Source: an uncultured Christensenellaceae bacterium (lineage in GTDB: Bacteria; Bacillota; Clostridia; Christensenellales; UBA3700). Taken from it: a stretch of DNA of 64,000 bases. Below, one piece after another: positions 1-64,000 of this stretch (position 1 is the stretch's first letter; each line of letters opens with the position of its first letter). The stretch lies in assembly GCA_944383895.1 (NCBI GenBank), contig CALWRH010000002.1:62001-126000 (forward strand), given 5' to 3'. The position numbers and the translations under genes were made by a program. The notes under the pieces are model-generated. The model did no database searches and was not told the DNA's origin. It saw nothing but the letters and a program-made list of their open reading frames with translations.

Positions 1-1331
1 TCAAGGACAACAGCGTGATATACGGCGATCCTCTCAGCGGAAACGAAGTGTATTTCGTATCGGCAAGCGGTCTTATCGGCAGCGATAAGTTCACGATGAC
101 GGGCTACGAATATCTCTCAGAATACGTCCCCGGACAGACTGCCGCGGGTGCTTCGATAGAAGTAGAGATCCTCTATACTCTCGACAACGAGGCAAATTAT
201 AACGTGAACGGCGGAGAGAAGCTTGTTGCCCGTCTTAACGTGCAGAAACGCGTTCTTGAAGGCACGATCGGCGCGGCAGACAAGAAGTATGACGGGACCG
301 CATACAACGGTGTGACCGCAGAGTGGAACAATCTCGTAGGAGAGGATACAGTGTCCGTAACTTTCGAGTATTCTTCCGACGGCAGGAATTTCACGGCAGA
401 GGCTCCCGTACATGCAGGCACATATTACGTCAGAGCGGCGGCAACCGAGGATAACGCCAATTACTCCGTAAATCCGCTCGAAACCGCAAAGTTCACGATA
501 ACGAAAGCTGACGCTCCCGTCATTAACGCAACGGTAAAAGACGTCGTATACAGCGGTCAGATAATCAATCCTGCGGATACGGTCGAATATACGGTGAACG
601 GACTTGTCGGGGCTGACGCTCAGCTTGCGGCAAACGTCAGAATATACTGCACCGAAACTATACTCGGCGCCGGCGAATATACCGTAGGACTTGTGCTTAA
701 CGGACTCAAGGACTACGAGGACGCAGAAACGGTTACCGTAGTATTGACCGTGGCTCGCGCTGACAGAGAGATTTCCGCTACCGCGCGTATGGGTTACGGC
801 TATGTCGACGTCAATGTCAATGAAAGAAATACGGTAGAATATTCTCTTGACAACGTTAGCTGGAACGCTTTGCCTTCCGACGGCAGAATAAGCGTAGAAG
901 TCAGCGGCATAGTCAGCGTATATCTGCGCTATAAGCAGACCGACAACTACAATCAGAGCGAGGCGGTAAAAGTCGACGCCAACATCACCTACGACGTGCT
1001 CGAAGAATACGTCGGCAGAAATTATGCGGATACAGAAGTCAGCTTTGCAAACGCAAAAGAGATAGCTACCGTGCTCGGCTGGCAGGAAAGCGCGACGGGC
1101 GAGAAGAGCGACACCTACGAAGTTGTAGTAGGGGGCTTGCAGGGAAAATACGACAGCCTTATGAGTTCTGCAAAAGATACGGTAGTCGCGGCTCTTAACG
1201 CCGGTGCGAATATGTCGGGTTATCAGAAACTCGCCGCAACGGTCATTTCTGTATCCGTAGGAGGGCTTTCTCTCGCGGTAGGCGCGCTGGCTATAAAAAG
1301 GCGTAAGGGAGGATATAAAAATGAAAAATAA
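1..1331 (+). CDS. Surface protein with MBG-like Ig repeats, 5' end missing
   Basis: The open frame continues upstream to the window edge, so this is the C-terminal part of a larger protein. It contains at least two beta-rich repeats of roughly 80-100 residues with the K-Y-D-G-T...G-T-Y-Y-V-R-A pattern seen in MBG-type bacterial Ig-like domains, usually extracellular spacers or adhesin stalks. The last ~35 residues form one hydrophobic segment followed by K-R-R-K, a membrane anchor with the tail inside; no LPxTG motif is seen. Its stop overlaps the start of the following lipoprotein gene by 11 bases, so the two are probably co-translated. The ligand is unknown. Confidence 0.75.
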   Translation, partial: KDNSVIYGDPLSGNEVYFVSASGLIGSDKFTMTGYEYLSEYVPGQTAAGASIEVEILYTLDNEANYNVNGGEKLVARLNVQKRVLEGTIGAADKKYDGTAYNGVTAEWNNLVGEDTVSVTFEYSSDGRNFTAEAPVHAGTYYVRAAATEDNANYSVNPLETAKFTITKADAPVINATVKDVVYSGQIINPADTVEYTVNGLVGADAQLAANVRIYCTETILGAGEYTVGLVLNGLKDYEDAETVTVVLTVARADREISATARMGYGYVDVNVNERNTVEYSLDNVSWNALPSDGRISVEVSGIVSVYLRYKQTDNYNQSEAVKVDANITYDVLEEYVGRNYADTEVSFANAKEIATVLGWQESATGEKSDTYEVVVGGLQGKYDSLMSSAKDTVVAALNAGANMSGYQKLAATVISVSVGGLSLAVGALAIKRRKGGYKNEK

Positions 1332-1806
1332 GAAAAGACTTGTAATTGTCGCGCTTGCGCTTATTATTGCGGTTTCGGCAGTGTTGCTAACGGCATGTAA
1401 CAGCGAAGAAAAAGTCTATGAAAGCATCTTTACGCTTTGCTCGAAACAGAACAATCTGCAGATCACGGTAAAGCAGGGAGATATAACCGTCTATACCTAT
1501 AAGGACGGAGCAGGCAGCAGCGATTTCGAAGATCTTCAAATAGACGCGTCCGCTTATATACAGGCTGGCACGAACGCAGGCAAGAAACTCGCTCTCACAG
1601 ACTTTGCATCGGACGTACAAAAGACGTACAGCGACGTGTCCGGAGACTTCGAGATAAAGGGCAAGCTCGCAGATGCCAAGAGCGTTCTCGGCATAGACGT
1701 AAGCGCGAGCATACACCTCAAAGGCAACTATCTCAACAGCAAGGTAGAGATCTATCAGATAGCCTATCAACACAACGGTTTTGACGTTACGATATCTCTC
1801 GTATGA
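1321..1806 (+). CDS. Small lipoprotein of unknown function
   Basis: 161 residues. The N-terminus has K-N-K-K-R, a hydrophobic stretch and an L-T-A-C lipobox, so the mature protein should start at about Cys26 and be tethered to the outer face of the membrane. The rest is soluble, rich in Lys, Asp and Ser, with alternating beta-like segments; I recognise no domain. The gene starts inside the end of the preceding surface-protein gene and is followed 22 bases later by a strong terminator, so it is the last gene of that operon. It may act with the surface protein, but only position supports this. Confidence 0.7.
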   Translation: MKNKKRLVIVALALIIAVSAVLLTACNSEEKVYESIFTLCSKQNNLQITVKQGDITVYTYKDGAGSSDFEDLQIDASAYIQAGTNAGKKLALTDFASDVQKTYSDVSGDFEIKGKLADAKSVLGIDVSASIHLKGNYLNSKVEIYQIAYQHNGFDVTISLV

Positions 1807-1828
1807 GATATCGGGTCAACCGTTCATC

Positions 1829-1853
1829 GGCGACGCACAGCGTCGCCTTTTTT
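1829..1853 (+). terminator. Intrinsic terminator of the surface-protein operon
   Basis: Perfect 8-bp stem GGCGACGC/GCGTCGCC with a 3-nt loop followed by six T. It lies 22 bases after the lipoprotein stop. Confidence 0.9.
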
Positions 1854-2348
1854 ATGCCTTTCTGCCAATAAAGGCAATGCTTTTGACCTTTGATCGGGGA
1901 AACGGCTTTTGCCGCGGAATCAGCCGTATTTCGCGGCTTAAAACGTTGCTGCGCTTTGTTTACGGTAACGACAAAACAGAGCATAACTTTTTAATTGGAG
2001 ATAATCTGGTCTGTAACGCGTTTGTGCAGAGCTTTTCCGATATATTCGTTTCAGGTCGACGACAGAAAGACAACGTTGAAATTACTCATTTTTGTGTTTT
2101 TTATCAGCAAAAAACACGCGGCAAAACTTCTTCCGCCTTGAAAGGCGCGGGTGAATACTCGGAGTCGGCACAACGTCTGACGGCAGCCGTGTATAAGGGA
2201 AAACTTATATAGGATACGAATAATAAATACGCTCGAAAGGCAAAATAATCGCGGATATTTGAGTCGTATGCAATGATAATGCTAATTTCTGCGGGATGAT
2301 GTCTTGCAGCAGACAAAATTGTCTGATTAAAAACGCCTGTGCGGCACG
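1854..2348. other. Non-coding stretch of about 0.5 kb
   Basis: No convincing gene. An open frame of 143 codons crosses the terminator and has no ribosome-binding site or recognisable protein pattern. The one clear structure is a hairpin at 2094-2117: GTGTTTTTT and AAAAAACAC arms (9 bp, perfect) around a 6-nt loop, A/T-rich and without a following T-run. I see no tRNA, riboswitch or repeat. Confidence 0.5.
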
Positions 2349-2374
2349 AAAAAAGACGCGGCTTTTGCCGCGCC
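2349..2374 (-). terminator. Terminator of the nucleoside ABC operon
   Basis: On the minus strand GGCGCGGC-AAAA-GCCGCGTC (8 bp, one G-T pair) is followed by TTTTTT, 20 bases after the last permease stop. Confidence 0.9.
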
Positions 2375-2394
2375 TTTATGTCTTATGCAAGAGA

Positions 2395-3384
2395 TTATCT
2401 TTCTTCTCTGAAGTAGTTGAGACCTATTGCTGAAGGCTCGTTGTTGTTCTTGTGCTTTCTTACAGAAGAGATTATAAGCACGATAGCCGTAATTATGAAC
2501 GGTAGAGCGGAATAGAGCTCAGTAGGTATCTTGCTCAGGAAAGACAGGAAAGGCATAGCGTCTATGAGCACGAGTTTGGATGTGTCCAGCGTAAAGAACA
2601 GACCGAAAATCAACGTGCCGAATATCGCTGCTATAGGTTTCCAATTTGCGAAAATGACGAGAGCTATCGCTATCCAGCCGAGGCCGTTGGTCCACGTCGC
2701 GCTGCCTTCGAAAGAACCTCCCATATAAAGGCTGAGATACAGACCGCCGAGACCCATTATGCCCGTGCCGCAGATTATGTTGGTATATTTTACTGCGGTT
2801 ATGTTTATGCCCGCGCTGTCTGCTGCACCGGGGTTTTCGCCCACCGCGCGTACGCGCAGGCCCGCTTTGGTCCTCTTGAGAAAAACTCCCGCGACGATCG
2901 CGATCGCTATCGCGAGATATACGAGCGGAGACTGCGAGAACAGAGCTTTTCCGATCACCGGGATATCGCTCAGTGCTCCCATATCGACCGCCTTAAATGC
3001 GTTCTGAAAAGACGGTGAGTCTGCAAGTTTCGGGAATTTATCGCCAAGACCTCTGCCTATAAAGAAATATACCGCAAGGCCGAAAGTCGTTATGGTAAGA
3101 CCTATGACGTTCTGGTTTGCCTGCAACGTAACGGTGAGGAAAGCAAAGAGAAGTCCGCACAGTCCGCCGACTATAAAAGCGCCGAGAAGTGCCGCAAACA
3201 TGCTGTCTGTGGAGCAGCCTATCAGGTAGCCGCCCATACCGCCTACCGCCATGATACCTTCTACGCCGAGGTTGAGCGATCCCGCCTTTTCGTTGAGTAT
3301 TTCTCCGACAGTGCCGTAAAGGAGAGCGATATTGTACGAAATTATCGCAAAGATAAACAATCCTAAAGCTTCTGCGATGTCCAT
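2395..3384 (-). CDS. BMP-family (nucleoside-type) ABC transporter permease 2
   Basis: 329 residues, highly hydrophobic with about eight to nine membrane segments. It carries the family hallmark E-K-A-G-x-L-N-L-G-V-E-G near residue 35, followed by the G-R-G-L-G and V-G-E-N-P segments typical of YufQ/NupQ-like permeases that pair with BMP-family binding proteins. These importers move nucleosides or, in some relatives, simple sugars. It starts directly after the stop of permease 1, ends the four-gene operon and is followed by a terminator. The xanthine phosphoribosyltransferase gene just upstream of the operon favours a purine nucleoside substrate; that is inference. Confidence 0.9.
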   Translation of the reverse strand: MDIAEALGLFIFAIISYNIALLYGTVGEILNEKAGSLNLGVEGIMAVGGMGGYLIGCSTDSMFAALLGAFIVGGLCGLLFAFLTVTLQANQNVIGLTITTFGLAVYFFIGRGLGDKFPKLADSPSFQNAFKAVDMGALSDIPVIGKALFSQSPLVYLAIAIAIVAGVFLKRTKAGLRVRAVGENPGAADSAGINITAVKYTNIICGTGIMGLGGLYLSLYMGGSFEGSATWTNGLGWIAIALVIFANWKPIAAIFGTLIFGLFFTLDTSKLVLIDAMPFLSFLSKIPTELYSALPFIITAIVLIISSVRKHKNNNEPSAIGLNYFREER

Positions 3385-5025
3385 TTATTTATCCTCCTTT
3401 GCGGTCTTTACGGCTTTTTTTGCGCCGCCTGTTTTTGCTTTGGCAGAGCTGCCCGAAACCTTTTTCGTTGTTTGTTTTGGTTTTGCAACGGTTTCTTTTT
3501 TTGCAGAAACGGTCTTTTTTGCCGTTGAAGTTTTCTTTGCCGTTTTCTTTAGCGTGTCGGATTTTTCAGCCTCAGATTTTTCAGAGTCATCCGTTTTTTC
3601 GGTGCTTTCTATGACGTCTGAGTCTTGCTTTTCTTCTTCTGCGGGAGCGTTTGCTTCGCTTTCCGTATCGGAATGCGGCAAATCCGCCGTTATGACCGTT
3701 TCTGATTTTTCAGGCTGCTCGAAGGCTTCGGTTTTTATTTCTTCGACCGCTGCTGCGGTAACGTCGCTGCTTTCGGCGTTTGCGTCGCAGATCACAGCTT
3801 GTACTTCATTGTCAGACGTGACGTCGGATGTCGGCTCAGATACGGCAGTTGCCTCTGCAAAGGCGGGCGCGGCTTTCTGTTCTTTTCTTCGTCTGAAATA
3901 AGACAGGTCGATATTGACTTTGTATCTTATAAAGAAGTCTGATGCGAGAACTATGAAAAGTATGATGCCTTGCAGAAGATCCGCAACGTTGGAGTCGACT
4001 GCGGAATAGGTAGCGCATGCCTGTACGCATCCGAACTGCAGTATGCTTATCAGCAAAGACGCTATAACAACGCCTATCGGATTGAGTCTTGCGAGCCATG
4101 CTACGACAATGCCCGTCCAGCCGACGTCGTTTGTTATCGACTCGGAGAGGGTATTAGTCGTCGAAACGTGGAAAGCGCTTGCCATACCGATAATAAACGC
4201 GGAGAAGAACATCGTGCGCAGGATCACTTTGCTGACGTTCATGCCTGCGTATTGAGCGGTGCGTTTACTGTCGCCGACGACGCAGATCTCGTAGCCGTGC
4301 TTGGTCTTGTTGAGGTATATATAAATGAATACCGTAAAGACGAGCGCGAATATGAGGGAAATGTTGAGCGAGAACCTGCCTATGCCTCCGATAGTTATCA
4401 TCCACGAGTTTTCGGGCAGAAGATTGAATATCGGGCGCGCGGAGTTCGGGTTGAGGAAGAAATCCGTGCCGTGTCTGGTCTGAAAATATTTCAGAAGATA
4501 CAGCGCTATATAGTTGAGCATCAGCGTCATAAGCGTTTCGTTGGTGCCGAACTTTACTTTGAGAACTGCCGTGAACAGACCGTAAATGCCTGCCGCGATA
4601 CCTCCGCCGAGAGCCATGACTATGATCATGAGTATCGGGCTTAAGGCGTCGTCGATGGCGATCGCGAGTGCCGCTGAGGTGATAGCTCCGATTATGAACT
4701 GACCTTCGCCGCCGATATTCCAGAATCTCATTTTGAACGAGAGGGAAAGGCCGAGCGAAGTGAGCAGAAGAGGTACGAAAGACGCGATAAAGTTTTCTAT
4801 GTTCTTATAAGCGAATTTATTGCCTATCGTACCGATAGTGAGCATCTTCTGGTAAAACGCAAAAGGATCGACCTTTACCGACGCTATGAGTACCGCGCCG
4901 ATAAGCAGTGCTATGACTATCGCGCCGACGTAAATGCCTATGCTGAACCATTTATTGGCGTGAGCGCGTTTTGTAATTCTGATAAGAGGAGCCTGTTTTT
5001 TTTTAGTGAGATCTTTTTCAGCCAT
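3385..5025 (-). CDS. BMP-family ABC permease 1 with long charged tail
   Basis: 546 residues. Residues 1 to about 377 form a normal YufP/NupP-like permease, including the W-N-I-G-G-E-G-Q motif near residue 105 and N-E-T-L-M-T-L-M-L-N-Y. From about residue 378 a tail of about 169 residues follows that is not part of this family's fold: first Ala/Glu/Ser/Asp-rich and acidic, then for the last ~55 residues Lys/Ala/Thr-rich with repeated K-K-T and A-K-K units, like a histone H1 tail. The tail should lie in the cytoplasm. The start overlaps the end of the ATPase gene by 8 bases, and the next permease follows with no gap. Confidence 0.9.
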   Translation of the reverse strand: MAEKDLTKKKQAPLIRITKRAHANKWFSIGIYVGAIVIALLIGAVLIASVKVDPFAFYQKMLTIGTIGNKFAYKNIENFIASFVPLLLTSLGLSLSFKMRFWNIGGEGQFIIGAITSAALAIAIDDALSPILMIIVMALGGGIAAGIYGLFTAVLKVKFGTNETLMTLMLNYIALYLLKYFQTRHGTDFFLNPNSARPIFNLLPENSWMITIGGIGRFSLNISLIFALVFTVFIYIYLNKTKHGYEICVVGDSKRTAQYAGMNVSKVILRTMFFSAFIIGMASAFHVSTTNTLSESITNDVGWTGIVVAWLARLNPIGVVIASLLISILQFGCVQACATYSAVDSNVADLLQGIILFIVLASDFFIRYKVNIDLSYFRRRKEQKAAPAFAEATAVSEPTSDVTSDNEVQAVICDANAESSDVTAAAVEEIKTEAFEQPEKSETVITADLPHSDTESEANAPAEEEKQDSDVIESTEKTDDSEKSEAEKSDTLKKTAKKTSTAKKTVSAKKETVAKPKQTTKKVSGSSAKAKTGGAKKAVKTAKEDK

Positions 5026-6754
5026 TGGTAACCGCCTCCTCTTTTACTTCGTCTTTGTATATTTCGTCGTATCCTGTACCCGTCATCATAAGACCGAGGT
5101 CTTCTTTGGTGGACTGATTGTGCTTTACGATACCCATGACCTTGCCGTGGCACAGCACGAGGATTCTGTCGCACAGAGCGAGCATAACGTCGAGGTCTTC
5201 GCCTACGAACAACACGCCCGTACCTTTACGTTTTTCTCTGTTGAGTATATCGTATATGCAGTAGGAAGAGTTTATGTCAAGACCTCTTACCGGGTATGCG
5301 GTGATGATAACGCGAGGATTGCCTTCTATTTCTCTGCCGAGCAGAACTTTCTGCACGTTGCCGCCCGACAACCTTCTGACGGGAATCTTGTCCACGTCGG
5401 GGGTGGAAACTTCGAGCTCTTCTACGACTTTATTTGCGAGAGCTTTTGCGTTCTTTCTGTCTACGAACGGGTAGAGGAAAGACTTTGGCATAAATCCCTT
5501 TGCGTTGCGGTAAGTCTTGAGTATCATGTTGTCTGCGACGTTCATGCTGCCTGCAAGACCCATGCCGAGTCTGTCTTCGGGTATGAAACTCATGGATATA
5601 CCCATATTGATTATGTCGAGAGGATGTTTGCCCGCGATGTTTTCGTTGCCGTACATAATAGAACCGCTTTTTACGGGGCAAAGACCCGCGATGGATTCGC
5701 ACAGTTCCTTCTGACCGCAACCCGATATGCCCGCTACGCCGAGGATCTCTCCGCTGCGAAGTTCGAAAGACACGTCGTCTATCGCGTTTGTGCCTTCAGA
5801 ATTCTGTACGGTAAGGTTTTGAACTTTGAGCAGAGTTTCGTCGAAATCTGTTTTTTCGCACTCTATCTTGAGATCGACTTTTTCGCCGACCATAAGCTCC
5901 GTCAAAAGCTGTTCGTCCGCGTCTTTAGTGACTATCGTGCCGACGTTTTCGCCTTTTCTGAGTACGGTCACGCGGTCGCTTATCTCGAGCACTTCGTTGA
6001 GTTTATGCGTGATAATGATTATCGCGCAGCCTTTTTCCTTCATTTTGCGAAGGATAGAGAAGAGCTTTTCTATCTCCTGTACGGTGAGCACGGCGGTAGG
6101 TTCGTCGAGAACGAGTATGTTAGCGCCGTAATACAATACTTTCACTATTTCGAGCGTCTGTTTTTCGCTGACCGCCATATCGCATACTTTTTTGCGGGAA
6201 TCCAGATCGAAACCGAAGTCGTGCGCGACTTTGTTTACTTTGTCGAAACGGGATCCGTTCAGAAAAGCGGTCCTGAAATAATTGACTATTTTATAATTTA
6301 GTGCAGAAAAGCACAGTTTTGTCTTGACTGAAAGTCTGCGCATCTTCTGTTTGCGCAGGGCGGCTTTGTCGAGATTCTCGCAAGGGTACAGAGAGTCGAC
6401 GTGCCTGAATTTGTCTTTAAGATCGAAAGGTTCGTCTTCTATTCCGAGCCAGATGTTGTCGGCGGCGGTAAACTTTTCTATCAGTTTGAAGTGCTGATGT
6501 ATCATGCCGATACCGAGTTTTTTAGCGTCTTCGGGAGAGTCTATGTATACCTTTGTCCCGTCGATGAATATCTGACCTTTGTCGGGGCGGTAAATGCCCG
6601 ACAACATATTCATAAGCGTAGTTTTTCCGCTTCCGTTTTCGCCGAGAAGGGCGAGTATCTCGCCCTTCCTGACGTTCAGGTCGACTTTGTTGTTTGCAAC
6701 AACGCTGCCGAAAGTTTTTGTAATGTTTTTGAGTTGAACAGCGAATTCGCTCAT
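5018..6754 (-). CDS. BMP-family ABC transporter ATP-binding protein
   Basis: 578 residues with two fused nucleotide-binding domains, as in YufO/NupO. Domain 1 has Walker A G-E-N-G-S-G-K-T (38-45), a Q-loop at H-Q-H-F and Walker B L-V-L-D-E-P, but its signature is degenerate (V-S-E-K-Q). Domain 2 has the family's usual K-less P-loop (G-I-S-G-C-G-Q) and an intact L-S-G-G-N signature, so one complete ATP site is expected. About 60 extra residues lie between the Q-loop and signature of domain 1, making it longer than the usual ~510. It energises import by the two permeases; the binding-protein gene is 18 bases upstream. Confidence 0.9.
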   Translation of the reverse strand: MSEFAVQLKNITKTFGSVVANNKVDLNVRKGEILALLGENGSGKTTLMNMLSGIYRPDKGQIFIDGTKVYIDSPEDAKKLGIGMIHQHFKLIEKFTAADNIWLGIEDEPFDLKDKFRHVDSLYPCENLDKAALRKQKMRRLSVKTKLCFSALNYKIVNYFRTAFLNGSRFDKVNKVAHDFGFDLDSRKKVCDMAVSEKQTLEIVKVLYYGANILVLDEPTAVLTVQEIEKLFSILRKMKEKGCAIIIITHKLNEVLEISDRVTVLRKGENVGTIVTKDADEQLLTELMVGEKVDLKIECEKTDFDETLLKVQNLTVQNSEGTNAIDDVSFELRSGEILGVAGISGCGQKELCESIAGLCPVKSGSIMYGNENIAGKHPLDIINMGISMSFIPEDRLGMGLAGSMNVADNMILKTYRNAKGFMPKSFLYPFVDRKNAKALANKVVEELEVSTPDVDKIPVRRLSGGNVQKVLLGREIEGNPRVIITAYPVRGLDINSSYCIYDILNREKRKGTGVLFVGEDLDVMLALCDRILVLCHGKVMGIVKHNQSTKEDLGLMMTGTGYDEIYKDEVKEEAVTNG

Positions 6755-6772
6755 CTAAATTCTCCGATTGAC

Positions 6773-7966
6773 TTATTTTTCGCTTACGCCTTTGACGTAA
6801 TAGTTCATGGTCACTTTGATAACGACGTCGTCTACATCGCCTGCTTCAGTGCCGTCAGCCTTGAGAAGAGGAGATTTCGTCTTAACGATGTTGCCTTCTG
6901 CATCAAAGGAGAGTTTTACGTCGGTGAATACGTCCCACTTGCCGCTTACGATGAGATCTCTTACCTTTTCGATCTTAGCTGCGGTGTCTTCGGTAACGTT
7001 CTTGGAAAGAGGAGAGATGTCTACGAAACCTTCTTTAAGTCCGCCGTAGTAGTTGGTCACTTTCTCCATATAGTTTTCGGGATCGTTCATAGCAGTATCG
7101 ATAGCGAGCTTGTAATAAACGTTCCAGTTCCAGATAGGAGCGGTGAGGTGAGCGTCGGGAGCTTCAGAAGTCATGTCGCTGTTGTATCCGCAGCCGAAGA
7201 TGCCTTTTTCCTGTGCAACTATCTGAGGCTGAGCGCTGTCGCAGTGCTGAGCGATGACTTCACAACCGATGTTTGCAAGTTCGACAGCAGCCTGTCTTTC
7301 TTTGGTCTGATCGCCCCATGTGCCGAGTTCCTTTACGATGACTTCAGCGGTGGGGTTGACTGCCTGTACGCCGAGAGCGAAAGCGTTGATACCGGAGCAG
7401 GTTTCAGCATATTCGGTACCGAAAGCTGCAACGTAACCTACCTTGCCGCCCTGGCTTGCTTTGAGACCTGCAGCAATACCGGAAAGATATCTTGCCTGGT
7501 AAATTCTGCCGAAGTAGTTGTTGAAGGACGTGGTATAATCGTCGCTGTCAAGACTGCTCATAGCGCCGGTAGCGTGGGTGAAGATGATGTCGCTGTATTC
7601 GGGCTTTTTAGCCGCAGCTGCCATAGCGTCTCCGTAGCCGAAGCTGATACCTATAATGAGCTGGCATCCCTGACCTGCAAGGGCGTCGATAGCGTTGGTG
7701 ACTTGCTGATTATTTTCCGGTACGTTATCTACGATCTTGAGCTGGGTGTCGGGGTTCATGCCGAGTTCCTTCATAGCTTTTACGATACCCTGATGGTGAG
7801 CGTAAGTATAACCTGAATTGTCCGTCTTGCTGTTGATGTAAATAGCGCCGACGAGGAAGCCTTCGTTTTCGGTTTCGCCGTTACAACCGGTGAGAGCCGT
7901 CAATGCTCCGAGGCTCGCTACGATCATTACAAGAACGAGCAGAAGAACTGTGAGTTTTTTCTTCAT
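6773..7966 (-). CDS. BMP-family substrate-binding lipoprotein
   Basis: 397 residues. The signal sequence M-K-K-K-L...L-T-G-C gives a membrane-anchored binding protein of the BMP/Med/PnrA family, with G-A-I-Y near the N-terminus and the family's I-I-G-I-S-F-G-Y-G-D-A and A-A-F-G-T-E-Y segments. It delivers its ligand, probably a purine nucleoside, to the ABC importer encoded immediately downstream. I place the start at 7966: GGAGG lies 8 bases upstream with good spacing, whereas the in-frame ATG at 7981 overlaps that ribosome-binding site. It is the first gene of the transporter operon and lies just after the xpt terminator. Confidence 0.92.
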   Translation of the reverse strand: MKKKLTVLLLVLVMIVASLGALTALTGCNGETENEGFLVGAIYINSKTDNSGYTYAHHQGIVKAMKELGMNPDTQLKIVDNVPENNQQVTNAIDALAGQGCQLIIGISFGYGDAMAAAAKKPEYSDIIFTHATGAMSSLDSDDYTTSFNNYFGRIYQARYLSGIAAGLKASQGGKVGYVAAFGTEYAETCSGINAFALGVQAVNPTAEVIVKELGTWGDQTKERQAAVELANIGCEVIAQHCDSAQPQIVAQEKGIFGCGYNSDMTSEAPDAHLTAPIWNWNVYYKLAIDTAMNDPENYMEKVTNYYGGLKEGFVDISPLSKNVTEDTAAKIEKVRDLIVSGKWDVFTDVKLSFDAEGNIVKTKSPLLKADGTEAGDVDDVVIKVTMNYYVKGVSEK

Positions 7967-7987
7967 TGTTTGATCCTCCATATTTTT

Positions 7988-8005
7988 CGTTATCCTGAGA
8001 TAACG
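7988..8005. promoter_or_regulatory. Inverted repeat in the leader of the nucleoside ABC operon
   Basis: CGTTATC-CTGA-GATAACG, a perfect 7-bp inverted repeat between the xpt terminator and the binding-protein start. No T-run follows, so it is not a terminator; it could be an operator or a leader hairpin. No convincing independent promoter is visible, so the operon may depend partly on read-through from xpt. Confidence 0.5.
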
Positions 8006-8020
8006 GTTTTATCGGGAATT

Positions 8021-8050
8021 AAAAAAGCGCGCGAAGACTCAGTCGCGCGC
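8021..8050 (-). terminator. xpt terminator overlapping its stop codon
   Basis: On the minus strand GCGCGCGA and TCGCGCGC arms (8 bp) enclose an 8-nt loop containing the xpt stop codon, then TTTTTT. It separates xpt from the nucleoside ABC operon and could act as a partial attenuator. Confidence 0.85.
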
Positions 8051-8614
8051 AAACACGATGTTGCCGTCGTCCATGCTTTCGACGATCGCAAGGCTTTCTA
8101 TACGCACTCCCTGAGCGCGCAGTATCTTGCCTCCCGGCTGGAAACGCTTTTCTATCGCGATCGCAGCGCCTGCCAGATTTGCTCCTGCCTGTTTTACGAG
8201 GTCGATAAGACCTGTAAGAGCAGCTCCGTTGGACAGGAAGTCGTCGATTATGAGCACGGTGTCGTTTTGCTTGAGATAATCCTTGCTTACGAGAACGTCG
8301 TAGTCGCGGTTGTGCGTATAAGAGTGGACCACGGTTTTGTAAACCGATTTGGATATATTGGAAGACGCGCTCTTTTTGGCAAATACCATAGGAACGTTGA
8401 AATACTGTGCGCAGATCGCAGCGATGGCGATACCCGACGCTTCGATAGTCAGTATTTTGGTAACGCCCGCGTCTTTATACAGGCGGTAAACTTCTTCGCC
8501 GATAGCGCGCAGAATAACGGGGTCGATCTGGTGGTTGAGAAAACCGTCGACTTTGAGAATATTGCCGGGGTAGACTGTGCCGCGGCTTTTGATAGCTTCT
8601 TCAAGTAACTGCAT
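8039..8614 (-). CDS. xpt: Xanthine phosphoribosyltransferase
   Basis: 191 residues, the normal Xpt length. It converts xanthine and PRPP to XMP in purine salvage in the cytoplasm. The PRPP-binding loop V-L-I-I-D-D-F-L-S-N-G appears near residues 123-133, with the family-typical N-terminal L-L-E-E-A-I and the V-F-A-K-K segment. It is preceded by AGAGGAAG as a ribosome-binding site and by a sigma-A promoter with a palindrome over its -10 box. It sits directly upstream of a nucleoside-type ABC importer, a natural partner for salvage. Many xpt genes carry a purine riboswitch; this leader is only about 27 nt and lacks one. Confidence 0.95.
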   Translation of the reverse strand: MQLLEEAIKSRGTVYPGNILKVDGFLNHQIDPVILRAIGEEVYRLYKDAGVTKILTIEASGIAIAAICAQYFNVPMVFAKKSASSNISKSVYKTVVHSYTHNRDYDVLVSKDYLKQNDTVLIIDDFLSNGAALTGLIDLVKQAGANLAGAAIAIEKRFQPGGKILRAQGVRIESLAIVESMDDGNIVFARD

Positions 8615-8630
8615 TAAAGACTTCCTCTAA

Positions 8631-8673
8631 AGAATATACATATATTCTAAAACACGCGCGGGAGTTAAGTCAA
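8631..8673 (-). promoter_or_regulatory. xpt promoter with overlapping 18-bp palindrome
   Basis: On the minus strand TTGACT (8673-8668), an 18-nt spacer and TAGAAT (8649-8644). A palindrome AGAATATA-CA-TATATTCT (8631-8648) covers the -10 box and start site, a plausible operator for a repressor. Confidence 0.7.
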
Positions 8674-8766
8674 TGATTTGTCAGTTTTTGGCGAAAAAAA
8701 TACAAATTGAATACAGCGCATACGCGTCTGCGTATACGCGAAAGTAATAAAGTATAACAAAATAGA

Positions 8767-10119
8767 TTAACGGTTTATCCTGAGTCCTTTGGGCAAGTGG
8801 TTTTTGAGTATGCCTCCGCTTGCTTTTCCCCAGCCGAGGGGCAGAGAATTTACGGTAACGAGAGTCCAGCCTTCGAGATCGCAGGGCAGAGTTTCTCCCA
8901 TAAGATAAGCGGTGACTTCTTTACTTCCTTCTTTGAGGTCCAATACGTTTTTTGCGTCTTCGCGTTTCAGCGAGAGCGCAAACGAGTGAGACGGTTCGAA
9001 ACGGTCTTTGACGAGCTTTCCGAGTTGTACGCCTGCACGCAGGACTCTGAGTCTGTCGAGAGAGGGGCAGTCTTCGGGTGAGGCATAGCCGTATTCTCCG
9101 AAGAACAGATCGGCGCCCGGTCTTATGTTGAGGAACGACGAGCAGAATTTTGAAAACGCTTTGTCGAAAGCGGGGTTGTGTTTTTTCTTAAGAGGTCTGA
9201 CGGAGTGTTCTGCAGACGATGTCTTGACAAACCGTGCGCAGAAATGTCCTTCGCCTTCAGAGAGGTACGGCATTATCCTTACCGTGCCGTCGATGACTTC
9301 GCGGCTTGCGTTTACGCCGTACAGTTCAGGCTGAGGGATATCGGTATCGATAGGCGACAACTTCACGTCGTCGCGGTCATCGAGTATTTTTTGTACGGTT
9401 TCTTCGTTTTCCGCAGGGCTGAAAGTACAGGTGCTGTATACGAGCACGCCGCCTTGTCTGAGCATTTTTAATGCGCTTGTCAGTATCTCGTACTGTCTTG
9501 CGGCGCATACTGCGGGAGTGTTTTCCGTCCACTCGTCCGCCGCCTCGGGATTTTTGCGGAACATCCCTTCACCCGAACAGGGCGCGTCCACGAGTATTTT
9601 GTCGAAATATCCTTCGAATCTGTCTTCGAGATCCCTCGGGTCTTCGTTCAGGACGACGGCGTTTTTAATGCCGAATCTCTCTGTGTTCTGAGAAAGGACT
9701 GCTGCACGGGACGGTACTATCTCGTTTGATACGAGCAGTCCCGTGCCGCCCAGAAGGCATGCTATCTGCGTGGATTTTCCGCCCGGCGCGGCGCAAAGAT
9801 CGAGGATCTTATCCCCTTTTTCAACGCCCAGCGCGGTCGCGGGAAAAGTCGCGCTTGCCTCCTGTATATAGTAAGCTCCGGCAACGTGCAGAGCTGTTTT
9901 GCCCGCTTTGAAAGACGAAGGGTAATAATAAGCGTCGTCGCACCACTTTACGGGAGAGAAATCAACGTCCGGGAAAAACTGACCGATACCGTCCGTCTTG
10001 ACCGTATTTACTCTGAGAGAACTGACGGGCTCTTTTTCGCATGCCGAGAAGAAGTCGTCCGCTTTGTCCTTGAGAAGAGTTTTTATATTGTCTTTGAACT
10101 TTGATGGATAGTCTGTCAT
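8767..10119 (-). CDS. rsmF: rRNA cytosine-C5 methyltransferase, RsmF/NSUN type
   Basis: 450 residues. It transfers a methyl group from S-adenosylmethionine to C5 of cytosines in rRNA (or tRNA). The SAM-binding loop A-P-G-G-K-S-T lies near residue 110, the D-A-P-C-S-G-E-G motif near 180 carries one conserved Cys, and Y-S-T-C-T-F carries the catalytic Cys, the two-cysteine arrangement of the RsmB/RsmF family. The last ~100 residues match the PUA-like C-terminal region of RsmF/YebU proteins. No clear ribosome-binding site precedes the ATG; a TTATATT sequence ends 8 bases before it. The exact target base is not predictable here. Confidence 0.92.
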   Translation of the reverse strand: MTDYPSKFKDNIKTLLKDKADDFFSACEKEPVSSLRVNTVKTDGIGQFFPDVDFSPVKWCDDAYYYPSSFKAGKTALHVAGAYYIQEASATFPATALGVEKGDKILDLCAAPGGKSTQIACLLGGTGLLVSNEIVPSRAAVLSQNTERFGIKNAVVLNEDPRDLEDRFEGYFDKILVDAPCSGEGMFRKNPEAADEWTENTPAVCAARQYEILTSALKMLRQGGVLVYSTCTFSPAENEETVQKILDDRDDVKLSPIDTDIPQPELYGVNASREVIDGTVRIMPYLSEGEGHFCARFVKTSSAEHSVRPLKKKHNPAFDKAFSKFCSSFLNIRPGADLFFGEYGYASPEDCPSLDRLRVLRAGVQLGKLVKDRFEPSHSFALSLKREDAKNVLDLKEGSKEVTAYLMGETLPCDLEGWTLVTVNSLPLGWGKASGGILKNHLPKGLRINR

Positions 10120-10159
10120 TTTTTCTGAATATAAGTGTTTTTGTCGGATGCTGTGCAGA

Positions 10160-10185
10160 TTTTTCGTGTCCGTGTAGGTTAAGCG
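10160..10185 (+). repeat. Intergenic CCGTGT motif, copy 1
   Basis: CCGTGT at 10170-10175 within the extended pattern YGYRYCCGTGTNNRTTR shared by seven intergenic sites. It lies on the plus strand between two minus-strand genes. Confidence 0.65.
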
Positions 10186-10188
10186 CGG

Positions 10189-11007
10189 TTATTTTTCAAG
10201 CGAAACAGCTACGGGTTTGTGCTCTTTGTAGACAAACGCGTATCTGAAACCGCAGTAGAGAAGTGCTTTGGCGGCGAGATCGAAATCGGTCGACAGCCCC
10301 TCGGGAGTGTGAGTGTCCGAGCCTATCGTTACGAGTTCTCCGCCGAGCTCTTTATATCTTCTGAGTATGGTCGTGTCGTGAAAGAGATCGCACTTCGTGC
10401 CTTTTGATGAAGTGTTGACTTCGAGAGCTTTGCCTTTGGCTACCGTCTTTCTGAGTATCTCGTCGATCACGTCGGCATGATCCCCGTAGAGCAGTCGTTT
10501 GTCGTCGTAAGTCGCACAACGCGCGATATACGTTATGTGTCCGACTGAGTCGTAGTGATACGGCGCGTCAAGACTTGCGAGAACGTCTTTGAGGTAAGTG
10601 CCGTAAGCTTCTTGTTTTGAGCGGCAGTCGAAGTATTCTCTGAAATAGACGTCCGTGCCTGCGACTATGTGTACGGAGTTGATGACGTAATCTGTCGGAT
10701 AAGACTTTTCCACGTCGAGATAAAGACCGTTTGCCTCTTTTGCATAGCCGTATTCGAGCCCTTCGGCAAGCGTTATTCTGTCTGCGAACTTTGCTTTTAC
10801 CGCGGCGAATTCTCTTTTGCGGGTGTCGAGATCTATCTGTCTTACCCACGAAAATCCCGGCAGAGCGACGCAGTCTTTGTCGCAGTGATCGGTGATCGCA
10901 AGGTATTTCAGACCGCGATTTATTGCAGCCTCGGCGAGAGCGTTAAGGGAAGGGACGCCGTCGTGTGAAAAGTTTGAGTGTGTATGAGTGTCAAATAGAT
11001 ATTCCAT
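10189..11007 (-). CDS. PHP-domain phosphatase, histidinol-phosphatase family
   Basis: 272 residues. The PHP metal-binding motifs are visible: D-T-H-T-H-S near residue 6, I-T-D-H-C-D near 40, E-Y-G near 85, H-I near 130, and G-S-D-T-H-T-P near the C-terminus. Members of this family hydrolyse phosphomonoesters, classically histidinol phosphate in the HisK branch; no other histidine gene is nearby, so the substrate is unproven. There is no ribosome-binding site: the -10 box TATACT ends 7 bases before the ATG, predicting a leaderless transcript. Confidence 0.85.
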   Translation of the reverse strand: MEYLFDTHTHSNFSHDGVPSLNALAEAAINRGLKYLAITDHCDKDCVALPGFSWVRQIDLDTRKREFAAVKAKFADRITLAEGLEYGYAKEANGLYLDVEKSYPTDYVINSVHIVAGTDVYFREYFDCRSKQEAYGTYLKDVLASLDAPYHYDSVGHITYIARCATYDDKRLLYGDHADVIDEILRKTVAKGKALEVNTSSKGTKCDLFHDTTILRRYKELGGELVTIGSDTHTPEGLSTDFDLAAKALLYCGFRYAFVYKEHKPVAVSLEK

Positions 11008-11014
11008 AGTCTAA

Positions 11015-11043
11015 AGTATAGCGCGGGCGCGACGGAAAGTCAA
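11015..11043 (-). promoter_or_regulatory. Promoter of the PHP gene (predicts leaderless mRNA)
   Basis: TTGACT (11043-11038), 17-nt spacer, TATACT (11020-11015) on the minus strand; the ATG is the eighth base after the -10 box. Confidence 0.8.
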
Positions 11044-11067
11044 TTATAACGGGCAGTCGGCGCAGAC

Positions 11068-11097
11068 TTGACAGTGCGTGTCGTGCAGTGGTATCAT
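11068..11097 (+). promoter_or_regulatory. ung promoter
   Basis: TTGACA, 18-nt spacer, TATCAT. It covers the ATG at 11078, so the coding sequence must start further downstream. Confidence 0.8.
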
Positions 11098-11116
11098 TTT
11101 TGCGACGGAGGCGAAT

Positions 11117-11809
11117 ATGTCCGATTTGAAAAACAGCTGGGACGAGTTGCTGAGGCCGCAGTGGGAAAGCGACTACATGGGGCAGCTCAGAGAGTTTTTG
11201 CGCGAGCAGTACAGGACGAGGACGGTATACCCGCCCAAGAGCAAGATGCTCGCCGCTTTTGAAAATACAGCTTACGAAGACGTAAAGGTAGTGATTTTAG
11301 GACAGGATCCCTATCACGGCGCGGGGCAGGCGAACGGGCTGTGTTTTTCCGTAAACAGCGGAGTTAAATGTCCGCCGTCGCTCGTCAATATCTATAAAGC
11401 TCTCGAGTACGATCTCGGAGTGCCCGTCACTACGGACGGCGATCTGCGCGGCTGGGCAAAGCAGGGAGTGCTCCTTCTCAACAGCGTGCTTACCGTGCGT
11501 GCGGGAGAACCGCAGAGTCATGCCGGCAGAGGCTGGGAGAGATTTACCGACGAGGTTATAGAACTTCTCGACAAATCGCCGTCGCCTATGGTATTCATGC
11601 TGTGGGGCGGTTATGCAAAGGCGAAAGGAAAACTCGTAAAAAATCCCGATCATCTTGTACTCACGAGCGTGCACCCGAGCCCTTTGTCCTTTTATCAGGG
11701 ATTTTTACAGTGCAGGCATTTCTCCAAAGCCAACGAATTTCTCGTATCCAAAGGGTTAAAGCCGATAGATTGGAGCAAACGTTCTCTCGAAGAATACGAA
11801 AAAAACTGA
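11117..11809 (+). CDS. ung: Uracil-DNA glycosylase
   Basis: 230 residues, normal for family-1 UDG. It removes uracil from DNA as the first step of base-excision repair. The water-activating motif G-Q-D-P-Y-H lies near residue 62 and the H-P-S-P-L-S motif near 188, with L-L-L-N-S-V-L-T in between as expected. I choose the ATG at 11117 because GGAGG stands 5 bases upstream; the ATG at 11078 lies within the promoter. The gene converges on a poorly characterised gene whose stop is only 3 bases away, without a terminator between them. Confidence 0.96.
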   Translation: MSDLKNSWDELLRPQWESDYMGQLREFLREQYRTRTVYPPKSKMLAAFENTAYEDVKVVILGQDPYHGAGQANGLCFSVNSGVKCPPSLVNIYKALEYDLGVPVTTDGDLRGWAKQGVLLLNSVLTVRAGEPQSHAGRGWERFTDEVIELLDKSPSPMVFMLWGGYAKAKGKLVKNPDHLVLTSVHPSPLSFYQGFLQCRHFSKANEFLVSKGLKPIDWSKRSLEEYEKN

Positions 11810-11812
11810 ATA

Positions 11813-12358
11813 TCAATGTCGCATATAGTACGGCGGGATGACGCAATATTCGTCAAGTCCGTCGTATTTTTCTTGTCTTGTATCGGGGACGTCGTTGTTT
11901 TTCGCGTCTGAAAAGTGTTTGTTTTGCGGATTTTTGCAAAAATCGCAGTTTTCAGTCTGATAATTTTGCGAAAAATCGCAATTTTCACCGTTTTTACAGT
12001 TTTTAATTTGCGAAAACTGTGAATTTTTACGATTTTCAGCACTGTCTTCAGAAAAATTCTGTTCAAAAACACCGTTTTCATTGTTTTCGTCAGTTTCTTC
12101 GAGTGCGGACAAAAGCTTGCGTTTGTCAATGTCAAATCCGCCTCGGCTGACAGCGGAATCTTTGCTAAGAGAGGCGTTTTGCCCTGCTTTTTCTCCGCTT
12201 TTGAATATTTCGGGGGTGAGCTTTTCGCTTTTTACGTCTTTTTCGCCGTTTTGCCGACCTCGCATAAGACTCTGGCTCAGCAGAGCAAGCAATGCGTTTT
12301 CTTCTTCGCGTTTCGCGCTTTTATGCAAAAACTCGTCGGTGTGGGCAAATTTTTTCAA
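11813..12358 (-). CDS. Hypothetical Asn/Lys/Glu-rich protein with NCDF repeats
   Basis: 181 residues starting at TTG, with GAGGAG about 10 bases upstream. I do not recognise it. The first ~45 residues are charged and look helical; the middle is rich in Asn, Glu, Ser and Lys and contains degenerate repeats of the form E-N-C-D-F-(S/C)-(Q/K)-N with several Cys; the C-terminus ends in C-V-I-P-P-Y-Y-M. There is no signal peptide or membrane segment. The repeat region is low in complexity, and conservation in relatives would decide whether this is a real protein. It converges on ung. Confidence 0.5.
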   Translation of the reverse strand: MKKFAHTDEFLHKSAKREEENALLALLSQSLMRGRQNGEKDVKSEKLTPEIFKSGEKAGQNASLSKDSAVSRGGFDIDKRKLLSALEETDENNENGVFEQNFSEDSAENRKNSQFSQIKNCKNGENCDFSQNYQTENCDFCKNPQNKHFSDAKNNDVPDTRQEKYDGLDEYCVIPPYYMRH

Positions 12359-12523
12359 TTCCTGCGATCTCCTCGGCTAAAATTATTTACGCAAAATAAT
12401 TGCATAATGAATTTTTATATACTATAATAATATACGCATACGATTTTTTATAATGCACGCAAAGTTTTTGCTTATATGTAATCGTTGCGTTAAATAAGTC
12501 AATAATCATTACAGGAGTAAGAT

Positions 12524-14014
12524 ATGACAAAAACAAAAAAGATAGCTCTTATACTTGCGGTCGTGCTTTTGATCGGCGCGCTTTTCGCCGCTTGTGAAAG
12601 CTATAAGTGGGGCCCGGTCGGCAGTAAAGAATCCGATGCGGACGTTATCAACAACGGTTCGCTCGCGGTCCAGCAGGGCAAATATCTGTACTATGTAAAC
12701 GGCATGGACAGCACTGCCAACATCACCAAGCCCGAAGACAACTATTTCGGCAAAGCGTCCGTAAAGGGCAGCATCATGAAGAGCGAAATAGCTGAGGACG
12801 GTTCTCTCAAGAATACCGCAGTCGTAGTTCCCAAAATGTTCTACACCGCTTATACGGGCGGCGGAATCTACATCTTCGGTGATTGGATCTATTACGTTAC
12901 CCCGACCACCAAGACGGATAACAGCGGAGTAGTTCAGGTAGATTATCTCGAATACATGCGCACAAAGACGGACGGCAGCGAAACTCAGCAGATCACTATG
13001 GTCGAGGGTTCGAGCATCGAATACGTCTTTACCGACGACGCGCTTTTGTATTACGTTTCGAACACTCTCTATAAAGTCGGATACACTTCCGACAAAGTGG
13101 ACAAGGACGCTACCGTTCTTGCAGAAAACGTGACCGACGTGCTTTTCAATACCGATCCCGTTTACAAGAAGGGTCAGAGCAGCGTGCAGGATTACGTTTA
13201 CTATACGCAGAGCTATGACAGCGATTCTCTTATAAGCGGCAATAAGCTTTACGCTACCGACGGCGGCGAGCAAATCCTTCTCGCAGACAGCAAGACCTAC
13301 GGCACCGACGGCAACGACGCAAGCAAGGACAAGCAGTTTACTTACACTATGATCAAACTCGCAAACGAGGGCGATAACGTAGTCGTATATTACAGTAAGT
13401 CTTCTACCGTAAACGGATCCAGCGAGACTGCAGGTACCTTCGCTTATACGTTCAGCGGCAATAAACCCGCGTTCGATAAGGCAAAAGAGGTCATCGTGGC
13501 AAAAGACGCGCTTACGTCTGTTACCCATATCGGTCTCAGCAACGGCGTTCTCGTTGCAAGCGCGGCGACTTCTTATATATACAGCGTTGACGAAAAGGGT
13601 ATACAGCACAAAGAAACGGTTACCTTCAGCGCGGCACCGACAGTTCTCAAGGCGGATATCGCCGAAGACGGCGTAACGCTTTACTACGTCATTTCCAACA
13701 AGCTCATGAAGAGAGTGGTTACGGACGAAGTTTCCGTCGAGATCAATATGAGCGGCGCTGAGATCAACACGACATGGCTCGCTCCCACGTTCGTAGGCGA
13801 TAGGTTGTTCTATATCGACAACACTTACAATTACACCTACTGCATGGATCTCGGAGATTTCGTGTTCGAGCCCAACAACGTCAAACTGCTCGAAGGCAAG
13901 ATCGCAAGCGGATATGAGAGTTCCGACAAGACCGAAGACGGTACTATCCCCAAATTCATGACGGATACGGATAAGGAAACTTATATCACCAACAATCCCA
14001 AAGAGGAAGAATAA
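12524..14014 (+). CDS. Lipoprotein with beta-propeller-like (DUF5050-type) repeats
   Basis: 496 residues. Signal sequence M-T-K-T-K-K, hydrophobic core and F-A-A-C lipobox place it on the outer membrane face. The mature part has repeated segments of the kind G-x-Y-L-Y-Y-V-N and D-W-I-Y-Y-V spaced by ~40-60 residues, resembling the DUF5050/LRP1-type beta-propeller repeats found in clostridial surface lipoproteins. The ligand is unknown. An AGGAG ribosome-binding site precedes the ATG and a strong terminator follows, so the gene appears monocistronic. Confidence 0.8.
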   Translation: MTKTKKIALILAVVLLIGALFAACESYKWGPVGSKESDADVINNGSLAVQQGKYLYYVNGMDSTANITKPEDNYFGKASVKGSIMKSEIAEDGSLKNTAVVVPKMFYTAYTGGGIYIFGDWIYYVTPTTKTDNSGVVQVDYLEYMRTKTDGSETQQITMVEGSSIEYVFTDDALLYYVSNTLYKVGYTSDKVDKDATVLAENVTDVLFNTDPVYKKGQSSVQDYVYYTQSYDSDSLISGNKLYATDGGEQILLADSKTYGTDGNDASKDKQFTYTMIKLANEGDNVVVYYSKSSTVNGSSETAGTFAYTFSGNKPAFDKAKEVIVAKDALTSVTHIGLSNGVLVASAATSYIYSVDEKGIQHKETVTFSAAPTVLKADIAEDGVTLYYVISNKLMKRVVTDEVSVEINMSGAEINTTWLAPTFVGDRLFYIDNTYNYTYCMDLGDFVFEPNNVKLLEGKIASGYESSDKTEDGTIPKFMTDTDKETYITNNPKEEE

Positions 14015-14031
14015 AAGTAAAAACAATACGG

Positions 14032-14058
14032 CGCGGTCCTTTTACGGACCGCGTTTTT
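14032..14058 (+). terminator. Terminator after the propeller lipoprotein
   Basis: CGCGGTCC/GGACCGCG perfect 8-bp stem, 6-nt loop, then TTTTT. Confidence 0.9.
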
Positions 14059-14103
14059 GTTTGCCTAAAAAGCAGAGTCTTGAAAATACAGCGTCAAGCG
14101 GAG

Positions 14104-14132
14104 TTTTCAAAAAAGAGTAAAAGTGTTATAAT
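14104..14132 (+). promoter_or_regulatory. Promoter of the DUF5131 gene (predicts leaderless mRNA)
   Basis: Weak -35 TTTTCA, 17-nt spacer, consensus TATAAT at 14127-14132. The ATG at 14139 is seven bases past the -10 box and no ribosome-binding site exists. Confidence 0.7.
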
Positions 14133-14138
14133 CGGATC

Positions 14139-14873
14139 ATGGAAGTAATGTGGAATTTATGGCACGGTTGCCGCAAATACAGCGCGGGTTGCAAAAACTG
14201 CTACGTCTACCGCAGAGACGGCAAATACGACGTCGACAGCACAAAGGTGAGAAAGACGGCAAACTTCTCGCTGCCCGTTGCGAAAAAGAGAGACGGCTCG
14301 TATAAATATCCTGCAGGGACGTGCTTTATGACCTGCTTTACTTCTGATTTCTTTATAGAAGATGCGGACGCATGGAGAGAAGAGGCGTGGGATATGATAC
14401 GCGAGCGGTCTGACTGCACGTTTGAATTCATCACAAAACGCATCGTGCGTTTCGGCGATTGTATGCCTCCTGATTGGGGAGAGGGTTGGGACAACGTCGT
14501 GATAGGCTGTACCGTTGAAAACAACGCAGAGGCAAAAAGGCGCATGCCGTTGTTTGTTGCCGCGCCGATAAAGCACAGATTCGTATGCTGTGAGCCTCTT
14601 CTCGAAAAGACGGATATCTCGGAGTGGCTCGGAAAGGAGATAGAACTCGTTATCGCGGGCGGAGAGTCTGGAGATAACGCGAGAGAGTGCGACTTCGATT
14701 GGATAAAAGATCTGAGAAGACAGTGCGAAGACGCAAAAGTCGCTTTCCGTTTCAAACAGACGGGCGCAATATTCAGAAAAGACGGCAGATATTACAGCGT
14801 GCCGAGAAAATTGCAGCACGTTCAGGCTGTCAAGGCTGGTATAGATTATATGCCTGATAAAGGAGCAGAATAA
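14139..14873 (+). CDS. DUF5131 (phage Gp37/Gp68-like) protein, radical-SAM-like
   Basis: 244 residues. The N-terminus has W-N-x-x-x-G-C followed by S-A-G-C-K-N-C-Y, a cysteine cluster like the C-x3-C-x2-C that holds the [4Fe-4S] cluster in radical SAM proteins, and later T-K-R-I, G-C-T-V-E and G-G-E-S-G-x-x-A-R motifs typical of the Gp37/Gp68 (DUF5131) family. Homologues occur in phages and bacteria; their reaction is not established as far as I know. Here it stands alone between a lipoprotein and an exporter, with no phage genes nearby. Transcription appears to start at the ATG itself. Confidence 0.85.
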   Translation: MEVMWNLWHGCRKYSAGCKNCYVYRRDGKYDVDSTKVRKTANFSLPVAKKRDGSYKYPAGTCFMTCFTSDFFIEDADAWREEAWDMIRERSDCTFEFITKRIVRFGDCMPPDWGEGWDNVVIGCTVENNAEAKRRMPLFVAAPIKHRFVCCEPLLEKTDISEWLGKEIELVIAGGESGDNARECDFDWIKDLRRQCEDAKVAFRFKQTGAIFRKDGRYYSVPRKLQHVQAVKAGIDYMPDKGAE

Positions 14874-14943
14874 GAAAATCTCGGTTTTCAGAGGCAAATA
14901 TACTCGGCGACGAGCTCAGTTGAAATGATTTCAAATATTATAT

Positions 14944-14963
14944 GCGGCGTTTGCCGCTTTTTT
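14944..14963 (+). terminator. Terminator after DUF5131 gene
   Basis: GCGGC-GTTT-GCCGC followed by six T. A 15-bp perfect palindrome, TTGAAATGATTTCAA, lies just upstream at 14920-14934. Confidence 0.7.
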
Positions 14964-14997
14964 ATTCGGTAAATGTAATTCAGTTTTGCCAATACTG

Positions 14998-16062
14998 TTA
15001 TACTGAGATATTGTCGTTGTTGTCTGTTTTGTCAGACGAGTCGCCGTCCTGTAAAGGCGACGTTTGATTATCTGTCTGTATTTCGCTATCGGTGCAAGGT
15101 TCTTCGGGATAAAGCTCTTTGTTGTTCTCCTTTTTTCTTATACGCTTGACAATATCTATGAAAAGCGGCTTGTCGGTAGTGCACAGCCATGCGCCAACAA
15201 GCATTATTCCGAGCGCGATAAAGAAGGTGAAATGCGGCAGCGTTCTGAAAATAGCGAGAGAAAGTATCGTGCCTATAAACGGAGCAACGGCGTAATACGC
15301 GCCCGTTCTCGCCGCGCCGAGCTTTCTCTGCGCGTGGACGTAAAAGAATATGCTGAGTCCGTATGCAACGAAACCGACTGCGAGCACCGCGAAAACGCTC
15401 CAGACAACGCTTATCCTTTCTCCTATGCAAAAGCCGATTACGATAGAAGTCGCCCCCGAGAAAATGCCTTTTATCAACACTATCTGCATAGGGTCTTTTG
15501 AGGAAATCTTGCGAGTACAGTTGTTTTCGAAACCCCAGCAAACGCATGCGAGCAGTACGAAAAGGGAGCCGTAAGAAAAACGCACGTTTTCAGTAAAATC
15601 TTCAAAAGAGAGCAAAAGGCAAGCCGCCGTCACGGCGATTATCCCGAGCCACAGGCGGGGGCTTATCTTTTCTTTGAAGACGAGCAGAGCGACTAGGGCT
15701 GTTGCCACTATCTCGAAATTATTCAGAAGTGACGCGCTTGCCGCAGACGTATTCTTGAGCCCGAACATGAGCAGTATAGGCGCGGCGACGTCGAGCAGGA
15801 CCATTGCGACGGTATACGGAAGCTCTGATTTTGTTAGTCTGCTTTCCGAATTTGTAGTCCCTCTCGCCTTGCGGACGAGGGCGACCGCGCCCATGCCGAG
15901 CCCCGCTCCTATGTACAGAAAACCTGCCGTCAGAGTCGGCGGTAGGTATTCAAGCAATAATTTGGACAGAGGCGCGTTGAGAGCGTACAGCGCCGCGGCG
16001 AGTATCGCAAGGGCGATCCCGACGCGGCTTATCTGTCTTTTTTCTGTGTTCAAGGGTTGCAT
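14998..16062 (-). CDS. EamA/DMT-family transporter
   Basis: 354 residues with about ten membrane segments arranged as two tandem EamA repeats; the second begins near residue 165 (G-S-L-F-V-L-L-A-C-V-C-W-G-F-E-N-N). Members of this drug/metabolite superfamily export or exchange small metabolites; the substrate cannot be read from sequence. The last ~45 residues are a hydrophilic tail rich in Asp, Asn and Thr, dispensable-looking. No clear ribosome-binding site precedes the ATG. It follows the GPH transporter gene on the same strand after 51 bases that hold a copy of the CCGTGT motif. Confidence 0.85.
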   Translation of the reverse strand: MQPLNTEKRQISRVGIALAILAAALYALNAPLSKLLLEYLPPTLTAGFLYIGAGLGMGAVALVRKARGTTNSESRLTKSELPYTVAMVLLDVAAPILLMFGLKNTSAASASLLNNFEIVATALVALLVFKEKISPRLWLGIIAVTAACLLLSFEDFTENVRFSYGSLFVLLACVCWGFENNCTRKISSKDPMQIVLIKGIFSGATSIVIGFCIGERISVVWSVFAVLAVGFVAYGLSIFFYVHAQRKLGAARTGAYYAVAPFIGTILSLAIFRTLPHFTFFIALGIMLVGAWLCTTDKPLFIDIVKRIRKKENNKELYPEEPCTDSEIQTDNQTSPLQDGDSSDKTDNNDNISV

Positions 16063-16082
16063 CTCAGGTTGTTTGTTTGATA

Positions 16083-16108
16083 TTTTTCGTATCCGTGTTT
16101 ATTATCGA
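16083..16108 (+). repeat. Intergenic CCGTGT motif, copy 2
   Basis: CCGTGT at 16093-16098 in the extended pattern, plus strand, between two minus-strand genes. TCGT/ACGA could close a short stem around it. Confidence 0.65.
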
Positions 16109-16113
16109 CGATT

Positions 16114-17595
16114 TTAGTAGTTGCCTTCTTCAAGCGATTCTTCTGCCTGAGGCAGCATGACCGCGCCGTCTGCCTCCACTGCGGGCATTGTTTCGGCAGG
16201 TTTGTTGTAGAGAGTGTCGTGTATCTTGCGCTCGTCGGATTTGTTTATGTTGTATATCGCGAGTACGGAGATAAGCATTACCGCAAGTCCGATAAGAAGG
16301 AAGAGAACATAACCCGTCTTGATGTCGGCGGCAACTTCGTAAGGCTGCGAGCCGCCGAGCTCTTTTTTATATCCGAGCCATGCGAGCACCATTGCCACGA
16401 GCGAAGAGCCGATGCCTTGCGCGAGTTTGCGGAAGAAGGAATACAGCGAATAGATAGAGCCTTCGTCGCGCTGACCCGTCTTTATATTCTGATAATCTAT
16501 ACAGTCGACGACCATCGCCCAGACTATGACGCCGAACAGGCCGTTGCCTATGTTGGCTATCATAAGCAGTACCGTCCATACGATAATGGACACAACGTCA
16601 ACGCTTGCGCCCGCTTGCGTGTATTTGAACGGGAAGACGAGCATGCCTATCGCGCCTACAAGACTTATAGCGCACGACACGATCACGCAGTTGCGCTTGC
16701 CGAATCTTGCTACGAGTTTGCTGAGAATAAACATGACGGCGACCATCGGGATATACGATACTATGGTAACGACTGTCAAGATGCTCGTATCGCGGAAAAA
16801 CGATTGGAACACTATCTGGTTCATGCTGTTTGCTCCGACGAAACATATAGCCTGCGCCATAGACGCTATCGTAAGCGCCCATATAGGTCTGTTTTTTGCA
16901 AAAGCGAGAAGGACCTGAAAGTAGTTCTGTTTTTTCTTTTCTATCGGCTGAGAAGTATTGACTCTCTCCGTAGTGAGTTTGTTTACTCCGATAATAGATA
17001 AGAAAGCCACGACGGAAAAACCGAGAGCGAGCCATACGAACATTTCGCCTTTGAGATTTTCGTTGCTGTCATAGACGAAAGAGGGCAGCAGCATTATAAT
17101 CAACATCGAAACGCCTGCGCCTACGCTTCTGAAGGTAGAGAGCGTGGCGCGGTGATTGGGATCGTCGCTTATCGCTGAGTGCAGAGAACCGTAAGGCACG
17201 TTGACCATCGTGTAGAATACCGACCATACCATATAGGAGAGCAGACACAGAAGTATCCTCACCGTATAGCTTGCCTCCGGTACGGGCAGGAATATGACTG
17301 TCGTGAAGATAACAAGACCTATCGATCCTATCGATATCCATGACTTGTATTTGCTTTTGCCTATTTTTACTCTGTCGGTAAGTCCGCCGATGATCGGGTC
17401 GTTTATCGCGTCCCAGAGCTTGCCGACGATGATTATCCACGCCCAATCTGTTTCTTTGACGTGCATGTACTGCATATAATACAGCATCATATACGTCGAT
17501 ATCAGCGTAAAGCTCAGATTGCATGCAAAGTCGCCGAGTGCGTAACCGATTTTATCGCGTATTCCGAAAGGGCGCGCAGTCGCGGTTTGAGTCAT
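16114..17595 (-). CDS. GPH-family sugar:cation symporter
   Basis: 493 residues with about twelve membrane segments. It has the MelB-like features of the glycoside-pentoside-hexuronide family: G-Y-x-L-G-D near the N-terminus, D-x-x-x-D-P-I-I-G near residue 60 and K-Y-K-S-W after it. These proteins import glycosides with Na+ or H+. It starts 24 bases after the GH2 glycosidase stop with its own GGGAG ribosome-binding site, so the two form an operon: uptake of an oligosaccharide and its hydrolysis inside the cell. Confidence 0.9.
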   Translation of the reverse strand: MTQTATARPFGIRDKIGYALGDFACNLSFTLISTYMMLYYMQYMHVKETDWAWIIIVGKLWDAINDPIIGGLTDRVKIGKSKYKSWISIGSIGLVIFTTVIFLPVPEASYTVRILLCLLSYMVWSVFYTMVNVPYGSLHSAISDDPNHRATLSTFRSVGAGVSMLIIMLLPSFVYDSNENLKGEMFVWLALGFSVVAFLSIIGVNKLTTERVNTSQPIEKKKQNYFQVLLAFAKNRPIWALTIASMAQAICFVGANSMNQIVFQSFFRDTSILTVVTIVSYIPMVAVMFILSKLVARFGKRNCVIVSCAISLVGAIGMLVFPFKYTQAGASVDVVSIIVWTVLLMIANIGNGLFGVIVWAMVVDCIDYQNIKTGQRDEGSIYSLYSFFRKLAQGIGSSLVAMVLAWLGYKKELGGSQPYEVAADIKTGYVLFLLIGLAVMLISVLAIYNINKSDERKIHDTLYNKPAETMPAVEADGAVMLPQAEESLEEGNY

Positions 17596-17619
17596 AATAT
17601 TTCTCCCTTAAAATCCCGT

Positions 17620-19779
17620 TTATTTTTTTATCGTCTGTAAAAATCCGTTTATTATGTCAGTCATCTGCGGGTCTATGCCTGCTATTTTCAGAAGAGTTTT
17701 TACCTTGAAAGGTCTGAGCAGCTTGACGTACCATTTTTTCACGGTATTGCCCGCAGCGAGTTTCAGCATGCCCTGAGCCTCTTCGTTGTCGAGAAGAGTG
17801 CCGACTCTGTCGTTTACGGACAGGCAGTCATCTTTGAGAGATCCGTCGGTGCCGAACCAATTGCGGACGAGCGTGGGCACGCCGTCGCCTATCGCGTAAG
17901 ACTCGGGCAGTTTGTCTACGCCGTTTACCGTAATTTTATCTGTGTATTTGCCCGACTTTGCCGTGATCTCGTTGGAGCCCGTCTTGACGGGAACGTCGTC
18001 GAAGATAAAGACTCTGTCGGCTTTAATCGTCTTTTCGTATCCGTCTGCGAAAAGCGTGATCTCGGGCAGGTTGGAGTAGACTTTTATCTTTGTCGTGCCC
18101 GTCACGCGGTCGGGGTAGCGTTTTGAGGTTATATAGACGAATTTTTCGTCGCTCCACGTCGCCTTGTACATATAAAAGGCGTCCTTTTTGATCTTTCTGT
18201 CGATAGTTACGAGCCCTTTGTTGTTTCTGCCGCGGACGCCGCCTTCGTTGCGGGCGGCTGAACCGAAGTCGAACATATTCCAGACATAAGAGCCCCACAT
18301 CCACTCCCTTGCGTTCACTGCGTCGATATAGTGTTCGTGATATATCGCCTGATAGCCCTCGGAATAATCGCCCTGTACGGGGTTTTCAGAGTAATATCCT
18401 ATCACCGCTTCCGCGCCGTATTCTGAAAGACAGAGCTTGACTTCGGGGTTTATCTCGTGGAAATTGTCGAGCCATTTGTCGAGAGCGTTGACCGTCTGCA
18501 TATACCAGCCGAAATAGTGGTTATAGCCCAATATGTCCGTCAGTCTGTTGAGGGGAGAGTCGGGCTTTGCCATAGCCACCTGAGCACAGGTCGTCGGACG
18601 GGACGGGTCGAGAGAGTGTGCGATATCGTTGAGTCGTTTGAGTCCCGCGATTAGTTTTTTGTTGCGCTCTCCCGACAGGGTTATCTCGTTTTCAATGCCC
18701 CAGCAGAATATGCTCGGGTGGTTGATATTCTGTTTTATAAGGGAAACGAGCTGTTCTTCGGCGTTTTGCTGACGCGACTTGGAGTATATGGTAATCACGG
18801 GGACTTCTGCCCATACGAGAAGACCTTTTTCGTCGCAAAGGTCGTAAAATTCTTCGGCTTGCTGATAGTGCGCGAGTCGGACGGAATTAGCTCCCACTTC
18901 GAGTATAAGGGAGATGTCTTCTTCGTGCTCCTTTATTGTCAGCGCGTTGCCGATATTTTCTCTGTCCTGATGACGGGAAACGCCCTTGAGTTTTATATGT
19001 TCGCCGTTGAGGAAACAGCCTTTGTCGCTCGTGAATTCTATCTCTCTGAAACCTACGTTTATCTGTCTGTCGTCGACGGTTTTCGCATCCTTTACGAGAG
19101 AGCAGCAGAGAGTGTAAAGATAAGGATCTTTCACGCCGTTCCAGAGATGAGGCGCGCTTATTTCGAGAGCGGCGTCGGGATCTTCGGACGGACGGGTAGA
19201 GGACGCGACAGTCTTGCCGTCTTTGTTCTTGAGCTCGTACACGCACACGACGTCTTTGTCCGCGCCGGATATATTTGTCTTTATGTCGAGCTGCCATACG
19301 TCGCCGACTTTTTTCGGCACCGCGCTTATGCCAAAGCGGCTGCCGTCGTCAAGCGAAAAGTGCGTCTTGCCGACGTAAAGCAGATTTACGTCGCGGTACA
19401 GACCACCGTAAAAAGTGAAGTCGGCAGACGTGGGAAAGACGTCGGGACAGATCGTGTTGTCGACGTATACCTCGAGCAGATTATCTTCTCTGTCGAGATA
19501 GCCGTCTATCCTGAAACGGAACATGGAATATCCGCCTTTATGAGTGCCTACGGGTTTCTGATTTATAAATACCTCGCAGACGCTGTTTGCGCCGTTGAAT
19601 TCTATATAGCAGATGCCGTCCGCCTTTTTCAGCGTTTTTCTGTACGCGCATTTACCCTGATAATATCCGTTTTCGCCGTTTTGTCCGTCTATGCCGTTCC
19701 ATGTATGAGGCAAAGACAATACGGTTTTTACGCCTTGCTTTTCAAATTCCCAATCCTTATTTATGTTTACGGTTTTCAA
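17620..19779 (-). CDS. Glycoside hydrolase family 2 (beta-galactosidase/glucuronidase type)
   Basis: 719 residues, no signal peptide, so probably cytoplasmic. A jelly-roll sugar-binding domain (about 1-160), an Ig-like domain (about 165-250) and a TIM-barrel domain follow in GH2 order. N-E in G-I-E-N-E gives the acid/base Glu365 and L-S-E-Y-G gives the nucleophile Glu453. It cleaves beta-linked galactosides, glucuronides or similar. The start is TTG at 19779, supported by AGGAGG five bases upstream and the conserved N-terminal W. It forms an operon with the downstream GPH symporter and is driven by a near-perfect promoter with a palindrome over the -35 box. Confidence 0.92.
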   Translation of the reverse strand: MKTVNINKDWEFEKQGVKTVLSLPHTWNGIDGQNGENGYYQGKCAYRKTLKKADGICYIEFNGANSVCEVFINQKPVGTHKGGYSMFRFRIDGYLDREDNLLEVYVDNTICPDVFPTSADFTFYGGLYRDVNLLYVGKTHFSLDDGSRFGISAVPKKVGDVWQLDIKTNISGADKDVVCVYELKNKDGKTVASSTRPSEDPDAALEISAPHLWNGVKDPYLYTLCCSLVKDAKTVDDRQINVGFREIEFTSDKGCFLNGEHIKLKGVSRHQDRENIGNALTIKEHEEDISLILEVGANSVRLAHYQQAEEFYDLCDEKGLLVWAEVPVITIYSKSRQQNAEEQLVSLIKQNINHPSIFCWGIENEITLSGERNKKLIAGLKRLNDIAHSLDPSRPTTCAQVAMAKPDSPLNRLTDILGYNHYFGWYMQTVNALDKWLDNFHEINPEVKLCLSEYGAEAVIGYYSENPVQGDYSEGYQAIYHEHYIDAVNAREWMWGSYVWNMFDFGSAARNEGGVRGRNNKGLVTIDRKIKKDAFYMYKATWSDEKFVYITSKRYPDRVTGTTKIKVYSNLPEITLFADGYEKTIKADRVFIFDDVPVKTGSNEITAKSGKYTDKITVNGVDKLPESYAIGDGVPTLVRNWFGTDGSLKDDCLSVNDRVGTLLDNEEAQGMLKLAAGNTVKKWYVKLLRPFKVKTLLKIAGIDPQMTDIINGFLQTIKK

Positions 19780-19827
19780 AATTTCCTCCTGCGGCGATAT
19801 GCGCCTTGTTAGGTTACTTATATTATA

Positions 19828-19861
19828 ATTATAAAAAGCTATTTTTATAGGGTCAAGACCC
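19828..19861 (-). promoter_or_regulatory. GH2 operon promoter with palindrome at -35
   Basis: TTGACC (19856-19851), 17-nt spacer, TATAAT (19833-19828) on the minus strand. GGGTC-AA-GACCC (19850-19861) overlaps the -35 box and could be an operator. The rest of the 279-base divergent region shows no clear promoter for the GH43 gene. Confidence 0.75.
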
Positions 19862-20058
19862 GATTTTTACATATCCCGTGCAAAAGATGTATCTGCAATA
19901 GCTTAAGATTTATGCAAAACGTCTGAAAGACGGCGATCGATGTTGCGCAAACAGCGTCTGTTAAGATTTACGGCTTGCAAAACGCGCGGCGTTGTGAGAA
20001 AATAAAAACGGAACGCTGCGGACTTGCGTTAAAGTTCGTTTATCGTATCGAGGTTTTT

Positions 20059-20964
20059 ATGGGACTTTTGAAAAAATTCAGAAAATACGTCGGAGGAAAA
20101 AGGCTGGAGTGGCCTTTGCCGTATAAAGAAGGTCTGACTTTTGATGACATTACGGTAAGGGATCCTTTTATCGTAAAAGACGGCAAAGGCGGATACGTTC
20201 TTGCAGGCACGATCTATCACTACAATTTCAACGACAGCTACGGTACGGTCGTTTATAAATCTGACGATCTTAAAAAGTGGAGAGGTCCGTTTACAGTGCT
20301 CGCAAAAGCCGATCTCGATACTGAATATGCCGATTTCTGGGCGCCCGAGATACATTTTGTCCGCGGCAGATACCGCCTTCTCGTCACGTTGTCGCCAAAG
20401 GGCGGCAAACGCGGTACTTATATGTTTTCCTGCGACTCGGCTGACGGAAAATATACGGGCGGGGTCAGGCTGACGCCCGAGAAATATTCTTGCCTCGACG
20501 GTACGCTCACAGAAGAAAACGGACGCTATTGGTGTATATACTGCAAAGAATATATCGAGTGCAACGACGGGGAAATACGCGCGGTCAGGCTAAAAGAAGA
20601 TCTGTCGGGGACGGAACCCGAAACGGACGTCTTGCTTTTCAGGGCGTCAGACAACGTATACAAGCCCGTAAAGAGCAGACAGAAAGTTACTGACGGACCC
20701 TTCTGTTATTTCGAAGACGGACAGAGAAAAATGCTGTGGTCTACGAGAACGTCGGACAGAAAATACGTCCAGCTTTCCGCGAGATCGGCAGACGGCACGG
20801 TTGCGGGCAAGTGGATTCAGGAAGGCGCGATATATACGTCCGACGGCGGACACGGCATGATATTCGAAGATTATTCGGGAGTAAGATACCTGATACTTCA
20901 CAGCCCCGACGCGAGGACGGTATTTACGAAAAAATACGAAAGACCGCATATGATAAAACTGTAG
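20059..20964 (+). CDS. Glycoside hydrolase family 43 protein
   Basis: 301 residues from the ATG at 20059 (weak AGG upstream); no signal peptide. GH43 five-bladed propeller motifs are clear: V-R-D-P-F near residue 35 (catalytic base Asp), F-W-A-P-E-I-H near 95, L-D-G-T-L near 145 (pKa-modulating Asp). At the general-acid position the segment reads T-D-G-P-F, Asp where the canonical motif has Glu; from memory some GH43 subfamilies with G-G-H-G-M-I-F, also present here, read this way. It probably removes arabinose, xylose or a related sugar from side chains. It is divergent from the GH2 operon. Confidence 0.85.
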   Translation: MGLLKKFRKYVGGKRLEWPLPYKEGLTFDDITVRDPFIVKDGKGGYVLAGTIYHYNFNDSYGTVVYKSDDLKKWRGPFTVLAKADLDTEYADFWAPEIHFVRGRYRLLVTLSPKGGKRGTYMFSCDSADGKYTGGVRLTPEKYSCLDGTLTEENGRYWCIYCKEYIECNDGEIRAVRLKEDLSGTEPETDVLLFRASDNVYKPVKSRQKVTDGPFCYFEDGQRKMLWSTRTSDRKYVQLSARSADGTVAGKWIQEGAIYTSDGGHGMIFEDYSGVRYLILHSPDARTVFTKKYERPHMIKL

Positions 20965-21004
20965 TAAAAAGAGTAAAAAAGTCCGTGCTTGTGAAAATGC
21001 AAAA

Positions 21005-21030
21005 ATTACTGTACCCGTGTTTATTAGCGC
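21005..21030 (+). repeat. Intergenic CCGTGT motif, copy 3
   Basis: CCGTGT at 21015-21020, plus strand, after the GH43 gene; ACTG/CAGT can pair around it. Confidence 0.65.
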
Positions 21031-21076
21031 AGTTTTCAAAAAATTACCGCAGGCAAGCTCATCTTTACGCTTAATG

Positions 21077-21105
21077 TTGTAAAAAAGGCACGCTTATGAT
21101 ATAAT
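21077..21105 (+). promoter_or_regulatory. Promoter of the DUF2779 gene (predicts leaderless mRNA)
   Basis: TTGTAA, 17-nt spacer, TATAAT with an upstream TGn extended -10. The ATG at 21112 is seven bases past the -10 box; no ribosome-binding site. Confidence 0.8.
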
Positions 21106-21111
21106 AAATTT

Positions 21112-22602
21112 ATGGCAATCAAAGGCATTATCACAAAACGCTTATACGTCAAATATACGAGATGTCGCCGCGCTGCGAGATACGAGGCAAGCGCGCCCGA
21201 TGCGGCAAAACTCAGTCTTACCGTTCAGCAGAGGAGAGAAGAAACGAAAGAACTTTCGCGCTTAGCACGCGCACTTTTCCCCGGAGGAGAAGTCGCGGGT
21301 TCTGTTGCGCGCGATTATGAGGAGCTCGTCGCTTTATCCGAAAAGACGGCGGATTTGCTTAAAAATAAACGCACCGTTTACGACGGGATATTGCTTGCAA
21401 AAAACCTGAGCTGTACTTTCGACATCGCCGTTCCGACAGAGGACGGGGTATATTTTTATACGGTGAAGTGCGCGACGGCTCCGTCCGAGAATTATATCAG
21501 AGAGCTTGCCTATCTCGCACATGTCGCGAAAGCGTGCGGCATAACCGTAGCTAAACTTTCTCTTATCGTTACCGATCCGCATTATACGAGAGGCAAACAG
21601 CTCAAAGAATCAGCTTTGCTGAGAAAGATTGATCTGACTAAAAGAGCCGCACGTTATGCTGACAAAGTCGTAAAAAACTGCGAGGAGCTTTCCGTTTTCG
21701 TGCAAAAGAACGATATGCCGGAGGCAGTGCTCTGCGCCAATTGCGAAAGGCAATTCGGATGCGAATATTTCAGCGACTGCTACGGTAAATGGATGGACAA
21801 ACCGTCTTTGTTCACGTTGCACGGGGTGGATTCCGCGACGAGATACAAGCTCTATGAGGACGGTATAATTTCAATGGACGATCTCAGAGCCAACGCGCAT
21901 CTGCTCAAGCCTAAAGTGGCGAGGATCATAAAGCTTTTCGACGAAAAGGCGGTTGAGGTCGACAAAGAGGATCTCAGAAAGTTCCTTGCGGGACTCAGAT
22001 ATCCGCTGTGCTTTCTCGACTTCGAATCTTTGCAGTCTTCCATACCGAGATACAAAGGCGTAAGACCGCTTGAAAGCGTACCTTTTCAGTATTCTCTCCA
22101 TGTTATAGAAAAAGAAGGCGCAAAGCCCGTACATACGGGTTATCTTGCGAAGGAAGGAGAGGACGCGAGAGAGGAGATCGCTTACAGGCTGGCAAAAGAG
22201 ATCCCGCAAAATGCGTGCATACTCGCTTTCGGCAAATTTCTCGAGTGTAAAGTGCTCGGACAGCTGGCGCAGACGTTCCCCGACGTGCGTGCAAAACTGT
22301 CTGCGGCAAAGAATAACGTGCGCGATATCGGTGCTATATTTGCAAACGATACCGTTTATTACGGAGATTCTCTCGGCGCACGTTCGCTCAAGACGATATA
22401 CAGATGCGTGGATGCTGACGGCGCGCACGGTTACGAGGTCGGTTCGGTGCATAACGGAGCCGACGCTATGGCGACGTATCTGATGCTGCCTAATATGTCT
22501 GAAGAGGAAAAAGAGAATAAAAGAAAAGCTCTCTGGGAGTATTGCAAGCTGGACACTCTTTCCATGATAACGATACTCGAAGATATAAAAAAGAGAGTCT
22601 GA
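21112..22602 (+). CDS. DUF2779 protein, nuclease-like with Cys cluster
   Basis: 496 residues, cytoplasmic. The N-terminal half resembles RecB/Cas4-type PD-(D/E)xK nucleases and ends in four Cys within C-A-N-C...G-C-E...D-C (residues about 204-223), the kind of cluster that can hold Fe-S or Zn. The C-terminal half is DUF2779: F-L-D-F-E-S near residue 302 and a distal Y-C-K-L-D-T resemble acidic motifs of a DEDD-type exonuclease fold. A role in DNA processing or defence is plausible but unproven; no CRISPR or restriction genes are nearby. Its mRNA appears leaderless. Confidence 0.75.
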   Translation: MAIKGIITKRLYVKYTRCRRAARYEASAPDAAKLSLTVQQRREETKELSRLARALFPGGEVAGSVARDYEELVALSEKTADLLKNKRTVYDGILLAKNLSCTFDIAVPTEDGVYFYTVKCATAPSENYIRELAYLAHVAKACGITVAKLSLIVTDPHYTRGKQLKESALLRKIDLTKRAARYADKVVKNCEELSVFVQKNDMPEAVLCANCERQFGCEYFSDCYGKWMDKPSLFTLHGVDSATRYKLYEDGIISMDDLRANAHLLKPKVARIIKLFDEKAVEVDKEDLRKFLAGLRYPLCFLDFESLQSSIPRYKGVRPLESVPFQYSLHVIEKEGAKPVHTGYLAKEGEDAREEIAYRLAKEIPQNACILAFGKFLECKVLGQLAQTFPDVRAKLSAAKNNVRDIGAIFANDTVYYGDSLGARSLKTIYRCVDADGAHGYEVGSVHNGADAMATYLMLPNMSEEEKENKRKALWEYCKLDTLSMITILEDIKKRV

Positions 22603-22628
22603 TTTTGCGTGCCCGTGTCTGTTGCGGG
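22603..22628 (+). repeat. Intergenic CCGTGT motif, copy 4
   Basis: CCGTGT at 22613-22618; it overlaps the stem and loop of the terminator at 22610-22635. Confidence 0.65.
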
Positions 22629-22635
22629 CATTTTT
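22610..22635 (+). terminator. Terminator after DUF2779 gene
   Basis: TGCCCG/CGGGCA 6-bp stem, 9-nt loop, then TTTTT. Confidence 0.7.
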
Positions 22636-22653
22636 ATATAAGGGAGAAAACAG

Positions 22654-23721
22654 GTGAGATATTATTCGGTAGTTACGGATGCAGACATATATCGCGGTTT
22701 CGTGACGGAAAAGAAGAAAAACAGCTGTCTTATTACTTTTGAAGACAAGGATAAAGATATAATATTCGGGCTTTTCAGGACGCAGTTTTTCAAAGAATAT
22801 CCGCAGTATGTCGGCGACGAGGGTATACTCGGTCAGTTTTGCGTAAACGTCGTTGAAGAAAACGGCGATATGTTCACTCTCTCGCTCAGCGACGGAGAAT
22901 ACACAAAGGCGGGGAGATGCAGCCTTTCGCAGTTCAGAAAGAAGTTTGCATCGTACGACGCCTCTCTTTCTGAATACAAAGAAAAAACCGCTTTAATAAA
23001 AAGCCGTTACGCAGAAGGTACGATAGAATACGAAAGATCGCGTATCCCGCGTTATAAAAGTTTCCGTTACTTCGACGCGGAAACGGGGATAGAGATCCCT
23101 TGCAGATTTTCTATCGGCAAAGCAAATGTCAGAAAGCCTCTTTTTATTTATCTCCACGGCGCGGGATCTCTGGGTACGGACAATCTCAAGCAGTTTGTTG
23201 AATACAAGACGGTGGGAATTAGTCTGAAAGAAGATTGTTTCGTGCTTTTGCCGCAGTGCAGCGGTTTTACGGGAGAAAATCTCAAAGACATAAAGACTTA
23301 TGTCGCAACGTTGAAAAGGCTGATCAAAACGCTTGCAAGGACTTATCCTTTGGACGAAGACAGGATGTACGTCACGGGTATATCCTTCGGCGGTGCGTGT
23401 ACATGGTATTCCGTTTACGACAATCCCGGTTTTTACGCAGCTGCGATGCCGCTTATGGGATACATACCGGACGCTTATTCTGACTTTTTTGAAAAAGACA
23501 GATTCAAAGACGAAAAAATATGGGCGGCGCATGCCGCGGACGACAAAGTCGTGCCGATAGACGGCGACGAGCTGATATACGGAAAGATCAAGGACGTGTG
23601 CGATATAAAGTTCAGCGCGTACGAAAAGGGCGGGCATAAGATGATGCACAGGTTTTACCTTTCGGAAGATTGGCAAAAATGGATGTTTGCGCAGAGGAGG
23701 AACAGCAAATCCGAGAAATAA
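22654..23721 (+). CDS. Alpha/beta-hydrolase (esterase/prolyl-oligopeptidase-like)
   Basis: 355 residues starting at GTG, with GGGAG seven bases upstream; no signal peptide. Residues 1 to about 130 form a separate unrecognised domain. From about 145 an alpha/beta-hydrolase fold follows: Y-L-H-G-A-G (oxyanion region), G-I-S-F-G-G with the nucleophile Ser, A-A-D-D-K-V with the catalytic Asp, and G-G-H-K with the His. This pattern is shared by PHB-depolymerase-like and acetyl-xylan-esterase-like enzymes. Near a GH43 gene, a carbohydrate esterase is possible; the substrate is not defined. It ends in a bidirectional terminator shared with the convergent amino-acid transporter operon. Confidence 0.8.
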   Translation: MRYYSVVTDADIYRGFVTEKKKNSCLITFEDKDKDIIFGLFRTQFFKEYPQYVGDEGILGQFCVNVVEENGDMFTLSLSDGEYTKAGRCSLSQFRKKFASYDASLSEYKEKTALIKSRYAEGTIEYERSRIPRYKSFRYFDAETGIEIPCRFSIGKANVRKPLFIYLHGAGSLGTDNLKQFVEYKTVGISLKEDCFVLLPQCSGFTGENLKDIKTYVATLKRLIKTLARTYPLDEDRMYVTGISFGGACTWYSVYDNPGFYAAAMPLMGYIPDAYSDFFEKDRFKDEKIWAAHAADDKVVPIDGDELIYGKIKDVCDIKFSAYEKGGHKMMHRFYLSEDWQKWMFAQRRNSKSEK

Positions 23722-23759
23722 TATCTGAAGTCAACATTATATAAGATAAATAAAACAAG

Positions 23760-23791
23760 AAAGCGACTCCTTATTATTCGGAGTCGCTTTT
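23760..23791. terminator. Bidirectional terminator
   Basis: AAAGCGACTCC/GGAGTCGCTTT perfect 11-bp stem with a 9-nt loop and A/T tracts on both sides, between convergent genes. Confidence 0.9.
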
Positions 23792-23806
23792 GTTGCGATT
23801 GTTATG

Positions 23807-25075
23807 TCAGAGCACTTTTGACAAAAACTCTTTGAGTCTTTCGTTTTTAGGGTTGCCGAAAAGTTCGGCGGGAGGAGCGTCCTCTTTTATCTCGCCTTCG
23901 TCGATAAACAACACGCGAGTCGCGACCTCTCTCGCAAAGCCCATTTCGTGAGTGACTATCACCATAGTCATGCCTTCGTCTGCAAGCTGTTTGATGACCT
24001 GAAGAACTTCGCCTACCATTTCGGGGTCGAGAGCAGACGTAGGTTCGTCAAAGAGCATTACGTCGGGATTCATCGCAAGCGCGCGGACTATTGCGATACG
24101 CTGCTTTTGTCCGCCCGAGAGCGTTGACGGGTAGACGTCTGCCTTGTCTTTGAGCCCTACGCGGTCGAGCAGAGCGTATGCCTGTTTGCGCGCATTTTCT
24201 ACTATCTCGAGTTTGTGCGGCAGGTTGACAAGCTGCGTTTTTGCGTTTTCGTCGCCTGCTTTCGCCGCGCGTTTTAAGGTGCGTCTGAGCTTTTTCGTCT
24301 GTATGAGTCCTGCCTTTACGGGGGCGAGTGTGATGTTGTCGATCACCGTAAGGTTGTTGAAAAGGTTGAAATGCTGAAACACCATGCCCGTAGTGCGACG
24401 GTGAGCGTCTATATTCTTTTCAAGGTTCCTTATGAACTTTCTGTGAGTCGCCGCCGATTTTGCGGTAACTGCGCGCTGAGCGCTTATCTTTGCGTCGAGG
24501 TCTGCGACGACAGACTGATCGAGAGAAGATCTTACTGTCTGTTTGCGCTGTTTTACCTGCGCTTTTTCAGAGCTTATCTTAAGACAGAGTTCAGCAAGAG
24601 AATTCTTGACTGCAACGATCTTTTCCGCAGTTTCGTCGGCGTCTTTTTTTGCTCCCTCGCGTGCAGAAGTCTGTCTGAGCAATCTTGCATGCGTTTTCAG
24701 AGCTTTCAGCTCTTTTTTGAGAGCTTTTTTGTTTGAAGAAAGCTCTGTGAGTTCCGAGAGCAGGGACTGTACTTCTGCGTCGCTTTCGCCGCTTTTGTAC
24801 GAGCGTTTTTGAGCTTTGAGAGCAGAGAGTTTGTCTTTCTGCGCGTAGTAGTCGCTCTCGAATATTATCTCGTCGCCGAAAGAGATCTTGCCGGCGGTCG
24901 GGATCTCGAGCAGATTCAGGCAGCGCAGGAAAGTGCTTTTGCCGCTGCCGCTCGGACCTATTACGGCTACTTTTTCGTTTTCGTATATATCTGCGTCAAT
25001 ACCGCGCAAAACCACTTTGTTATTGAATTTTTTTACGAGATTGCGCGTCGTTATTATCGGTTTTTTATCTTGCAT
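23807..25075 (-). CDS. Amino-acid ABC transporter ATPase with coiled-coil insertion
   Basis: 422 residues where GlnQ-type ATPases have about 240. Walker [10 protein letters not shown] (40-48), Q-loop V-F-Q-H-F-N (232-237), signature L-S-G-G-Q (319-323) and Walker B L-F-D-E-P (341-345) are intact, so it should be active. Between Walker A and the Q-loop about 150 extra residues (72-222), rich in Lys, Glu, Ala, Leu and Ser, look like a long coiled coil; a second, smaller basic insertion lies at about 258-295. The remaining parts are nearly textbook polar amino-acid transporter. It overlaps the permease gene by 11 bases. Confidence 0.92.
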
Positions 25076-25760
25076 CGCTTTTTCTGAGCCTCTTCTCGAT
25101 TTTTGACAGACCGAAAGACATCACGGCTACGGTAACGTAGTACACGACCGCTGCGAAGATGTAAGGTGTGATCACGTTGTATGTGCTTGCGGTGATCATC
25201 TTGATTTCGGTAAAGAATTCGTTTACGCCTATGATAAGAGCGACAGAAGTCTCTTTTACGAGAGATATAGCCTCGTTGCCGAGGGACGGTATGATGTTTT
25301 TTACCGCCTGGGGAAGTATGACGCTCTTCATTGTCTGACCGTAGGAAAGACCGAGCGCGCGTCCCGCTTCCATCTGACCTTTGTCAATGCTGAGTATGCC
25401 CGCGCGGATATTCTCTGAAACGTAAGCCGCGGAGTTGAGTCCGAAACCTATGACAGCGATAAGATAAGCGCTTATCGTCGAATTGACGAGCACTATTTTT
25501 GCGAAAATGACAAAAGAGAAAATAAAGAGCTGCACCATGAGAGGAGTGCCGCGGAAGACTGAAACGTAAGCCGCAGCGATCTTGTTGAGAACTTTAGCGA
25601 CTACGTTTGTCTGAGGCAGAACTCTCATAACTGCGAGCACTGTGCCCAGAATTATTCCGAGCATCAACGCAAAAAACGTAATAAAAATAGTCCAGCCGTA
25701 TGCCTCTGCAAGAGACTTGAACGTTTCTGCGTTGAAAATTATGCTTAAATCGAATTTCAT
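25065..25760 (-). CDS. Amino-acid ABC transporter permease
   Basis: 231 residues with about five membrane segments, of the HisM/GlnP family. The conserved cytoplasmic loop [13 protein letters not shown] that contacts the ATPase lies near residue 140, and F-R-G-T-P-L-M-V-Q near 75. I place the start at 25760 (M-K-F-D-L-S), with AGGA a few bases upstream, rather than the in-frame ATG nine codons earlier. It forms the membrane channel with the downstream ATPase and receives substrate from the lipoprotein encoded upstream; a strong hairpin separates it from that gene. Confidence 0.92.
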
Positions 25761-25770
25761 AAAGATCCTG

Positions 25771-25806
25771 TGCGCCTGCTCCCGCAATCATGCAAGAGCA
25801 GGCGCA
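25771..25806 (-). other. Intra-operon hairpin between binding protein and permease
   Basis: Perfect 11-bp stem TGCGCCTGCTC/GAGCAGGCGCA with a 14-nt loop and no T-run. It probably protects the 3' end of the binding-protein mRNA, which would raise its level over the permease. Confidence 0.6.
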
Positions 25807-25820
25807 GATAGTTTTAGTAA

Positions 25821-26690
25821 TTATTCTGCGGAACCGCCAAACCACTTTTCGTTGAGTCTGGAGATAGTGCCGTTGTCCTGCAGCTTTTTGAAGGTTGCGT
25901 CGATCCACTCTTTGAGTTCGGTATTGCCTTCGCCGATTGCAAAAGCGTATGCGTCGTCGTAAACGCTGTCAGCGAGGATCTTGAGCTGAGCGCCGCCCTG
26001 AGCGTTGAGGTTGTTGACGATCTCTTCTGCGGGAAGTTTGTCGAGGATGACTGCGTCAGCCTGTCCGTCTTTGACTCTCTGAAGAGCGAGGGTGCCGCTT
26101 TCGAGCTTGATGACTTCGCCGGGAGCGCCGAGTATCGGAGAGTCGAGGATCGGGTTGCCGTCGTCGTCGAAGTCGTAAGCGTAATCCTTGTTCATGTCTG
26201 CGAGGAAGTTGCCTATCGTGCCCGCCTGTACGGCTACGCGTTTGCCTGCGAGATCCATAGGTCCGTTGATAGAGGTGTTGTCCGCTCTAACGATTATCAT
26301 CTGAGAGCTGTCGAATACGTTCATGCTGAAGTCGACGTTCTTGTCGCGGGCGGGGGTGTTGCTTATGCCTGCCATGCCGATGTGAACTTTACCGGTTGCG
26401 ACAGCGGAGAGAACAGCCTCGAAGTCCATGTTCTGGATATCGAGTTCTACGCCGAGTTCGTCAGCGAGAGCCTGAGCGACGTCGATATCCCAGCCTACGA
26501 TCTTACCTTTTTCGAGGTTCTCGAACGGGGGAAAGTTGGCACTCGTAGCAATGACGAGCTTGCCGCCTTCTTTGATCTGGTCTATACCGGATTTGGTCTT
26601 GTCTTCATAATAGCATCCGGTGAGAAGTACGCCGAGGACCATTACGGTAACTACGGCAATTATTGTAAACAATAAAATTTTCTTTTTCAT
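25821..26690 (-). CDS. Amino-acid-binding lipoprotein (SBP family 3)
   Basis: 289 residues. Signal M-K-K-K, hydrophobic core and L-T-G-C lipobox, then the family-3 hallmark A-T-S-A-N-F-P-P-F-E near residue 50 and G-W-D-I-D-V-A-Q-A-L-A. It binds a polar amino acid outside the cell and hands it to the permease. The specificity is not evident; the upstream promoter region contains palindromes that weakly resemble arginine-repressor boxes. It is the first gene of the three-gene operon. Confidence 0.93.
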   Translation of the reverse strand: MKKKILLFTIIAVVTVMVLGVLLTGCYYEDKTKSGIDQIKEGGKLVIATSANFPPFENLEKGKIVGWDIDVAQALADELGVELDIQNMDFEAVLSAVATGKVHIGMAGISNTPARDKNVDFSMNVFDSSQMIIVRADNTSINGPMDLAGKRVAVQAGTIGNFLADMNKDYAYDFDDDGNPILDSPILGAPGEVIKLESGTLALQRVKDGQADAVILDKLPAEEIVNNLNAQGGAQLKILADSVYDDAYAFAIGEGNTELKEWIDATFKKLQDNGTISRLNEKWFGGSAE

Positions 26691-26725
26691 ATAAATTCTC
26701 CTTGCACCTTTTATGCGCGCCTTAC

Positions 26726-26754
26726 ATTATAGTCTGCCTCGCATATTTATGCAA
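26726..26754 (-). promoter_or_regulatory. Promoter of the amino-acid ABC operon
   Basis: TTGCAT (26754-26749), 17-nt spacer, TATAAT (26731-26726) on the minus strand. A palindrome GCATA-TT-TATGC (26741-26752) overlaps the -35 box. Confidence 0.8.
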
Positions 26755-26820
26755 CAAAACTGCAGAAAAAAATGCGCAAATAAAAAATTTTACAATTAAT
26801 TATAACTTAAAGGCAAAATT

Positions 26821-26847
26821 ATGCAGATATTCATGAATAAATGCAGA
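26821..26847. promoter_or_regulatory. Possible operator upstream of the amino-acid ABC operon
   Basis: TATTCATGAATA (26828-26839) is a perfect 12-bp palindrome flanked by two direct copies of ATGCAGA (26821 and 26841). The CATGAATAAATGCA part resembles Bacillus-type arginine boxes but is two bases shorter. The rest of the A/T-rich 26691-26991 region holds two promoters and nothing else I can name. Confidence 0.4.
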
Positions 26848-26913
26848 GAAAAGCGAAAAATGTAAAAAATTATACAAATGTGGCGAAAAAATGTCACAAA
26901 TGTTGTTAAAAGT

Positions 26914-26942
26914 TTGACAAAATATATACGAACATTTATAAT
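26914..26942 (+). promoter_or_regulatory. SDR gene promoter
   Basis: Consensus TTGACA, 17-nt spacer, TATAAT. Confidence 0.9.
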
Positions 26943-26991
26943 ATTTGTGTTGTCCGACTAAAGTCGACTTGTGTGGATGGAGGATTTTGAT

Positions 26992-27804
26992 ATGAAATAC
27001 GCTGTGTTTACAGGTGTTACGGGCGGTCTCGGCGGCGCAGTAGCAAGAGAGATGACAAAGACCGGCTGGACGGTTTTCGCGTTAGGCAGAAACAAAAAAG
27101 AACTTGAAGAACTTTCCAAAATAGAAAATATGGTTCCGATGTCTGTTGACGTCGTTGTACAGGAAGATCTCGACCGTGCAAAAGAAGAGATACTCAAAGT
27201 TACGGATAAGCTCGATGCCGTGATCAATTTTGCAGGTTATCAGAAGATGTGCTCTATGATAGAAGGCGACTGCGTCAATCTTATAGAAAAGAGCCTTCAG
27301 ATCAATATCATGGGCATGGTAAGAGTCAACCGTACTTTTATAGATATGGTTATGAAAGGCAATGGCAGAATAGTCAACTGCGGTTCGGAGTGCGGATATC
27401 TTACCCCGCAGCCGTTCAACGGACCGTATACGATGTCCAAATACGCCGTAGACGCTTACTGCGACAGCCTGAGAAGAGAGCTCATGTTTGTAGGCGTACC
27501 CGTTATCCAGATAGTTCCCGGATCTTTCAAGACCCGTATGCATGACAGCGCGTCCGCGTCTTTCCAGGCACTTTACGACGGCACTCAGCTTTATAAAGGC
27601 ATACTCGGCAAGATGAAACCTATCATGGAACACGAGCTCAAGAACGCTCACGACCCCGTTCATCTTATCAAGGCTACTATGAAGGCTCTCAACAAGAAGA
27701 ACCCGAAAGCGCGTTACAGAGTAAAGAACAGCGGTATGCTCAGAATGCTCGAAATATTCCCGCATCAGTTGCTGGATTGGGCATACAAAATATTCCTTTC
27801 TTAA
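26992..27804 (+). CDS. Short-chain dehydrogenase/reductase
   Basis: 270 residues. The Rossmann cofactor motif T-G-V-T-G-G-L-G lies near residue 8, N-F-A-G near 75 and the catalytic Y-T-M-S-K near 150, with a Ser about 13 residues before, as in classical SDRs using NAD(P)H. Substrate unknown. The start is the ATG at 26992: GGAGG lies 8 bases upstream, while the in-frame start at 26971 precedes that site. A consensus promoter and a strong terminator make it a single-gene unit. Confidence 0.9.
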   Translation: MKYAVFTGVTGGLGGAVAREMTKTGWTVFALGRNKKELEELSKIENMVPMSVDVVVQEDLDRAKEEILKVTDKLDAVINFAGYQKMCSMIEGDCVNLIEKSLQINIMGMVRVNRTFIDMVMKGNGRIVNCGSECGYLTPQPFNGPYTMSKYAVDAYCDSLRRELMFVGVPVIQIVPGSFKTRMHDSASASFQALYDGTQLYKGILGKMKPIMEHELKNAHDPVHLIKATMKALNKKNPKARYRVKNSGMLRMLEIFPHQLLDWAYKIFLS

Positions 27805-27824
27805 TGTAGTACATAAACGTTTGA

Positions 27825-27854
27825 AGACGGCGGCTTTATCCGCCGTCTTTTTTT
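27825..27854 (+). terminator. Terminator after the SDR gene
   Basis: AGACGGCGG/CCGCCGTCT perfect 9-bp stem, 6-nt loop, seven T. Confidence 0.95.
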
Positions 27855-27908
27855 GTCTGTTGATCGAGCTGACGCCTGTGCATAGCTTATTCAGGGCAGA
27901 AACGCCTA

Positions 27909-27937
27909 TTGACAACAATGGCGGCATAATGTATTAT
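27909..27937 (+). promoter_or_regulatory. Promoter of the nfeD-floA operon
   Basis: TTGACA, 17-nt spacer, TATTAT. Confidence 0.8.
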
Positions 27938-27991
27938 TATAATATATATGATATCGCGCGAGTTATAAAAGCGCGGTACGGAGGTTAAAAA

Positions 27992-28525
27992 ATGACATTT
28001 TGGCAAGAATTCGCCTTGGTGTTTTCCGAAATAGGCTGGGCAGCGGCGATATGTCTTATAGTAGGACTCATATTTATCGTAGTGGAGATATTTCAGCCGG
28101 GCTTCGGATTTTTCGGGATCACGGGTTCTGTGCTTGTAATAGTGGGAATAGTCATACGCGTGTACAATCACGGCGGCGGCAATCCTATAATTCAGCTGTT
28201 CATACTGCTTGCGGTAGTAATGCTCGTGCTCGTCGCGGCGTTTACCGTGATGGTGTTTTCCATGCGTCGCGGCTATCTGTCCCGCACGGGATTCGTAAAC
28301 AAGGATACCGCAGTGTCGGTGGGACATACGGCAGGCACCGCCGATTACGATTTTCTCGTGGGCAAGGAGGGCGTTACGCTCTGTGCTCTGCGCCCTGCGG
28401 GCAGCGTTAAGATAGATGACAAGACATACGACGTCGTGTCCAACTCTGTATTTATCGCAAAAGATTGCAAAGTCGTCGTCGATTACGTCGAGGGCGGCAA
28501 AATAGTTGTAAAAATAAAAGAATAA
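27992..28525 (+). CDS. NfeD-family membrane protein
   Basis: 177 residues. Three membrane segments (about 15-40, 42-60, 66-90) with the E-x-F-x-P-G-F-G signature of NfeD proteins near residue 32, then a cytoplasmic domain of about 75 residues that should form an OB fold (G-K-E-G-V-T...G-S-V-K-I-D). NfeD proteins are encoded next to flotillins and are thought to help organise membrane microdomains. GGAGG stands 8 bases upstream. It is the first gene of a three-gene operon, 15 bases before floA. Confidence 0.9.
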   Translation: MTFWQEFALVFSEIGWAAAICLIVGLIFIVVEIFQPGFGFFGITGSVLVIVGIVIRVYNHGGGNPIIQLFILLAVVMLVLVAAFTVMVFSMRRGYLSRTGFVNKDTAVSVGHTAGTADYDFLVGKEGVTLCALRPAGSVKIDDKTYDVVSNSVFIAKDCKVVVDYVEGGKIVVKIKE

Positions 28526-28540
28526 ACCGGAGGAAAGTTT

Positions 28541-29557
28541 ATGTTAAGTATACTTGCTATGAGCGCGGGAGCGATCACGGGCATAATTATCGCCGTAGTC
28601 GTCGTGCTCGTACTTCTTGCCGTTGTCATCGGAGTTTTGCCTATAAGAATATGGTTCAGGGCACTCGTGTCAGGAGTAAAAGTATCTATGGCAAGACTTA
28701 TAGGTATGAAGTGGAGAGGAGTTAAAGTGGCGACTATCGTCGATGCTTACATCAGTGCGATGAAAGCAGGACTCAACGTTTCGATAGACGAACTCGAAAC
28801 CCACGTTCTCGCAAAAGGCGACGCGATAAAGGTTGTCAACGCTCTTATAAGCGCGCACAGTGCGAATATCCAGCTCGCACCCGAAACCGCGAGAGCTATC
28901 GATCTTGCGGGCAGAGACGTGCTCAATGCGGTAAAAGTTTCCGTCAATCCGAAAGTAATAGAAACTCCCGGTATTTCCGCTATTGCTAAAGACGGTATCG
29001 AACTGCGCGTTAAGGCAAGAGTTACCGTGAGAGCCAACATAACGAGGCTTATCGGCGGTGCGGGAGAAGATACGATAATCGCAAGAATAGGCGAAGGCAT
29101 AGTCACGACGGTAGGCTCTGCAGACAGTCACAAAGACGTGCTCGAAAACCCCGATCAGATATCCAAAACGGTCCTCAGCAAGGGTCTCGACAACGGTACG
29201 GCTTTCGAGATTCTTTCTATTGATATTGCAGACATCGACGTCGGCAGGAACATCGGCGCGCAGCTGCAGATGGATCAGGCAGAGGCAGACAAGCGTATCG
29301 CGGAGGCAAAGGCAGAAGAGCGTCGCGCTATGGCAGTAGCTCTCGAACAGGAAATGAAAGCGAAATCTCAGGAGATGAGAGCCAACGTTATTGCCGCGGA
29401 GGCAGAAGTGCCCAAGGCTATGGCGGCTGCGCTCAGAGAGGGCAAGATAGGTGTGTTCGACTATTACCGCATGCAGAATATCCAGGCGGATACCGCTATG
29501 AGAAATTCTCTGACTTCGGGCGGAGAAACTCCCGTTGACGGAAAGAAGAAAAAATGA
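28541..29557 (+). CDS. floA: Flotillin-like protein FloA
   Basis: 338 residues, close to the normal FloA length. One membrane segment (about 8-35) is followed by P-I-R-I-W-F, the SPFH/band-7 domain and a C-terminal Ala/Glu-rich coiled coil ([16 protein letters not shown]) typical of the family. FloA assembles in functional membrane microdomains and influences secretion and membrane fluidity. The gene has a GGAGG ribosome-binding site and lies between nfeD and a gene it overlaps by 4 bases. Confidence 0.95.
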
Positions 29558-30171
29558 GATTAGAAACGTTTATCCCGATATTTATCGCGTTTGTCGTAGT
29601 GGTTTTTTCGATATTGATAAGCGCGTCGGTAAAGTCGGGGAAAAAGAAACAGCAACCGAAAGACCCGAGAAAGGACGCAATGCGTGCGAAACTCGAAGGC
29701 AGAGAGCAGGGGGACCCTTTTGCGGATCCTCTTGCGCCTGTTGAGATAAGGACCGAGAGCGCGCCCGTAAGGACTTACATTGCACCGTCTGTCGCTAAGG
29801 CAGGAGCTGTCAAAACGGGCAAGGCTCAGTCATCGGTCGCAGGAAGGATCGTTGCGGGTACGGATCTTGTAGAAACTCTTCCCAAAGTGCATACTTCCGC
29901 TCAGGTTGTCGGCGTTTCGCAGTCGCATCACGATAAACACTGCGATATAGGGCATTCGGACGAAGACGAATATATCGTAGAAAAAGTGCCCGTTTCGGGC
30001 AGTATCGGAGGAAACAGCGACGAAGGATGCAAAGAGCATTACAACCTGCGTTTCGTAAAGATAGAGCACGAAGAAAGCACGGAAACGAAGATCAGGATTT
30101 CAGAAGAAGAAATGCGCAAGGCGATAATTCTCGGAGAAGTTATCAACGACCCCGCGTTCAAGAAATACTGA
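29554..30171 (+). CDS. Membrane-anchored hypothetical protein of the flotillin operon
   Basis: 205 residues; ATGA overlap with the floA stop indicates translational coupling. One N-terminal membrane segment (about 5-27), then K-K-K-Q and a hydrophilic region without recognised domain: a flexible part to about 115, a His/Asp/Glu-rich patch (S-H-H-D-K-H...H-S-D-E-D-E) around 125-140, and a structured-looking C-terminus ([11 protein letters not shown]...E-E-M-R-K-A-I-I-L). Position suggests a partner of the flotillin/NfeD assembly, possibly metal-binding; both are inferences. Confidence 0.75.
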
Positions 30172-30192
30172 TTGAAAGACAGATAAAAGTTT

Positions 30193-30222
30193 CAAGCCTC
30201 CGACGGAGGCTTGATTTTTTTT
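30193..30222 (+). terminator. Terminator of the nfeD-floA operon
   Basis: CAAGCCTCC/GGAGGCTTG perfect 9-bp stem, 3-nt loop, A then eight T. Confidence 0.95.
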
Positions 30223-30235
30223 GCGTCCTTATCTG

Positions 30236-30264
30236 CTGACTTTTTGATCGCGTTGTGCTATTAT
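30236..30264 (+). promoter_or_regulatory. Promoter of the ATP-grasp gene (predicts leaderless mRNA)
   Basis: CTGACT, 17-nt spacer, TATTAT at 30259-30264; the ATG at 30271 is seven bases past the -10 box and lacks a ribosome-binding site. Confidence 0.65.
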
Positions 30265-30270
30265 AACCGT

Positions 30271-31140
30271 ATGAAGAAAATATTGCTCGTAACCAACGCT
30301 TTTTATATCACAAAAAGATTAGAAGATCAATATCGGATGCTGAAAGACGCATTTGCCGCACGGGGATTTGTCGTCGAACACGCGACAAATGCGGAGCTGA
30401 CCTGCGCTCTGACTCAAAGCGGTGCGGAGTTTTTCAGAAGGCTCCCCGAAGTCGCTCTTATGTGGGATAAAGATATACCGCTTGCGAAAGCGCTCGAACT
30501 TGCAGGGATAAAAGTCTTCAACAGCGCAAAAGCGATAGAATTGTGCGACGACAAAGTGCTGACTCATATCGCGCTGGCAGCGGCGGGAGTGCCTTTCCCG
30601 ACGACGTATCTTATCCCTATGTCCTACCCGAATATCGGATATAAGGATACGGGATTTGTAGACGCTATACTCGAAAAGACGGGGCTGCCCGTAGTATTCA
30701 AACAGGCGAGATCGTCTTACGGCATGGGCGTCAAACTTCTTTATACCGCTGAAGAGGTAAAGAAAAACGTCGGTGAAACGCACGAGGACATGCTGTTGCA
30801 ATGCTATGTAAAAGAGAGCCACGGCAGGGATCTCAGGGTAAACGTAGTGGGAGGCAAGGCGGTCTGCGCGGTAAAGCGTTCGAGCGACGGTTTCTGTTCA
30901 AACGTACTTCAAGGCGGAAAGATGACCGCTGCCAAACTAACGGCGGATGCGGCAAAGCTTGCCGAGGCTGCGGCAAACGCGGTCGGAGCGGACTTTGCGG
31001 GAGTGGACCTTCTTTTCAAGGACGGAGGGTATACCGTATGCGAAGTGAATACGAGCGCACACTTCGGTACTTTGAAAGAGGTAACGGGAACAAATCTTGC
31101 AGAAGTAATAGCAGAATATATAGATAAAAAGTGTTTTTGA
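30271..31140 (+). CDS. RimK-like ATP-grasp ligase
   Basis: 289 residues from the ATG at 30271 (an upstream in-frame start lies in the preceding terminator). The N-terminal third is a Rossmann-like pre-ATP-grasp domain. The ATP-grasp part shows L-P-V-V-F-K-Q near residue 135, G-M-G-V near 150, D-L-R-V-N-V near 187 and D-L-L-F-K...E-V-N-T-S near 250-265, where Glu and Asn bind Mg-ATP. RimK-type enzymes join an amino acid to a carboxylate by way of an acyl phosphate; the substrates here are unknown. It stands alone between terminators. Confidence 0.85.
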   Translation: MKKILLVTNAFYITKRLEDQYRMLKDAFAARGFVVEHATNAELTCALTQSGAEFFRRLPEVALMWDKDIPLAKALELAGIKVFNSAKAIELCDDKVLTHIALAAAGVPFPTTYLIPMSYPNIGYKDTGFVDAILEKTGLPVVFKQARSSYGMGVKLLYTAEEVKKNVGETHEDMLLQCYVKESHGRDLRVNVVGGKAVCAVKRSSDGFCSNVLQGGKMTAAKLTADAAKLAEAAANAVGADFAGVDLLFKDGGYTVCEVNTSAHFGTLKEVTGTNLAEVIAEYIDKKCF

Positions 31141-31198
31141 TCAAGAATAAATCCGCAGTTTGAGTCGCGGAAAACAAATAAAATACAAATACGGCAAC

Positions 31199-31228
31199 AA
31201 AAAGCCGCTCCGTAACGGGGCGGCTTTT
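31199..31228. terminator. Bidirectional terminator
   Basis: GCCGCTCCG/CGGGGCGGC 9-bp stem (one G-T), 3-nt loop, A tract before and T tract after, between convergent genes. Confidence 0.85.
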
Positions 31229-31248
31229 AATGTTTGTCAGAATTTCGA

Positions 31249-34194
31249 TTATTTCAGGATTATCGTCTTTATCTCCCACGATCTGAAAGTGAGCTTAGCG
31301 AGGTCGGTTTCTTCCTTGATATTCTCGAGCATGTCGCTTTCGTATGCCTTGTCGTAGCTGACGGAAGGAGTGAGAGCGACTTCGCATGCCTTTCCTTTGC
31401 ACTCGTATACGCGCAGCAGCGTGCCTTCGCCGCTTTCTGCGGGTTTTACCGTTTCTACGATAACGCCGTCGTTGCTCTGTTTTACGAAGGTATCTGCAAC
31501 TACGTTGGATTCTGCTATTTCAACGGGATTGTTGAAAGCGTATGCGCGTGCCGCTACGTCGCTTTGAGCAAGAGGCTGTTTGTGCGGCAGTATAGCGTAG
31601 CTGAACGTGTGCGTGCATATATCGCAGGTCGGATCGGGGAATTCGGGCGAACGGAGCAGGCACAGGCTCAGGAAACCGTCTTTTGCGCGGTGTCCGTATT
31701 TGCAGTCGTTTATCAGCGCGAAACCGTAATCCGCGCCGTCGATATTGACGTATTTATGCGCGCATATTTCGAACTGAGCCCAATCGACCTTGTTTTCCTG
31801 TTTCGTAGTGCGGTTGAAGGTGCCGAACTGGATATCGCAGTTGACTTCGTCCGCAAAGAAAGCGGGTATGAAGTCGGCACGGAGCATCTTGAAACGTTCG
31901 TCCCAATCCACCGTGGTGTCAAAGGTCACCATGTTGTCGTCGACGGTGAGGGAAATCTTCTGTACGAGAGTGGATTTGTCGTACTTGAAGGTTTGTTCTC
32001 TGACTACGCGCACGCCGTCTATATAAGTGCGTACTCCGACGAGTTTCATGTCCCACTTCTTCATATTGATATAGTCGATGTTGATGTCCCACGCGTTGTA
32101 GTACATGAACGGATCGCTGTATATCGTGAACTTGTTGAAGTATTTGCCGACTATCTCTTTGTCGCCCTCTTTGTCGTACAGAGAGGTTATCTCGCCGTTG
32201 TTGCCGAATACGACGCGTACTTTTGAGTTCTGCATCGTGTAGTCGTCGAAGGAGAGAGAGGACGCGTCCGTTTCTGCGGGAGCGGGCAGTTTTGCCACGC
32301 TATAAGGAGCAAGAGAAAGATTGTACCAATTGTCGCCGCGCTTTATCCACTCTTTTCTTTCAAAGCCTATCGGGTTTATTGCGCAGAGTTTGCCGTCTTC
32401 CTTGCCGTTGAGGAGGATAGACTTTTCGATCTCTTCGAGGCGGTTTGTAAGAGCCTGGTATCTCTCAAGACTCTCGTCGTATACGCGTTTTATCGAACTT
32501 CCGGGCAGGATGTCGTGGAACTGATACAAGAGGACTTCCTTCCAGATCTTTTCCATCTCGTCAAAGTCGTATTTTGCGCCGCTGAGCTTTGCGACTGCGC
32601 CAAGCCACTCGACCTTGTGCAGCAGGTTTTCTATCTTGCGGTTGAATTTTTTAGAGCGCGCCTGAGAGGTGTAGCAACCCTGATGACGTTCGTAATACAG
32701 TTCTCCTTTATGCGTCGGCATTACCTGACGGTACGGCTCGAGATCTTCGAAAAGATTTATGGATTTGCTCACTTTGCAGTTGAACAGCTTTTTATGACGT
32801 TTTATATATTCGATATGACCTTCACCGGGGCCGCCGCCGCCGTCGCCGTCGCCGTAGATGAGCAGAGCCTTGGGGATTATCTCTTTCTCGGTGTTGCGCG
32901 CGTTGCCTTTGAATATCGCAAGCGGAGAAGCTCCCGCGTTGTAGTCGCCGAGAGGCTCCATGTGCGCGAGGAGGGTAGTTCCGTCAAGACCCACCCAATT
33001 GAAAGTCTTGTAGGGGAACTGATTGACGGTATTGCTGATGAGCTTTATCGTCATGAAGTAATCCATGCCGCAGCCTTTGAGAACCTGCGGAAGAGTCGCG
33101 GGGAAACCGAATACGTCGGGCAGCCAGCAGAGTCTGAGATCTTGTCCGAACTCCTGTTTCCAGAATTTGTCGCCGTAAAGAGACTGTCTTATCCAGCTTT
33201 CGCCAGAAGTCAGGTTGGTATCGCTTTCTACCCACATTTTGCCCTGAAGTTCTATCCTGCCGTCTTTTACAGCCTGTTTAGCTCTTTCGTAAAGATCGGG
33301 GTAGCCTTCTTTGAGCCACGTCCACATCTGCGGCTGAGATTCCGCAAAAATGAAATCGTCGTATTTCTTTATGTTTCTCAGCTGATTGGCAAAAGTCCTT
33401 GCGACTTTACGTTTCGTTTCGCGCAGAGGCCACAGCCATGCAAGGTCGATATGCGCGTGTCCGATACAGTAGTATTCTGTCTGTTTTTCGAATACGGGTT
33501 TATCGAATTGCGGCTTGAGTACTTCGCGCGCCGCGGTCGCGCCTTGCTTTTTGAAAGTCTTGTAAGACGTCTTGAGCGCGCTGTCTATTTCTGCAACGCG
33601 CGGGTTGGACTTGTCCAGCTTGAGCATCGTGAAATACAGATCTATATAGTCGTAATAATACTGATTTACGGCGTCGTTGCATATACTTATATCGCAGCGG
33701 CGCAGTCTTGCAACGAGGTTCTCGAAACGCAACTTGCCGTTGAAACCCGCGTCGACGTACAGTTTTATCTCTTCGTTGCCCGTTGAGCAGTCGGCAACGT
33801 CAACTACCTGTTTTCCGATGAGAGAGTGGAAAATATCTCCCTTGCTTAAGACCTGGGTGATACCCTGAAGGACGATGCCGTCCTCGTTGAATATAAGACC
33901 TTCGCCCTGAAGTTTTATGCGAAGAACGACGTGAGAGCCTTTTGCCATAGAGGGCACTTTGCCCGTAAAACGGAACCAGGCACAGCCGAACTTGTCCGCC
34001 CATTTTTCCATGATATGCGCGGGCTTGAACGCGCGTTTATCGAGATCTTCGAAACGTATAGGTTCGTCGCTCTTGATTACCTCTGCGTTGAGATCCGCTA
34101 TTTTTGTATAACAACGGCCCTTGATATTGAGGATGTTGAGGACGTGTCCCGGGGTCGCCAAAGCTCTTTTTACAAAGGGTTTATCCATACCCAT
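31249..34194 (-). CDS. Glycoside hydrolase family 38 alpha-mannosidase
   Basis: 981 residues, no signal peptide, so cytoplasmic. The zinc- and substrate-binding motif G-H-A-H-I-D-L-A-W-L-W lies near residue 245 and the nucleophile Asp in W-L-P-D-V-F-G-F near 355; the long C-terminal beta domains are present. GH38 enzymes release mannose from alpha-mannosides, for example trimmed N-glycans or yeast mannan. GGAGG lies seven bases before the ATG, and the promoter TTGTAC-N17-TATAAT is clear. No transporter adjoins it, so it must rely on uptake encoded elsewhere. Confidence 0.93.
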   Translation of the reverse strand: MGMDKPFVKRALATPGHVLNILNIKGRCYTKIADLNAEVIKSDEPIRFEDLDKRAFKPAHIMEKWADKFGCAWFRFTGKVPSMAKGSHVVLRIKLQGEGLIFNEDGIVLQGITQVLSKGDIFHSLIGKQVVDVADCSTGNEEIKLYVDAGFNGKLRFENLVARLRRCDISICNDAVNQYYYDYIDLYFTMLKLDKSNPRVAEIDSALKTSYKTFKKQGATAAREVLKPQFDKPVFEKQTEYYCIGHAHIDLAWLWPLRETKRKVARTFANQLRNIKKYDDFIFAESQPQMWTWLKEGYPDLYERAKQAVKDGRIELQGKMWVESDTNLTSGESWIRQSLYGDKFWKQEFGQDLRLCWLPDVFGFPATLPQVLKGCGMDYFMTIKLISNTVNQFPYKTFNWVGLDGTTLLAHMEPLGDYNAGASPLAIFKGNARNTEKEIIPKALLIYGDGDGGGGPGEGHIEYIKRHKKLFNCKVSKSINLFEDLEPYRQVMPTHKGELYYERHQGCYTSQARSKKFNRKIENLLHKVEWLGAVAKLSGAKYDFDEMEKIWKEVLLYQFHDILPGSSIKRVYDESLERYQALTNRLEEIEKSILLNGKEDGKLCAINPIGFERKEWIKRGDNWYNLSLAPYSVAKLPAPAETDASSLSFDDYTMQNSKVRVVFGNNGEITSLYDKEGDKEIVGKYFNKFTIYSDPFMYYNAWDINIDYINMKKWDMKLVGVRTYIDGVRVVREQTFKYDKSTLVQKISLTVDDNMVTFDTTVDWDERFKMLRADFIPAFFADEVNCDIQFGTFNRTTKQENKVDWAQFEICAHKYVNIDGADYGFALINDCKYGHRAKDGFLSLCLLRSPEFPDPTCDICTHTFSYAILPHKQPLAQSDVAARAYAFNNPVEIAESNVVADTFVKQSNDGVIVETVKPAESGEGTLLRVYECKGKACEVALTPSVSYDKAYESDMLENIKEETDLAKLTFRSWEIKTIILK

Positions 34195-34248
34195 AAATTT
34201 ACCTCCGCTCGTGCACGCATTGGTTTGCGCGCGTACACACTTTAGTAA

Positions 34249-34277
34249 ATTATATCATAAGGATAAATGGCGTACAA
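34249..34277 (-). promoter_or_regulatory. GH38 promoter
   Basis: TTGTAC (34277-34272), 17-nt spacer, TATAAT (34254-34249) with extended TGn on the minus strand. Confidence 0.85.
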
Positions 34278-34371
34278 TAGAAAATCTGAAAAAATTATTC
34301 ACAAAAGCGGACAATGCGGGTAAGACTTTTGCGTTGCGAGGCGGGAGCGAGTCCTATCGGCTCAAATACGC

Positions 34372-34400
34372 TTGACAGAGTCGCAAAATTATTTTATACT
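34372..34400 (+). promoter_or_regulatory. Promoter of the cysE-cysS operon
   Basis: TTGACA, 17-nt spacer, TATACT, upstream of the T-box leader. Confidence 0.9.
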
Positions 34401-34406
34401 GCATAT

Positions 34407-34641
34407 ATAAATAGCAGGCGTTATTCCGTCAAGAGTAGCGTTGTCCGAGAGTGACAGAGAGAAGGGTCGGCGGCTGAAAGCCCTTTACTTGCAGGACGCG
34501 TGAAGTGCGGACGGTAGCTTTGCGGAGGAAATGCCGCAACGGGTAGTCCCGTTAAAGACGTTGAGAGGCAGAGAGATCTGCAATCAAAGTGGAACCGCGC
34601 ACGACACAGGCGTCTTTGAACAAAAGACGTCTTATTTTTTT
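34407..34641 (+). ncRNA. T-box leader, cysteine-specific
   Basis: Stem I base GTCC (34443-34446)/GGAC (34509-34512), an AGTGA motif at 34450-34454 and a TGC (Cys) triplet at 34506-34508 in the specifier position. The T-box bulge TGGAACC (34590-34596) is flanked by CAAAG/CTTTG and GCGC/GCGT helices forming the antiterminator. The competing terminator is AGGCGTCTTT/AAAGACGTCT (34608-34632) followed by A and seven T. The variable base A of the bulge pairs with U73 of bacterial tRNA-Cys. Uncharged tRNA-Cys should therefore switch on cysE and cysS. Confidence 0.92.
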
Positions 34642-34673
34642 GTTTTGCGCGACAGCGTGAAAAGGAGAATATA

Positions 34674-35344
34674 TGGGAAAGATAAAGATGGACCTCGAGT
34701 TCGCTATGGAGAACGATCCCGCCGCGACCAGCAAATGGACGGTTTTCTGGACCTACGGCGGATTCAACGCGCTCATGCGACACAGGTTCGCTCATTGGTT
34801 TTATAAACACGGGTGCAAGTTTTTTGCTTTTCTTATCGCAAAGGGCACCCGCAAAAAGACAGGCGTTGACATACACCCCGCGGCAGAGATAGCGGGAGGC
34901 GTATTTATAGATCACGGCGTAGGCGTCGTTATCGGAGAAACAGCAAAGATAGGCACTCACGTCGTAATTTATCAGGGCGTTACGCTCGGAGGTACGGGTA
35001 AGCAGACGGGCAAACGTCATCCTACCATAGAGGACAACGTCATGATAAGTTCGGGCGCGAAGGTGCTCGGAGCGATAACGATAGGACACGATACCAAGAT
35101 AGGCGCGGGCAGCGTAGTGCTCAAAGACGTACCGCCGCACTGCACGGTGGTAGGCGTGCCAGGCAGAGTGGTCAAACAGTACAATGAGAGAGTCGAGGAT
35201 CTCGATCAGCAAAAGCTGCCCGATCCTATTCTCGAGGAGATAGCAAGACTCAACAAGCGCATAGCAACGCTCGAGGATGCGCTCAAGGTAAAAGGTTGCC
35301 GTTATTCGATAACCAACGAAAACGAGGATATAAAAGAAGAATAA
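34674..35344 (+). CDS. cysE: Serine O-acetyltransferase
   Basis: 223 residues. It acetylates L-serine with acetyl-CoA, the first step of cysteine synthesis. The left-handed beta-helix hexapeptide repeats begin at G-V-D-I-H-P near residue 62; the catalytic D-H-G-V-G-V-V-I-G-E-T and Q-G-V-T-L-G-G-T-G-K motifs follow, and V-V-G-V-P-G-R-V ends the helix. A short coiled C-terminal tail follows. AGGAG precedes the ATG. Control by the cysteine T-box and co-transcription with cysS fit a response to cysteine shortage. Confidence 0.96.
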
Positions 35345-35373
35345 AGTTTTTCGCATTGCGGAGAGGAGATATT

Positions 35374-36765
35374 ATGCTGAAGATTTACAATACTCTTACG
35401 AGGAAAAAAGAGGAGTTTACACCTATAAAAGAGGGCAAAGTCTGCATGTACAGCTGCGGACCCACTGTCTACAGTTTCGCGCATATAGGTAACCTGAGGA
35501 CATACGTCTTCATGGATCTGTTCCGCCGCGTGCTCAAGTACGACGGATACAAACTCAAGGGCGTCATGAATATCACCGACGTCGGACATCTGACGAGCGA
35601 CGAAGACGAGGGCGAAGACAAGATGGAAAAGGCGTCGAGGGAACAGAAGAAATCCCCTTACGAGATCGCCGAATTCTATGCCAAAGTGTTTTTTGAAGAT
35701 CTCAAAAAGCTCAATATCGGCAGACCCGAGATCGTAGAGAAGATCACCGATCATATCCCCGAAACGATAGCTTACGTTCAGGAGCTTATCGACAAGGGTT
35801 ACGCTTACGAGATAGACGACGGCATTTATTACGATATAAGCAAATTCCCCGGCTACGGCAAGCTTTCCCGCCTCAATCTCGACGAGCAGCAGGCAGGCGC
35901 GAGAGTAGAGGTCAACAGCCAGAAACGCCATCCTGCGGATTTTGCGGTATGGAAGAAAGCAGAACCCAACCACATCATGCAGTGGGAAAGCCCGTGGGGC
36001 ATGGGTTATCCCGGCTGGCATATCGAGTGCTCTGCGCTCAGCCGCAAATATCTCGGTTTCCCGTTCGACATCCATACGGGCGGCGTAGACCATATCCCCG
36101 TACATCACGAGAACGAGATCGCGCAGAACGAGGCTATCACGGGCAAAAAGACGGTCAATTATTGGGTACACGGCGACTTTATGCTCGTAGACAACGGCAA
36201 GATGAGCAAGAGCCTCGGCAATACCTATACGATAAGCGACCTTGAGAAACGCGGTTACAGCGCGATGGATTTCAGATATTTCTGCCTTAACGCGCACTAT
36301 CGCAAAAAGCTGAATTTCACTTTTGACGGCATGGACGGCGCGAAGGTGTCCTATGCAAGACTGCTCGGCGCGCTTTATCAGCACAAGACGAGCGATAAGA
36401 AGACGGACGAAAACGTCATAAAGGCATATAAAGACGAGTTTGTCGAGGCGATAAACGACGATCTCAACGTGCCCCGCGCGCTCGGTATTTTGTGGAAAGC
36501 GGTAAAAGAACCCAAGAGCCGCGACATATACGAGCTTGCGCTCGACTTCGACAAGGTGCTCGGTCTTTCGCTCGATCAGGCAAAGCCCGAAGAACAGCCC
36601 AAAGTCGACGCTCCCGCAGAAGTCGTGGAACTTGCAGAGCAACGCGTCAATGCTAAGAAAGAGAAGAATTACGCTCTCGCCGACGAGCTGCGCGCAAAGA
36701 TCGCCGCGCTCGGATATCAGGTAGTCGATACCAAAGAAGGGTATACCCTCGCGAAGACCGAATAA
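35374..36765 (+). CDS. cysS: Cysteinyl-tRNA synthetase
   Basis: 463 residues. It charges tRNA-Cys. The class-I motifs are H-I-G-N (37-40) and K-M-S-K-S (276-280); the zinc ligands Cys28, Cys219, His244 and Glu248 are in place. I choose the ATG at 35374, preceded by GAGGAG at 5 bases, over an in-frame start overlapping cysE; the start M-L-K-I-Y-N-T is typical. It lies 29 bases after cysE in the T-box operon and ends at a strong terminator. Confidence 0.97.
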
Positions 36766-36786
36766 AGATCAAAGCAAACAAAAAGC

Positions 36787-36814
36787 AAAGCCGCGTGAAT
36801 AACGCGGCTTTTTT
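36787..36814 (+). terminator. Terminator of the cys operon
   Basis: AAAGCCGCGT/ACGCGGCTTT perfect stem, 5-nt loop, six T. Confidence 0.95.
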
Positions 36815-36835
36815 CGTGTCCGTGTTTATTAAACG
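36810..36835 (+). repeat. Intergenic CCGTGT motif, copy 5
   Basis: CCGTGT at 36820-36825 directly after the cys operon terminator, plus strand. Confidence 0.65.
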
Positions 36836-36899
36836 CAACATATTGAAAAACAAACGATGTGCACGCATAAAAAGAATACGTACGATTTTTTTTGCCGTA

Positions 36900-36928
36900 T
36901 TGAAAGGATCGGATATCTATGGTATACT
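36900..36928 (+). promoter_or_regulatory. Alkaline phosphatase promoter
   Basis: TTGAAA, 17-nt spacer, TATACT. I see no Pho-box repeats. Confidence 0.8.
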
Positions 36929-36946
36929 GAAAAAGCGAGGTGAATT

Positions 36947-38062
36947 ATGGAAGCGTCAAAAAATAAGATAGTCAAGATAACAGCGATCGTACTCGCGGCA
37001 ATGATATTCATCACTGCGGCAGTGCTCAGCGGATTTGCGATAGCGGGCAGTGTAAGAGTTTCAAACGCAGAAAAAATGTCCGTGAATTACGACGGCGAAA
37101 AGCTCAACGTAATACTCATGATCGGCGACGGTATGGGATTCAACCATATAAAGGCGGCTGAGGCGGAATACGGCAGACTGTTTTTTGCAAACGAGGCTGA
37201 CTATGCGGGAGAGGTAACAACGTTCTCAAGAAACGTATTCGGACCTACCGACAGCGCGGCTGCGGCTACAGCGCTCGCTACGGGGCATAAGACGGACAAC
37301 GGTCACGTCGGGCAGTACAGAGGCAAAGACCTGAAGTCGACTACCGAGATCGCCGTTGAGCTCGGCATGTCCACGGGCATTATTGCGACTGAGGGCGTGG
37401 ACGGAGCGACTCCCGCGGGATTTTCGGCTCATACCGCGTCGAGAAACAATCTGGACGAGATAATAAAAGATCAGCTGACGAGCGGAGTAAATCTATATTT
37501 CGGCAGCAACGCAGTGCGTTACGCTCCGATGAAAGCGGAAATAAGCAAGAGTTACGCTTACGTCGACAATATAGCCGATATACCGACTGCCGGAGATAAG
37601 ATATTCGCGGCGTTCGAAGAGATACCGCTTGTGGCTGACGGAGCAAGCAAGCCAAGTTTAGCAATGCTTGCGACCATGGCGATAGACATCCTTTCTCAGA
37701 ACGAAAACGGGTTCTTCCTCATGATAGAAGAGAGCCATATCGACAAATGCAGTCACGACAACGATCTGTCGGGAGCGCTCGAACACGTCAAGGCATACGA
37801 CTATGCGGTAAAAGCAGTAGTCGATTATGCTGAAAAACTCGGCAATACGATAGTCATAGTTACGGCAGATCACGAAACGGGAGGTCTTCAGTATAACGGG
37901 GAGAGCAAAGACGAGCTCTCTGACGGTATGTATACGAAAGGCAGTCACACTTCCGCAAACGTTCCTTTCTTCGTCTTCGGCGATATAGATTACGATCTCG
38001 ACAATATCACGGACAACACTATGATAGCAAAGTTATGTCAGGCGGTAATATCCGCTAAATAA
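36947..38062 (+). CDS. Alkaline phosphatase
   Basis: 371 residues. An N-terminal hydrophobic segment (about 9-33) serves as signal or anchor; the enzyme should work outside the membrane. Alkaline phosphatase motifs are complete: M-I-G-D-G-M-G near residue 60 (metal-binding Asp), P-T-D-S-A-A near 103 (nucleophile Ser), E-E-S-H-I-D near 262 and T-A-D-H-E-T-G-G near 305 (metal ligands). It hydrolyses phosphomonoesters to release phosphate. GAGGTG precedes the ATG. It is monocistronic. Confidence 0.93.
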   Translation: MEASKNKIVKITAIVLAAMIFITAAVLSGFAIAGSVRVSNAEKMSVNYDGEKLNVILMIGDGMGFNHIKAAEAEYGRLFFANEADYAGEVTTFSRNVFGPTDSAAAATALATGHKTDNGHVGQYRGKDLKSTTEIAVELGMSTGIIATEGVDGATPAGFSAHTASRNNLDEIIKDQLTSGVNLYFGSNAVRYAPMKAEISKSYAYVDNIADIPTAGDKIFAAFEEIPLVADGASKPSLAMLATMAIDILSQNENGFFLMIEESHIDKCSHDNDLSGALEHVKAYDYAVKAVVDYAEKLGNTIVIVTADHETGGLQYNGESKDELSDGMYTKGSHTSANVPFFVFGDIDYDLDNITDNTMIAKLCQAVISAK

Positions 38063-38091
38063 TCTTCGGAAATGATTTGTAAAATAAATCG

Positions 38092-38130
38092 AAGCCGTCT
38101 TTGTCCGTATTAACAAAGGCGGCTTATTTG
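38092..38130 (+). terminator. Terminator after alkaline phosphatase
   Basis: AAGCCGTCTTTGT/ACAAAGGCGGCTT 13-bp stem with one G-T pair, 8-nt loop, then ATTTGT; a short T-run. Confidence 0.75.
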
Positions 38131-38162
38131 TATAAGATAGGGGTGCGGTTAAAGGAGGCAGT

Positions 38163-38745
38163 ATGAAAAAATATATCAGGCAGATTTTGATCGTTCTCAT
38201 AGTAGCGGTGTTGACTTTGTCAGTATTGGCATCGTGCGGAACTACTACGGAAAAGAAATATACCGTAAGTTTCATTGCAGACGGCAAAGTAGTGAAAACG
38301 GTAGAAACCAAAGGCAACGAAGTGATTGTCGTTCCTGATGCTCCGGAAAAAGAAAACTACGAGTTTGCAGGTTGGTATCTCGACAAATGGCAATGGAAAC
38401 AGCCTTTTGACGGCAACAATTTTGCAGACAAAGCTCTGACTTCGGATGTAGAAGTCTACGCTTATTACAAAGAGATACCCGCTCCGCAAAAATACAATAT
38501 ATATTTCAACGTGGACGGAGAGTTGCTTGACGTAATACAAAGCGCGAGCAATGAGATACTGACTCTGCCGATCGCACCTGAAAAAAGGGCGTTCCGCTTT
38601 CAATCAGACCGCCGCGCTTACGCTTTATATCGAGAGAGAGTAGGGCGATATCCCGTCGGGCTGGGATAAGGATTGGAATTATACATATGCCGCTAATCCG
38701 ATTAATATGGTGTGGGGCGCAAGTTCTGCGGATGTTCAGGGCTGA
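38163..38745 (+). pseudogene. Broken lipoprotein gene with InlB-type repeats
   Basis: A start with AGGAGG, a signal sequence and L-A-S-C lipobox lead into one complete Listeria/Bacteroides-type B repeat (Y-T-V-S-F...Y-E-F-A-G-W-Y) and the beginning of a second. At about 38585 the second repeat breaks off; its expected end, A-F-N-Q-T-A-A-L-T-L-Y, continues in another frame, meets TAG at 38641 and then reads on to a double stop at 38743-38748. In the original frame translation ends at 38669 after an unrelated tail. This looks like an internal deletion plus a nonsense change; a short secreted lipoprotein may still be made. Confidence 0.7.
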
Positions 38746-38767
38746 TAAAGCTTTTGACTATAAAAGA

Positions 38768-38794
38768 AGACGAGGGATATGTCGTCCCTCGTCT
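38768..38794. terminator. Bidirectional terminator
   Basis: AGACGAGGGA/TCCCTCGTCT 10-bp perfect stem with a 7-nt loop between convergent genes. Confidence 0.8.
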
Positions 38795-38831
38795 GTTTAT
38801 TTACAGATTTAATTTATTTATCTGAGTTCTT

Positions 38832-39653
38832 TTACGAATTCTTGTTTCTGTATTGAGCGGGGGACAGACCCGTTTCGCGTTTGAACAGTTTTGAAAAATG
38901 AGTGCGGTCGGTAAAGCACAACCGTGCCGCAATGTCTTCTACGGGGGTCTGCGACGACGTGAGCATAGACTTTGCAAGGCTTATCTTTACTGCGAGATAA
39001 TACTGATACGGCGTTTTGCCGAATTTGCGCTTGAGTATAGACGTAAGCATAGGTATCGACAGCCCGAAATGCTCTGCAAATTCGTGCACGTCGAGTTTGT
39101 CGCAAAGGTGAGATACGATGTATTCTTCGTACTTATTGCCCGTGAGTCCCGTTTTGTTTTTGCCTGAGGGCGAAGTGCTCAGAGAGTTCTTTATCGTTAT
39201 TATGAGTTTGTGCAAGAGGATAGAAACGGTGTCCGCCACGTCTTTTGACGAGCGGGTTATGATATCCCCTATCTGTATAAAAAAGTTTTCGACGTCGCAT
39301 GTAGCCACTATTGCGCGCATATTAGGGAAATAACATCTGATAAAAGCGTCAACGAGTTCACCGTTGCAGCGCAGCCAATAAACTTTGGGCGGATTTTTCG
39401 CGTCGCTTTGCAGCTTAGTGTATTTGCGGGGAGGAAATACCACGCAGTCGCCGCGGTAGAGAGGGTATTCTCCGCCCGCAGTCGTAAGACGCGCTTTTCC
39501 GTCAGAGATGTAGAGTATGAGCACGTCCTGAGAGTCTTCGCGCAGAGCTGCCCACGACGGATCGGGGCTGACGTATCCCGTAGCTTTGACAAAACATACG
39601 TTATTGATCGCCTTGCTGGCGTTGTTGATTATTTTTTCATTGTATAAACTCAT
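38832..39653 (-). CDS. AraC-family transcriptional regulator
   Basis: 273 residues. The N-terminal ~150 residues form a cupin-like ligand-sensing domain (Y-R-G-D-C-V-V-F-P-P), and the C-terminal ~100 hold two helix-turn-helix motifs, ending in the family signature around D-I-A-A-R-L-C-F-T-D-R-T-H-F-S-K-L-F-K-R. Such proteins usually activate sugar-use genes. It is divergent from the TetR operon; no glycosidase lies next to it, so its targets are unclear. The ribosome-binding site is weak. Confidence 0.9.
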   Translation of the reverse strand: MSLYNEKIINNASKAINNVCFVKATGYVSPDPSWAALREDSQDVLILYISDGKARLTTAGGEYPLYRGDCVVFPPRKYTKLQSDAKNPPKVYWLRCNGELVDAFIRCYFPNMRAIVATCDVENFFIQIGDIITRSSKDVADTVSILLHKLIITIKNSLSTSPSGKNKTGLTGNKYEEYIVSHLCDKLDVHEFAEHFGLSIPMLTSILKRKFGKTPYQYYLAVKISLAKSMLTSSQTPVEDIAARLCFTDRTHFSKLFKRETGLSPAQYRNKNS

Positions 39654-39828
39654 CTTGCACCGTTAAGAGTATTTGTAATTTATTATATTACGATACCTTT
39701 TTCTGAAAACCGAAAATCTGCAGACAGAGATTCCGTAAGAGGTTTTTCAGTTTCCGGCTCTATTATATCACAAGATAGGTTAAAAAAATATTAAACGTAA
39801 AGCTTTCGTTAAATTTTTAACTGACTTA

Positions 39829-39857
39829 TTGACAAACCGATACATAACGGGTATTAT
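39829..39857 (+). promoter_or_regulatory. Promoter of the TetR-oxidoreductase operon
   Basis: TTGACA, 17-nt spacer, TATTAT, with a second TATAAT five bases further on. Confidence 0.8.
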
Positions 39858-39879
39858 ATAATCGTATTACGGAGAAAAT

Positions 39880-40446
39880 ATGGCACCGAGACCCAAAGTT
39901 ACAAAAGAAGAAATACTGAACGCGGCGTTTAATATAGTAAGAGAGCAGGGGGAAAGCGCGCTTACGGCAAAGACGCTTGCGGCGAGGGCGGGTTGCTCGA
40001 CTCAGCCGATATTCTGGTACTTTTCGGGTATGGGCGAAGTAATGCAAATGGTCACAGAAAAAGCAAAAGTGCTTTTCTCTGACGTTCTCAGACAAAAAAA
40101 AGAGGGCGTGAATCCCTTCAAGAACCTGGGACTCAACTATATAAAGTTTGCAAAAGAAGAAACAAACCTTTTCAAAATGCTTTATATGAGCGGAAAAGCA
40201 GAGCCCGAAAAACTTCTCGACGACGAAAACACGCCTTTTGCGATCGACGTTATCGTAAAAGAAAAGGGGTTGTCCGAAGAAGACGCAAGACGTGTGTTCA
40301 GAGAACTGTGGCTGTTTTCTCACGGCATCGCGACCATGACGGCAACGGGGACGGCGAGATTTTCAGAAGAAGAGACAGAAATCATGCTTACCGACGTGTA
40401 TACGGGGGTACTGATGAAGATAAAGAGCGAAAAGACCGTTATATAA
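39880..40446 (+). CDS. TetR-family transcriptional regulator
   Basis: 188 residues. The N-terminal helix-turn-helix (I-L-N-A-A-F-N-I-V-R...A-K-T-L-A-A-R-A-G-C-S-T-Q-P-I-F-W-Y-F) is typical TetR, with F-W-Y-F in place of the common Y-Y-H-F. The C-terminal part, with F-R-E-L-W-L-F-S-H-G-I-A, matches the WHG-type ligand domain. It is the first gene before a flavoprotein/ferredoxin-reductase pair that it probably controls, 83 bases upstream of them. Confidence 0.9.
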   Translation: MAPRPKVTKEEILNAAFNIVREQGESALTAKTLAARAGCSTQPIFWYFSGMGEVMQMVTEKAKVLFSDVLRQKKEGVNPFKNLGLNYIKFAKEETNLFKMLYMSGKAEPEKLLDDENTPFAIDVIVKEKGLSEEDARRVFRELWLFSHGIATMTATGTARFSEEETEIMLTDVYTGVLMKIKSEKTVI

Positions 40447-40529
40447 GGCGGCGGTTGACATAACGGGCATTATTCAGGACAATACTTAATAACGGCAAAT
40501 ATATCAACAATTTTTATAAGGAGGCGCAA

Positions 40530-42053
40530 ATGAAAAAATACGATGCAGTTGTGATCGGCGCGGGTAACGGCGGACTTGTCGCGGCGATAAGACTTTTGCA
40601 GGGCGGAGCAAAAACTCTGCTTGTAGAAAAGCATAATATTCCGGGCGGATTCGCAACGAGTTTCAAGCGCGGCAGATTCGAGTTCGAGGCATCGCTGCAC
40701 GAGCTCAACGATTTCGGCACAAAAGACAATGCGGGCGACGTCAGAGATCTCTTCGACGCTCTGGGAGTGACCGACAAGATCGAGTGGTTGCAGATCCCCG
40801 AGGCTTACAGAGTGATCTCGAGAGAAGAAAAGATCGACGCGACGATGCCTTTCGGCATAAAGGCGTTTATCGACAAGATGGAGCAGTACGTTCCCGGCAG
40901 CCGCAAATCCATGCAGAAATTTTTCGATCTTGCAGAAGAAGTCAGAGCTGCGCAGGCTTACAGCAATTCCGTCAACGGCAATACCGATCAGAAGGTTATG
41001 TTGTCGCAGTACGGCAACTTCGTCAGATGCGGTTCTTATTCCGTAAACGAAGTTCTCGATGCTATCAAGATGCCCAAAAAAGCAAAAGACATACTCAATG
41101 CGTATTGGTGCTATCTCGGCGCGCATTGCGACGACCTGAGCTTCCTGCATTATTCGTCGATGGTAATAAGATACATTACCCGCGGCGCGGCAATGCCCAA
41201 GTCCCGTTCTCACGAAATATCGCTCGCTATGGTAGAGCGCATAAGAGAGCTGGGCGGAGACGTCTGGTTCAATACCGAGGCGGTCAAGATAAAGACGGGC
41301 GCGGACGGAGGAGTTGAGGGCGTAGTGCTGAAAAACGGCGAAGAAATTCAGACCCGTCACGTTATAGCAAACTGCTCGCCCCACATCGTGTACGGCAAGA
41401 TGATGGACAAGGTGGACGAGAGGATCGTCAAGGAGACCAACGCGCGCAAGTTCGCGGGCAGAGGTTTTTCGATGTTCCTCGGACTGAACAAGTCGGCTGA
41501 CGAGCTGGGTATCACCAACCACAACTATTTCCTCTACGATACGATGGACACCGCAAAGCAGTACGATCTGATGAAGACCATCGAGAGCAACGAGGTGCAG
41601 GCGACGGTATGCCTCAACAGAGCGTATCCCGAGTGTTCGCCTGAAGGCACGACCATGATGTATTTCACCACTCTTTATATGTCCGACGATTGGGCAAACG
41701 TAAAGCCCGAAGACTATTTCAAAGTCAAGGATTATGTGGCGAATAAGATGATCGACAGGTTCGAGCAGGATACGGGCTGCAAGATCCGCGACAGCATAGA
41801 AGAGATAAGCGTAGCTACTCCTATGACGTATGCGCGTTACTGCGGACATCCCGAAGGCGGCATTTACGGCTACGAGTCGCAGTATTGGGACGGACTCATG
41901 CCGCGTCTTCTTATGATGGCAGAAGATCACAAGACCAGAGGATTGCGTTTTGCGGGCGGTTTCTCGATGAGACTTTCGGGATATTCCAGTGCGTACTTCT
42001 CTGGCGACATTACGGGCAGACAGACCGTAGGCGATATAAAGAGGGAGGGCTGA
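40530..42053 (+). CDS. FAD-dependent oxidoreductase, phytoene-desaturase-like
   Basis: 507 residues. The N-terminal Rossmann motif V-I-G-A-G-N-G-G-L (9-17) and L-L-V-E-K-H bind FAD; a C-terminal segment F-A-G-G-F...S-G-D-I-T-G-R completes the site. This is the CrtI/retinol-saturase-like superfamily of desaturases, saturases and isomerases. No carotenoid genes are present, so a carotenoid role is unlikely. The next gene, 3 bases away, encodes an NAD(P)H-ferredoxin-type reductase that could feed it electrons. AAGGAGG precedes the ATG. Confidence 0.88.
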   Translation: MKKYDAVVIGAGNGGLVAAIRLLQGGAKTLLVEKHNIPGGFATSFKRGRFEFEASLHELNDFGTKDNAGDVRDLFDALGVTDKIEWLQIPEAYRVISREEKIDATMPFGIKAFIDKMEQYVPGSRKSMQKFFDLAEEVRAAQAYSNSVNGNTDQKVMLSQYGNFVRCGSYSVNEVLDAIKMPKKAKDILNAYWCYLGAHCDDLSFLHYSSMVIRYITRGAAMPKSRSHEISLAMVERIRELGGDVWFNTEAVKIKTGADGGVEGVVLKNGEEIQTRHVIANCSPHIVYGKMMDKVDERIVKETNARKFAGRGFSMFLGLNKSADELGITNHNYFLYDTMDTAKQYDLMKTIESNEVQATVCLNRAYPECSPEGTTMMYFTTLYMSDDWANVKPEDYFKVKDYVANKMIDRFEQDTGCKIRDSIEEISVATPMTYARYCGHPEGGIYGYESQYWDGLMPRLLMMAEDHKTRGLRFAGGFSMRLSGYSSAYFSGDITGRQTVGDIKREG

Positions 42054-42056
42054 GAT

Positions 42057-43211
42057 ATGGCGTTCAAGTTCAAAAAACAGATATTCGGATTTATGGATCT
42101 GCTCCGTTTCAAAAAGCTGGTCCCCAACCGCAGGGCGGCGTTCGACGCTGCGTCTGCAAAACCGCTTCCGAAGACATACAAGGTAAATGAAACGGCTAAG
42201 ATACTGCACCCTGGCAACCAGAAGGCTAAACTTGTCGACGTCAGGCTCGAAACTGCCGATACCAAGACGTATACTTTCGAGCTTTCCAAAAAGATGTTTT
42301 TCCGCGCAGGTCAGTATGTGGAAGTTACTGCAAACGTCGACGGCTCGGTAGTAAACAGACCGTATGCAATATCGTCGTCGCCTCTCACCGCACTCAGAGA
42401 AGGCAAGCTCTCCGTCACGGTCAAGAAAGCGGGATTTTTCAGCAATTGGCTGTTTGACAACGCAAAAGTCGGCGACGAAATGATAATAGGAGATCCTTCG
42501 GGTCAGTTCTATTACGAGTCGATAAAGGACGCCGAAACAGTAGTAGCGGTCGCGGGCGGCAGCGGCATCACTCCGTTCTATTCGATGGCGCAGGCACTCA
42601 AAGAGGGCAGCGAAGAATTCAATCTTATTCTGCTTTACGGCGCTCGCACAGAGAAGGATCTGGTCTTCAAAAAAGAACTCGACGCGCTTGTGTCCGACAA
42701 GTTCAAAGTCGTATACGTTCTCAGCGACGAAAAGAGCAAGAAGTACGAAAACGGCTTTATTACCAAAGAGCTCATCGCTAAATACGCTCCAGGGGACTTC
42801 ACCGTAATGGCATGCGGACCGCAGGCTATGTACGCTTTTCTCGATAAAGAACTCGCGGCAATGGGCGTTACCGGCAAACGCGTTAAGAAAGAGGCAAACT
42901 GCGTCGGTCCTCGCGACGTAAAGGCGGCAGAATATACGCTCACAGTTCATATCAGGGACAACGTGTATAAAGTAAAGGCTGACAGCAGAGAGACCGTTCT
43001 CGTAGCTATGGAAAGGGCAGGACTCAAAGTGCCCAGCAAATGCCGTGCGGGCGGTTGCGGTTTCTGCCACAGCAAACTCGTATCAGGCAAATTCAGCATC
43101 GCGGGCGCAGACAAGAGAAGACTTGCCGATCTCAAGTTCGGATATATCCATCCGTGCTGCTCGTATCCCGATTCGGATATGGAGATAATAGTGCCTGCGG
43201 GTCTTGAGTGA
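42057..43211 (+). CDS. Ferredoxin-NAD(P)H reductase with [2Fe-2S] domain
   Basis: 384 residues. After an N-terminal leader of about 50 residues come an FAD-binding domain (R-P-Y-A-I-S-S-S near 102), an NAD(P)-binding domain (G-G-S-G-I-T-P-F near 166 and C-G-P-Q-A-M near 247) and a C-terminal plant-type ferredoxin domain with C-R-A-G-G-C-G-F-C and a distal C-C, giving the four [2Fe-2S] ligands. The domain order is that of oxygenase-type reductases (FNR then ferredoxin). It is tightly coupled to the phytoene-desaturase-like gene and ends at a bidirectional terminator. Confidence 0.92.
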   Translation: MAFKFKKQIFGFMDLLRFKKLVPNRRAAFDAASAKPLPKTYKVNETAKILHPGNQKAKLVDVRLETADTKTYTFELSKKMFFRAGQYVEVTANVDGSVVNRPYAISSSPLTALREGKLSVTVKKAGFFSNWLFDNAKVGDEMIIGDPSGQFYYESIKDAETVVAVAGGSGITPFYSMAQALKEGSEEFNLILLYGARTEKDLVFKKELDALVSDKFKVVYVLSDEKSKKYENGFITKELIAKYAPGDFTVMACGPQAMYAFLDKELAAMGVTGKRVKKEANCVGPRDVKAAEYTLTVHIRDNVYKVKADSRETVLVAMERAGLKVPSKCRAGGCGFCHSKLVSGKFSIAGADKRRLADLKFGYIHPCCSYPDSDMEIIVPAGLE

Positions 43212-43232
43212 TAAAATATATCCCGATTAATA

Positions 43233-43262
43233 AAAAAAGCTGCGGTTTTCCGCAGCTTTTTT
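43233..43262. terminator. Bidirectional terminator
   Basis: GCTGCGG-TTTT-CCGCAGC with seven A before and six T after; it serves both convergent genes. Confidence 0.95.
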
Positions 43263-43266
43263 GCGT

Positions 43267-44652
43267 TTATAAAGCGGTCGTATGAGTATGTATAAACCGT
43301 TTCAATACTTTGAAAGTCGCCGCCGACAGTATCAGCAGTACGACGGCTTCTATCGCTCCGAATCGCAGGACGGTAACGGTGTCCGTATGAGCCTTAAGCT
43401 GACTTCTTTTCACGGTCTGATACATGTTGTAAGTGTGGAGATCGTACGAGCCTTCGTCATTGCAGAGCAAAAACGCTTTCTGATAATATCTGTTGTACAT
43501 CGTAAAAGATTTATAGCTGTATTGCGTTTCGCCCGTGGTTTCGTCTGTATAAGGGTATCTGACGTGCCATACGGGGTAGAGAACGTATACGGTATACGTC
43601 TTATCGAAGAGGTTGCCGACTACGGCATGATCGTATCCGTCAAGATCGCTTTCGTCAAAATTTTTTCTGTCCACGGTATAAGCATATTGGGCATACTGAT
43701 CTGTCACGATCGGGGATGCCGTCGGGACGTATTCTTCGGGGAGTCCGTTGGAGCCTGCGAGCTTTTCGAGCTGCCCGATATTTTCAGCCGTGCTGTTGCC
43801 CGAGCTGTTGAAGAGCGTGTTTTGCGGAGTCGATCTTATGACTGCGGCGAATATGAAGAATACAATTACGGCAACGGTGAGAAGTATCGTATAAGACAGA
43901 CATCTCTTTTTTGCGTACCGTCTGTTGCAGGAGGGGTAAAACTCCGGTTTAGACACGCGGGAGAACAGTTCGGCAGCGACGATTATAAGCAAAGCGAAAA
44001 CGACTGCGGCGAGTCCGAGCATTATGTAATCTGAATTGTAAGGATAATTCTGCGTGTAAGGGATAAAGTAGACTGCGCACAGTATGACGAATTCCGCAGC
44101 TGCTTTTTTACGTTTGTACATGCGCTTTCTGACGTCGAAGGTGCGGTCGTCGCACGGCAGCGCGAAATTGAGTCTGTACTGTACCGAAAAGAGTACGAAT
44201 ACCGATATGCTTGCCGTGACGGCGGTTATGATAAAGCACCAATATTTCTCCGTATTGCTCAATTCAAGTATCAGCGTAGAAAGTATCACGGAAAGAACTA
44301 CGGCAAATATCACGCCTGCCACCGTGATTTTTTGCGTATTTTCGTATCTTGCGAGCATATTGTCGAATATAGCTGACGCTTTTTTTTCGTCTTTTTCAGC
44401 GTCTTGCGCGGGTGAGTCGGGCGATGCTTCTTCGAGGACGGGAGATTTTTTTGCGCGCAGTATCTCGTCGCAGGTCACTCCGTAGAGTTCCGCGATAGCG
44501 GGTATCATAGATATATCGGGGCAGGACGCGTCGCGCTCCCAACAGCTCACCGTCTTGTTGGAAACGCCGAGTTTGTCCGCAACGTCCTGCTGAGTATAGC
44601 CGGTACTTCTTCTCAGGGCGGACAGGAATTGTCCTATCGTCTGTTTTTCCAT
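43267..44652 (-). CDS. XRE-type regulator fused to membrane domain
   Basis: 461 residues. Residues about 8-62 form an XRE/Cro helix-turn-helix (Y-T-Q-Q-D-V-A-D-K-L-G-V-S-N-K-T-V-S-C-W-E-R). A linker rich in Ala, Asp and Lys leads to five or so membrane segments (about 115-270), then an extracytoplasmic region of about 140 residues with several Tyr and a last membrane segment near 435. It could sense an outside signal and regulate transcription at the membrane. GGAGG precedes the ATG. No obvious target lies next to it. Confidence 0.85.
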   Translation of the reverse strand: MEKQTIGQFLSALRRSTGYTQQDVADKLGVSNKTVSCWERDASCPDISMIPAIAELYGVTCDEILRAKKSPVLEEASPDSPAQDAEKDEKKASAIFDNMLARYENTQKITVAGVIFAVVLSVILSTLILELSNTEKYWCFIITAVTASISVFVLFSVQYRLNFALPCDDRTFDVRKRMYKRKKAAAEFVILCAVYFIPYTQNYPYNSDYIMLGLAAVVFALLIIVAAELFSRVSKPEFYPSCNRRYAKKRCLSYTILLTVAVIVFFIFAAVIRSTPQNTLFNSSGNSTAENIGQLEKLAGSNGLPEEYVPTASPIVTDQYAQYAYTVDRKNFDESDLDGYDHAVVGNLFDKTYTVYVLYPVWHVRYPYTDETTGETQYSYKSFTMYNRYYQKAFLLCNDEGSYDLHTYNMYQTVKRSQLKAHTDTVTVLRFGAIEAVVLLILSAATFKVLKRFIHTHTTAL

Positions 44653-44753
44653 AAAATGCCTCCTATCGATTCAATTCTAACATCGGGTAAGAGATTTCAC
44701 AATAACGCATACGGTAAATTTGTCGCAGAAAGTCAGAATTTTATATAAAAGGT

Positions 44754-44784
44754 AAAAAAGTGCCGTTTATCGCATCGGCACTTT
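44754..44784 (-). terminator. Terminator of the phosphoesterase/HAD operon
   Basis: On the minus strand AAAGTGCCG/CGGCACTTT with a 10-nt loop and a following T-run. A further hairpin, GCCGCG/CGCGGC, lies at about 44793-44809. Confidence 0.75.
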
Positions 44785-44844
44785 CGGGTAGCCGCGACGA
44801 GCGCGGCGCAAGGTGAAGGAATATGAACAATGAAACTGTAATTG

Positions 44845-45540
44845 TCAGTTTTTAGCGTTGATTATTTTTCCGTCTTTCAAAGCCTGAACTATGTCAGACG
44901 GAGATTTTGCGTAAAAATCGGAAAAAGAACGTATGAGATCCGTGTATTTTTCGGACGCTTTGTCGTATACGCCGACAGTTGAAAAACCGGCGTCTTTCGC
45001 GCTTTTTATACCTATATGGCTGTCTTCCGCCACTACGCAGTCAGACGGCTGCAAGCCGAGTTTTCTCGCGGCTCTGAGATATACCTCGGGGCTGTCTTTG
45101 CCTTTGGATACGTCGTCAGTGGATACGAAACAGTCGAACAGCCCGTATACCTCAAGCCGTTTAAGGCAAGGGACGAACAGGTCGTACGGCAGAGCCGTAG
45201 CGACGGCTAAGCGGACGCCGTTATCGTGCAGAAAACCTAGCAGTTCTTTTGCTCCTTCTTTGAGAGGCACGGTGTTTTCGTAAGCATAGCGAGAGTGCTT
45301 GTTCCAGATGTCAACGAGCTTTTGTTCGCTTATCGAGAGCGGAGTATTCTTGAGAGTGTAATCCGCGCAATCCTTGAGGCTGAGATGGTTAACCGCAAGG
45401 AGATAGCCTTCGGGCACGTCGATATCGGCATCTCGGAAAGGCGCGGAGTAGACGTCGTCCCAGAGAGGCATCGAGTCGAGCAGAGTGCCGTCGAGGTCGA
45501 AAATAAAAGCTTTAGGTAAAATAACTTTAGTGTTTTTCAT
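44845..45540 (-). CDS. HAD-family phosphatase/beta-phosphoglucomutase-like
   Basis: 231 residues. F-D-L-D-G-T-L near residue 13 has the nucleophile and acid Asp, T-A (A-V-A-T-A) near 113 motif II, K-D near 140 motif III, and V-V-A-E-D-S near 165 motif IV; a helical cap lies between. It removes or moves phosphate on a small sugar or nucleotide. I place the start at 45540: it follows the phosphoesterase stop by 2 bases and matches the family N-terminus. The in-frame upstream extension overlaps that gene. Confidence 0.88.
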   Translation of the reverse strand: MKNTKVILPKAFIFDLDGTLLDSMPLWDDVYSAPFRDADIDVPEGYLLAVNHLSLKDCADYTLKNTPLSISEQKLVDIWNKHSRYAYENTVPLKEGAKELLGFLHDNGVRLAVATALPYDLFVPCLKRLEVYGLFDCFVSTDDVSKGKDSPEVYLRAARKLGLQPSDCVVAEDSHIGIKSAKDAGFSTVGVYDKASEKYTDLIRSFSDFYAKSPSDIVQALKDGKIINAKN

Positions 45541-45542
45541 GA

Positions 45543-46823
45543 TCAGAAATATTTTACGTCGGGTGCGAAGACGAGCGGATATCTGCGATAGCCGGGGACT
45601 CTCACGTCGCATATTCTCGTAGCCGTTCTGCTTTCGAGTCCTCTCGAGTTTACGGCGCGTATCTCCACGTCGTAGACTCCAGCTGCTTTTTTGTATATTG
45701 GCAGAACTACTTCTTTGTTGGGGTTGGAAAGCCCCTTATAGAAATCGCTGAAATAATATTGGACCTTTCCGTCGCTGAATTCTACGCGGTAACTGTGCAC
45801 GAAGTCTTTATCCGTACCTTTTTCGAATATCAGATAAGCGCGCATGCCTATCTTTTCGCTTCTGCCGTAGACTGCGGGCATTACGGGATAGTCTTCATCG
45901 GTAACGGAGCCGTTGTCGAAACGCGCGTCTGTATATACGAAATCGGACTTGGAAATGTTGACGGGGATGGACCAGCGCATATTTTCTTTTTCCTCTGTAC
46001 CCGTACCTGCGTTTACGCGGAGTATGTCGATCTTGTCCTCTTTGAAATCGAGCACGTAGCCCATCGGAGAAATATGCGGATTGGGAGGTACAGAGCCGTT
46101 GACTTTGCCTTTTTCAAGCTCGACGTAAGAAGTGGACTGTGTGTTGAGTGAAGTGTAATCTCGCTGATGTATTGACCTTTCGTCCAGCATCGGGAAGTGG
46201 GTGTGTCCGCCGAAATTTACGACGGTTTCGTATTTTGAAAGCACTTTTCCGAGTTCGAGATCACCGTAAACGTCCGAGCCGTAGACAGTATTGACCGCGT
46301 TATTGTGAGTGGTCACGAAGACGGGGCGTGAGCCGCTGTCTTTTACCGCGGCAGATAGCTCGTTGTCCAGCCAGCCGAGCACTTCCGAATAGCCGTTGCG
46401 CTGTTTTCTGCAGTCGGGAGAAACTCCGATAAAGTGATATCCGTTTATGACGTAGTGAGAATACGGCTTGTATCCGAGATATGTTTCGAACATGAAACGC
46501 TTTTTCCACCTCGAAGTGAACGCGGGAAAATAATCGTGATTGCCCATGATTATCTGCATTACGGGCAGGTCGTTGCCGAAGACGACTTTGAGCGCGTTCT
46601 TGAAACGGTGATACGCGTAGAAATTGGCGATATTGCAGATATCTCCCGCAAAGATCACCGTATTGCAACCGAAGTTTTTCAGAGTCTGCAACGATTTGAT
46701 CAGATTTCTTTCAAAGGTTCGGTTGTTTTTCCACGAAAAAGGGGAGAGCTGGCTGTCGGATATCACGCCTACCTTAAGACTGTCTTGCAAGTTTACCGTT
46801 TTGTAGTCGCAATTGATTTTCAT
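45543..46823 (-). CDS. Calcineurin-like metallophosphoesterase
   Basis: 426 residues, no signal peptide. Metal-binding motifs are present: G-V-I-S-D-S (Asp, with Ser-Gln following rather than Asp-x-His), F-A-G-D-I-C near 60, M-G-N-H-D-Y near 93, T-H-N-N-A near 168 and G-G-H-T-H near 205. The last ~150 residues are beta-rich. The first motif lacks the usual His after Asp. The phosphoester substrate is unknown. It lies in one operon with a GPH symporter upstream (3-base gap) and a HAD hydrolase downstream. Confidence 0.88.
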   Translation of the reverse strand: MKINCDYKTVNLQDSLKVGVISDSQLSPFSWKNNRTFERNLIKSLQTLKNFGCNTVIFAGDICNIANFYAYHRFKNALKVVFGNDLPVMQIIMGNHDYFPAFTSRWKKRFMFETYLGYKPYSHYVINGYHFIGVSPDCRKQRNGYSEVLGWLDNELSAAVKDSGSRPVFVTTHNNAVNTVYGSDVYGDLELGKVLSKYETVVNFGGHTHFPMLDERSIHQRDYTSLNTQSTSYVELEKGKVNGSVPPNPHISPMGYVLDFKEDKIDILRVNAGTGTEEKENMRWSIPVNISKSDFVYTDARFDNGSVTDEDYPVMPAVYGRSEKIGMRAYLIFEKGTDKDFVHSYRVEFSDGKVQYYFSDFYKGLSNPNKEVVLPIYKKAAGVYDVEIRAVNSRGLESRTATRICDVRVPGYRRYPLVFAPDVKYF

Positions 46824-46826
46824 GGC

Positions 46827-48329
46827 TTACCTCTCGTTGCCGCTTACGGCTGCCGCCATATCGGCGGAATTGGTTATCTCCGCGCTTTGCAGTACTTTTT
46901 CTTGTACGGGGCTGACGGTGTTCTGCGAAGTCTGTTCGGGTACCGTTGCATCCGATACGACTGCGGCGGAGACGGACTTTCTCGATTCGAGTTCTCTGAG
47001 TATTGCTGCCTTCTTACTTCCAGTATAAGTGTTTAATGCCGCGGGCACAAGAGATAAGAAGAAAGAAATTGCGGGAATTATCGTAACGAGCGCGTAAAGT
47101 CCCGTTATCGTGAACTCGGATTGCTCGAGAGGCTCGCCTGCCTCAACGGGTTGTACGAATTTGAATACTACGAGTCCGACGGAGAGAAGAATCGCGCCTA
47201 CCGCGTTGTTGAATTTGGTGACAAACGAGTTCCAGCTGAAACATACGCCTTCCATGCGCTTGCCCGTTTTCCATTGCAGATAATCCAGACTGTCGCCTAC
47301 CATAGGATAGGGGAGAGTGTTGTATGCGCCGAGTCCGAGTCCTCCGATCGCCATAAACGGGAAAGCCGCGTAGTAGTTGACTTTGCCGATAAAGAACGCG
47401 AGGGAGAGGAATACGCCTCCTATCGAGCCGAAGAGCAACGTCGTGCGCTTGAAACCTATTCTCTTATAGACGAGCGGGGTGAGCAGTATACCTGCGAACA
47501 TACCTCCGCCTACTATCAGGTATAGCATGACGAGTACCGTGCCCGAACGCACTCCGGGGATCTTAATGACGTAAGTCGAGATGTATGCCGCAGAAAGCAT
47601 AAGCAGATATCTCGGAGAAGCTATCATCGAGGTGAGCAGCGTAAGCACCATGGGCTTGTTTTTCGCCGCGGTCGCGAACATGTCTTTTACGGATATCTTT
47701 TCTACGGGAGAAGAAAAACGCTCTTTTGAGTTTTTGTAAAGCAGGAAATATCCGATAAAAGCTACTACTCCGACGCTTGCCGCGAGAGCGAAATAAACCC
47801 ATTTTTCGGGGAGGAAGGATTGAAATATCGGAAGTATGAGTATCGTCGCTACTGTGCCGAAAGATCCGAGAGTTACGTAAAAGGTGAGCAGAGAAGACCT
47901 TTCTTTCGCATTGGGGGTCGCTACGCTCATGAGTCCCATAAACGGAACGTCGACTACCGTATATGCGGTATCGAAAGCCAGATACATCACCGTCGCAAAT
48001 ATCATTTTAAGAATAGGATTTGCATCGGAAATAGGTAGGAACATAAACACGGATACGAAAAAAATCAAAAATGCGCCGACTTTTATGTAGGGGCGCATTT
48101 TACCGTTTTTGGTTTGTGTCCTGTCGATGAGCACTCCCATGAGAGGATCGTTGAGCATATCCCATATGCGGGCAACTATCATGAGTACCGAAACGAATAC
48201 CGTGGGAACGAGCAGTATGTCCGTGAGATAATAAGACAGATAGCTCGCAATCACGTTGGCTATCATAAAACTGCCTATCGCGGCAAAACCGTAAGAAAAC
48301 TTTTCTTTACCTTTTACTAAATTCTGCAT
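46827..48329 (-). CDS. GPH-family sugar:cation symporter
   Basis: 500 residues with about twelve membrane segments and the same MelB-like layout as the other GPH proteins here: F-S-Y-G near the N-terminus, D-M-L-N-D-P-L-M-G near residue 54 and T-K-N-G-K-M-R-P-Y. The C-terminal ~60 residues are a hydrophilic tail. It begins a three-gene operon with a phosphoesterase and a HAD phosphatase; a phosphorylated or glycosidic substrate is possible. The ribosome-binding site (AAGG) is weak. Confidence 0.9.
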   Translation of the reverse strand: MQNLVKGKEKFSYGFAAIGSFMIANVIASYLSYYLTDILLVPTVFVSVLMIVARIWDMLNDPLMGVLIDRTQTKNGKMRPYIKVGAFLIFFVSVFMFLPISDANPILKMIFATVMYLAFDTAYTVVDVPFMGLMSVATPNAKERSSLLTFYVTLGSFGTVATILILPIFQSFLPEKWVYFALAASVGVVAFIGYFLLYKNSKERFSSPVEKISVKDMFATAAKNKPMVLTLLTSMIASPRYLLMLSAAYISTYVIKIPGVRSGTVLVMLYLIVGGGMFAGILLTPLVYKRIGFKRTTLLFGSIGGVFLSLAFFIGKVNYYAAFPFMAIGGLGLGAYNTLPYPMVGDSLDYLQWKTGKRMEGVCFSWNSFVTKFNNAVGAILLSVGLVVFKFVQPVEAGEPLEQSEFTITGLYALVTIIPAISFFLSLVPAALNTYTGSKKAAILRELESRKSVSAAVVSDATVPEQTSQNTVSPVQEKVLQSAEITNSADMAAAVSGNER

Positions 48330-48486
48330 AACGTACCTTATCGTTTTTTTCTTTATCGTCGCAAACAGTATAATCTTTACCGAGGTATCGTCGCTATCGC
48401 GGGATTGTCTGTTTTGAGTAAGTTTTTTGTAAGTTTATAAATGAAGGGTATAAATGCTGCTGGAATGGCAAAACCGACGTTTTCGG

Positions 48487-48515
48487 TTGCTTTATATGCA
48501 AGGTACTGTTATACT
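48487..48515 (+). promoter_or_regulatory. MATE promoter (predicts near-leaderless mRNA)
   Basis: TTGCTT, 17-nt spacer, TATACT; the ATG at 48525 lies nine bases after the -10 box with no ribosome-binding site. Confidence 0.7.
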
Positions 48516-48524
48516 GTATTGGCT

Positions 48525-49922
48525 ATGAGGATAAAGGACAGATTTTTATTCAATAAACGTTTCCTGCTCGGGGCGATCGCGATAATTTTGCCGATAGCTT
48601 TGCAGAACGTCATAAATTACGGCGTCAACCTTATGGACTCCGTAATGCTCGGTCAGCTGGGCGACGTGGCTATATCCGCAGCTAATCTCGGCGGACAGCC
48701 TTTCTTTTTGCTCACTATGTTCGGGTTCGGAATAGCAAGCGGCGCAAACGTCATGATAGCTCAGTATTGGGGCAAGGGAGATATGGAGCATATCCGCAGG
48801 ATCATGGGGTTTGCTGTAAGACTTGCGTTTTTCGTTTCGCTTGCGTTTACGGTATTGTGTATCGCCGTGCCCGAAGGCATCATATCTTTGTTCACTTCCA
48901 ATCCCGATACAATAAGACAGGGCGCGGATTATCTCTGGATAATATCCATAGGTTACGTCTTTTACAGTTTGTCCAACTGCTATATGACGTCGCTGAGGGC
49001 GGTGGAGAGAGTAGGCGTGTCAATGGTGGTATACGGCATTTCCTTCTTCGTCAACGTGGCTGTCAACTACGTCTTTATATTCGGCAAGCTGGGCGCGCCC
49101 GCACTCGGCGTAAAAGGCGCTGCGATCGGTACGGTCGTGGCTCGAGTCAGCGAATTTATCATGGCGTTGATATATATGTACGCGTTCGACAAGAGGACGG
49201 GATTCAGAATAAAAGACGTGTTCACCAAAAGCGGCGACATTGTAAAGCCTTTTATGAAAAATTGCCTGCCTGTGATCGGCAACGAACTTTTATGGGGATT
49301 CGGCAGCGTTATGATAACGCTTATTATCAGCAATCTCAGCGACGACTTCATAGCGGCAGGAAGTATTGCCAACGTCGTCAACCAGATCGCGATCGTAGGT
49401 ATTATGGGAGTGTCCAATGCGGCTGCGGTCCTTACGGGCAAGACGGTCGGAGAGGGCGACAAAGAAAAGGTACAGAAGGTTGCGGATACCATGCTTCTGT
49501 TCTCTGTCGCAGTAGGTATATTCGGTTCCGTTCTTCTGTTCGCACTGAGGGTGCCGATACTTGCCATTTACGACATATCCGACAGTGCAAAGCAGATCAC
49601 GTCGCAGCTGATAATCATACTTGCGGCTTTGCAGACTGTGCTCGCGGTCGATATAACCTGTATAGTAGGAGTGCTCAGAGGCGGCGGAGATACGCGTTTT
49701 GCGTTTGCGATAGACGTAGGCACGGTATATCTGATCGCATTGCCTCTCGGAGCAATTGCCGGATACGTTCTCGGCTGGCCGGCGTGGGCAGTATATTTGC
49801 TGCTCAGATGCGATACGTTTGTAAAAGCCGTTCTCGGACTTATCAGAGTCGCTCGCAGAAAATGGCAAAGAGACGTTACGGTGGGAGCTGCTAAAAAAGC
49901 TGAAGAGGTACAGGACGCCTGA
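48525..49922 (+). CDS. MATE-family efflux transporter
   Basis: 465 residues, twelve predicted membrane segments in two related halves, with the family pattern I-A-L-Q-N...D-S-V-M-L-G-Q-L-G in helices 1-2 and a similar pattern near residue 245. MATE proteins expel drugs or metabolites in exchange for Na+ or H+. I start at M-R-I-K-D (48525), as the upstream in-frame ATG at 48441 lies ahead of the promoter and adds a sequence without family counterpart. Confidence 0.9.
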   Translation: MRIKDRFLFNKRFLLGAIAIILPIALQNVINYGVNLMDSVMLGQLGDVAISAANLGGQPFFLLTMFGFGIASGANVMIAQYWGKGDMEHIRRIMGFAVRLAFFVSLAFTVLCIAVPEGIISLFTSNPDTIRQGADYLWIISIGYVFYSLSNCYMTSLRAVERVGVSMVVYGISFFVNVAVNYVFIFGKLGAPALGVKGAAIGTVVARVSEFIMALIYMYAFDKRTGFRIKDVFTKSGDIVKPFMKNCLPVIGNELLWGFGSVMITLIISNLSDDFIAAGSIANVVNQIAIVGIMGVSNAAAVLTGKTVGEGDKEKVQKVADTMLLFSVAVGIFGSVLLFALRVPILAIYDISDSAKQITSQLIIILAALQTVLAVDITCIVGVLRGGGDTRFAFAIDVGTVYLIALPLGAIAGYVLGWPAWAVYLLLRCDTFVKAVLGLIRVARRKWQRDVTVGAAKKAEEVQDA

Positions 49923-50014
49923 CGGCTCAAGACGTATTATTTATAGTATTGTTTGATAAAGAACGGCGATGCCGTTCTTTTTAATTTATTTCACAAGACG
50001 TTTTATTTATCCTA

Positions 50015-50055
50015 TTCAACTGCGGGGATGTCTGTGTTATAATCTATACGGAGGG
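50015..50055 (+). promoter_or_regulatory. Promoter and ribosome-binding site of the GH16 gene
   Basis: TTCAAC (50015-50020), 17-nt spacer, extended -10 TGT-TATAAT (50038-50043), then GGAGGG (50050-50055) placed six bases before an ATG at 50062 that is out of frame with the GH16 reading frame. Confidence 0.75.
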
Positions 50056-50077
50056 TAAATTATGAAAAAGATTTATC

Positions 50078-51028
50078 ATGTATGTTGCGGCAACGTTGAT
50101 CGCGGTCATGTGTGCCGCGATGCTGGCAGGCTGTTCGCAAGCGAGGGACATACCTGAAGAAAAAACTCTCGCGGACGTGCTTGAAAAAGGCGGTTACGAG
50201 ATAGTATTTGAAGACGATTTTGACGGGGATTCTCTCGATTATACAAAGTGGAAATCAGGATATAAGGGCGGCGTGCGCCGTGCGGCGTATTACGAAGACA
50301 GCGAAGACACTCTTTTCGTGTCGGACGGCAATCTTACGATACGCACGCTTTACAAAGACGGACAATACGGCGAAGGATGGTACACTTCATGGGTGGAAAC
50401 CGCGACCAAGGACAGCTCCTCGGGCATTGTAAACAGCGACAACTATAAGGGCTTTGCAACGACATACGGATATTTCGAGGTGCGCTGCATTGCGCCGCCA
50501 ACGGTAGGTATATGGTCTGCGTTCTGGCTTATGCCGGACGAGGGTGCGGGTATGAGCTCGGACGACGTGTTAGGAACGGGCGCGGACGGCGTTGAGATAG
50601 ACGTTATGGAGTCGCCCTGGATGTATTCCCGAACCGATAAAGAGGCTAATATGCACGTTCTGCACGGCGACGGTTACAGCAATACTAAGAGCGAAAAATC
50701 TCCTCTGTATAAAATTCCCGATATGTATACTTCGTTCCACACATACGGCGTTCTGTGGACGGAAGAAGAGTATGTCTTTTATATTGACGGAGCAGAAACG
50801 TGGAGAACCAAGCATACCGTGGACGGGCAAACACTCGGAGTGTCAACAGTCAATGAGTATATGATACTGTCCGTCGAAGTCGCGGGTTATACCGCAGAAG
50901 ACGGCACGCTCGTAGAAGGCAAAAACGCGGACGGATCCGATTATTGGTGCGGAAACCCCGCAGAAAACGACAAGAACAAGCATTACGATTTTGTCATTGA
51001 TTACGTCAGGGTATATAAGCAAGTCTAA
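50078..51028 (+). CDS. Secreted GH16 beta-glucanase-like lipoprotein, N-terminus doubtful
   Basis: 316 residues from 50078. The mature part is a GH16 jelly roll: D-F-D-G near residue 47, F-W-L-M-P near 152 and the catalytic E-I-D-V-M-E near 178 with both Glu. It probably cleaves a beta-1,3/1,4-glucan or galactan outside the cell. The signal sequence has an L-A-G-C lipobox but lacks its basic start. The properly spaced ATG at 50062 is one frame off; removing one A from the A5 run at 50065-50069 gives M-K-R-F-I-M-Y joined to the signal core. A sequencing slip or a real frameshift is likely. Confidence 0.85.
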   Translation: MYVAATLIAVMCAAMLAGCSQARDIPEEKTLADVLEKGGYEIVFEDDFDGDSLDYTKWKSGYKGGVRRAAYYEDSEDTLFVSDGNLTIRTLYKDGQYGEGWYTSWVETATKDSSSGIVNSDNYKGFATTYGYFEVRCIAPPTVGIWSAFWLMPDEGAGMSSDDVLGTGADGVEIDVMESPWMYSRTDKEANMHVLHGDGYSNTKSEKSPLYKIPDMYTSFHTYGVLWTEEEYVFYIDGAETWRTKHTVDGQTLGVSTVNEYMILSVEVAGYTAEDGTLVEGKNADGSDYWCGNPAENDKNKHYDFVIDYVRVYKQV

Positions 51029-51052
51029 TTGACTAAGTTAAAGTTTGATATT

Positions 51053-51089
51053 AAAAAATACCGCACCCGTGTCGATTGCGGTATTTTTT
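51053..51089. terminator. Terminator with CCGTGT motif in its loop (copy 6)
   Basis: A 13-bp perfect stem (A6-TACCGCA and TGCGGTA-T6) with an 11-nt loop, CCCGTGTCGAT. CCGTGT is at 51067-51072. It terminates the GH16 gene. Confidence 0.9.
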
Positions 51090-51266
51090 ATTGTGCAGAT
51101 AAAGACGATGCAAAGAGCAACTCTGCTGCGATTGTACGTCATGATCGGACACGTCATAAAAGAAAAACGGTATGAGACAGGCGGAAAAATAACAGATAAG
51201 GTCGTGCTTAGGATAAGTTTTTATTTCCTTTTTTTGTAATATTCATATACGGTTTTTGCAGTAACA

Positions 51267-51286
51267 TAGTTGCGAAACAACTAGTT
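51267..51286. promoter_or_regulatory. Inverted repeat upstream of the GPH transporter promoter
   Basis: TAGTTG-CGAAA-CAACTA (51267-51283), overlapping AACTAGTT (51279-51286), about 50 bases before the -35 box; a possible operator. The 51090-51396 stretch otherwise shows only the promoter. Confidence 0.45.
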
Positions 51287-51337
51287 AAGGCTGAAAAGTC
51301 CTTTTTCGTAAACACTACAAAATATATGCGTTAAAAA

Positions 51338-51366
51338 TTGACTACTAATTTTTATTTTGTTATAAT
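51338..51366 (+). promoter_or_regulatory. GPH transporter promoter
   Basis: TTGACT, 17-nt spacer, TATAAT. Confidence 0.9.
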
Positions 51367-51396
51367 ATTTTTACTAAGTTTCACGGGGAGAGATTT

Positions 51397-53133
51397 ATGA
51401 GCGAAAATCAGCAGCCGAGCAGCGGCGGTACCAAAAAATCCGCCAAAGAATTTTTCAACGATTTGTTGACCAGACTTAAAGTCTTCTGGAAGACTCCGCC
51501 CAAGGGCAGATATCTCAATCTAAAAGAGATAGTATGTTTCGGCGGCAGCGCTTTCGGTATGAGCACGATCGTTACCGTCGTATCAGGTCTTATTACGGCA
51601 ACTCAGATACCTACGATATATAACTTCAACGTTATACACGGCGCGTGGATATGCCTTATCGCAAGTATTCTCGGTCTTATCATACAGCCGTTCTTCAGCA
51701 AACTTCTGCAAAATACCAATACCAAGTTCGGCAGATACAAACCTTTTATTCTTATACTCGCTCCGATACTCGCGGTGTTCGCTATTCTTGCGACCTGGCA
51801 ACCGCAGTTTACGGACGTCAACGACCGTATAGTTTACGCGTACTGCACCTGTATCCCCACGCTTATTTTGTGGAACCTTTTCCAGAATACATACTACATG
51901 CTGCCCGGCGTTATTACCCCCAATCAGCAGGAAAGAACGGACATATGGGCTCCCATCGGACTCGTCATAGGTTTTTCTCCGACAGTAATGAACGTTTTAG
52001 GTAACGTAATCAAATCATACTTTGGCAATCAAGGTAGAGAGTATATGGCTTACAGATACCTCGGATTTATCTACGCGGTCGTAGGTCTCGTACTCGTGCT
52101 GTGTCTGTTCCTCGTAAAAGAAAGACTTATCGTCACCAACGAAAACAAAGAAAAAGTCGGTCTTCTCGAAGGTCTGCGCCTTGTCGTCAAGAACAAGCCG
52201 CTTATGATACTTACCCTGGCACTCATATTCGGATGCTGCCGTACAGTCGTCGAGATCGACGCGGAATATATCGGCAGACTCAGATATGCAGTCACCTCGA
52301 CGGGAGGAATAGACGTTGCGGGCGGTCTTGCTGTCTTCGGTGCATTGACAATGATCACGGGTTTTGCGGTAACGCCCAATATGATATTGTTGCCGTTCCT
52401 GACAAGAAAGTTCAACAACCGTACTATAATGATGTTCTGGATGGCATGCAATACGATAGGTTACCTTATACTCGGATGCGTAGGTATAGAAAATATCCCG
52501 CAGGGAACCTGGAGTATAATCCTTATCACCACGCTGAGATTTATCTCGCTGTTCAACGCGATAGCGTCCTTGCAGCCGCTTATGATGGCTCAGCTTTCGG
52601 ACTATCAGCAGTACAAGACGGGTAAACGCCTCGAAGGATTTATACAGACCTTCCTCTATGCACTTGTACTTGTATTCACGAACCTGGGTATCCTCGCTAT
52701 GGCTTATGTAAAGAGTGAAGTATTCAATTATCAGTCGTCCGCTTTTGTCAAACCTGAGGACGCGCCTGACGATTGGGCACCCGATGCTCAGGCGGTCGAA
52801 AGCGCGCTCAAATATTTCAACCTGGCGTTTATAGTATCCGCTGTTTCGGCAGGACTTATGTTTATCGTTATGATATTCTATAAGCTGGGCAAGAAAGAGC
52901 ATGCCGAAATAGTCGAAAAACTCAAAGAACTCGGACTCAAGCAGGGGAACGAACAGGTCGTTGCAGAAGAAGTCGGTATCGCAGAGATCTCCAAGCAGAT
53001 CGAAGAGGCAGAAGAAGAACGCATCGCAGAGGGCGAAGTAATGAACGATGCTGACGTCAAGGAAGAGAAAGACAACGAAGCCAAAGACGATTCAGACGGT
53101 TCTGACGACAATTCCAACGATTTGAAATTCTGA
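51397..53133 (+). CDS. GPH/MFS-type sugar transporter with acidic tail
   Basis: 578 residues, about twelve membrane segments, distantly MelB-like (N-T-K-F-G-R-Y-K-P-F near residue 110 corresponds to the conserved loop after helix 3). Compared with the other two GPH proteins it has an N-terminal hydrophilic lead of about 40 residues and a C-terminal tail of about 80, rich in Glu and Asp. The preceding GH16 glucanase gene suggests import of the oligosaccharide released outside; both have their own promoters. GGGGAG precedes the ATG. Confidence 0.88.
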   Translation: MSENQQPSSGGTKKSAKEFFNDLLTRLKVFWKTPPKGRYLNLKEIVCFGGSAFGMSTIVTVVSGLITATQIPTIYNFNVIHGAWICLIASILGLIIQPFFSKLLQNTNTKFGRYKPFILILAPILAVFAILATWQPQFTDVNDRIVYAYCTCIPTLILWNLFQNTYYMLPGVITPNQQERTDIWAPIGLVIGFSPTVMNVLGNVIKSYFGNQGREYMAYRYLGFIYAVVGLVLVLCLFLVKERLIVTNENKEKVGLLEGLRLVVKNKPLMILTLALIFGCCRTVVEIDAEYIGRLRYAVTSTGGIDVAGGLAVFGALTMITGFAVTPNMILLPFLTRKFNNRTIMMFWMACNTIGYLILGCVGIENIPQGTWSIILITTLRFISLFNAIASLQPLMMAQLSDYQQYKTGKRLEGFIQTFLYALVLVFTNLGILAMAYVKSEVFNYQSSAFVKPEDAPDDWAPDAQAVESALKYFNLAFIVSAVSAGLMFIVMIFYKLGKKEHAEIVEKLKELGLKQGNEQVVAEEVGIAEISKQIEEAEEERIAEGEVMNDADVKEEKDNEAKDDSDGSDDNSNDLKF

Positions 53134-53148
53134 AACAAACTAATGTAA

Positions 53149-53175
53149 AAAGCGGGCGCTATGCCCGCTTTTTTT
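53149..53175 (+). terminator. Terminator after the GPH transporter
   Basis: AAAGCGGGC/GCCCGCTTT stem with a 5-nt loop and a T-run to 53175. Confidence 0.92.
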
Positions 53176-53239
53176 GTAAAGCAGATTTGTTGTTGTTTAT
53201 TCTGTCAGAGAAAACATATGTCTTGAAAACGGAGAGGAA

Positions 53240-54193
53240 ATGAAAAAGAAAACATTTTTGGTCGCAATTATATTAGTTGCAGTTGTTGTTATGTCGGCAG
53301 TATTTGTTGCGTGCGTAAATACCGATCTGTCGGATTATTCGTATCCCGAAGGGTTCGAGGACGTTTTATCGGGATACGATCTCGCTCGGGCTGAAGACTG
53401 CGACGTAAGAGTCATGACTTTCAATATGCTCGTGCATATGGAAAGCTGGGGAGGCTCCGAGGTCCCGCCTCGTGCGAAAATGTTTGTAAAAGTGCTCGAA
53501 GAGGTAAAACCCGACGTCATCGCGGCGCAGGAGGTGTGCAGCGATTGGCATAAGGTACTTGAGGCGAATATAGGCGACGAGTATGAAATAATCGAGCCCA
53601 AAATAGATTTTATCAATAAAAACAAAACTCCTGTTATATATAATAAGAATACTTTGGATCTGATAGAAAGCGGATATACCGCTTATTCCGAGGGCGACGA
53701 AAACGGATGCAGAGGAATCACGTGGGGCGTGTTTACGGTAAAGGCGACGGGCAAACATTTCGTACTGACGAGCACGCATCTCGATTTGATAAGAGAGGGA
53801 AAGGAAAAAGAAGAACTCGGAATAATGAATACACAGGCAGACGAGCTGCTTGCAAAGATTTCAGAACTAAAGAGCAAGTACGGCGGATCCGTGATCGCGT
53901 GCGGAGATTACAACAGCTTGGAGAGCGGAGATACTCCCGCTTATGACGGTAAGACATACGGAGAATACGCCGCGATGAAGATATATGAAAAGCTCGCCGA
54001 TTCTCTTGTCGACGTGAAGTACAAAGAAGGACTCGATATAGTCTGCTCGGACAGCAGCAAAGCTTTTGCGCCTACCTGGGATCACATATTCGTAAGCGGA
54101 GGGGCAAATGCCGAAAAACTCTTTATCCTGGACGATAAGGTTTTTGAAAAGATGAGCGATCATTTCGCTGTGTTTGCGGATATCATACTGTAA
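53240..54193 (+). CDS. Endonuclease/exonuclease/phosphatase-family lipoprotein
   Basis: 317 residues. M-K-K-K, a hydrophobic stretch and F-V-A-C give a lipid-anchored protein outside the membrane. The EEP fold motifs are present: V-M-T-F-N-M near residue 58, Q-E-V near 97, T-H-L-D near 175, G-D-Y-N-S near 218, W-D-H-I near 284 and S-D-H-F at the end. Secreted members act as sphingomyelinase-like, inositol-phosphatase-like or nuclease enzymes; which one is not clear. GGAG precedes the ATG. Confidence 0.88.
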   Translation: MKKKTFLVAIILVAVVVMSAVFVACVNTDLSDYSYPEGFEDVLSGYDLARAEDCDVRVMTFNMLVHMESWGGSEVPPRAKMFVKVLEEVKPDVIAAQEVCSDWHKVLEANIGDEYEIIEPKIDFINKNKTPVIYNKNTLDLIESGYTAYSEGDENGCRGITWGVFTVKATGKHFVLTSTHLDLIREGKEKEELGIMNTQADELLAKISELKSKYGGSVIACGDYNSLESGDTPAYDGKTYGEYAAMKIYEKLADSLVDVKYKEGLDIVCSDSSKAFAPTWDHIFVSGGANAEKLFILDDKVFEKMSDHFAVFADIIL

Positions 54194-54216
54194 AATTGAG
54201 ATAACGCGTAAAAAAT

Positions 54217-54245
54217 AAAACGCACCGAAACAATCGGTGCGTTTT
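54217..54245. terminator. Bidirectional terminator
   Basis: AAAACGCACCGA/TCGGTGCGTTTT perfect 12-bp stem, 5-nt loop, between convergent genes. Confidence 0.93.
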
Positions 54246-54271
54246 ACAGTTATTATAAGTCTGAGGTGAAA

Positions 54272-55276
54272 TCAGTCGTCGAAATCTTCGTATTCTCCGT
54301 AGGTGTAGACGTATCTGAAGGGGTCTTCTTCGGTTCCCGCGCCTTCAACGGTGATGAATACTTCTATCATCCTGCCGTCTTTCATGACTTCGGCTTCGAT
54401 ATATTCTTTGCCGTTTCTGACCTTTTTCTCGTATTTGCACTGGAAGACCTGACCGTTTTCGTAGCTCTTCATCTCGATTTCCTGCTTGTTTCCTTCGTTC
54501 TCGAATTCGAGTTCGAAACGTTTTACGAGCTGGTTGTCGTTGTAGATCTTGTATTCGAACTGCTGCTCGGTTTCGCCTTCTTCTTCCTCATTTGACTGCT
54601 CGAAAATTATATACTCTCCGTTGTCGCCGCGCACAGTCATCTTATAGGACGTTTCGCTTTCGGTAACGCCGTCTTCGGTTTCGGTTTCAACCTCTTTTCT
54701 GCCGTTCATTTCATATACGTTTTCGCCCGATATCACTATGCCTTCGAGAGCGAAAGACTGCTTTGTTTCGTATTCCCATTTGCTCTCGTCCTTGTGACCG
54801 TCTTTATCCACGCTTTCGTGGTTGCCCGTTTCGAGCTGGTTGAAATACATCGTATAAGATTGAGTTGCGCCTTCGAGATTCTTGGTAGAAACCGTCATTT
54901 TGATCTCGTAAACGCCGTAATATTCGTCGTCTTCAGCAGGCGCGCTCTGTTCGATACTGATGGCATTGTCGCCCATGTAATTCTCGAGCACAGCGAACTG
55001 CGCTTTGACTTCTTCGATCTCTTCTTCGGTTAGCTGCTGACCTTCGAGAGCGTTGTCTCTTCCGAGTGCCGCCGCGAGAGCGGTGTTTGTCTGCATTTCG
55101 TCGAGAATTAATGCGGACGACGTTGCGCTCATTGCTACGAGCTCTGCGTTGGAACTGAAGTCGATGCCTGAATTATTTTTATTTGACGTGTTGTCAAGCC
55201 CGCAAGCTACGAGCAGAGAGCTCAAAGCAAGGCACAAGGTTAAAATTACTGCCAATACGATATTCTTTTTTTTCAT
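54272..55276 (-). CDS. Lipoprotein of unknown function with sigma-linked promoter
   Basis: 334 residues. M-K-K-K, hydrophobic core and L-V-A-C lipobox. The mature part starts with an Asn/Ser-rich linker and a helical segment (about 40-105), then is beta-rich with Glu-rich hairpins, repeated K-x-x-V/I...Y-E patterns and an acidic C-terminus ending in D-F-D-D. No domain recognised. GGGAGG precedes the ATG. Its promoter has a 32-base element matching that of the ECF sigma gene 2.8 kb away, so it is a likely member of that regulon, perhaps envelope-stress related. Confidence 0.8.
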   Translation of the reverse strand: MKKKNIVLAVILTLCLALSSLLVACGLDNTSNKNNSGIDFSSNAELVAMSATSSALILDEMQTNTALAAALGRDNALEGQQLTEEEIEEVKAQFAVLENYMGDNAISIEQSAPAEDDEYYGVYEIKMTVSTKNLEGATQSYTMYFNQLETGNHESVDKDGHKDESKWEYETKQSFALEGIVISGENVYEMNGRKEVETETEDGVTESETSYKMTVRGDNGEYIIFEQSNEEEEGETEQQFEYKIYNDNQLVKRFELEFENEGNKQEIEMKSYENGQVFQCKYEKKVRNGKEYIEAEVMKDGRMIEVFITVEGAGTEEDPFRYVYTYGEYEDFDD

Positions 55277-55305
55277 TATCGTTTCCTCCCTTTGGGTTTC
55301 TTCGT

Positions 55306-55337
55306 CTATATAACAAAGCTGAAATGATTTTTACCAA
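55306..55337 (-). promoter_or_regulatory. Promoter element shared with the ECF sigma gene (copy A)
   Basis: On the minus strand TTGGTAAAAAT then, with the same 23-base distance as in copy B, GTTATATAG. It lies upstream of the 54272-55276 lipoprotein. Confidence 0.65.
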
Positions 55338-55421
55338 AGCTTTATAAAAAAATTCTGAAACAAGTTAAAAAAGTTCAGGATATAATTAAAAGGGGAGATG
55401 GCGTTAAGACATTTTTCAGCG

Positions 55422-55450
55422 TTGACACACGTCGGATGTGCCATTATAAT
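55422..55450 (+). promoter_or_regulatory. Promoter of the MmcQ/YjbR gene
   Basis: TTGACA, 17-nt spacer, TATAAT. Confidence 0.92.
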
Positions 55451-55479
55451 GTAGACGTATAATTAAGGAGGCGAAACCA

Positions 55480-55830
55480 ATGGACTCGGGGCAGCTTATT
55501 TCGTATTGTCTGCAGAAACAAGACGCATATGAAGATTTCCCTTTCGGAGACGGTTATATCGTCATCAAAATAAAGTCTGAGAAAAAACCTAAAGGCGTAA
55601 TATTTGCTGAAATATTTACTCTCAACGGAGAAGAAAAATTCACTTTCGGCACGGACAGCGAAACGGCAGAGTTTCTCAGAGGTTTCTATCCGGACGTCGT
55701 AGTGAGAGGTTATCATTGTCCTCCCGTGCAGGCGAGATACAAGAGTACGGCAACACTCGGCAGACTTGACGACGAAACGGTTGTAAAACTCGTCGATCTC
55801 TCGTATGCTCGGGCATTGACGAAATTGTGA
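55480..55830 (+). CDS. MmcQ/YjbR-family protein
   Basis: 116 residues, the normal size for this family (CyaY-like fold). F-P-F-G-D near residue 21 and the C-terminal pattern Y-H-C-P-P...D-L-S-Y-x-x-A fit. Members are small cytoplasmic proteins annotated as DNA-binding; their function is not settled. AAGGAGG precedes the ATG. The gene converges on the GNAT gene with only 2 bases between stops and no terminator. Confidence 0.85.
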   Translation: MDSGQLISYCLQKQDAYEDFPFGDGYIVIKIKSEKKPKGVIFAEIFTLNGEEKFTFGTDSETAEFLRGFYPDVVVRGYHCPPVQARYKSTATLGRLDDETVVKLVDLSYARALTKL

Positions 55831-55832
55831 TT

Positions 55833-56255
55833 TCAGAGCGACTGACGGTTCAGTCGCTTTTCCATTTTGAAATTTATAAGAAGTTCGCCGTTTCTTGCTA
55901 CCTGTTGCATGAGAGTTGTCTGATAGCCGAGTTTTTCGAAAAAGGGCTTGGCTGTAACAGACGCTTCGACAAATGAAAGATCGCATAAAAAGCTGTCTTC
56001 CGCGTCTTTTACGAGCATAGAGCCGATGCCTTTGCCTTCATGCCCCGGCATGACGTACAGTCTGTCTATATGACCGCTGTCTTCGCAGTCGCAGAAACCG
56101 ACTATTTTTCCGTTCTCTATTGCTACGGTCGTGTGCCTTGACGCAAACTCGCGTTCCCATTTAGCTTTGTCGGCACAGTTCAGCCAGGCGCTGATCTGAG
56201 CAGGAGTGTAGTCCTTTTTGCAAAGCGTGCTTATGGACTCTCTGAAGACGTGCAA
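55833..56255 (-). CDS. GNAT N-acetyltransferase, N-terminus likely frameshifted
   Basis: 140 residues from TTG at 56255. The acetyl-CoA loop reads H-E-G-K-G-I-G-S near residue 73, preceded by D-R-L-Y-V-M-P-G as usual, so the core is intact; substrate unknown. The family's first strand is missing. Directly upstream a run of seven G (56265-56259, minus strand) separates this frame from one encoding R-R-Y-I-P-S-D-I-G, the expected N-terminus; with six G the two would join. No good start or ribosome-binding site is visible on either side, so the gene may be defective or mis-sequenced. Confidence 0.75.
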   Translation of the reverse strand: MHVFRESISTLCKKDYTPAQISAWLNCADKAKWEREFASRHTTVAIENGKIVGFCDCEDSGHIDRLYVMPGHEGKGIGSMLVKDAEDSFLCDLSFVEASVTAKPFFEKLGYQTTLMQQVARNGELLINFKMEKRLNRQSL

Positions 56256-56317
56256 TATCCCCCCCGATGTCCGAGGGGATATATCTTCGTAAAGTTACGT
56301 TGCCAAAATTCGGTTTA

Positions 56318-57526
56318 TCAATCGTCATAAAGCTCTTCTAAAAATTCTTCCCAATAGTCTTCGTCTTCTTCGGGATCTGCGAGGCTCTCGTAGTAGTCTT
56401 CGATAAGATCGGCGAGTATTTCGCAGCCTTCTTTATCCGTATGGTTTTTTACGGTTTGTCTGAACGCGTCTATCTCTTGTTCTGTTTTGCCTTCGGCGTG
56501 CAATCTGTTTTCTATGATCTTGTCGGATTCTTCGTACATCCAGGCGTCGAGAATATTTTTGAGGTCGCGTCTGTTCTGTCTGCCGATCTCTTTGAGCCTG
56601 TATTCTTCCTCTTTAGCCAGGCTTTTTGCCTCTTTTGCAGAGAGTCCGTCAAGTATAAGCTTGTATTCGTACACCTCTATATAGCTTTCGAGATGTTCTT
56701 CGAGTTCTTCTCCGAGCGGTTTCAAGGTCTGTTCCTTCCATTTGTCTATGACGTCTTCCATGACGTCGTCGTCAAAGCCCTGTTTTTCGAGTTCTTCTTC
56801 CCACATTTCTTCGAGCGCGTCGAGTTCCTGTTCTTTGGTTATGTCGTACTGTTTGAGAAGTCTGTGCAGTTCGAGCACGGTTTTTTCGTCAAGACCGTCC
56901 GTCTGTCCGTATGCGGCGATTATATCGTCGATGAGCTGCTGTTTTGCCTCTTCTCCGTCTTCGGTAACTATCGTGCCGCCGCTTTCGGTGACAACGGACG
57001 ATACGTTTGCCGCAAGCTCTGACAGATATTGTCCGCTTATTGCAGAGTCTTCGTTGTAAGCAAGGATGTTGACCTGACTGTTGTTTGCGTTGACGTAGCC
57101 GAGCTTTACAGACGTCGTGATTATGTCGGAGCAGACGTCGTAGACAGAGCCGCCGATATAATTTTTGCCGAGCAGGACGATCCTTGCGTCGCTGTTGAGT
57201 CCCGTGACTGATTTTACTGAGCCGTTTTCGTCCGCGAGGACTTCAAAAGACGGATTTATGTCGATAAGGAACAGAGTGTCGGATTTGTTTTCTGCCGTAA
57301 TATTTCCTTTTTCTTTCGTTGACGGCCATGTGAAAATCAAGGTAAGCGCAAGTGCCAGAACGAGTACGCAGGCGACTGCGGACATGGCGAACGCAAGACC
57401 TCTTTTTGACTTCGCACGCTTGGGCTGAGGAGCAGGGAAGAGTTGCCCTTTGATTTTCTCTTTGAGTTGTTCGTCAGGGAGCAGTCTGTCCGCGTCTTTT
57501 TTCAGATCTTTGGATATTCTGTTCAT
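56318..57526 (-). CDS. RsgI-type anti-sigma factor
   Basis: 402 residues from the ATG at 57526 (AGGAGG upstream; ATGA overlap with the sigma gene stop). A cytoplasmic N-terminal part (about 1-40), one membrane segment (about 48-72), then the RsgI-like extracytoplasmic domain with L-I-D-I-N-P-S-F-E-V near 95 and N-S-D-A-R-I. The last ~200 residues are very rich in Glu, Lys and Leu with long predicted helices and acidic ends. It should hold the ECF sigma factor inactive until an outside signal arrives. Confidence 0.85.
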   Translation of the reverse strand: MNRISKDLKKDADRLLPDEQLKEKIKGQLFPAPQPKRAKSKRGLAFAMSAVACVLVLALALTLIFTWPSTKEKGNITAENKSDTLFLIDINPSFEVLADENGSVKSVTGLNSDARIVLLGKNYIGGSVYDVCSDIITTSVKLGYVNANNSQVNILAYNEDSAISGQYLSELAANVSSVVTESGGTIVTEDGEEAKQQLIDDIIAAYGQTDGLDEKTVLELHRLLKQYDITKEQELDALEEMWEEELEKQGFDDDVMEDVIDKWKEQTLKPLGEELEEHLESYIEVYEYKLILDGLSAKEAKSLAKEEEYRLKEIGRQNRRDLKNILDAWMYEESDKIIENRLHAEGKTEQEIDAFRQTVKNHTDKEGCEILADLIEDYYESLADPEEDEDYWEEFLEELYDD

Positions 57527-58056
57527 TTTACTCCTCCTTTGAGGTGTCTGCTCAGCAAATTCAACGATTGCTTTAATCTGTAAGACACCGTCGATATAGG
57601 CAGATCGAGAGCTTTTGCCGCCTCTCTTCGTCTGTATCCCGCTATCGCGCACATTATGACGATCTTATAATCCGTTTCGTCAAGAAGACTTTTTGCGAGA
57701 GATATGAGCCCGAAACTGTCTTCGTCCGGCATTGAGAAATCGCCTTCTCTCAGATGTTCGTCGGTTGAAAAATCCGTTGCGGTCTGACGTTTTGCGCGAT
57801 TGTATTCGTTGAGAGCCGTATTTCTCGCGATAGTCGTTATCCATGCGGTAAAGTTGTCTGCATTGTATCCATCAATGTTGCTGACCGCTTTCAGGTAAGT
57901 GTCCTGCACGACGTCTTCGGCAGCGTGTTTGTTGCCGAGGATCCCGTAGGCGACGAAGAACACGACTTTATAAGTCGTATCGTAGATATAATCGAACGCC
58001 CGGCTGTCACCTTCTTTGAGCCTCAGCACGGCTTTTTCCAACGCTTTGTCTGACAT
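57523..58056 (-). CDS. ECF-type RNA polymerase sigma factor
   Basis: 177 residues. Region 2 (A-A-E-D-V-V-Q-D-T-Y-L-K-A near residue 48) contacts the polymerase and the -10 box; region 4 (R-R-E-A-A-K-A-L-D-L-P-I-S-T-V-S-Y-R-L) near 145 recognises the -35. It is translationally coupled to the anti-sigma gene. Its promoter ends only seven bases before the ATG and shares a 32-base element with that of a lipoprotein gene at 54.3-55.3 kb, suggesting autoregulation. Confidence 0.92.
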   Translation of the reverse strand: MSDKALEKAVLRLKEGDSRAFDYIYDTTYKVVFFVAYGILGNKHAAEDVVQDTYLKAVSNIDGYNADNFTAWITTIARNTALNEYNRAKRQTATDFSTDEHLREGDFSMPDEDSFGLISLAKSLLDETDYKIVIMCAIAGYRRREAAKALDLPISTVSYRLKQSLNLLSRHLKGGVK

Positions 58057-58063
58057 CTTTCAC

Positions 58064-58095
58064 CTATATAACAATTTCAGAAAAATATTTGCCAA
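58064..58095 (-). promoter_or_regulatory. Promoter element of the ECF sigma gene (copy B)
   Basis: On the minus strand TTGGCAAATAT then GTTATATAG at the same distance as in copy A (55306-55337), followed by similar GA-rich bases. It also fits a sigma-A promoter (TTGGCA-N18-TTATAT). Confidence 0.65.
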
Positions 58096-58202
58096 CTTTT
58101 CCGATAATTTTATGATAAATTATTTGTGGATTATAGTCAAGAGAGATTGAAGACAGAGAGTTTGTATTTGATATAACAAGAGAAATACATGTCGGATCGT
58201 AT

Positions 58203-58255
58203 AAAAAAGCCGCAAACGACAGAGTAAAAGTCTGAAACTCTTATCGGTTTGCGGC
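58203..58255 (-). terminator. Terminator after the 58278-58844 gene
   Basis: On the minus strand GCCGCAAAC/GTTTGCGGC 9-bp stem around a long loop that itself holds AGAGT/ACTCT, followed by TTTTTT. Confidence 0.8.
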
Positions 58256-58277
58256 GGTAGATACGGTATGTTGAATA

Positions 58278-58844
58278 TCAGGCTGCTTTATCGTCAGTGT
58301 TGTCGGATTTTTTGCCGAGTTTTGATTTTATCAGAGCGATCAGATCGATGTCCTTGACAGTGAAGTATGTCGAAAGAATAGGCACAGCCAGGAAGATCGC
58401 GCCCATTATCGTGCCGAGAGCGTATATAAGATATTGCAGCCAGCCTTTGCCGAATATATCCTGAAAAGAGTAGCATATATCCCTGACCATCTCGTCTATG
58501 AAAGCAGGAAAAGTCGAGCCTGCGGCTATCGGGATGCAGAGTATGAACGCAAGAAAAAGCGGAATAGTCAGAATTGTGCTGTAAGTGCAGACCGCTATCG
58601 AGAAAACGTTTTTTACCTTGCCCTTAAAAGTGCCTGCCGCCGCAGACATGAGCATTATGCCTGCCGCCATCGTAATGACTACGATAACGTATCTTGCGAT
58701 AAGATTGGGTATATTGCTTATATAAGTAAGCCCTACGTTTACTCCCGTAGTCTGAGCGAGAGTCAGCAGCCCCCATACGTTGAGCCCTGCCGCGACGATT
58801 ATCATTATCGCCTGAATACATTTCTTTTTGTTTTCTTCCGTCAT
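58278..58844 (-). CDS. Four- to five-helix membrane protein, unknown function
   Basis: 188 residues. Hydrophobic segments lie at about 9-30, 45-68, 78-103 and 130-158, with a short Lys/Asp-rich cytoplasmic tail ending in D-D-K-A-A. No family recognised. GGGAG precedes the ATG, with a GTGCG/CGCAC hairpin just upstream of it, and the promoter TTGTAC-N17-TATAAT is clear. It forms its own transcription unit between the sigma operon and a pair of related membrane proteins. Confidence 0.75.
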   Translation of the reverse strand: MTEENKKKCIQAIMIIVAAGLNVWGLLTLAQTTGVNVGLTYISNIPNLIARYVIVVITMAAGIMLMSAAAGTFKGKVKNVFSIAVCTYSTILTIPLFLAFILCIPIAAGSTFPAFIDEMVRDICYSFQDIFGKGWLQYLIYALGTIMGAIFLAVPILSTYFTVKDIDLIALIKSKLGKKSDNTDDKAA

Positions 58845-58888
58845 AAAACTTCTCCCTTATCCGTGCGAAAACGCACGCCCATATTTTT

Positions 58889-58917
58889 ATTATACATAAG
58901 GACGGGGCAGGGTACAA
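58889..58917 (-). promoter_or_regulatory. Promoter of the 58278-58844 gene
   Basis: TTGTAC (58917-58912), 17-nt spacer, TATAAT (58894-58889) on the minus strand. Confidence 0.85.
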
Positions 58918-59025
58918 TACGGGATAAGAAATTTATTTATTACGTCAAAAAATTGGCAGATATCATGTCTGAAAATACGCGTTTTTCAGATAAAAGTGTA
59001 TTATCGATATAGTTCTTATGATGAT

Positions 59026-59058
59026 AAAAAATACGCGCCGCGGCAGGTGCGACGCGCA
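59026..59058 (-). terminator. Terminator of the first paralogous membrane-protein gene
   Basis: On the minus strand TGCGCGTCGC/GCGGCGCGTA, 10-bp stem with wobble pairs, 7-nt loop, TTTTTT. Confidence 0.8.
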
Positions 59059-59077
59059 CACGTCATTTTTATACGTA

Positions 59078-59701
59078 TTACAGGACGAACATAAGCACGA
59101 CAAAGATAATGAGAAGTATGGCCACTGCGATTTCTGCCGATAGCCAGGTTATTTTCTGAATTTTTCGGATGCGTAACGTATTGTCGACGCATTTCTTTGA
59201 TATCTGAGTAAAAATCACCGTTCCTATAAGACAGAGAGAGGACAGGATGCCGAAGAAGGAAAAGCCGAATCTGAACCCGGATATATAGACCGCTCCGTCA
59301 TGCAACTGAGTATACAGTTCCGTCGACACGATTCTGTATCTGAAAAATCCTGAAGGAAAGAGTTCTGCCGTCGCGGTATACAGGTTGCCGAGTTCTCCTC
59401 CTATGAAAAGCATTGTGGTGGCTATAAGGTTTGCAAGATCTGCTAAAGCGATCATCGCCATGATGCCTGTCGCCGCAACGTCGTAGAAGTTGACGTATTT
59501 TCTCATAAAGATAAACACGATGAGAGCGATTATGCCGAATAAGCAAAAGCAAAGCCTCGACCATAACATAAAATAAGGACCAGATCCGAAACTGACCGCA
59601 AAGATCTCTATGACGGAAACAATTATTGCGGCAGTGAACAACAGCGCGGGATAGGCGTATTCTTTTGCTATCAGCTTTTCAAGCGGTTTAGGATATGTCA
59701 T
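59078..59701 (-). CDS. Membrane protein, tandem paralogue A
   Basis: 207 residues with five predicted membrane segments. The start is the ATG at 59701 (M-T-Y-P), matching the neighbouring paralogue; an in-frame start six codons earlier overlaps the ribosome-binding region AGGGG. Both paralogues share M-T-Y-P-x-x-L-E-K, Y-A-(Y/F)-P-A-L-L-F, I-E-I-F-A-V-S-F-G and V-N-F-Y-D-V-(A/T)-A-T. No known family. It has its own TTGACA-N17-TATACT promoter and terminator. Confidence 0.75.
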   Translation of the reverse strand: MTYPKPLEKLIAKEYAYPALLFTAAIIVSVIEIFAVSFGSGPYFMLWSRLCFCLFGIIALIVFIFMRKYVNFYDVAATGIMAMIALADLANLIATTMLFIGGELGNLYTATAELFPSGFFRYRIVSTELYTQLHDGAVYISGFRFGFSFFGILSSLCLIGTVIFTQISKKCVDNTLRIRKIQKITWLSAEIAVAILLIIFVVLMFVL

Positions 59702-59730
59702 AAAAAATGCCCCTCTCAATGTATAATTCG

Positions 59731-59759
59731 AGTATATTATAATAATACACGTTTGTCAA
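59731..59759 (-). promoter_or_regulatory. Promoter of paralogue A
   Basis: TTGACA (59759-59754), 17-nt spacer, TATACT (59736-59731) on the minus strand. Confidence 0.88.
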
Positions 59760-59825
59760 CTTCGTGTTTTTGTACAGTCAGGTTATAAAACGAAAATATA
59801 CAAGTAACGAATACGAGAAAAGATC

Positions 59826-59848
59826 TGCGCGGGTTTTGAGCCCGCGCA
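59826..59848 (-). terminator. Hairpin after paralogue B, probable terminator
   Basis: TGCGCGGG/CCCGCGCA perfect 8-bp stem, 7-nt loop; on the minus strand the following T-run is interrupted (AGATCTTTTC). Confidence 0.55.
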
Positions 59849-59866
59849 AAAGTCGTTTGATATTAT

Positions 59867-59892
59867 TTATTCGCACCCGTGTAGATTATACG
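59867..59892 (+). repeat. Intergenic CCGTGT motif, copy 7
   Basis: CCGTGT at 59877-59882, plus strand, between two minus-strand genes. Confidence 0.65.
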
Positions 59893-59991
59893 CGTTTACA
59901 TGTCGCTTTGGCGACAGAATTATGTACATTGAAATCACAAGGGCAGTTGAATTCTGCGTCCGTCATGACGTTCAGAGAAAGCAAGTGGACC

Positions 59992-60645
59992 TTAATATTC
60001 CGGCGGGACCATAGGTAAGTATTTTTCTGCCCTTAGCGGAGCGAAATACAGATGATTGAGAAGGAGCAGAGTGATTGCCGTTATTGTCGCAACTACGAGC
60101 ACGGTAATAAATACTCTGCGGTTCACTTTGTCTATCGTCGCGGATCTCTCGGGATGTCTGCTTTCAATAACTGAACATACCGCGAAATATATCAGGAACA
60201 GTCCTTCCATCAAGCCGAGGAAAGTGAAAGAGTATTGATAATCGAGAAATTTCGCATAAGAAGGATCTGACGATATCAGTACGCAGCGGTATCTGACAAG
60301 TCCTCCCGGGAAGATGTCGATTTCGTGCAATAATTTGTCAGGCACGGAAACGAGCATATCGTTCGTCCTGAACAGATAAAAATCCGCTATGGCCGCAAAC
60401 AAAAGTATAGCCGTTGCCGTGACGTCGTAGAAGTTGACGTTTTTGTGCATGATCGCAAACAGTATCAGAAAACAAAGACATATTATCATCAGAACGATTC
60501 TGCTTGCGCTGATAAAAGATTTGTAAATGCCGAAACTGACCGCGAATATCTCTATGATAGCAACTATCAGAGCCGCAGAGAACAGCAATGCGGGGAAAGC
60601 GTATTTTTTTGCAACTATCTTTTCGAGTTTTTCAGGATACGTCAT
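59992..60645 (-). CDS. Membrane protein, tandem paralogue B
   Basis: 217 residues with five predicted membrane segments, clearly homologous to paralogue A along the whole length and most similar in the first 45 residues. A loop of about 50 residues between the third and fourth membrane segments (with F-P-G-G-L-V-R-Y-R) faces one side and corresponds to F-P-S-G-F-F-R-Y-R in A. GGGGGAG precedes the ATG and the promoter TTGACA-N17-TACAAT is clear. Function unknown; separate promoters mean the copies can be expressed independently. Confidence 0.75.
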   Translation of the reverse strand: MTYPEKLEKIVAKKYAFPALLFSAALIVAIIEIFAVSFGIYKSFISASRIVLMIICLCFLILFAIMHKNVNFYDVTATAILLFAAIADFYLFRTNDMLVSVPDKLLHEIDIFPGGLVRYRCVLISSDPSYAKFLDYQYSFTFLGLMEGLFLIYFAVCSVIESRHPERSATIDKVNRRVFITVLVVATITAITLLLLNHLYFAPLRAEKYLPMVPPEY

Positions 60646-60674
60646 AAAATCTCCCCCTTCGTCCTTCCGAGATC

Positions 60675-60703
60675 ATTGTATTATAAAGAAAAGTTTTTGT
60701 CAA
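60675..60703 (-). promoter_or_regulatory. Promoter of paralogue B
   Basis: TTGACA (60703-60698), 17-nt spacer, TACAAT (60680-60675) on the minus strand. The region resembles the paralogue A promoter, so the duplication included it. Confidence 0.85.
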
Positions 60704-60708
60704 TAATG

Positions 60709-60737
60709 AAAAAACGCCCTGCTGTCAGGCAGGGCGT
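60709..60737 (-). terminator. Terminator of the hydrogenase operon
   Basis: On the minus strand ACGCCCTGC/GCAGGGCGT perfect 9-bp stem, 6-nt loop, T-run. Confidence 0.93.
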
Positions 60738-60756
60738 AGGTATTTGTATTTTGTTT

Positions 60757-62481
60757 TTACAGCTTTTTATCCGCTTTGTAGGTCGTGTGCAGTATCTCGT
60801 GCGCTTTATGGCTGTTGGGGAATCCGAGGAATTCGTCGTACAGTACGTCCATTACGGGAGAATCTGCCGAGCGGCGCAGTGTATTGCTTACGTCGCTTGA
60901 GTACAGAGCTCTTGCGCGTGCCTCTTTGAGCTCGACGCTGTTGCGGACGCTGTCCGAAAGCGTGGGCTGACCTCCGCCGTTTACGCAACCACCGGGGCAA
61001 GCCATGATTTCGATAAAATCGTATTTTTTAGCTCCCGACTTTATGGACTCGAGAAGGGTGCGGGCGTTTTCAAGACCCGACGTTACCGCTACGCGCAGAG
61101 TATGTCCCGCCACGAGATAAGTAGCCTCTTTAATTGGCTGAGTGCCGCGTACCGCAAAGAAGTCGAGCACTTCGAAATTGCCGTCGAGCATGTGAGCTGC
61201 CGTTCTCAAAGCCGCTTCCATAACGCCGCCCGTCGCGCCGAATATCGCACCTGCGCCCGTCGCGGTAGCGAACGGGTTGTCGAATTCTTCGTCGGGGAGC
61301 TCGTTGAACTTGATACCCGCCGTCTTTATCATGCGGGCGAGCTCTCTCGTCGTTATAGCCGCGTCAACGTCGCCTTTCATCTGTTCGCGCTTGCACTCGT
61401 ATTTCTTCGCTGTGCATGGTATTACGCTGACGACGTAAAGAGATTTCGGATCTACGCCGTGTTTTTCGCACCAATAGCTCTTGAGCAGAGCACCGAACAT
61501 CTGTTGCGGAGATTTGCAGGAAGATATATTGGGGATAAACTCAGGATAAGTCTGTTCTACGAACTTTATCCATGCGGGGCAGCAGGACGTGAACATAGGC
61601 ATAGGCTTGTTGGTCTTTATGCGGTTGATGAGCTCGCTTGCCTCTTCCATTATCGTAAGGTCTGCGGTAACGTCCATATTGAATACCGCATAAGGATTCA
61701 GCCTTCTTATAGCCGCAACCATCTTGCCTTCGACGTTGGTGCCGATAGGCATGTCGAAAGCCTCTCCGAGCGTCGCTCTTACAGAAGGAGCGGTAAAGAA
61801 CACGACTTTTTTGGTGCTGTCGCCGAGAGCCGCCCATACTTCGTCCACGTTGGATTTTTCGCTGAGCGCGCCTACGGGGCAGGCGACTATACACTGACCG
61901 CAACCTACGCACGGAGAGTCCGAAAGCGGACGGTCGAACGCGCTGCCTATATGTACGTTAAAGCCTCTGCCGATAGGTCCTATCGCGTTGACGTGTTGTT
62001 TGCGGCAAGCCGCTACGCAGCGCATGCAGTTGATGCATTTATCGTTGTCGCGCACGACGTAAGGCGTGGACAGATCTATCGGGAGAACGAAGTCTTCGCC
62101 TTTGAAACGGTCTTCGTCTACGCTGTAACCGAGCGAGAGTTTCTGCAGCTCGCAGTTATGGTTGCGCTCGCATGAAAGACATTTTTTCTTGTGTTTGCTG
62201 AGGAACAGCTCGAGCGTCATTTTGCGTGAACTGCGGCATTTTTCGGTATTCGTTCTGACTTCCATGCCTTCTGCTACGGGGTATACGCAAGCGGCAACAA
62301 GACCGCGCGCGCCCGTTGCCTCTACTACGCACATACGGCACGAGCCTACGCAGTTTACGTCCTTGAGAAAGCACAGGGTAGGGATCTCGATATGCGCCTT
62401 TCTCGCCGCCTCGAGTATCGTCGTACCTTCGGGTACGGATACGGATATTCCGTTTATTTTAAGATTGACCATTTTTTCCAT
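60757..62481 (-). CDS. hydA: [FeFe] hydrogenase catalytic subunit, HndD/HydA type
   Basis: 574 residues from the ATG at 62481 (GAGG 8 bases upstream; a GTG at 62490 and an ATG at 62472 are alternatives). In order: a [2Fe-2S] ferredoxin domain (1-80), a His-ligated [4Fe-4S] site, two [4Fe-4S] clusters (C-I-N-C-M-R-C and C-V-G-C-G-Q-C) and the H-cluster domain with T-S-C-C-P-A-W, I-P-C-T-A-K-K-Y-E and M-A-C-P-G-G-C-V-N-G-G-G. The second motif has Ile where Met is usual. It reduces protons or oxidises H2, probably with the adjacent NuoF-like subunit in an NAD(P)H- or ferredoxin-linked complex. Confidence 0.93.
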   Translation of the reverse strand: MEKMVNLKINGISVSVPEGTTILEAARKAHIEIPTLCFLKDVNCVGSCRMCVVEATGARGLVAACVYPVAEGMEVRTNTEKCRSSRKMTLELFLSKHKKKCLSCERNHNCELQKLSLGYSVDEDRFKGEDFVLPIDLSTPYVVRDNDKCINCMRCVAACRKQHVNAIGPIGRGFNVHIGSAFDRPLSDSPCVGCGQCIVACPVGALSEKSNVDEVWAALGDSTKKVVFFTAPSVRATLGEAFDMPIGTNVEGKMVAAIRRLNPYAVFNMDVTADLTIMEEASELINRIKTNKPMPMFTSCCPAWIKFVEQTYPEFIPNISSCKSPQQMFGALLKSYWCEKHGVDPKSLYVVSVIPCTAKKYECKREQMKGDVDAAITTRELARMIKTAGIKFNELPDEEFDNPFATATGAGAIFGATGGVMEAALRTAAHMLDGNFEVLDFFAVRGTQPIKEATYLVAGHTLRVAVTSGLENARTLLESIKSGAKKYDFIEIMACPGGCVNGGGQPTLSDSVRNSVELKEARARALYSSDVSNTLRRSADSPVMDVLYDEFLGFPNSHKAHEILHTTYKADKKL

Positions 62482-62491
62482 TTTCTCCACC

Positions 62492-64000
62492 TCACTTTCT
62501 CTCTATCGCGCCGAATTTGCAGTTTGCCATACACAGTCCGCACTTGACGCATTTGGACGTGTCGATGACGTGCGGTTTCTTGACTTCGCCGCTGATCGCC
62601 TTGACGGGGCAGTTTCTCGCGCAGAGCGTACAGCCCTTGCACTTGTCGGCGATGATATGGTATGTAAACAAAGCTTTACAAACACCGGCAGGACAAATTT
62701 TGTCGACGATATGTGCCTCGTACTCTTTGCGGAAATAGCGCATTGTTGAAAGTACGGGGTTGGGCGCAGACTGTCCGAGAGCGCAGAGCGAGGATTGTTT
62801 CATATGGTTGGCGAGCTCTTCTATCTTGACGAGATCTTCGGGTTCGCCTTTGCCTTCGGTTATCTTGGTTAGAAGTTGCAGCAGACGCTTGGTACCTATA
62901 CGGCACGGGGTGCATTTTCCGCAGGATTCGTCCGCGGTGAATTCGAGGTAGAACTTGGATATGTCCACCATACAGGTATCTTCGTCGAGGATTATCATAC
63001 CGCCGCTGCCCATCATCGAGCCGATAGCGAGCAGGCTGTCGTAATCGATCGGCGTGTCTATGCACTCTGCGGGGATACATCCGCCCGACGGTCCGCCCGT
63101 CTGTGCGGCTTTGAATTTCTTTCCGCCCGGTATGCCGCCGCCTATCTCTTCTACGATTTCTCTCAGGGTAGTGCCCATAGGAACTTCGACAAGACCGACG
63201 TTGGTTATCTTGCCGCCGAGAGCAAATACCTTGGTGCCCGAAGAAGTCGGGGTACCTATAGAGGAGAACCACGCCGCGCCGTTCATGATTATCGGGTTGA
63301 CGTTCGCCCAGGTTTCGACGTTGTTGAGTATCGTCGGCTTGCCGAACAAACCTTTGACGGCAGGGAAAGGAGGACGGGGGCGGGGTTCGCCGCGATGTCC
63401 TTCTATACTCGTCATGAGTGCGGTTTCTTCTCCGCAGACGAACGCGCCTGCGCCGAGACGTATCTCTATATCGAAATCGAATCCCGAGCCGAGTATGTTC
63501 TTGCCGAGCAGTCCGTATTCGCGTGCTTGCTTGATGGCGATTTTAAGACGTTGTACCGCAACGGGGTATTCAGCGCGGACGTATATGAATCCGTGATTGG
63601 AGCCTATCGCGTAACCTGCGATCGCTATTGCCTCGAGTACGCAATGCGGATCGCCTTCGAGGACTGAGCGGTCCATAAACGCACCGGGGTCGCCTTCGTC
63701 GGCGTTACAGCAGACGTATTTGACGTTGCCTGCGGACGCTTTTGCGAAAGACCACTTTCTTCCCGTCGGGAAACCTGCGCCGCCGCGACCTCTGAGACCG
63801 CTCGCGAGCATTTCGTTTATAACGTCGTCGGGAGTCATTTCGCGCAGTACTTTTTCGAGCGCTGCATAGTCGCCCGCGCCGATAGCCTCTTCTATGTCTT
63901 CGGGAGCTATGACGCCGCAGTTTCTGAGGGCGATCCTCATCTGTTTTTTATAGAAAGGAGTTTCGGCAAACGGGATTATCGAGCCGTCTTTTGCGACCGT
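62492..64000 (-). CDS. NuoF/HndC-like hydrogenase flavoprotein subunit, 5' end missing
   Basis: At least 502 residues; the reading frame runs open to the window edge, and the residues before the internal Met at 63940 ([13 protein letters not shown]) match the family, so that Met is not the start. FMN/NADH motifs [10 protein letters not shown] and [12 protein letters not shown], a [4Fe-4S] site with S-C-G-K-C-T-P-C-R, and a C-terminal 2x[4Fe-4S] domain (C-K-G-C-T-L-C, C-V-K-C-G-L-C) are all present. It oxidises or reduces NAD(P)H for the hydrogenase encoded 10 bases downstream. A NuoE-like subunit gene is expected beyond the window. Confidence 0.93.

Follow-up and report, generated by a model that had tools for sequence, protein, structure and literature searches.

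The question raised by this locus is why a gene for an ECF sigma factor and a gene for a lipoprotein carry the same promoter-like element, and what the lipoprotein might do for the sigma factor that appears to control it. The window analysed here is a stretch of 64,000 nucleotides from the genome of an uncultured Christensenellaceae bacterium (genome G000). A preliminary description of this DNA had reported a 32-base element upstream of both genes on the minus strand, and had proposed that the same sigma factor recognises both copies. Both copies lie exactly there, with the two blocks 23 bases apart from first base to first base in each of them (Table 1). The copy before the sigma gene (58095-58064, minus strand; G000:C2:120064-120095) reads TTGGCAAATAT...GTTATATAG, and the copy before the lipoprotein gene (55337-55306, minus strand; G000:C2:117306-117337) reads TTGGTAAAAAT...GTTATATAG. 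The further remark that GA-rich bases follow the element was loose; the sigma copy leaves only 7 bases before the ATG. Taken as a whole, the observation was confirmed and is stronger than had been claimed.

Table 1. Features of the window discussed in the text (predicted from sequence)
Feature	Position	Strand	Remarks
Lipoprotein of family X, 334 aa	54272..55276	-	lipobox LVAC at residues 22-25; without Pfam or NCBIfam match
Second ECF-type promoter copy, before the lipoprotein gene	55306..55337	-	-35 TTGGTAAAA (55337-55329), -10 TTGTTATATA (55316-55307)
Membrane anti-sigma factor, 402 aa	56318..57526	-	cytoplasmic N-terminus, one transmembrane helix, RsgI_M ectodomain (N91-P92), helical C-terminal part
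ECF sigma factor, 177 aa	57523..58056	-	regions 2 and 4; recognition helix STVSYRLKQSL
First ECF-type promoter copy, before the sigma operon	58064..58095	-	-35 TTGGCAAA (58095-58088), -10 TTGTTATATA (58074-58065)
Sigma-A-type promoter, upstream of the ECF promoter	58112..58140	-	TTGACT-N17-TATCAT; in 12/12 genomes compared

A chance resemblance of the two copies was ruled out by a genome scan, by random stretches and by a scan of the family. The strict element pattern matched twice in the whole genome of 1,847,687 bases, both times at these two sites, and the reversed pattern used as control gave 0 matches in the same genome. The two copies are identical at 17 of 19 informative positions, which were picked after the motif had been seen; when the sigma upstream region was compared with 2969 random window stretches, the top agreement was 15/19. 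The genus of G000 was sampled as 13 genomes; in named collections, its near relatives were Candidatus Ornithoclostridium and MAGs of uncultured Christensenellaceae. A close orthologue of the sigma factor (77-100% identity) is present in 8 of the 13, and a more distant one in four genomes of genus g5. All 24 promoters of these 12 genomes fit TTGGYAAAA-N12-TTGTTWTATA; the -35 block deviates at one position at most, and deviations within the -10 block are few. On the sigma side the element begins 39 nt before the ATG in all 12 genomes; on the lipoprotein side it begins about 60-61 nt before the ATG, with a normal GGAGG-like site between. The conserved bipartite element before the sigma operon is a candidate for an autoregulated promoter of the ECF kind.

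When the consensus was searched in 46 genomes of the family with one mismatch allowed, 26 matches were obtained and 26/26 lay at this sigma gene or at the lipoprotein gene, the 12 genomes contributing two apiece and G011 and G019 one apiece; the reversed pattern gave 2 matches in the same genomes. In G019 and G011 the match precedes the lipoprotein gene, and the sigma gene was not found in G011, whose genome is 81% complete. Within the 13 genus genomes, again at one mismatch, 17 of 18 matches were sigma or lipoprotein sites and the sole other was at G006:C42. A larger regulon was considered and rejected, since at up to two mismatches in the same 13 genomes the extra matches stayed at the level of the reversed-pattern control; a shorter element pattern was likewise at control level except for the exact sites. 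The preliminary description had named frequent occurrence before housekeeping genes as the sign of a sigma-A promoter, and the genome and family scans found no such frequency. Because all family matches lie at the sigma or the lipoprotein gene, the regulon would comprise two transcription units, one with the sigma and anti-sigma genes and one with the lipoprotein gene. Comparison of the genomes makes promoter sharing by the sigma operon and the lipoprotein gene well supported, and a minimal ECF regulon of the sigma/anti-sigma operon and one lipoprotein is likely. A stress-type sigma factor of a gut bacterium appears to switch on its own operon and one surface lipoprotein only. The small regulon suggested earlier is in this way supported by comparative genomics, and a tandem promoter, a conserved cassette and the lipoprotein's kinship with anti-sigma ectodomains are added to it below.

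Which sigma factor reads the element was judged from the -35 sequences of 58 distinct loci holding both genes, leaving out L203 (a duplicate of L143) and L171 (without the lipoprotein). In a first scoring of promoter pairs at 31 loci, the same-locus mean was 16.0/19, the cross-group mean 14.3, and shuffles (n=620) gave a mean of 13.1 and a maximum of 16. Some of the best-scoring pairs were AT-rich runs (e.g. L140), and the class table was therefore made by eye afterwards. Both promoters had the same -35 class in 40/58 loci, namely 15 TTGG-type pairs (the window, L063-L069, L110-L113, L119, L169, L202) and 25 CCAA-type pairs (L072-L078, L120, L135, L138, L140, L143, L145, L186-L188, L190, L192-L194, L197-L200, L204), a few of them with one deviating base in one copy (e.g. 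L119 TTGT, L192 TCAA, L194 CCGA). In region 4, the recognition helix carries Y in 15/15 TTGG-type and W in 25/25 CCAA-type loci, counts that come from loci related by descent and do not stand for independent events. Both promoters of the relatives thus switch together to CCAAYAAA when the helix residue changes from Y to W, and the classes TTGGYAAAA and CCAAYAAA track the helix across genera and families. The class was mixed in 6/58 loci (L114, L115, L117, L118, L195, L205), all with W, and no promoter pair was recognised in 12/58. Cassette locus L120, where the anti-sigma profile search gave no hit, and a second ECF system of the genome, whose anti-sigma factor is of RsgI_M type, both show CCAAT, so the -35 class follows the helix and not the type of anti-sigma factor. 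On this comparative basis the element is very probably recognised by the ECF sigma factor of the window. As a separate observation, the genus g2 exceptions (L114, L115, L117, L118) have a sigma promoter of CCAAC/TTAAC/TTGAC type and a lipoprotein promoter of TTGGT/TTAGC type, and their -10 (TTGTA) is common to both promoters.

The element might instead be an ordinary sigma-A promoter (TTGGCA / TATATA). The sigma-A consensus has TTGACA at -35, from which TTGGCA is one base off, and TATATA is near its -10. However, the spacing would be 19, the element occurs exactly only twice in the genome, the conserved bases include some not read by sigma-A (GYAAAA, TTGTT), and the -35 varies in step with the recognition helix of the ECF sigma factor. 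Moreover, a separate promoter, TTGACW-N17/18-TATCAT, stands directly upstream of the sigma-side ECF element in 12/12 genomes, which argues against the element itself being the sigma-A promoter. The separate promoter and the conserved non-sigma-A bases ruled out sigma-A as the main reading, and we regard it as very improbable. No sigma-A-type site was found before the lipoprotein gene in the same 12 genomes. This arrangement suggests basal expression of the sigma and anti-sigma factors and not of the lipoprotein. As the sigma element of the window ends so close to the ATG, the ECF transcript should begin almost at the start codon; it may be almost leaderless whereas the sigma-A transcript would have a leader, a possible translational difference. 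A-tracts and T-tracts (AAAAATTTTT-like) precede the lipoprotein promoters, upstream of 55337 in the window and at the same place in relatives across genera; they may serve as an upstream promoter element or as the preceding gene's terminator.

The sigma factor has regions 2 and 4 only, as ECF sigma factors do. It scored 57.8 bits with Sigma70_r2 (cut-off 24) and 71 bits with TIGR02937 (cut-off 42.9), and 23.8 bits with Sigma70_r4_2, slightly below the cut-off of 25.7. A third ECF-like sigma gene of the genome (G000:C10:69703-70214) is apparently broken, with two weak matches in separate open frames. The anti-sigma gene lies directly downstream of the window's sigma gene and overlaps it, and its product has one transmembrane helix and an ectodomain, as is usual for a partner of an ECF sigma factor. 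This ectodomain matches PF23750 RsgI_M with 56.4 bits (cut-off 25.3), and DINPSFE is unchanged in 11/11 homologues. The anti-sigma profile matches solved RsgI chains that start exactly at the aligned Pro of the NP motif, and the structure model (pLDDT 68) matches the RsgI structures 8t9n and 8hdj in Foldseek. The central, putatively self-cleaving domain of RsgI with its NP motif is therefore present. The N-terminal sigma-binding domain of RsgI is a separate Pfam family, for which no match was found at E up to 0.01; RsgI_M alone was listed. In addition, the partner gene encodes an ECF sigma factor and not SigI. Because of this partner and because the N-terminal domain was not found, we do not class the protein as RsgI, but judging from sequence and model its ectodomain would work in an RsgI-like way.

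The lipoprotein has a signal peptide, a lipobox and a putative lipid-attachment Cys in its sequence, and Cys25 is invariant in 14 lipoproteins (A2). Its domain, which we call X, gave no Pfam or NCBIfam hit for any member scanned, nor a sequence match to solved structures at E up to 1. The model (pLDDT 74.7), viewed with the half-barrel of RseB/LolA-like lipid-binding proteins in mind, is helical at the N-terminus and continues as a long beta meander. Foldseek gave no significant fold match (best E 0.063), comparison with the VIA rows reached up to Z 9.4, with barrels at rmsd 5-6, and the structures of RseB and LolA were absent among the fold matches shown. That X is a remote relative of RsgI_M was also considered and rejected by profile comparison (probability 2.5%). 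The domain was found in 84/396 genomes searched in the order Christensenellales (36/142 genera), and none was found on plasmids. In 40 further X loci outside the family, hand-chosen from the list of 84 genomes, a sigma gene was nearby in 28/40, and no sigma gene was present within the ~3-4 kb read in 12/40 (L166, L167, L170, L172-L174, L177, L179, L180, L182, L184, L196). X usually, not always, belongs to a sigma cassette.

In the relatives, the sigma factor, the anti-sigma factor and the X lipoprotein occur together in 4/4 loci of g5, in four of g2, two of g3 and two of g4; the fifth g2 locus (L116), on a contig of 3.4 kb, shows only the lipoprotein. A different arrangement, the clade-2 cassette, was found in four genomes of the genus (G001, G004, G006 and G008) and in other Clostridia contigs: here X is the ectodomain of the anti-sigma factor, and an X lipoprotein follows. 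X and RsgI_M thus interchange as anti-sigma ectodomains beside the same lipoprotein partner. A tree built from 28 lipoproteins together with 10 ectodomains parts the two groups by one branch (support 99/97), so a single duplication or fusion suffices. The genome itself holds the second ECF system already mentioned (G000:C6), in which the anti-sigma factor and the lipoprotein both carry RsgI_M; these two and the anti-sigma factor of the window are the only three RsgI_M proteins found in the genome. This system also has a duplicated promoter of its own, CCAATAAA-N13-TTGTTTAATA, before both the anti-sigma and the lipoprotein units. With one mismatch, the same pattern has three sites on one contig, not two, in G004:C10 and in G008:C25.

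As the best explanation of the whole, with a probability of about 0.6, we propose an autoregulated ECF circuit in which the lipoprotein feeds back on sensing. The element would be the target promoter of the sigma factor of the window, and the sigma-A promoter would keep both the sigma and the anti-sigma factor at a basal level. On the outer side of the membrane, a signal would act on the RsgI_M ectodomain, which is probably self-cleaved at N91-P92, and intramembrane proteolysis would then destroy the anti-sigma factor. Two clear M50-type proteases, as needed for intramembrane cleavage, are encoded in the genome; a third M50 match is short and dependent on its neighbours in the frame. The freed sigma factor would transcribe its own operon and one other gene, that of the X lipoprotein, which may in turn act back on sensing at the anti-sigma ectodomain, either by occupying the ligand or the protease or by binding the ectodomain, and would so damp or gate the response. 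For this feedback role the chances seem to us about even. It is the most likely role because X lipoproteins are homologous to the anti-sigma ectodomains of sister systems, and damping seems more probable than co-sensing, since no basal promoter is visible before the lipoprotein gene. Profile comparison found no homology between the window's lipoprotein and its anti-sigma ectodomain, which leaves the sister systems as the basis for the argument from mimicry, and the simple idea that the lipoprotein is a copy of its own sensor was rejected here. The orphan X loci and the mixed and unpaired promoters count against the proposed circuit.

The lipoprotein could also be an effector, e.g. a protective or binding surface protein with no regulatory effect on the sigma factor; its resemblance to ectodomains would then reflect a shared ligand only. 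ECF sigma factors often control envelope proteins, the lipoprotein is the only other target in 12/12 genomes, and some X lipoproteins stand alone, with no sigma gene nearby, all of which would suit an output. However, the clade-2 anti-sigma ectodomain is X itself, and the lipoprotein of the second system has the RsgI_M domain of its anti-sigma factor; both exceed what an ordinary effector needs, and we consider this reading unlikely. Alternatively, the lipoprotein could be a co-sensor, taking up the signal and handing it on to the anti-sigma ectodomain, autoregulation then being positive feedback and not damping. The interchange of X and RsgI_M as ectodomains beside the same lipoprotein partner is what would be expected if X can act on the input side. 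Yet the near-absence of the protein before induction, suggested by the lack of a sigma-A-type promoter before its gene in 12/12 genomes, would be odd for a primary sensor, and co-sensing appears less probable still than a pure output.

Compared with known systems, the circuit shares with SigI/RsgI of Clostridium thermocellum and Bacillus subtilis the RsgI central domain and the putative self-cleaving NP motif of the anti-sigma factor. It differs in the ECF type of its sigma factor, in an anti-sigma factor without a Pfam-detected N-terminal RsgI domain and with a helical C-terminal part instead of a carbohydrate-binding module, and in the predicted addition of a sigma-controlled lipoprotein partner. 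RseB/MucB of the sigma-E pathway in E. coli and Pseudomonas is an extracytoplasmic protein whose target is the ectodomain of an anti-sigma factor in the membrane, and the likeness would be in this proposed role only; RseB is soluble and belongs to the periplasm of Gram-negative bacteria, unlike the predicted lipoprotein of the window. For C. thermocellum, one report describes cleavage of RsgI in the membrane by RseP and degradation of the released piece by ClpXP (PMC12203970). By analogy, CseA of Streptomyces may be the nearest functional parallel for the X lipoprotein. In the S. coelicolor sigma-E operon this extracytoplasmic lipoprotein is encoded with an ECF sigma factor, and its loss is reported to raise sigE promoter activity, contact with a sensor ectodomain being suggested (PMC6767563). 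According to the same report, however, signals reach the CseA system through a two-component sensor, an anti-sigma factor is lacking, and sigma-E does not target the sigE promoter (PMC6767563). In the literature, no pairing of this kind for RsgI or for an anti-sigma factor and a lipoprotein was found by title or by the start of the abstract, and an earlier description is possible.

Beyond this locus, we suggest only tentatively that ECF circuits of Christensenellales carry a dedicated third part, a sigma-induced lipoprotein drawn from the anti-sigma ectodomain families (X or RsgI_M) and placed under a duplicated sigma promoter, which would set the gain as an external mimic of the receptor. If this is true, two promoters and three proteins would make a compact and portable sigma circuit, a lipoprotein that imitates anti-sigma sensors would mean that transmembrane signalling can have its gain set in a novel manner, and domain family X would gain a testable role.

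A minor observation concerns the GNAT acetyltransferase gene that adjoins the anti-sigma gene. It has an apparent frameshift, possibly an assembly error, near its start (window 56255-56328, minus strand), at a run of seven G (56265-56259), and the listed frame starts at a TTG about 20 codons late; the homologues in L063, L065, L066 and L068 are 157-165 aa long.
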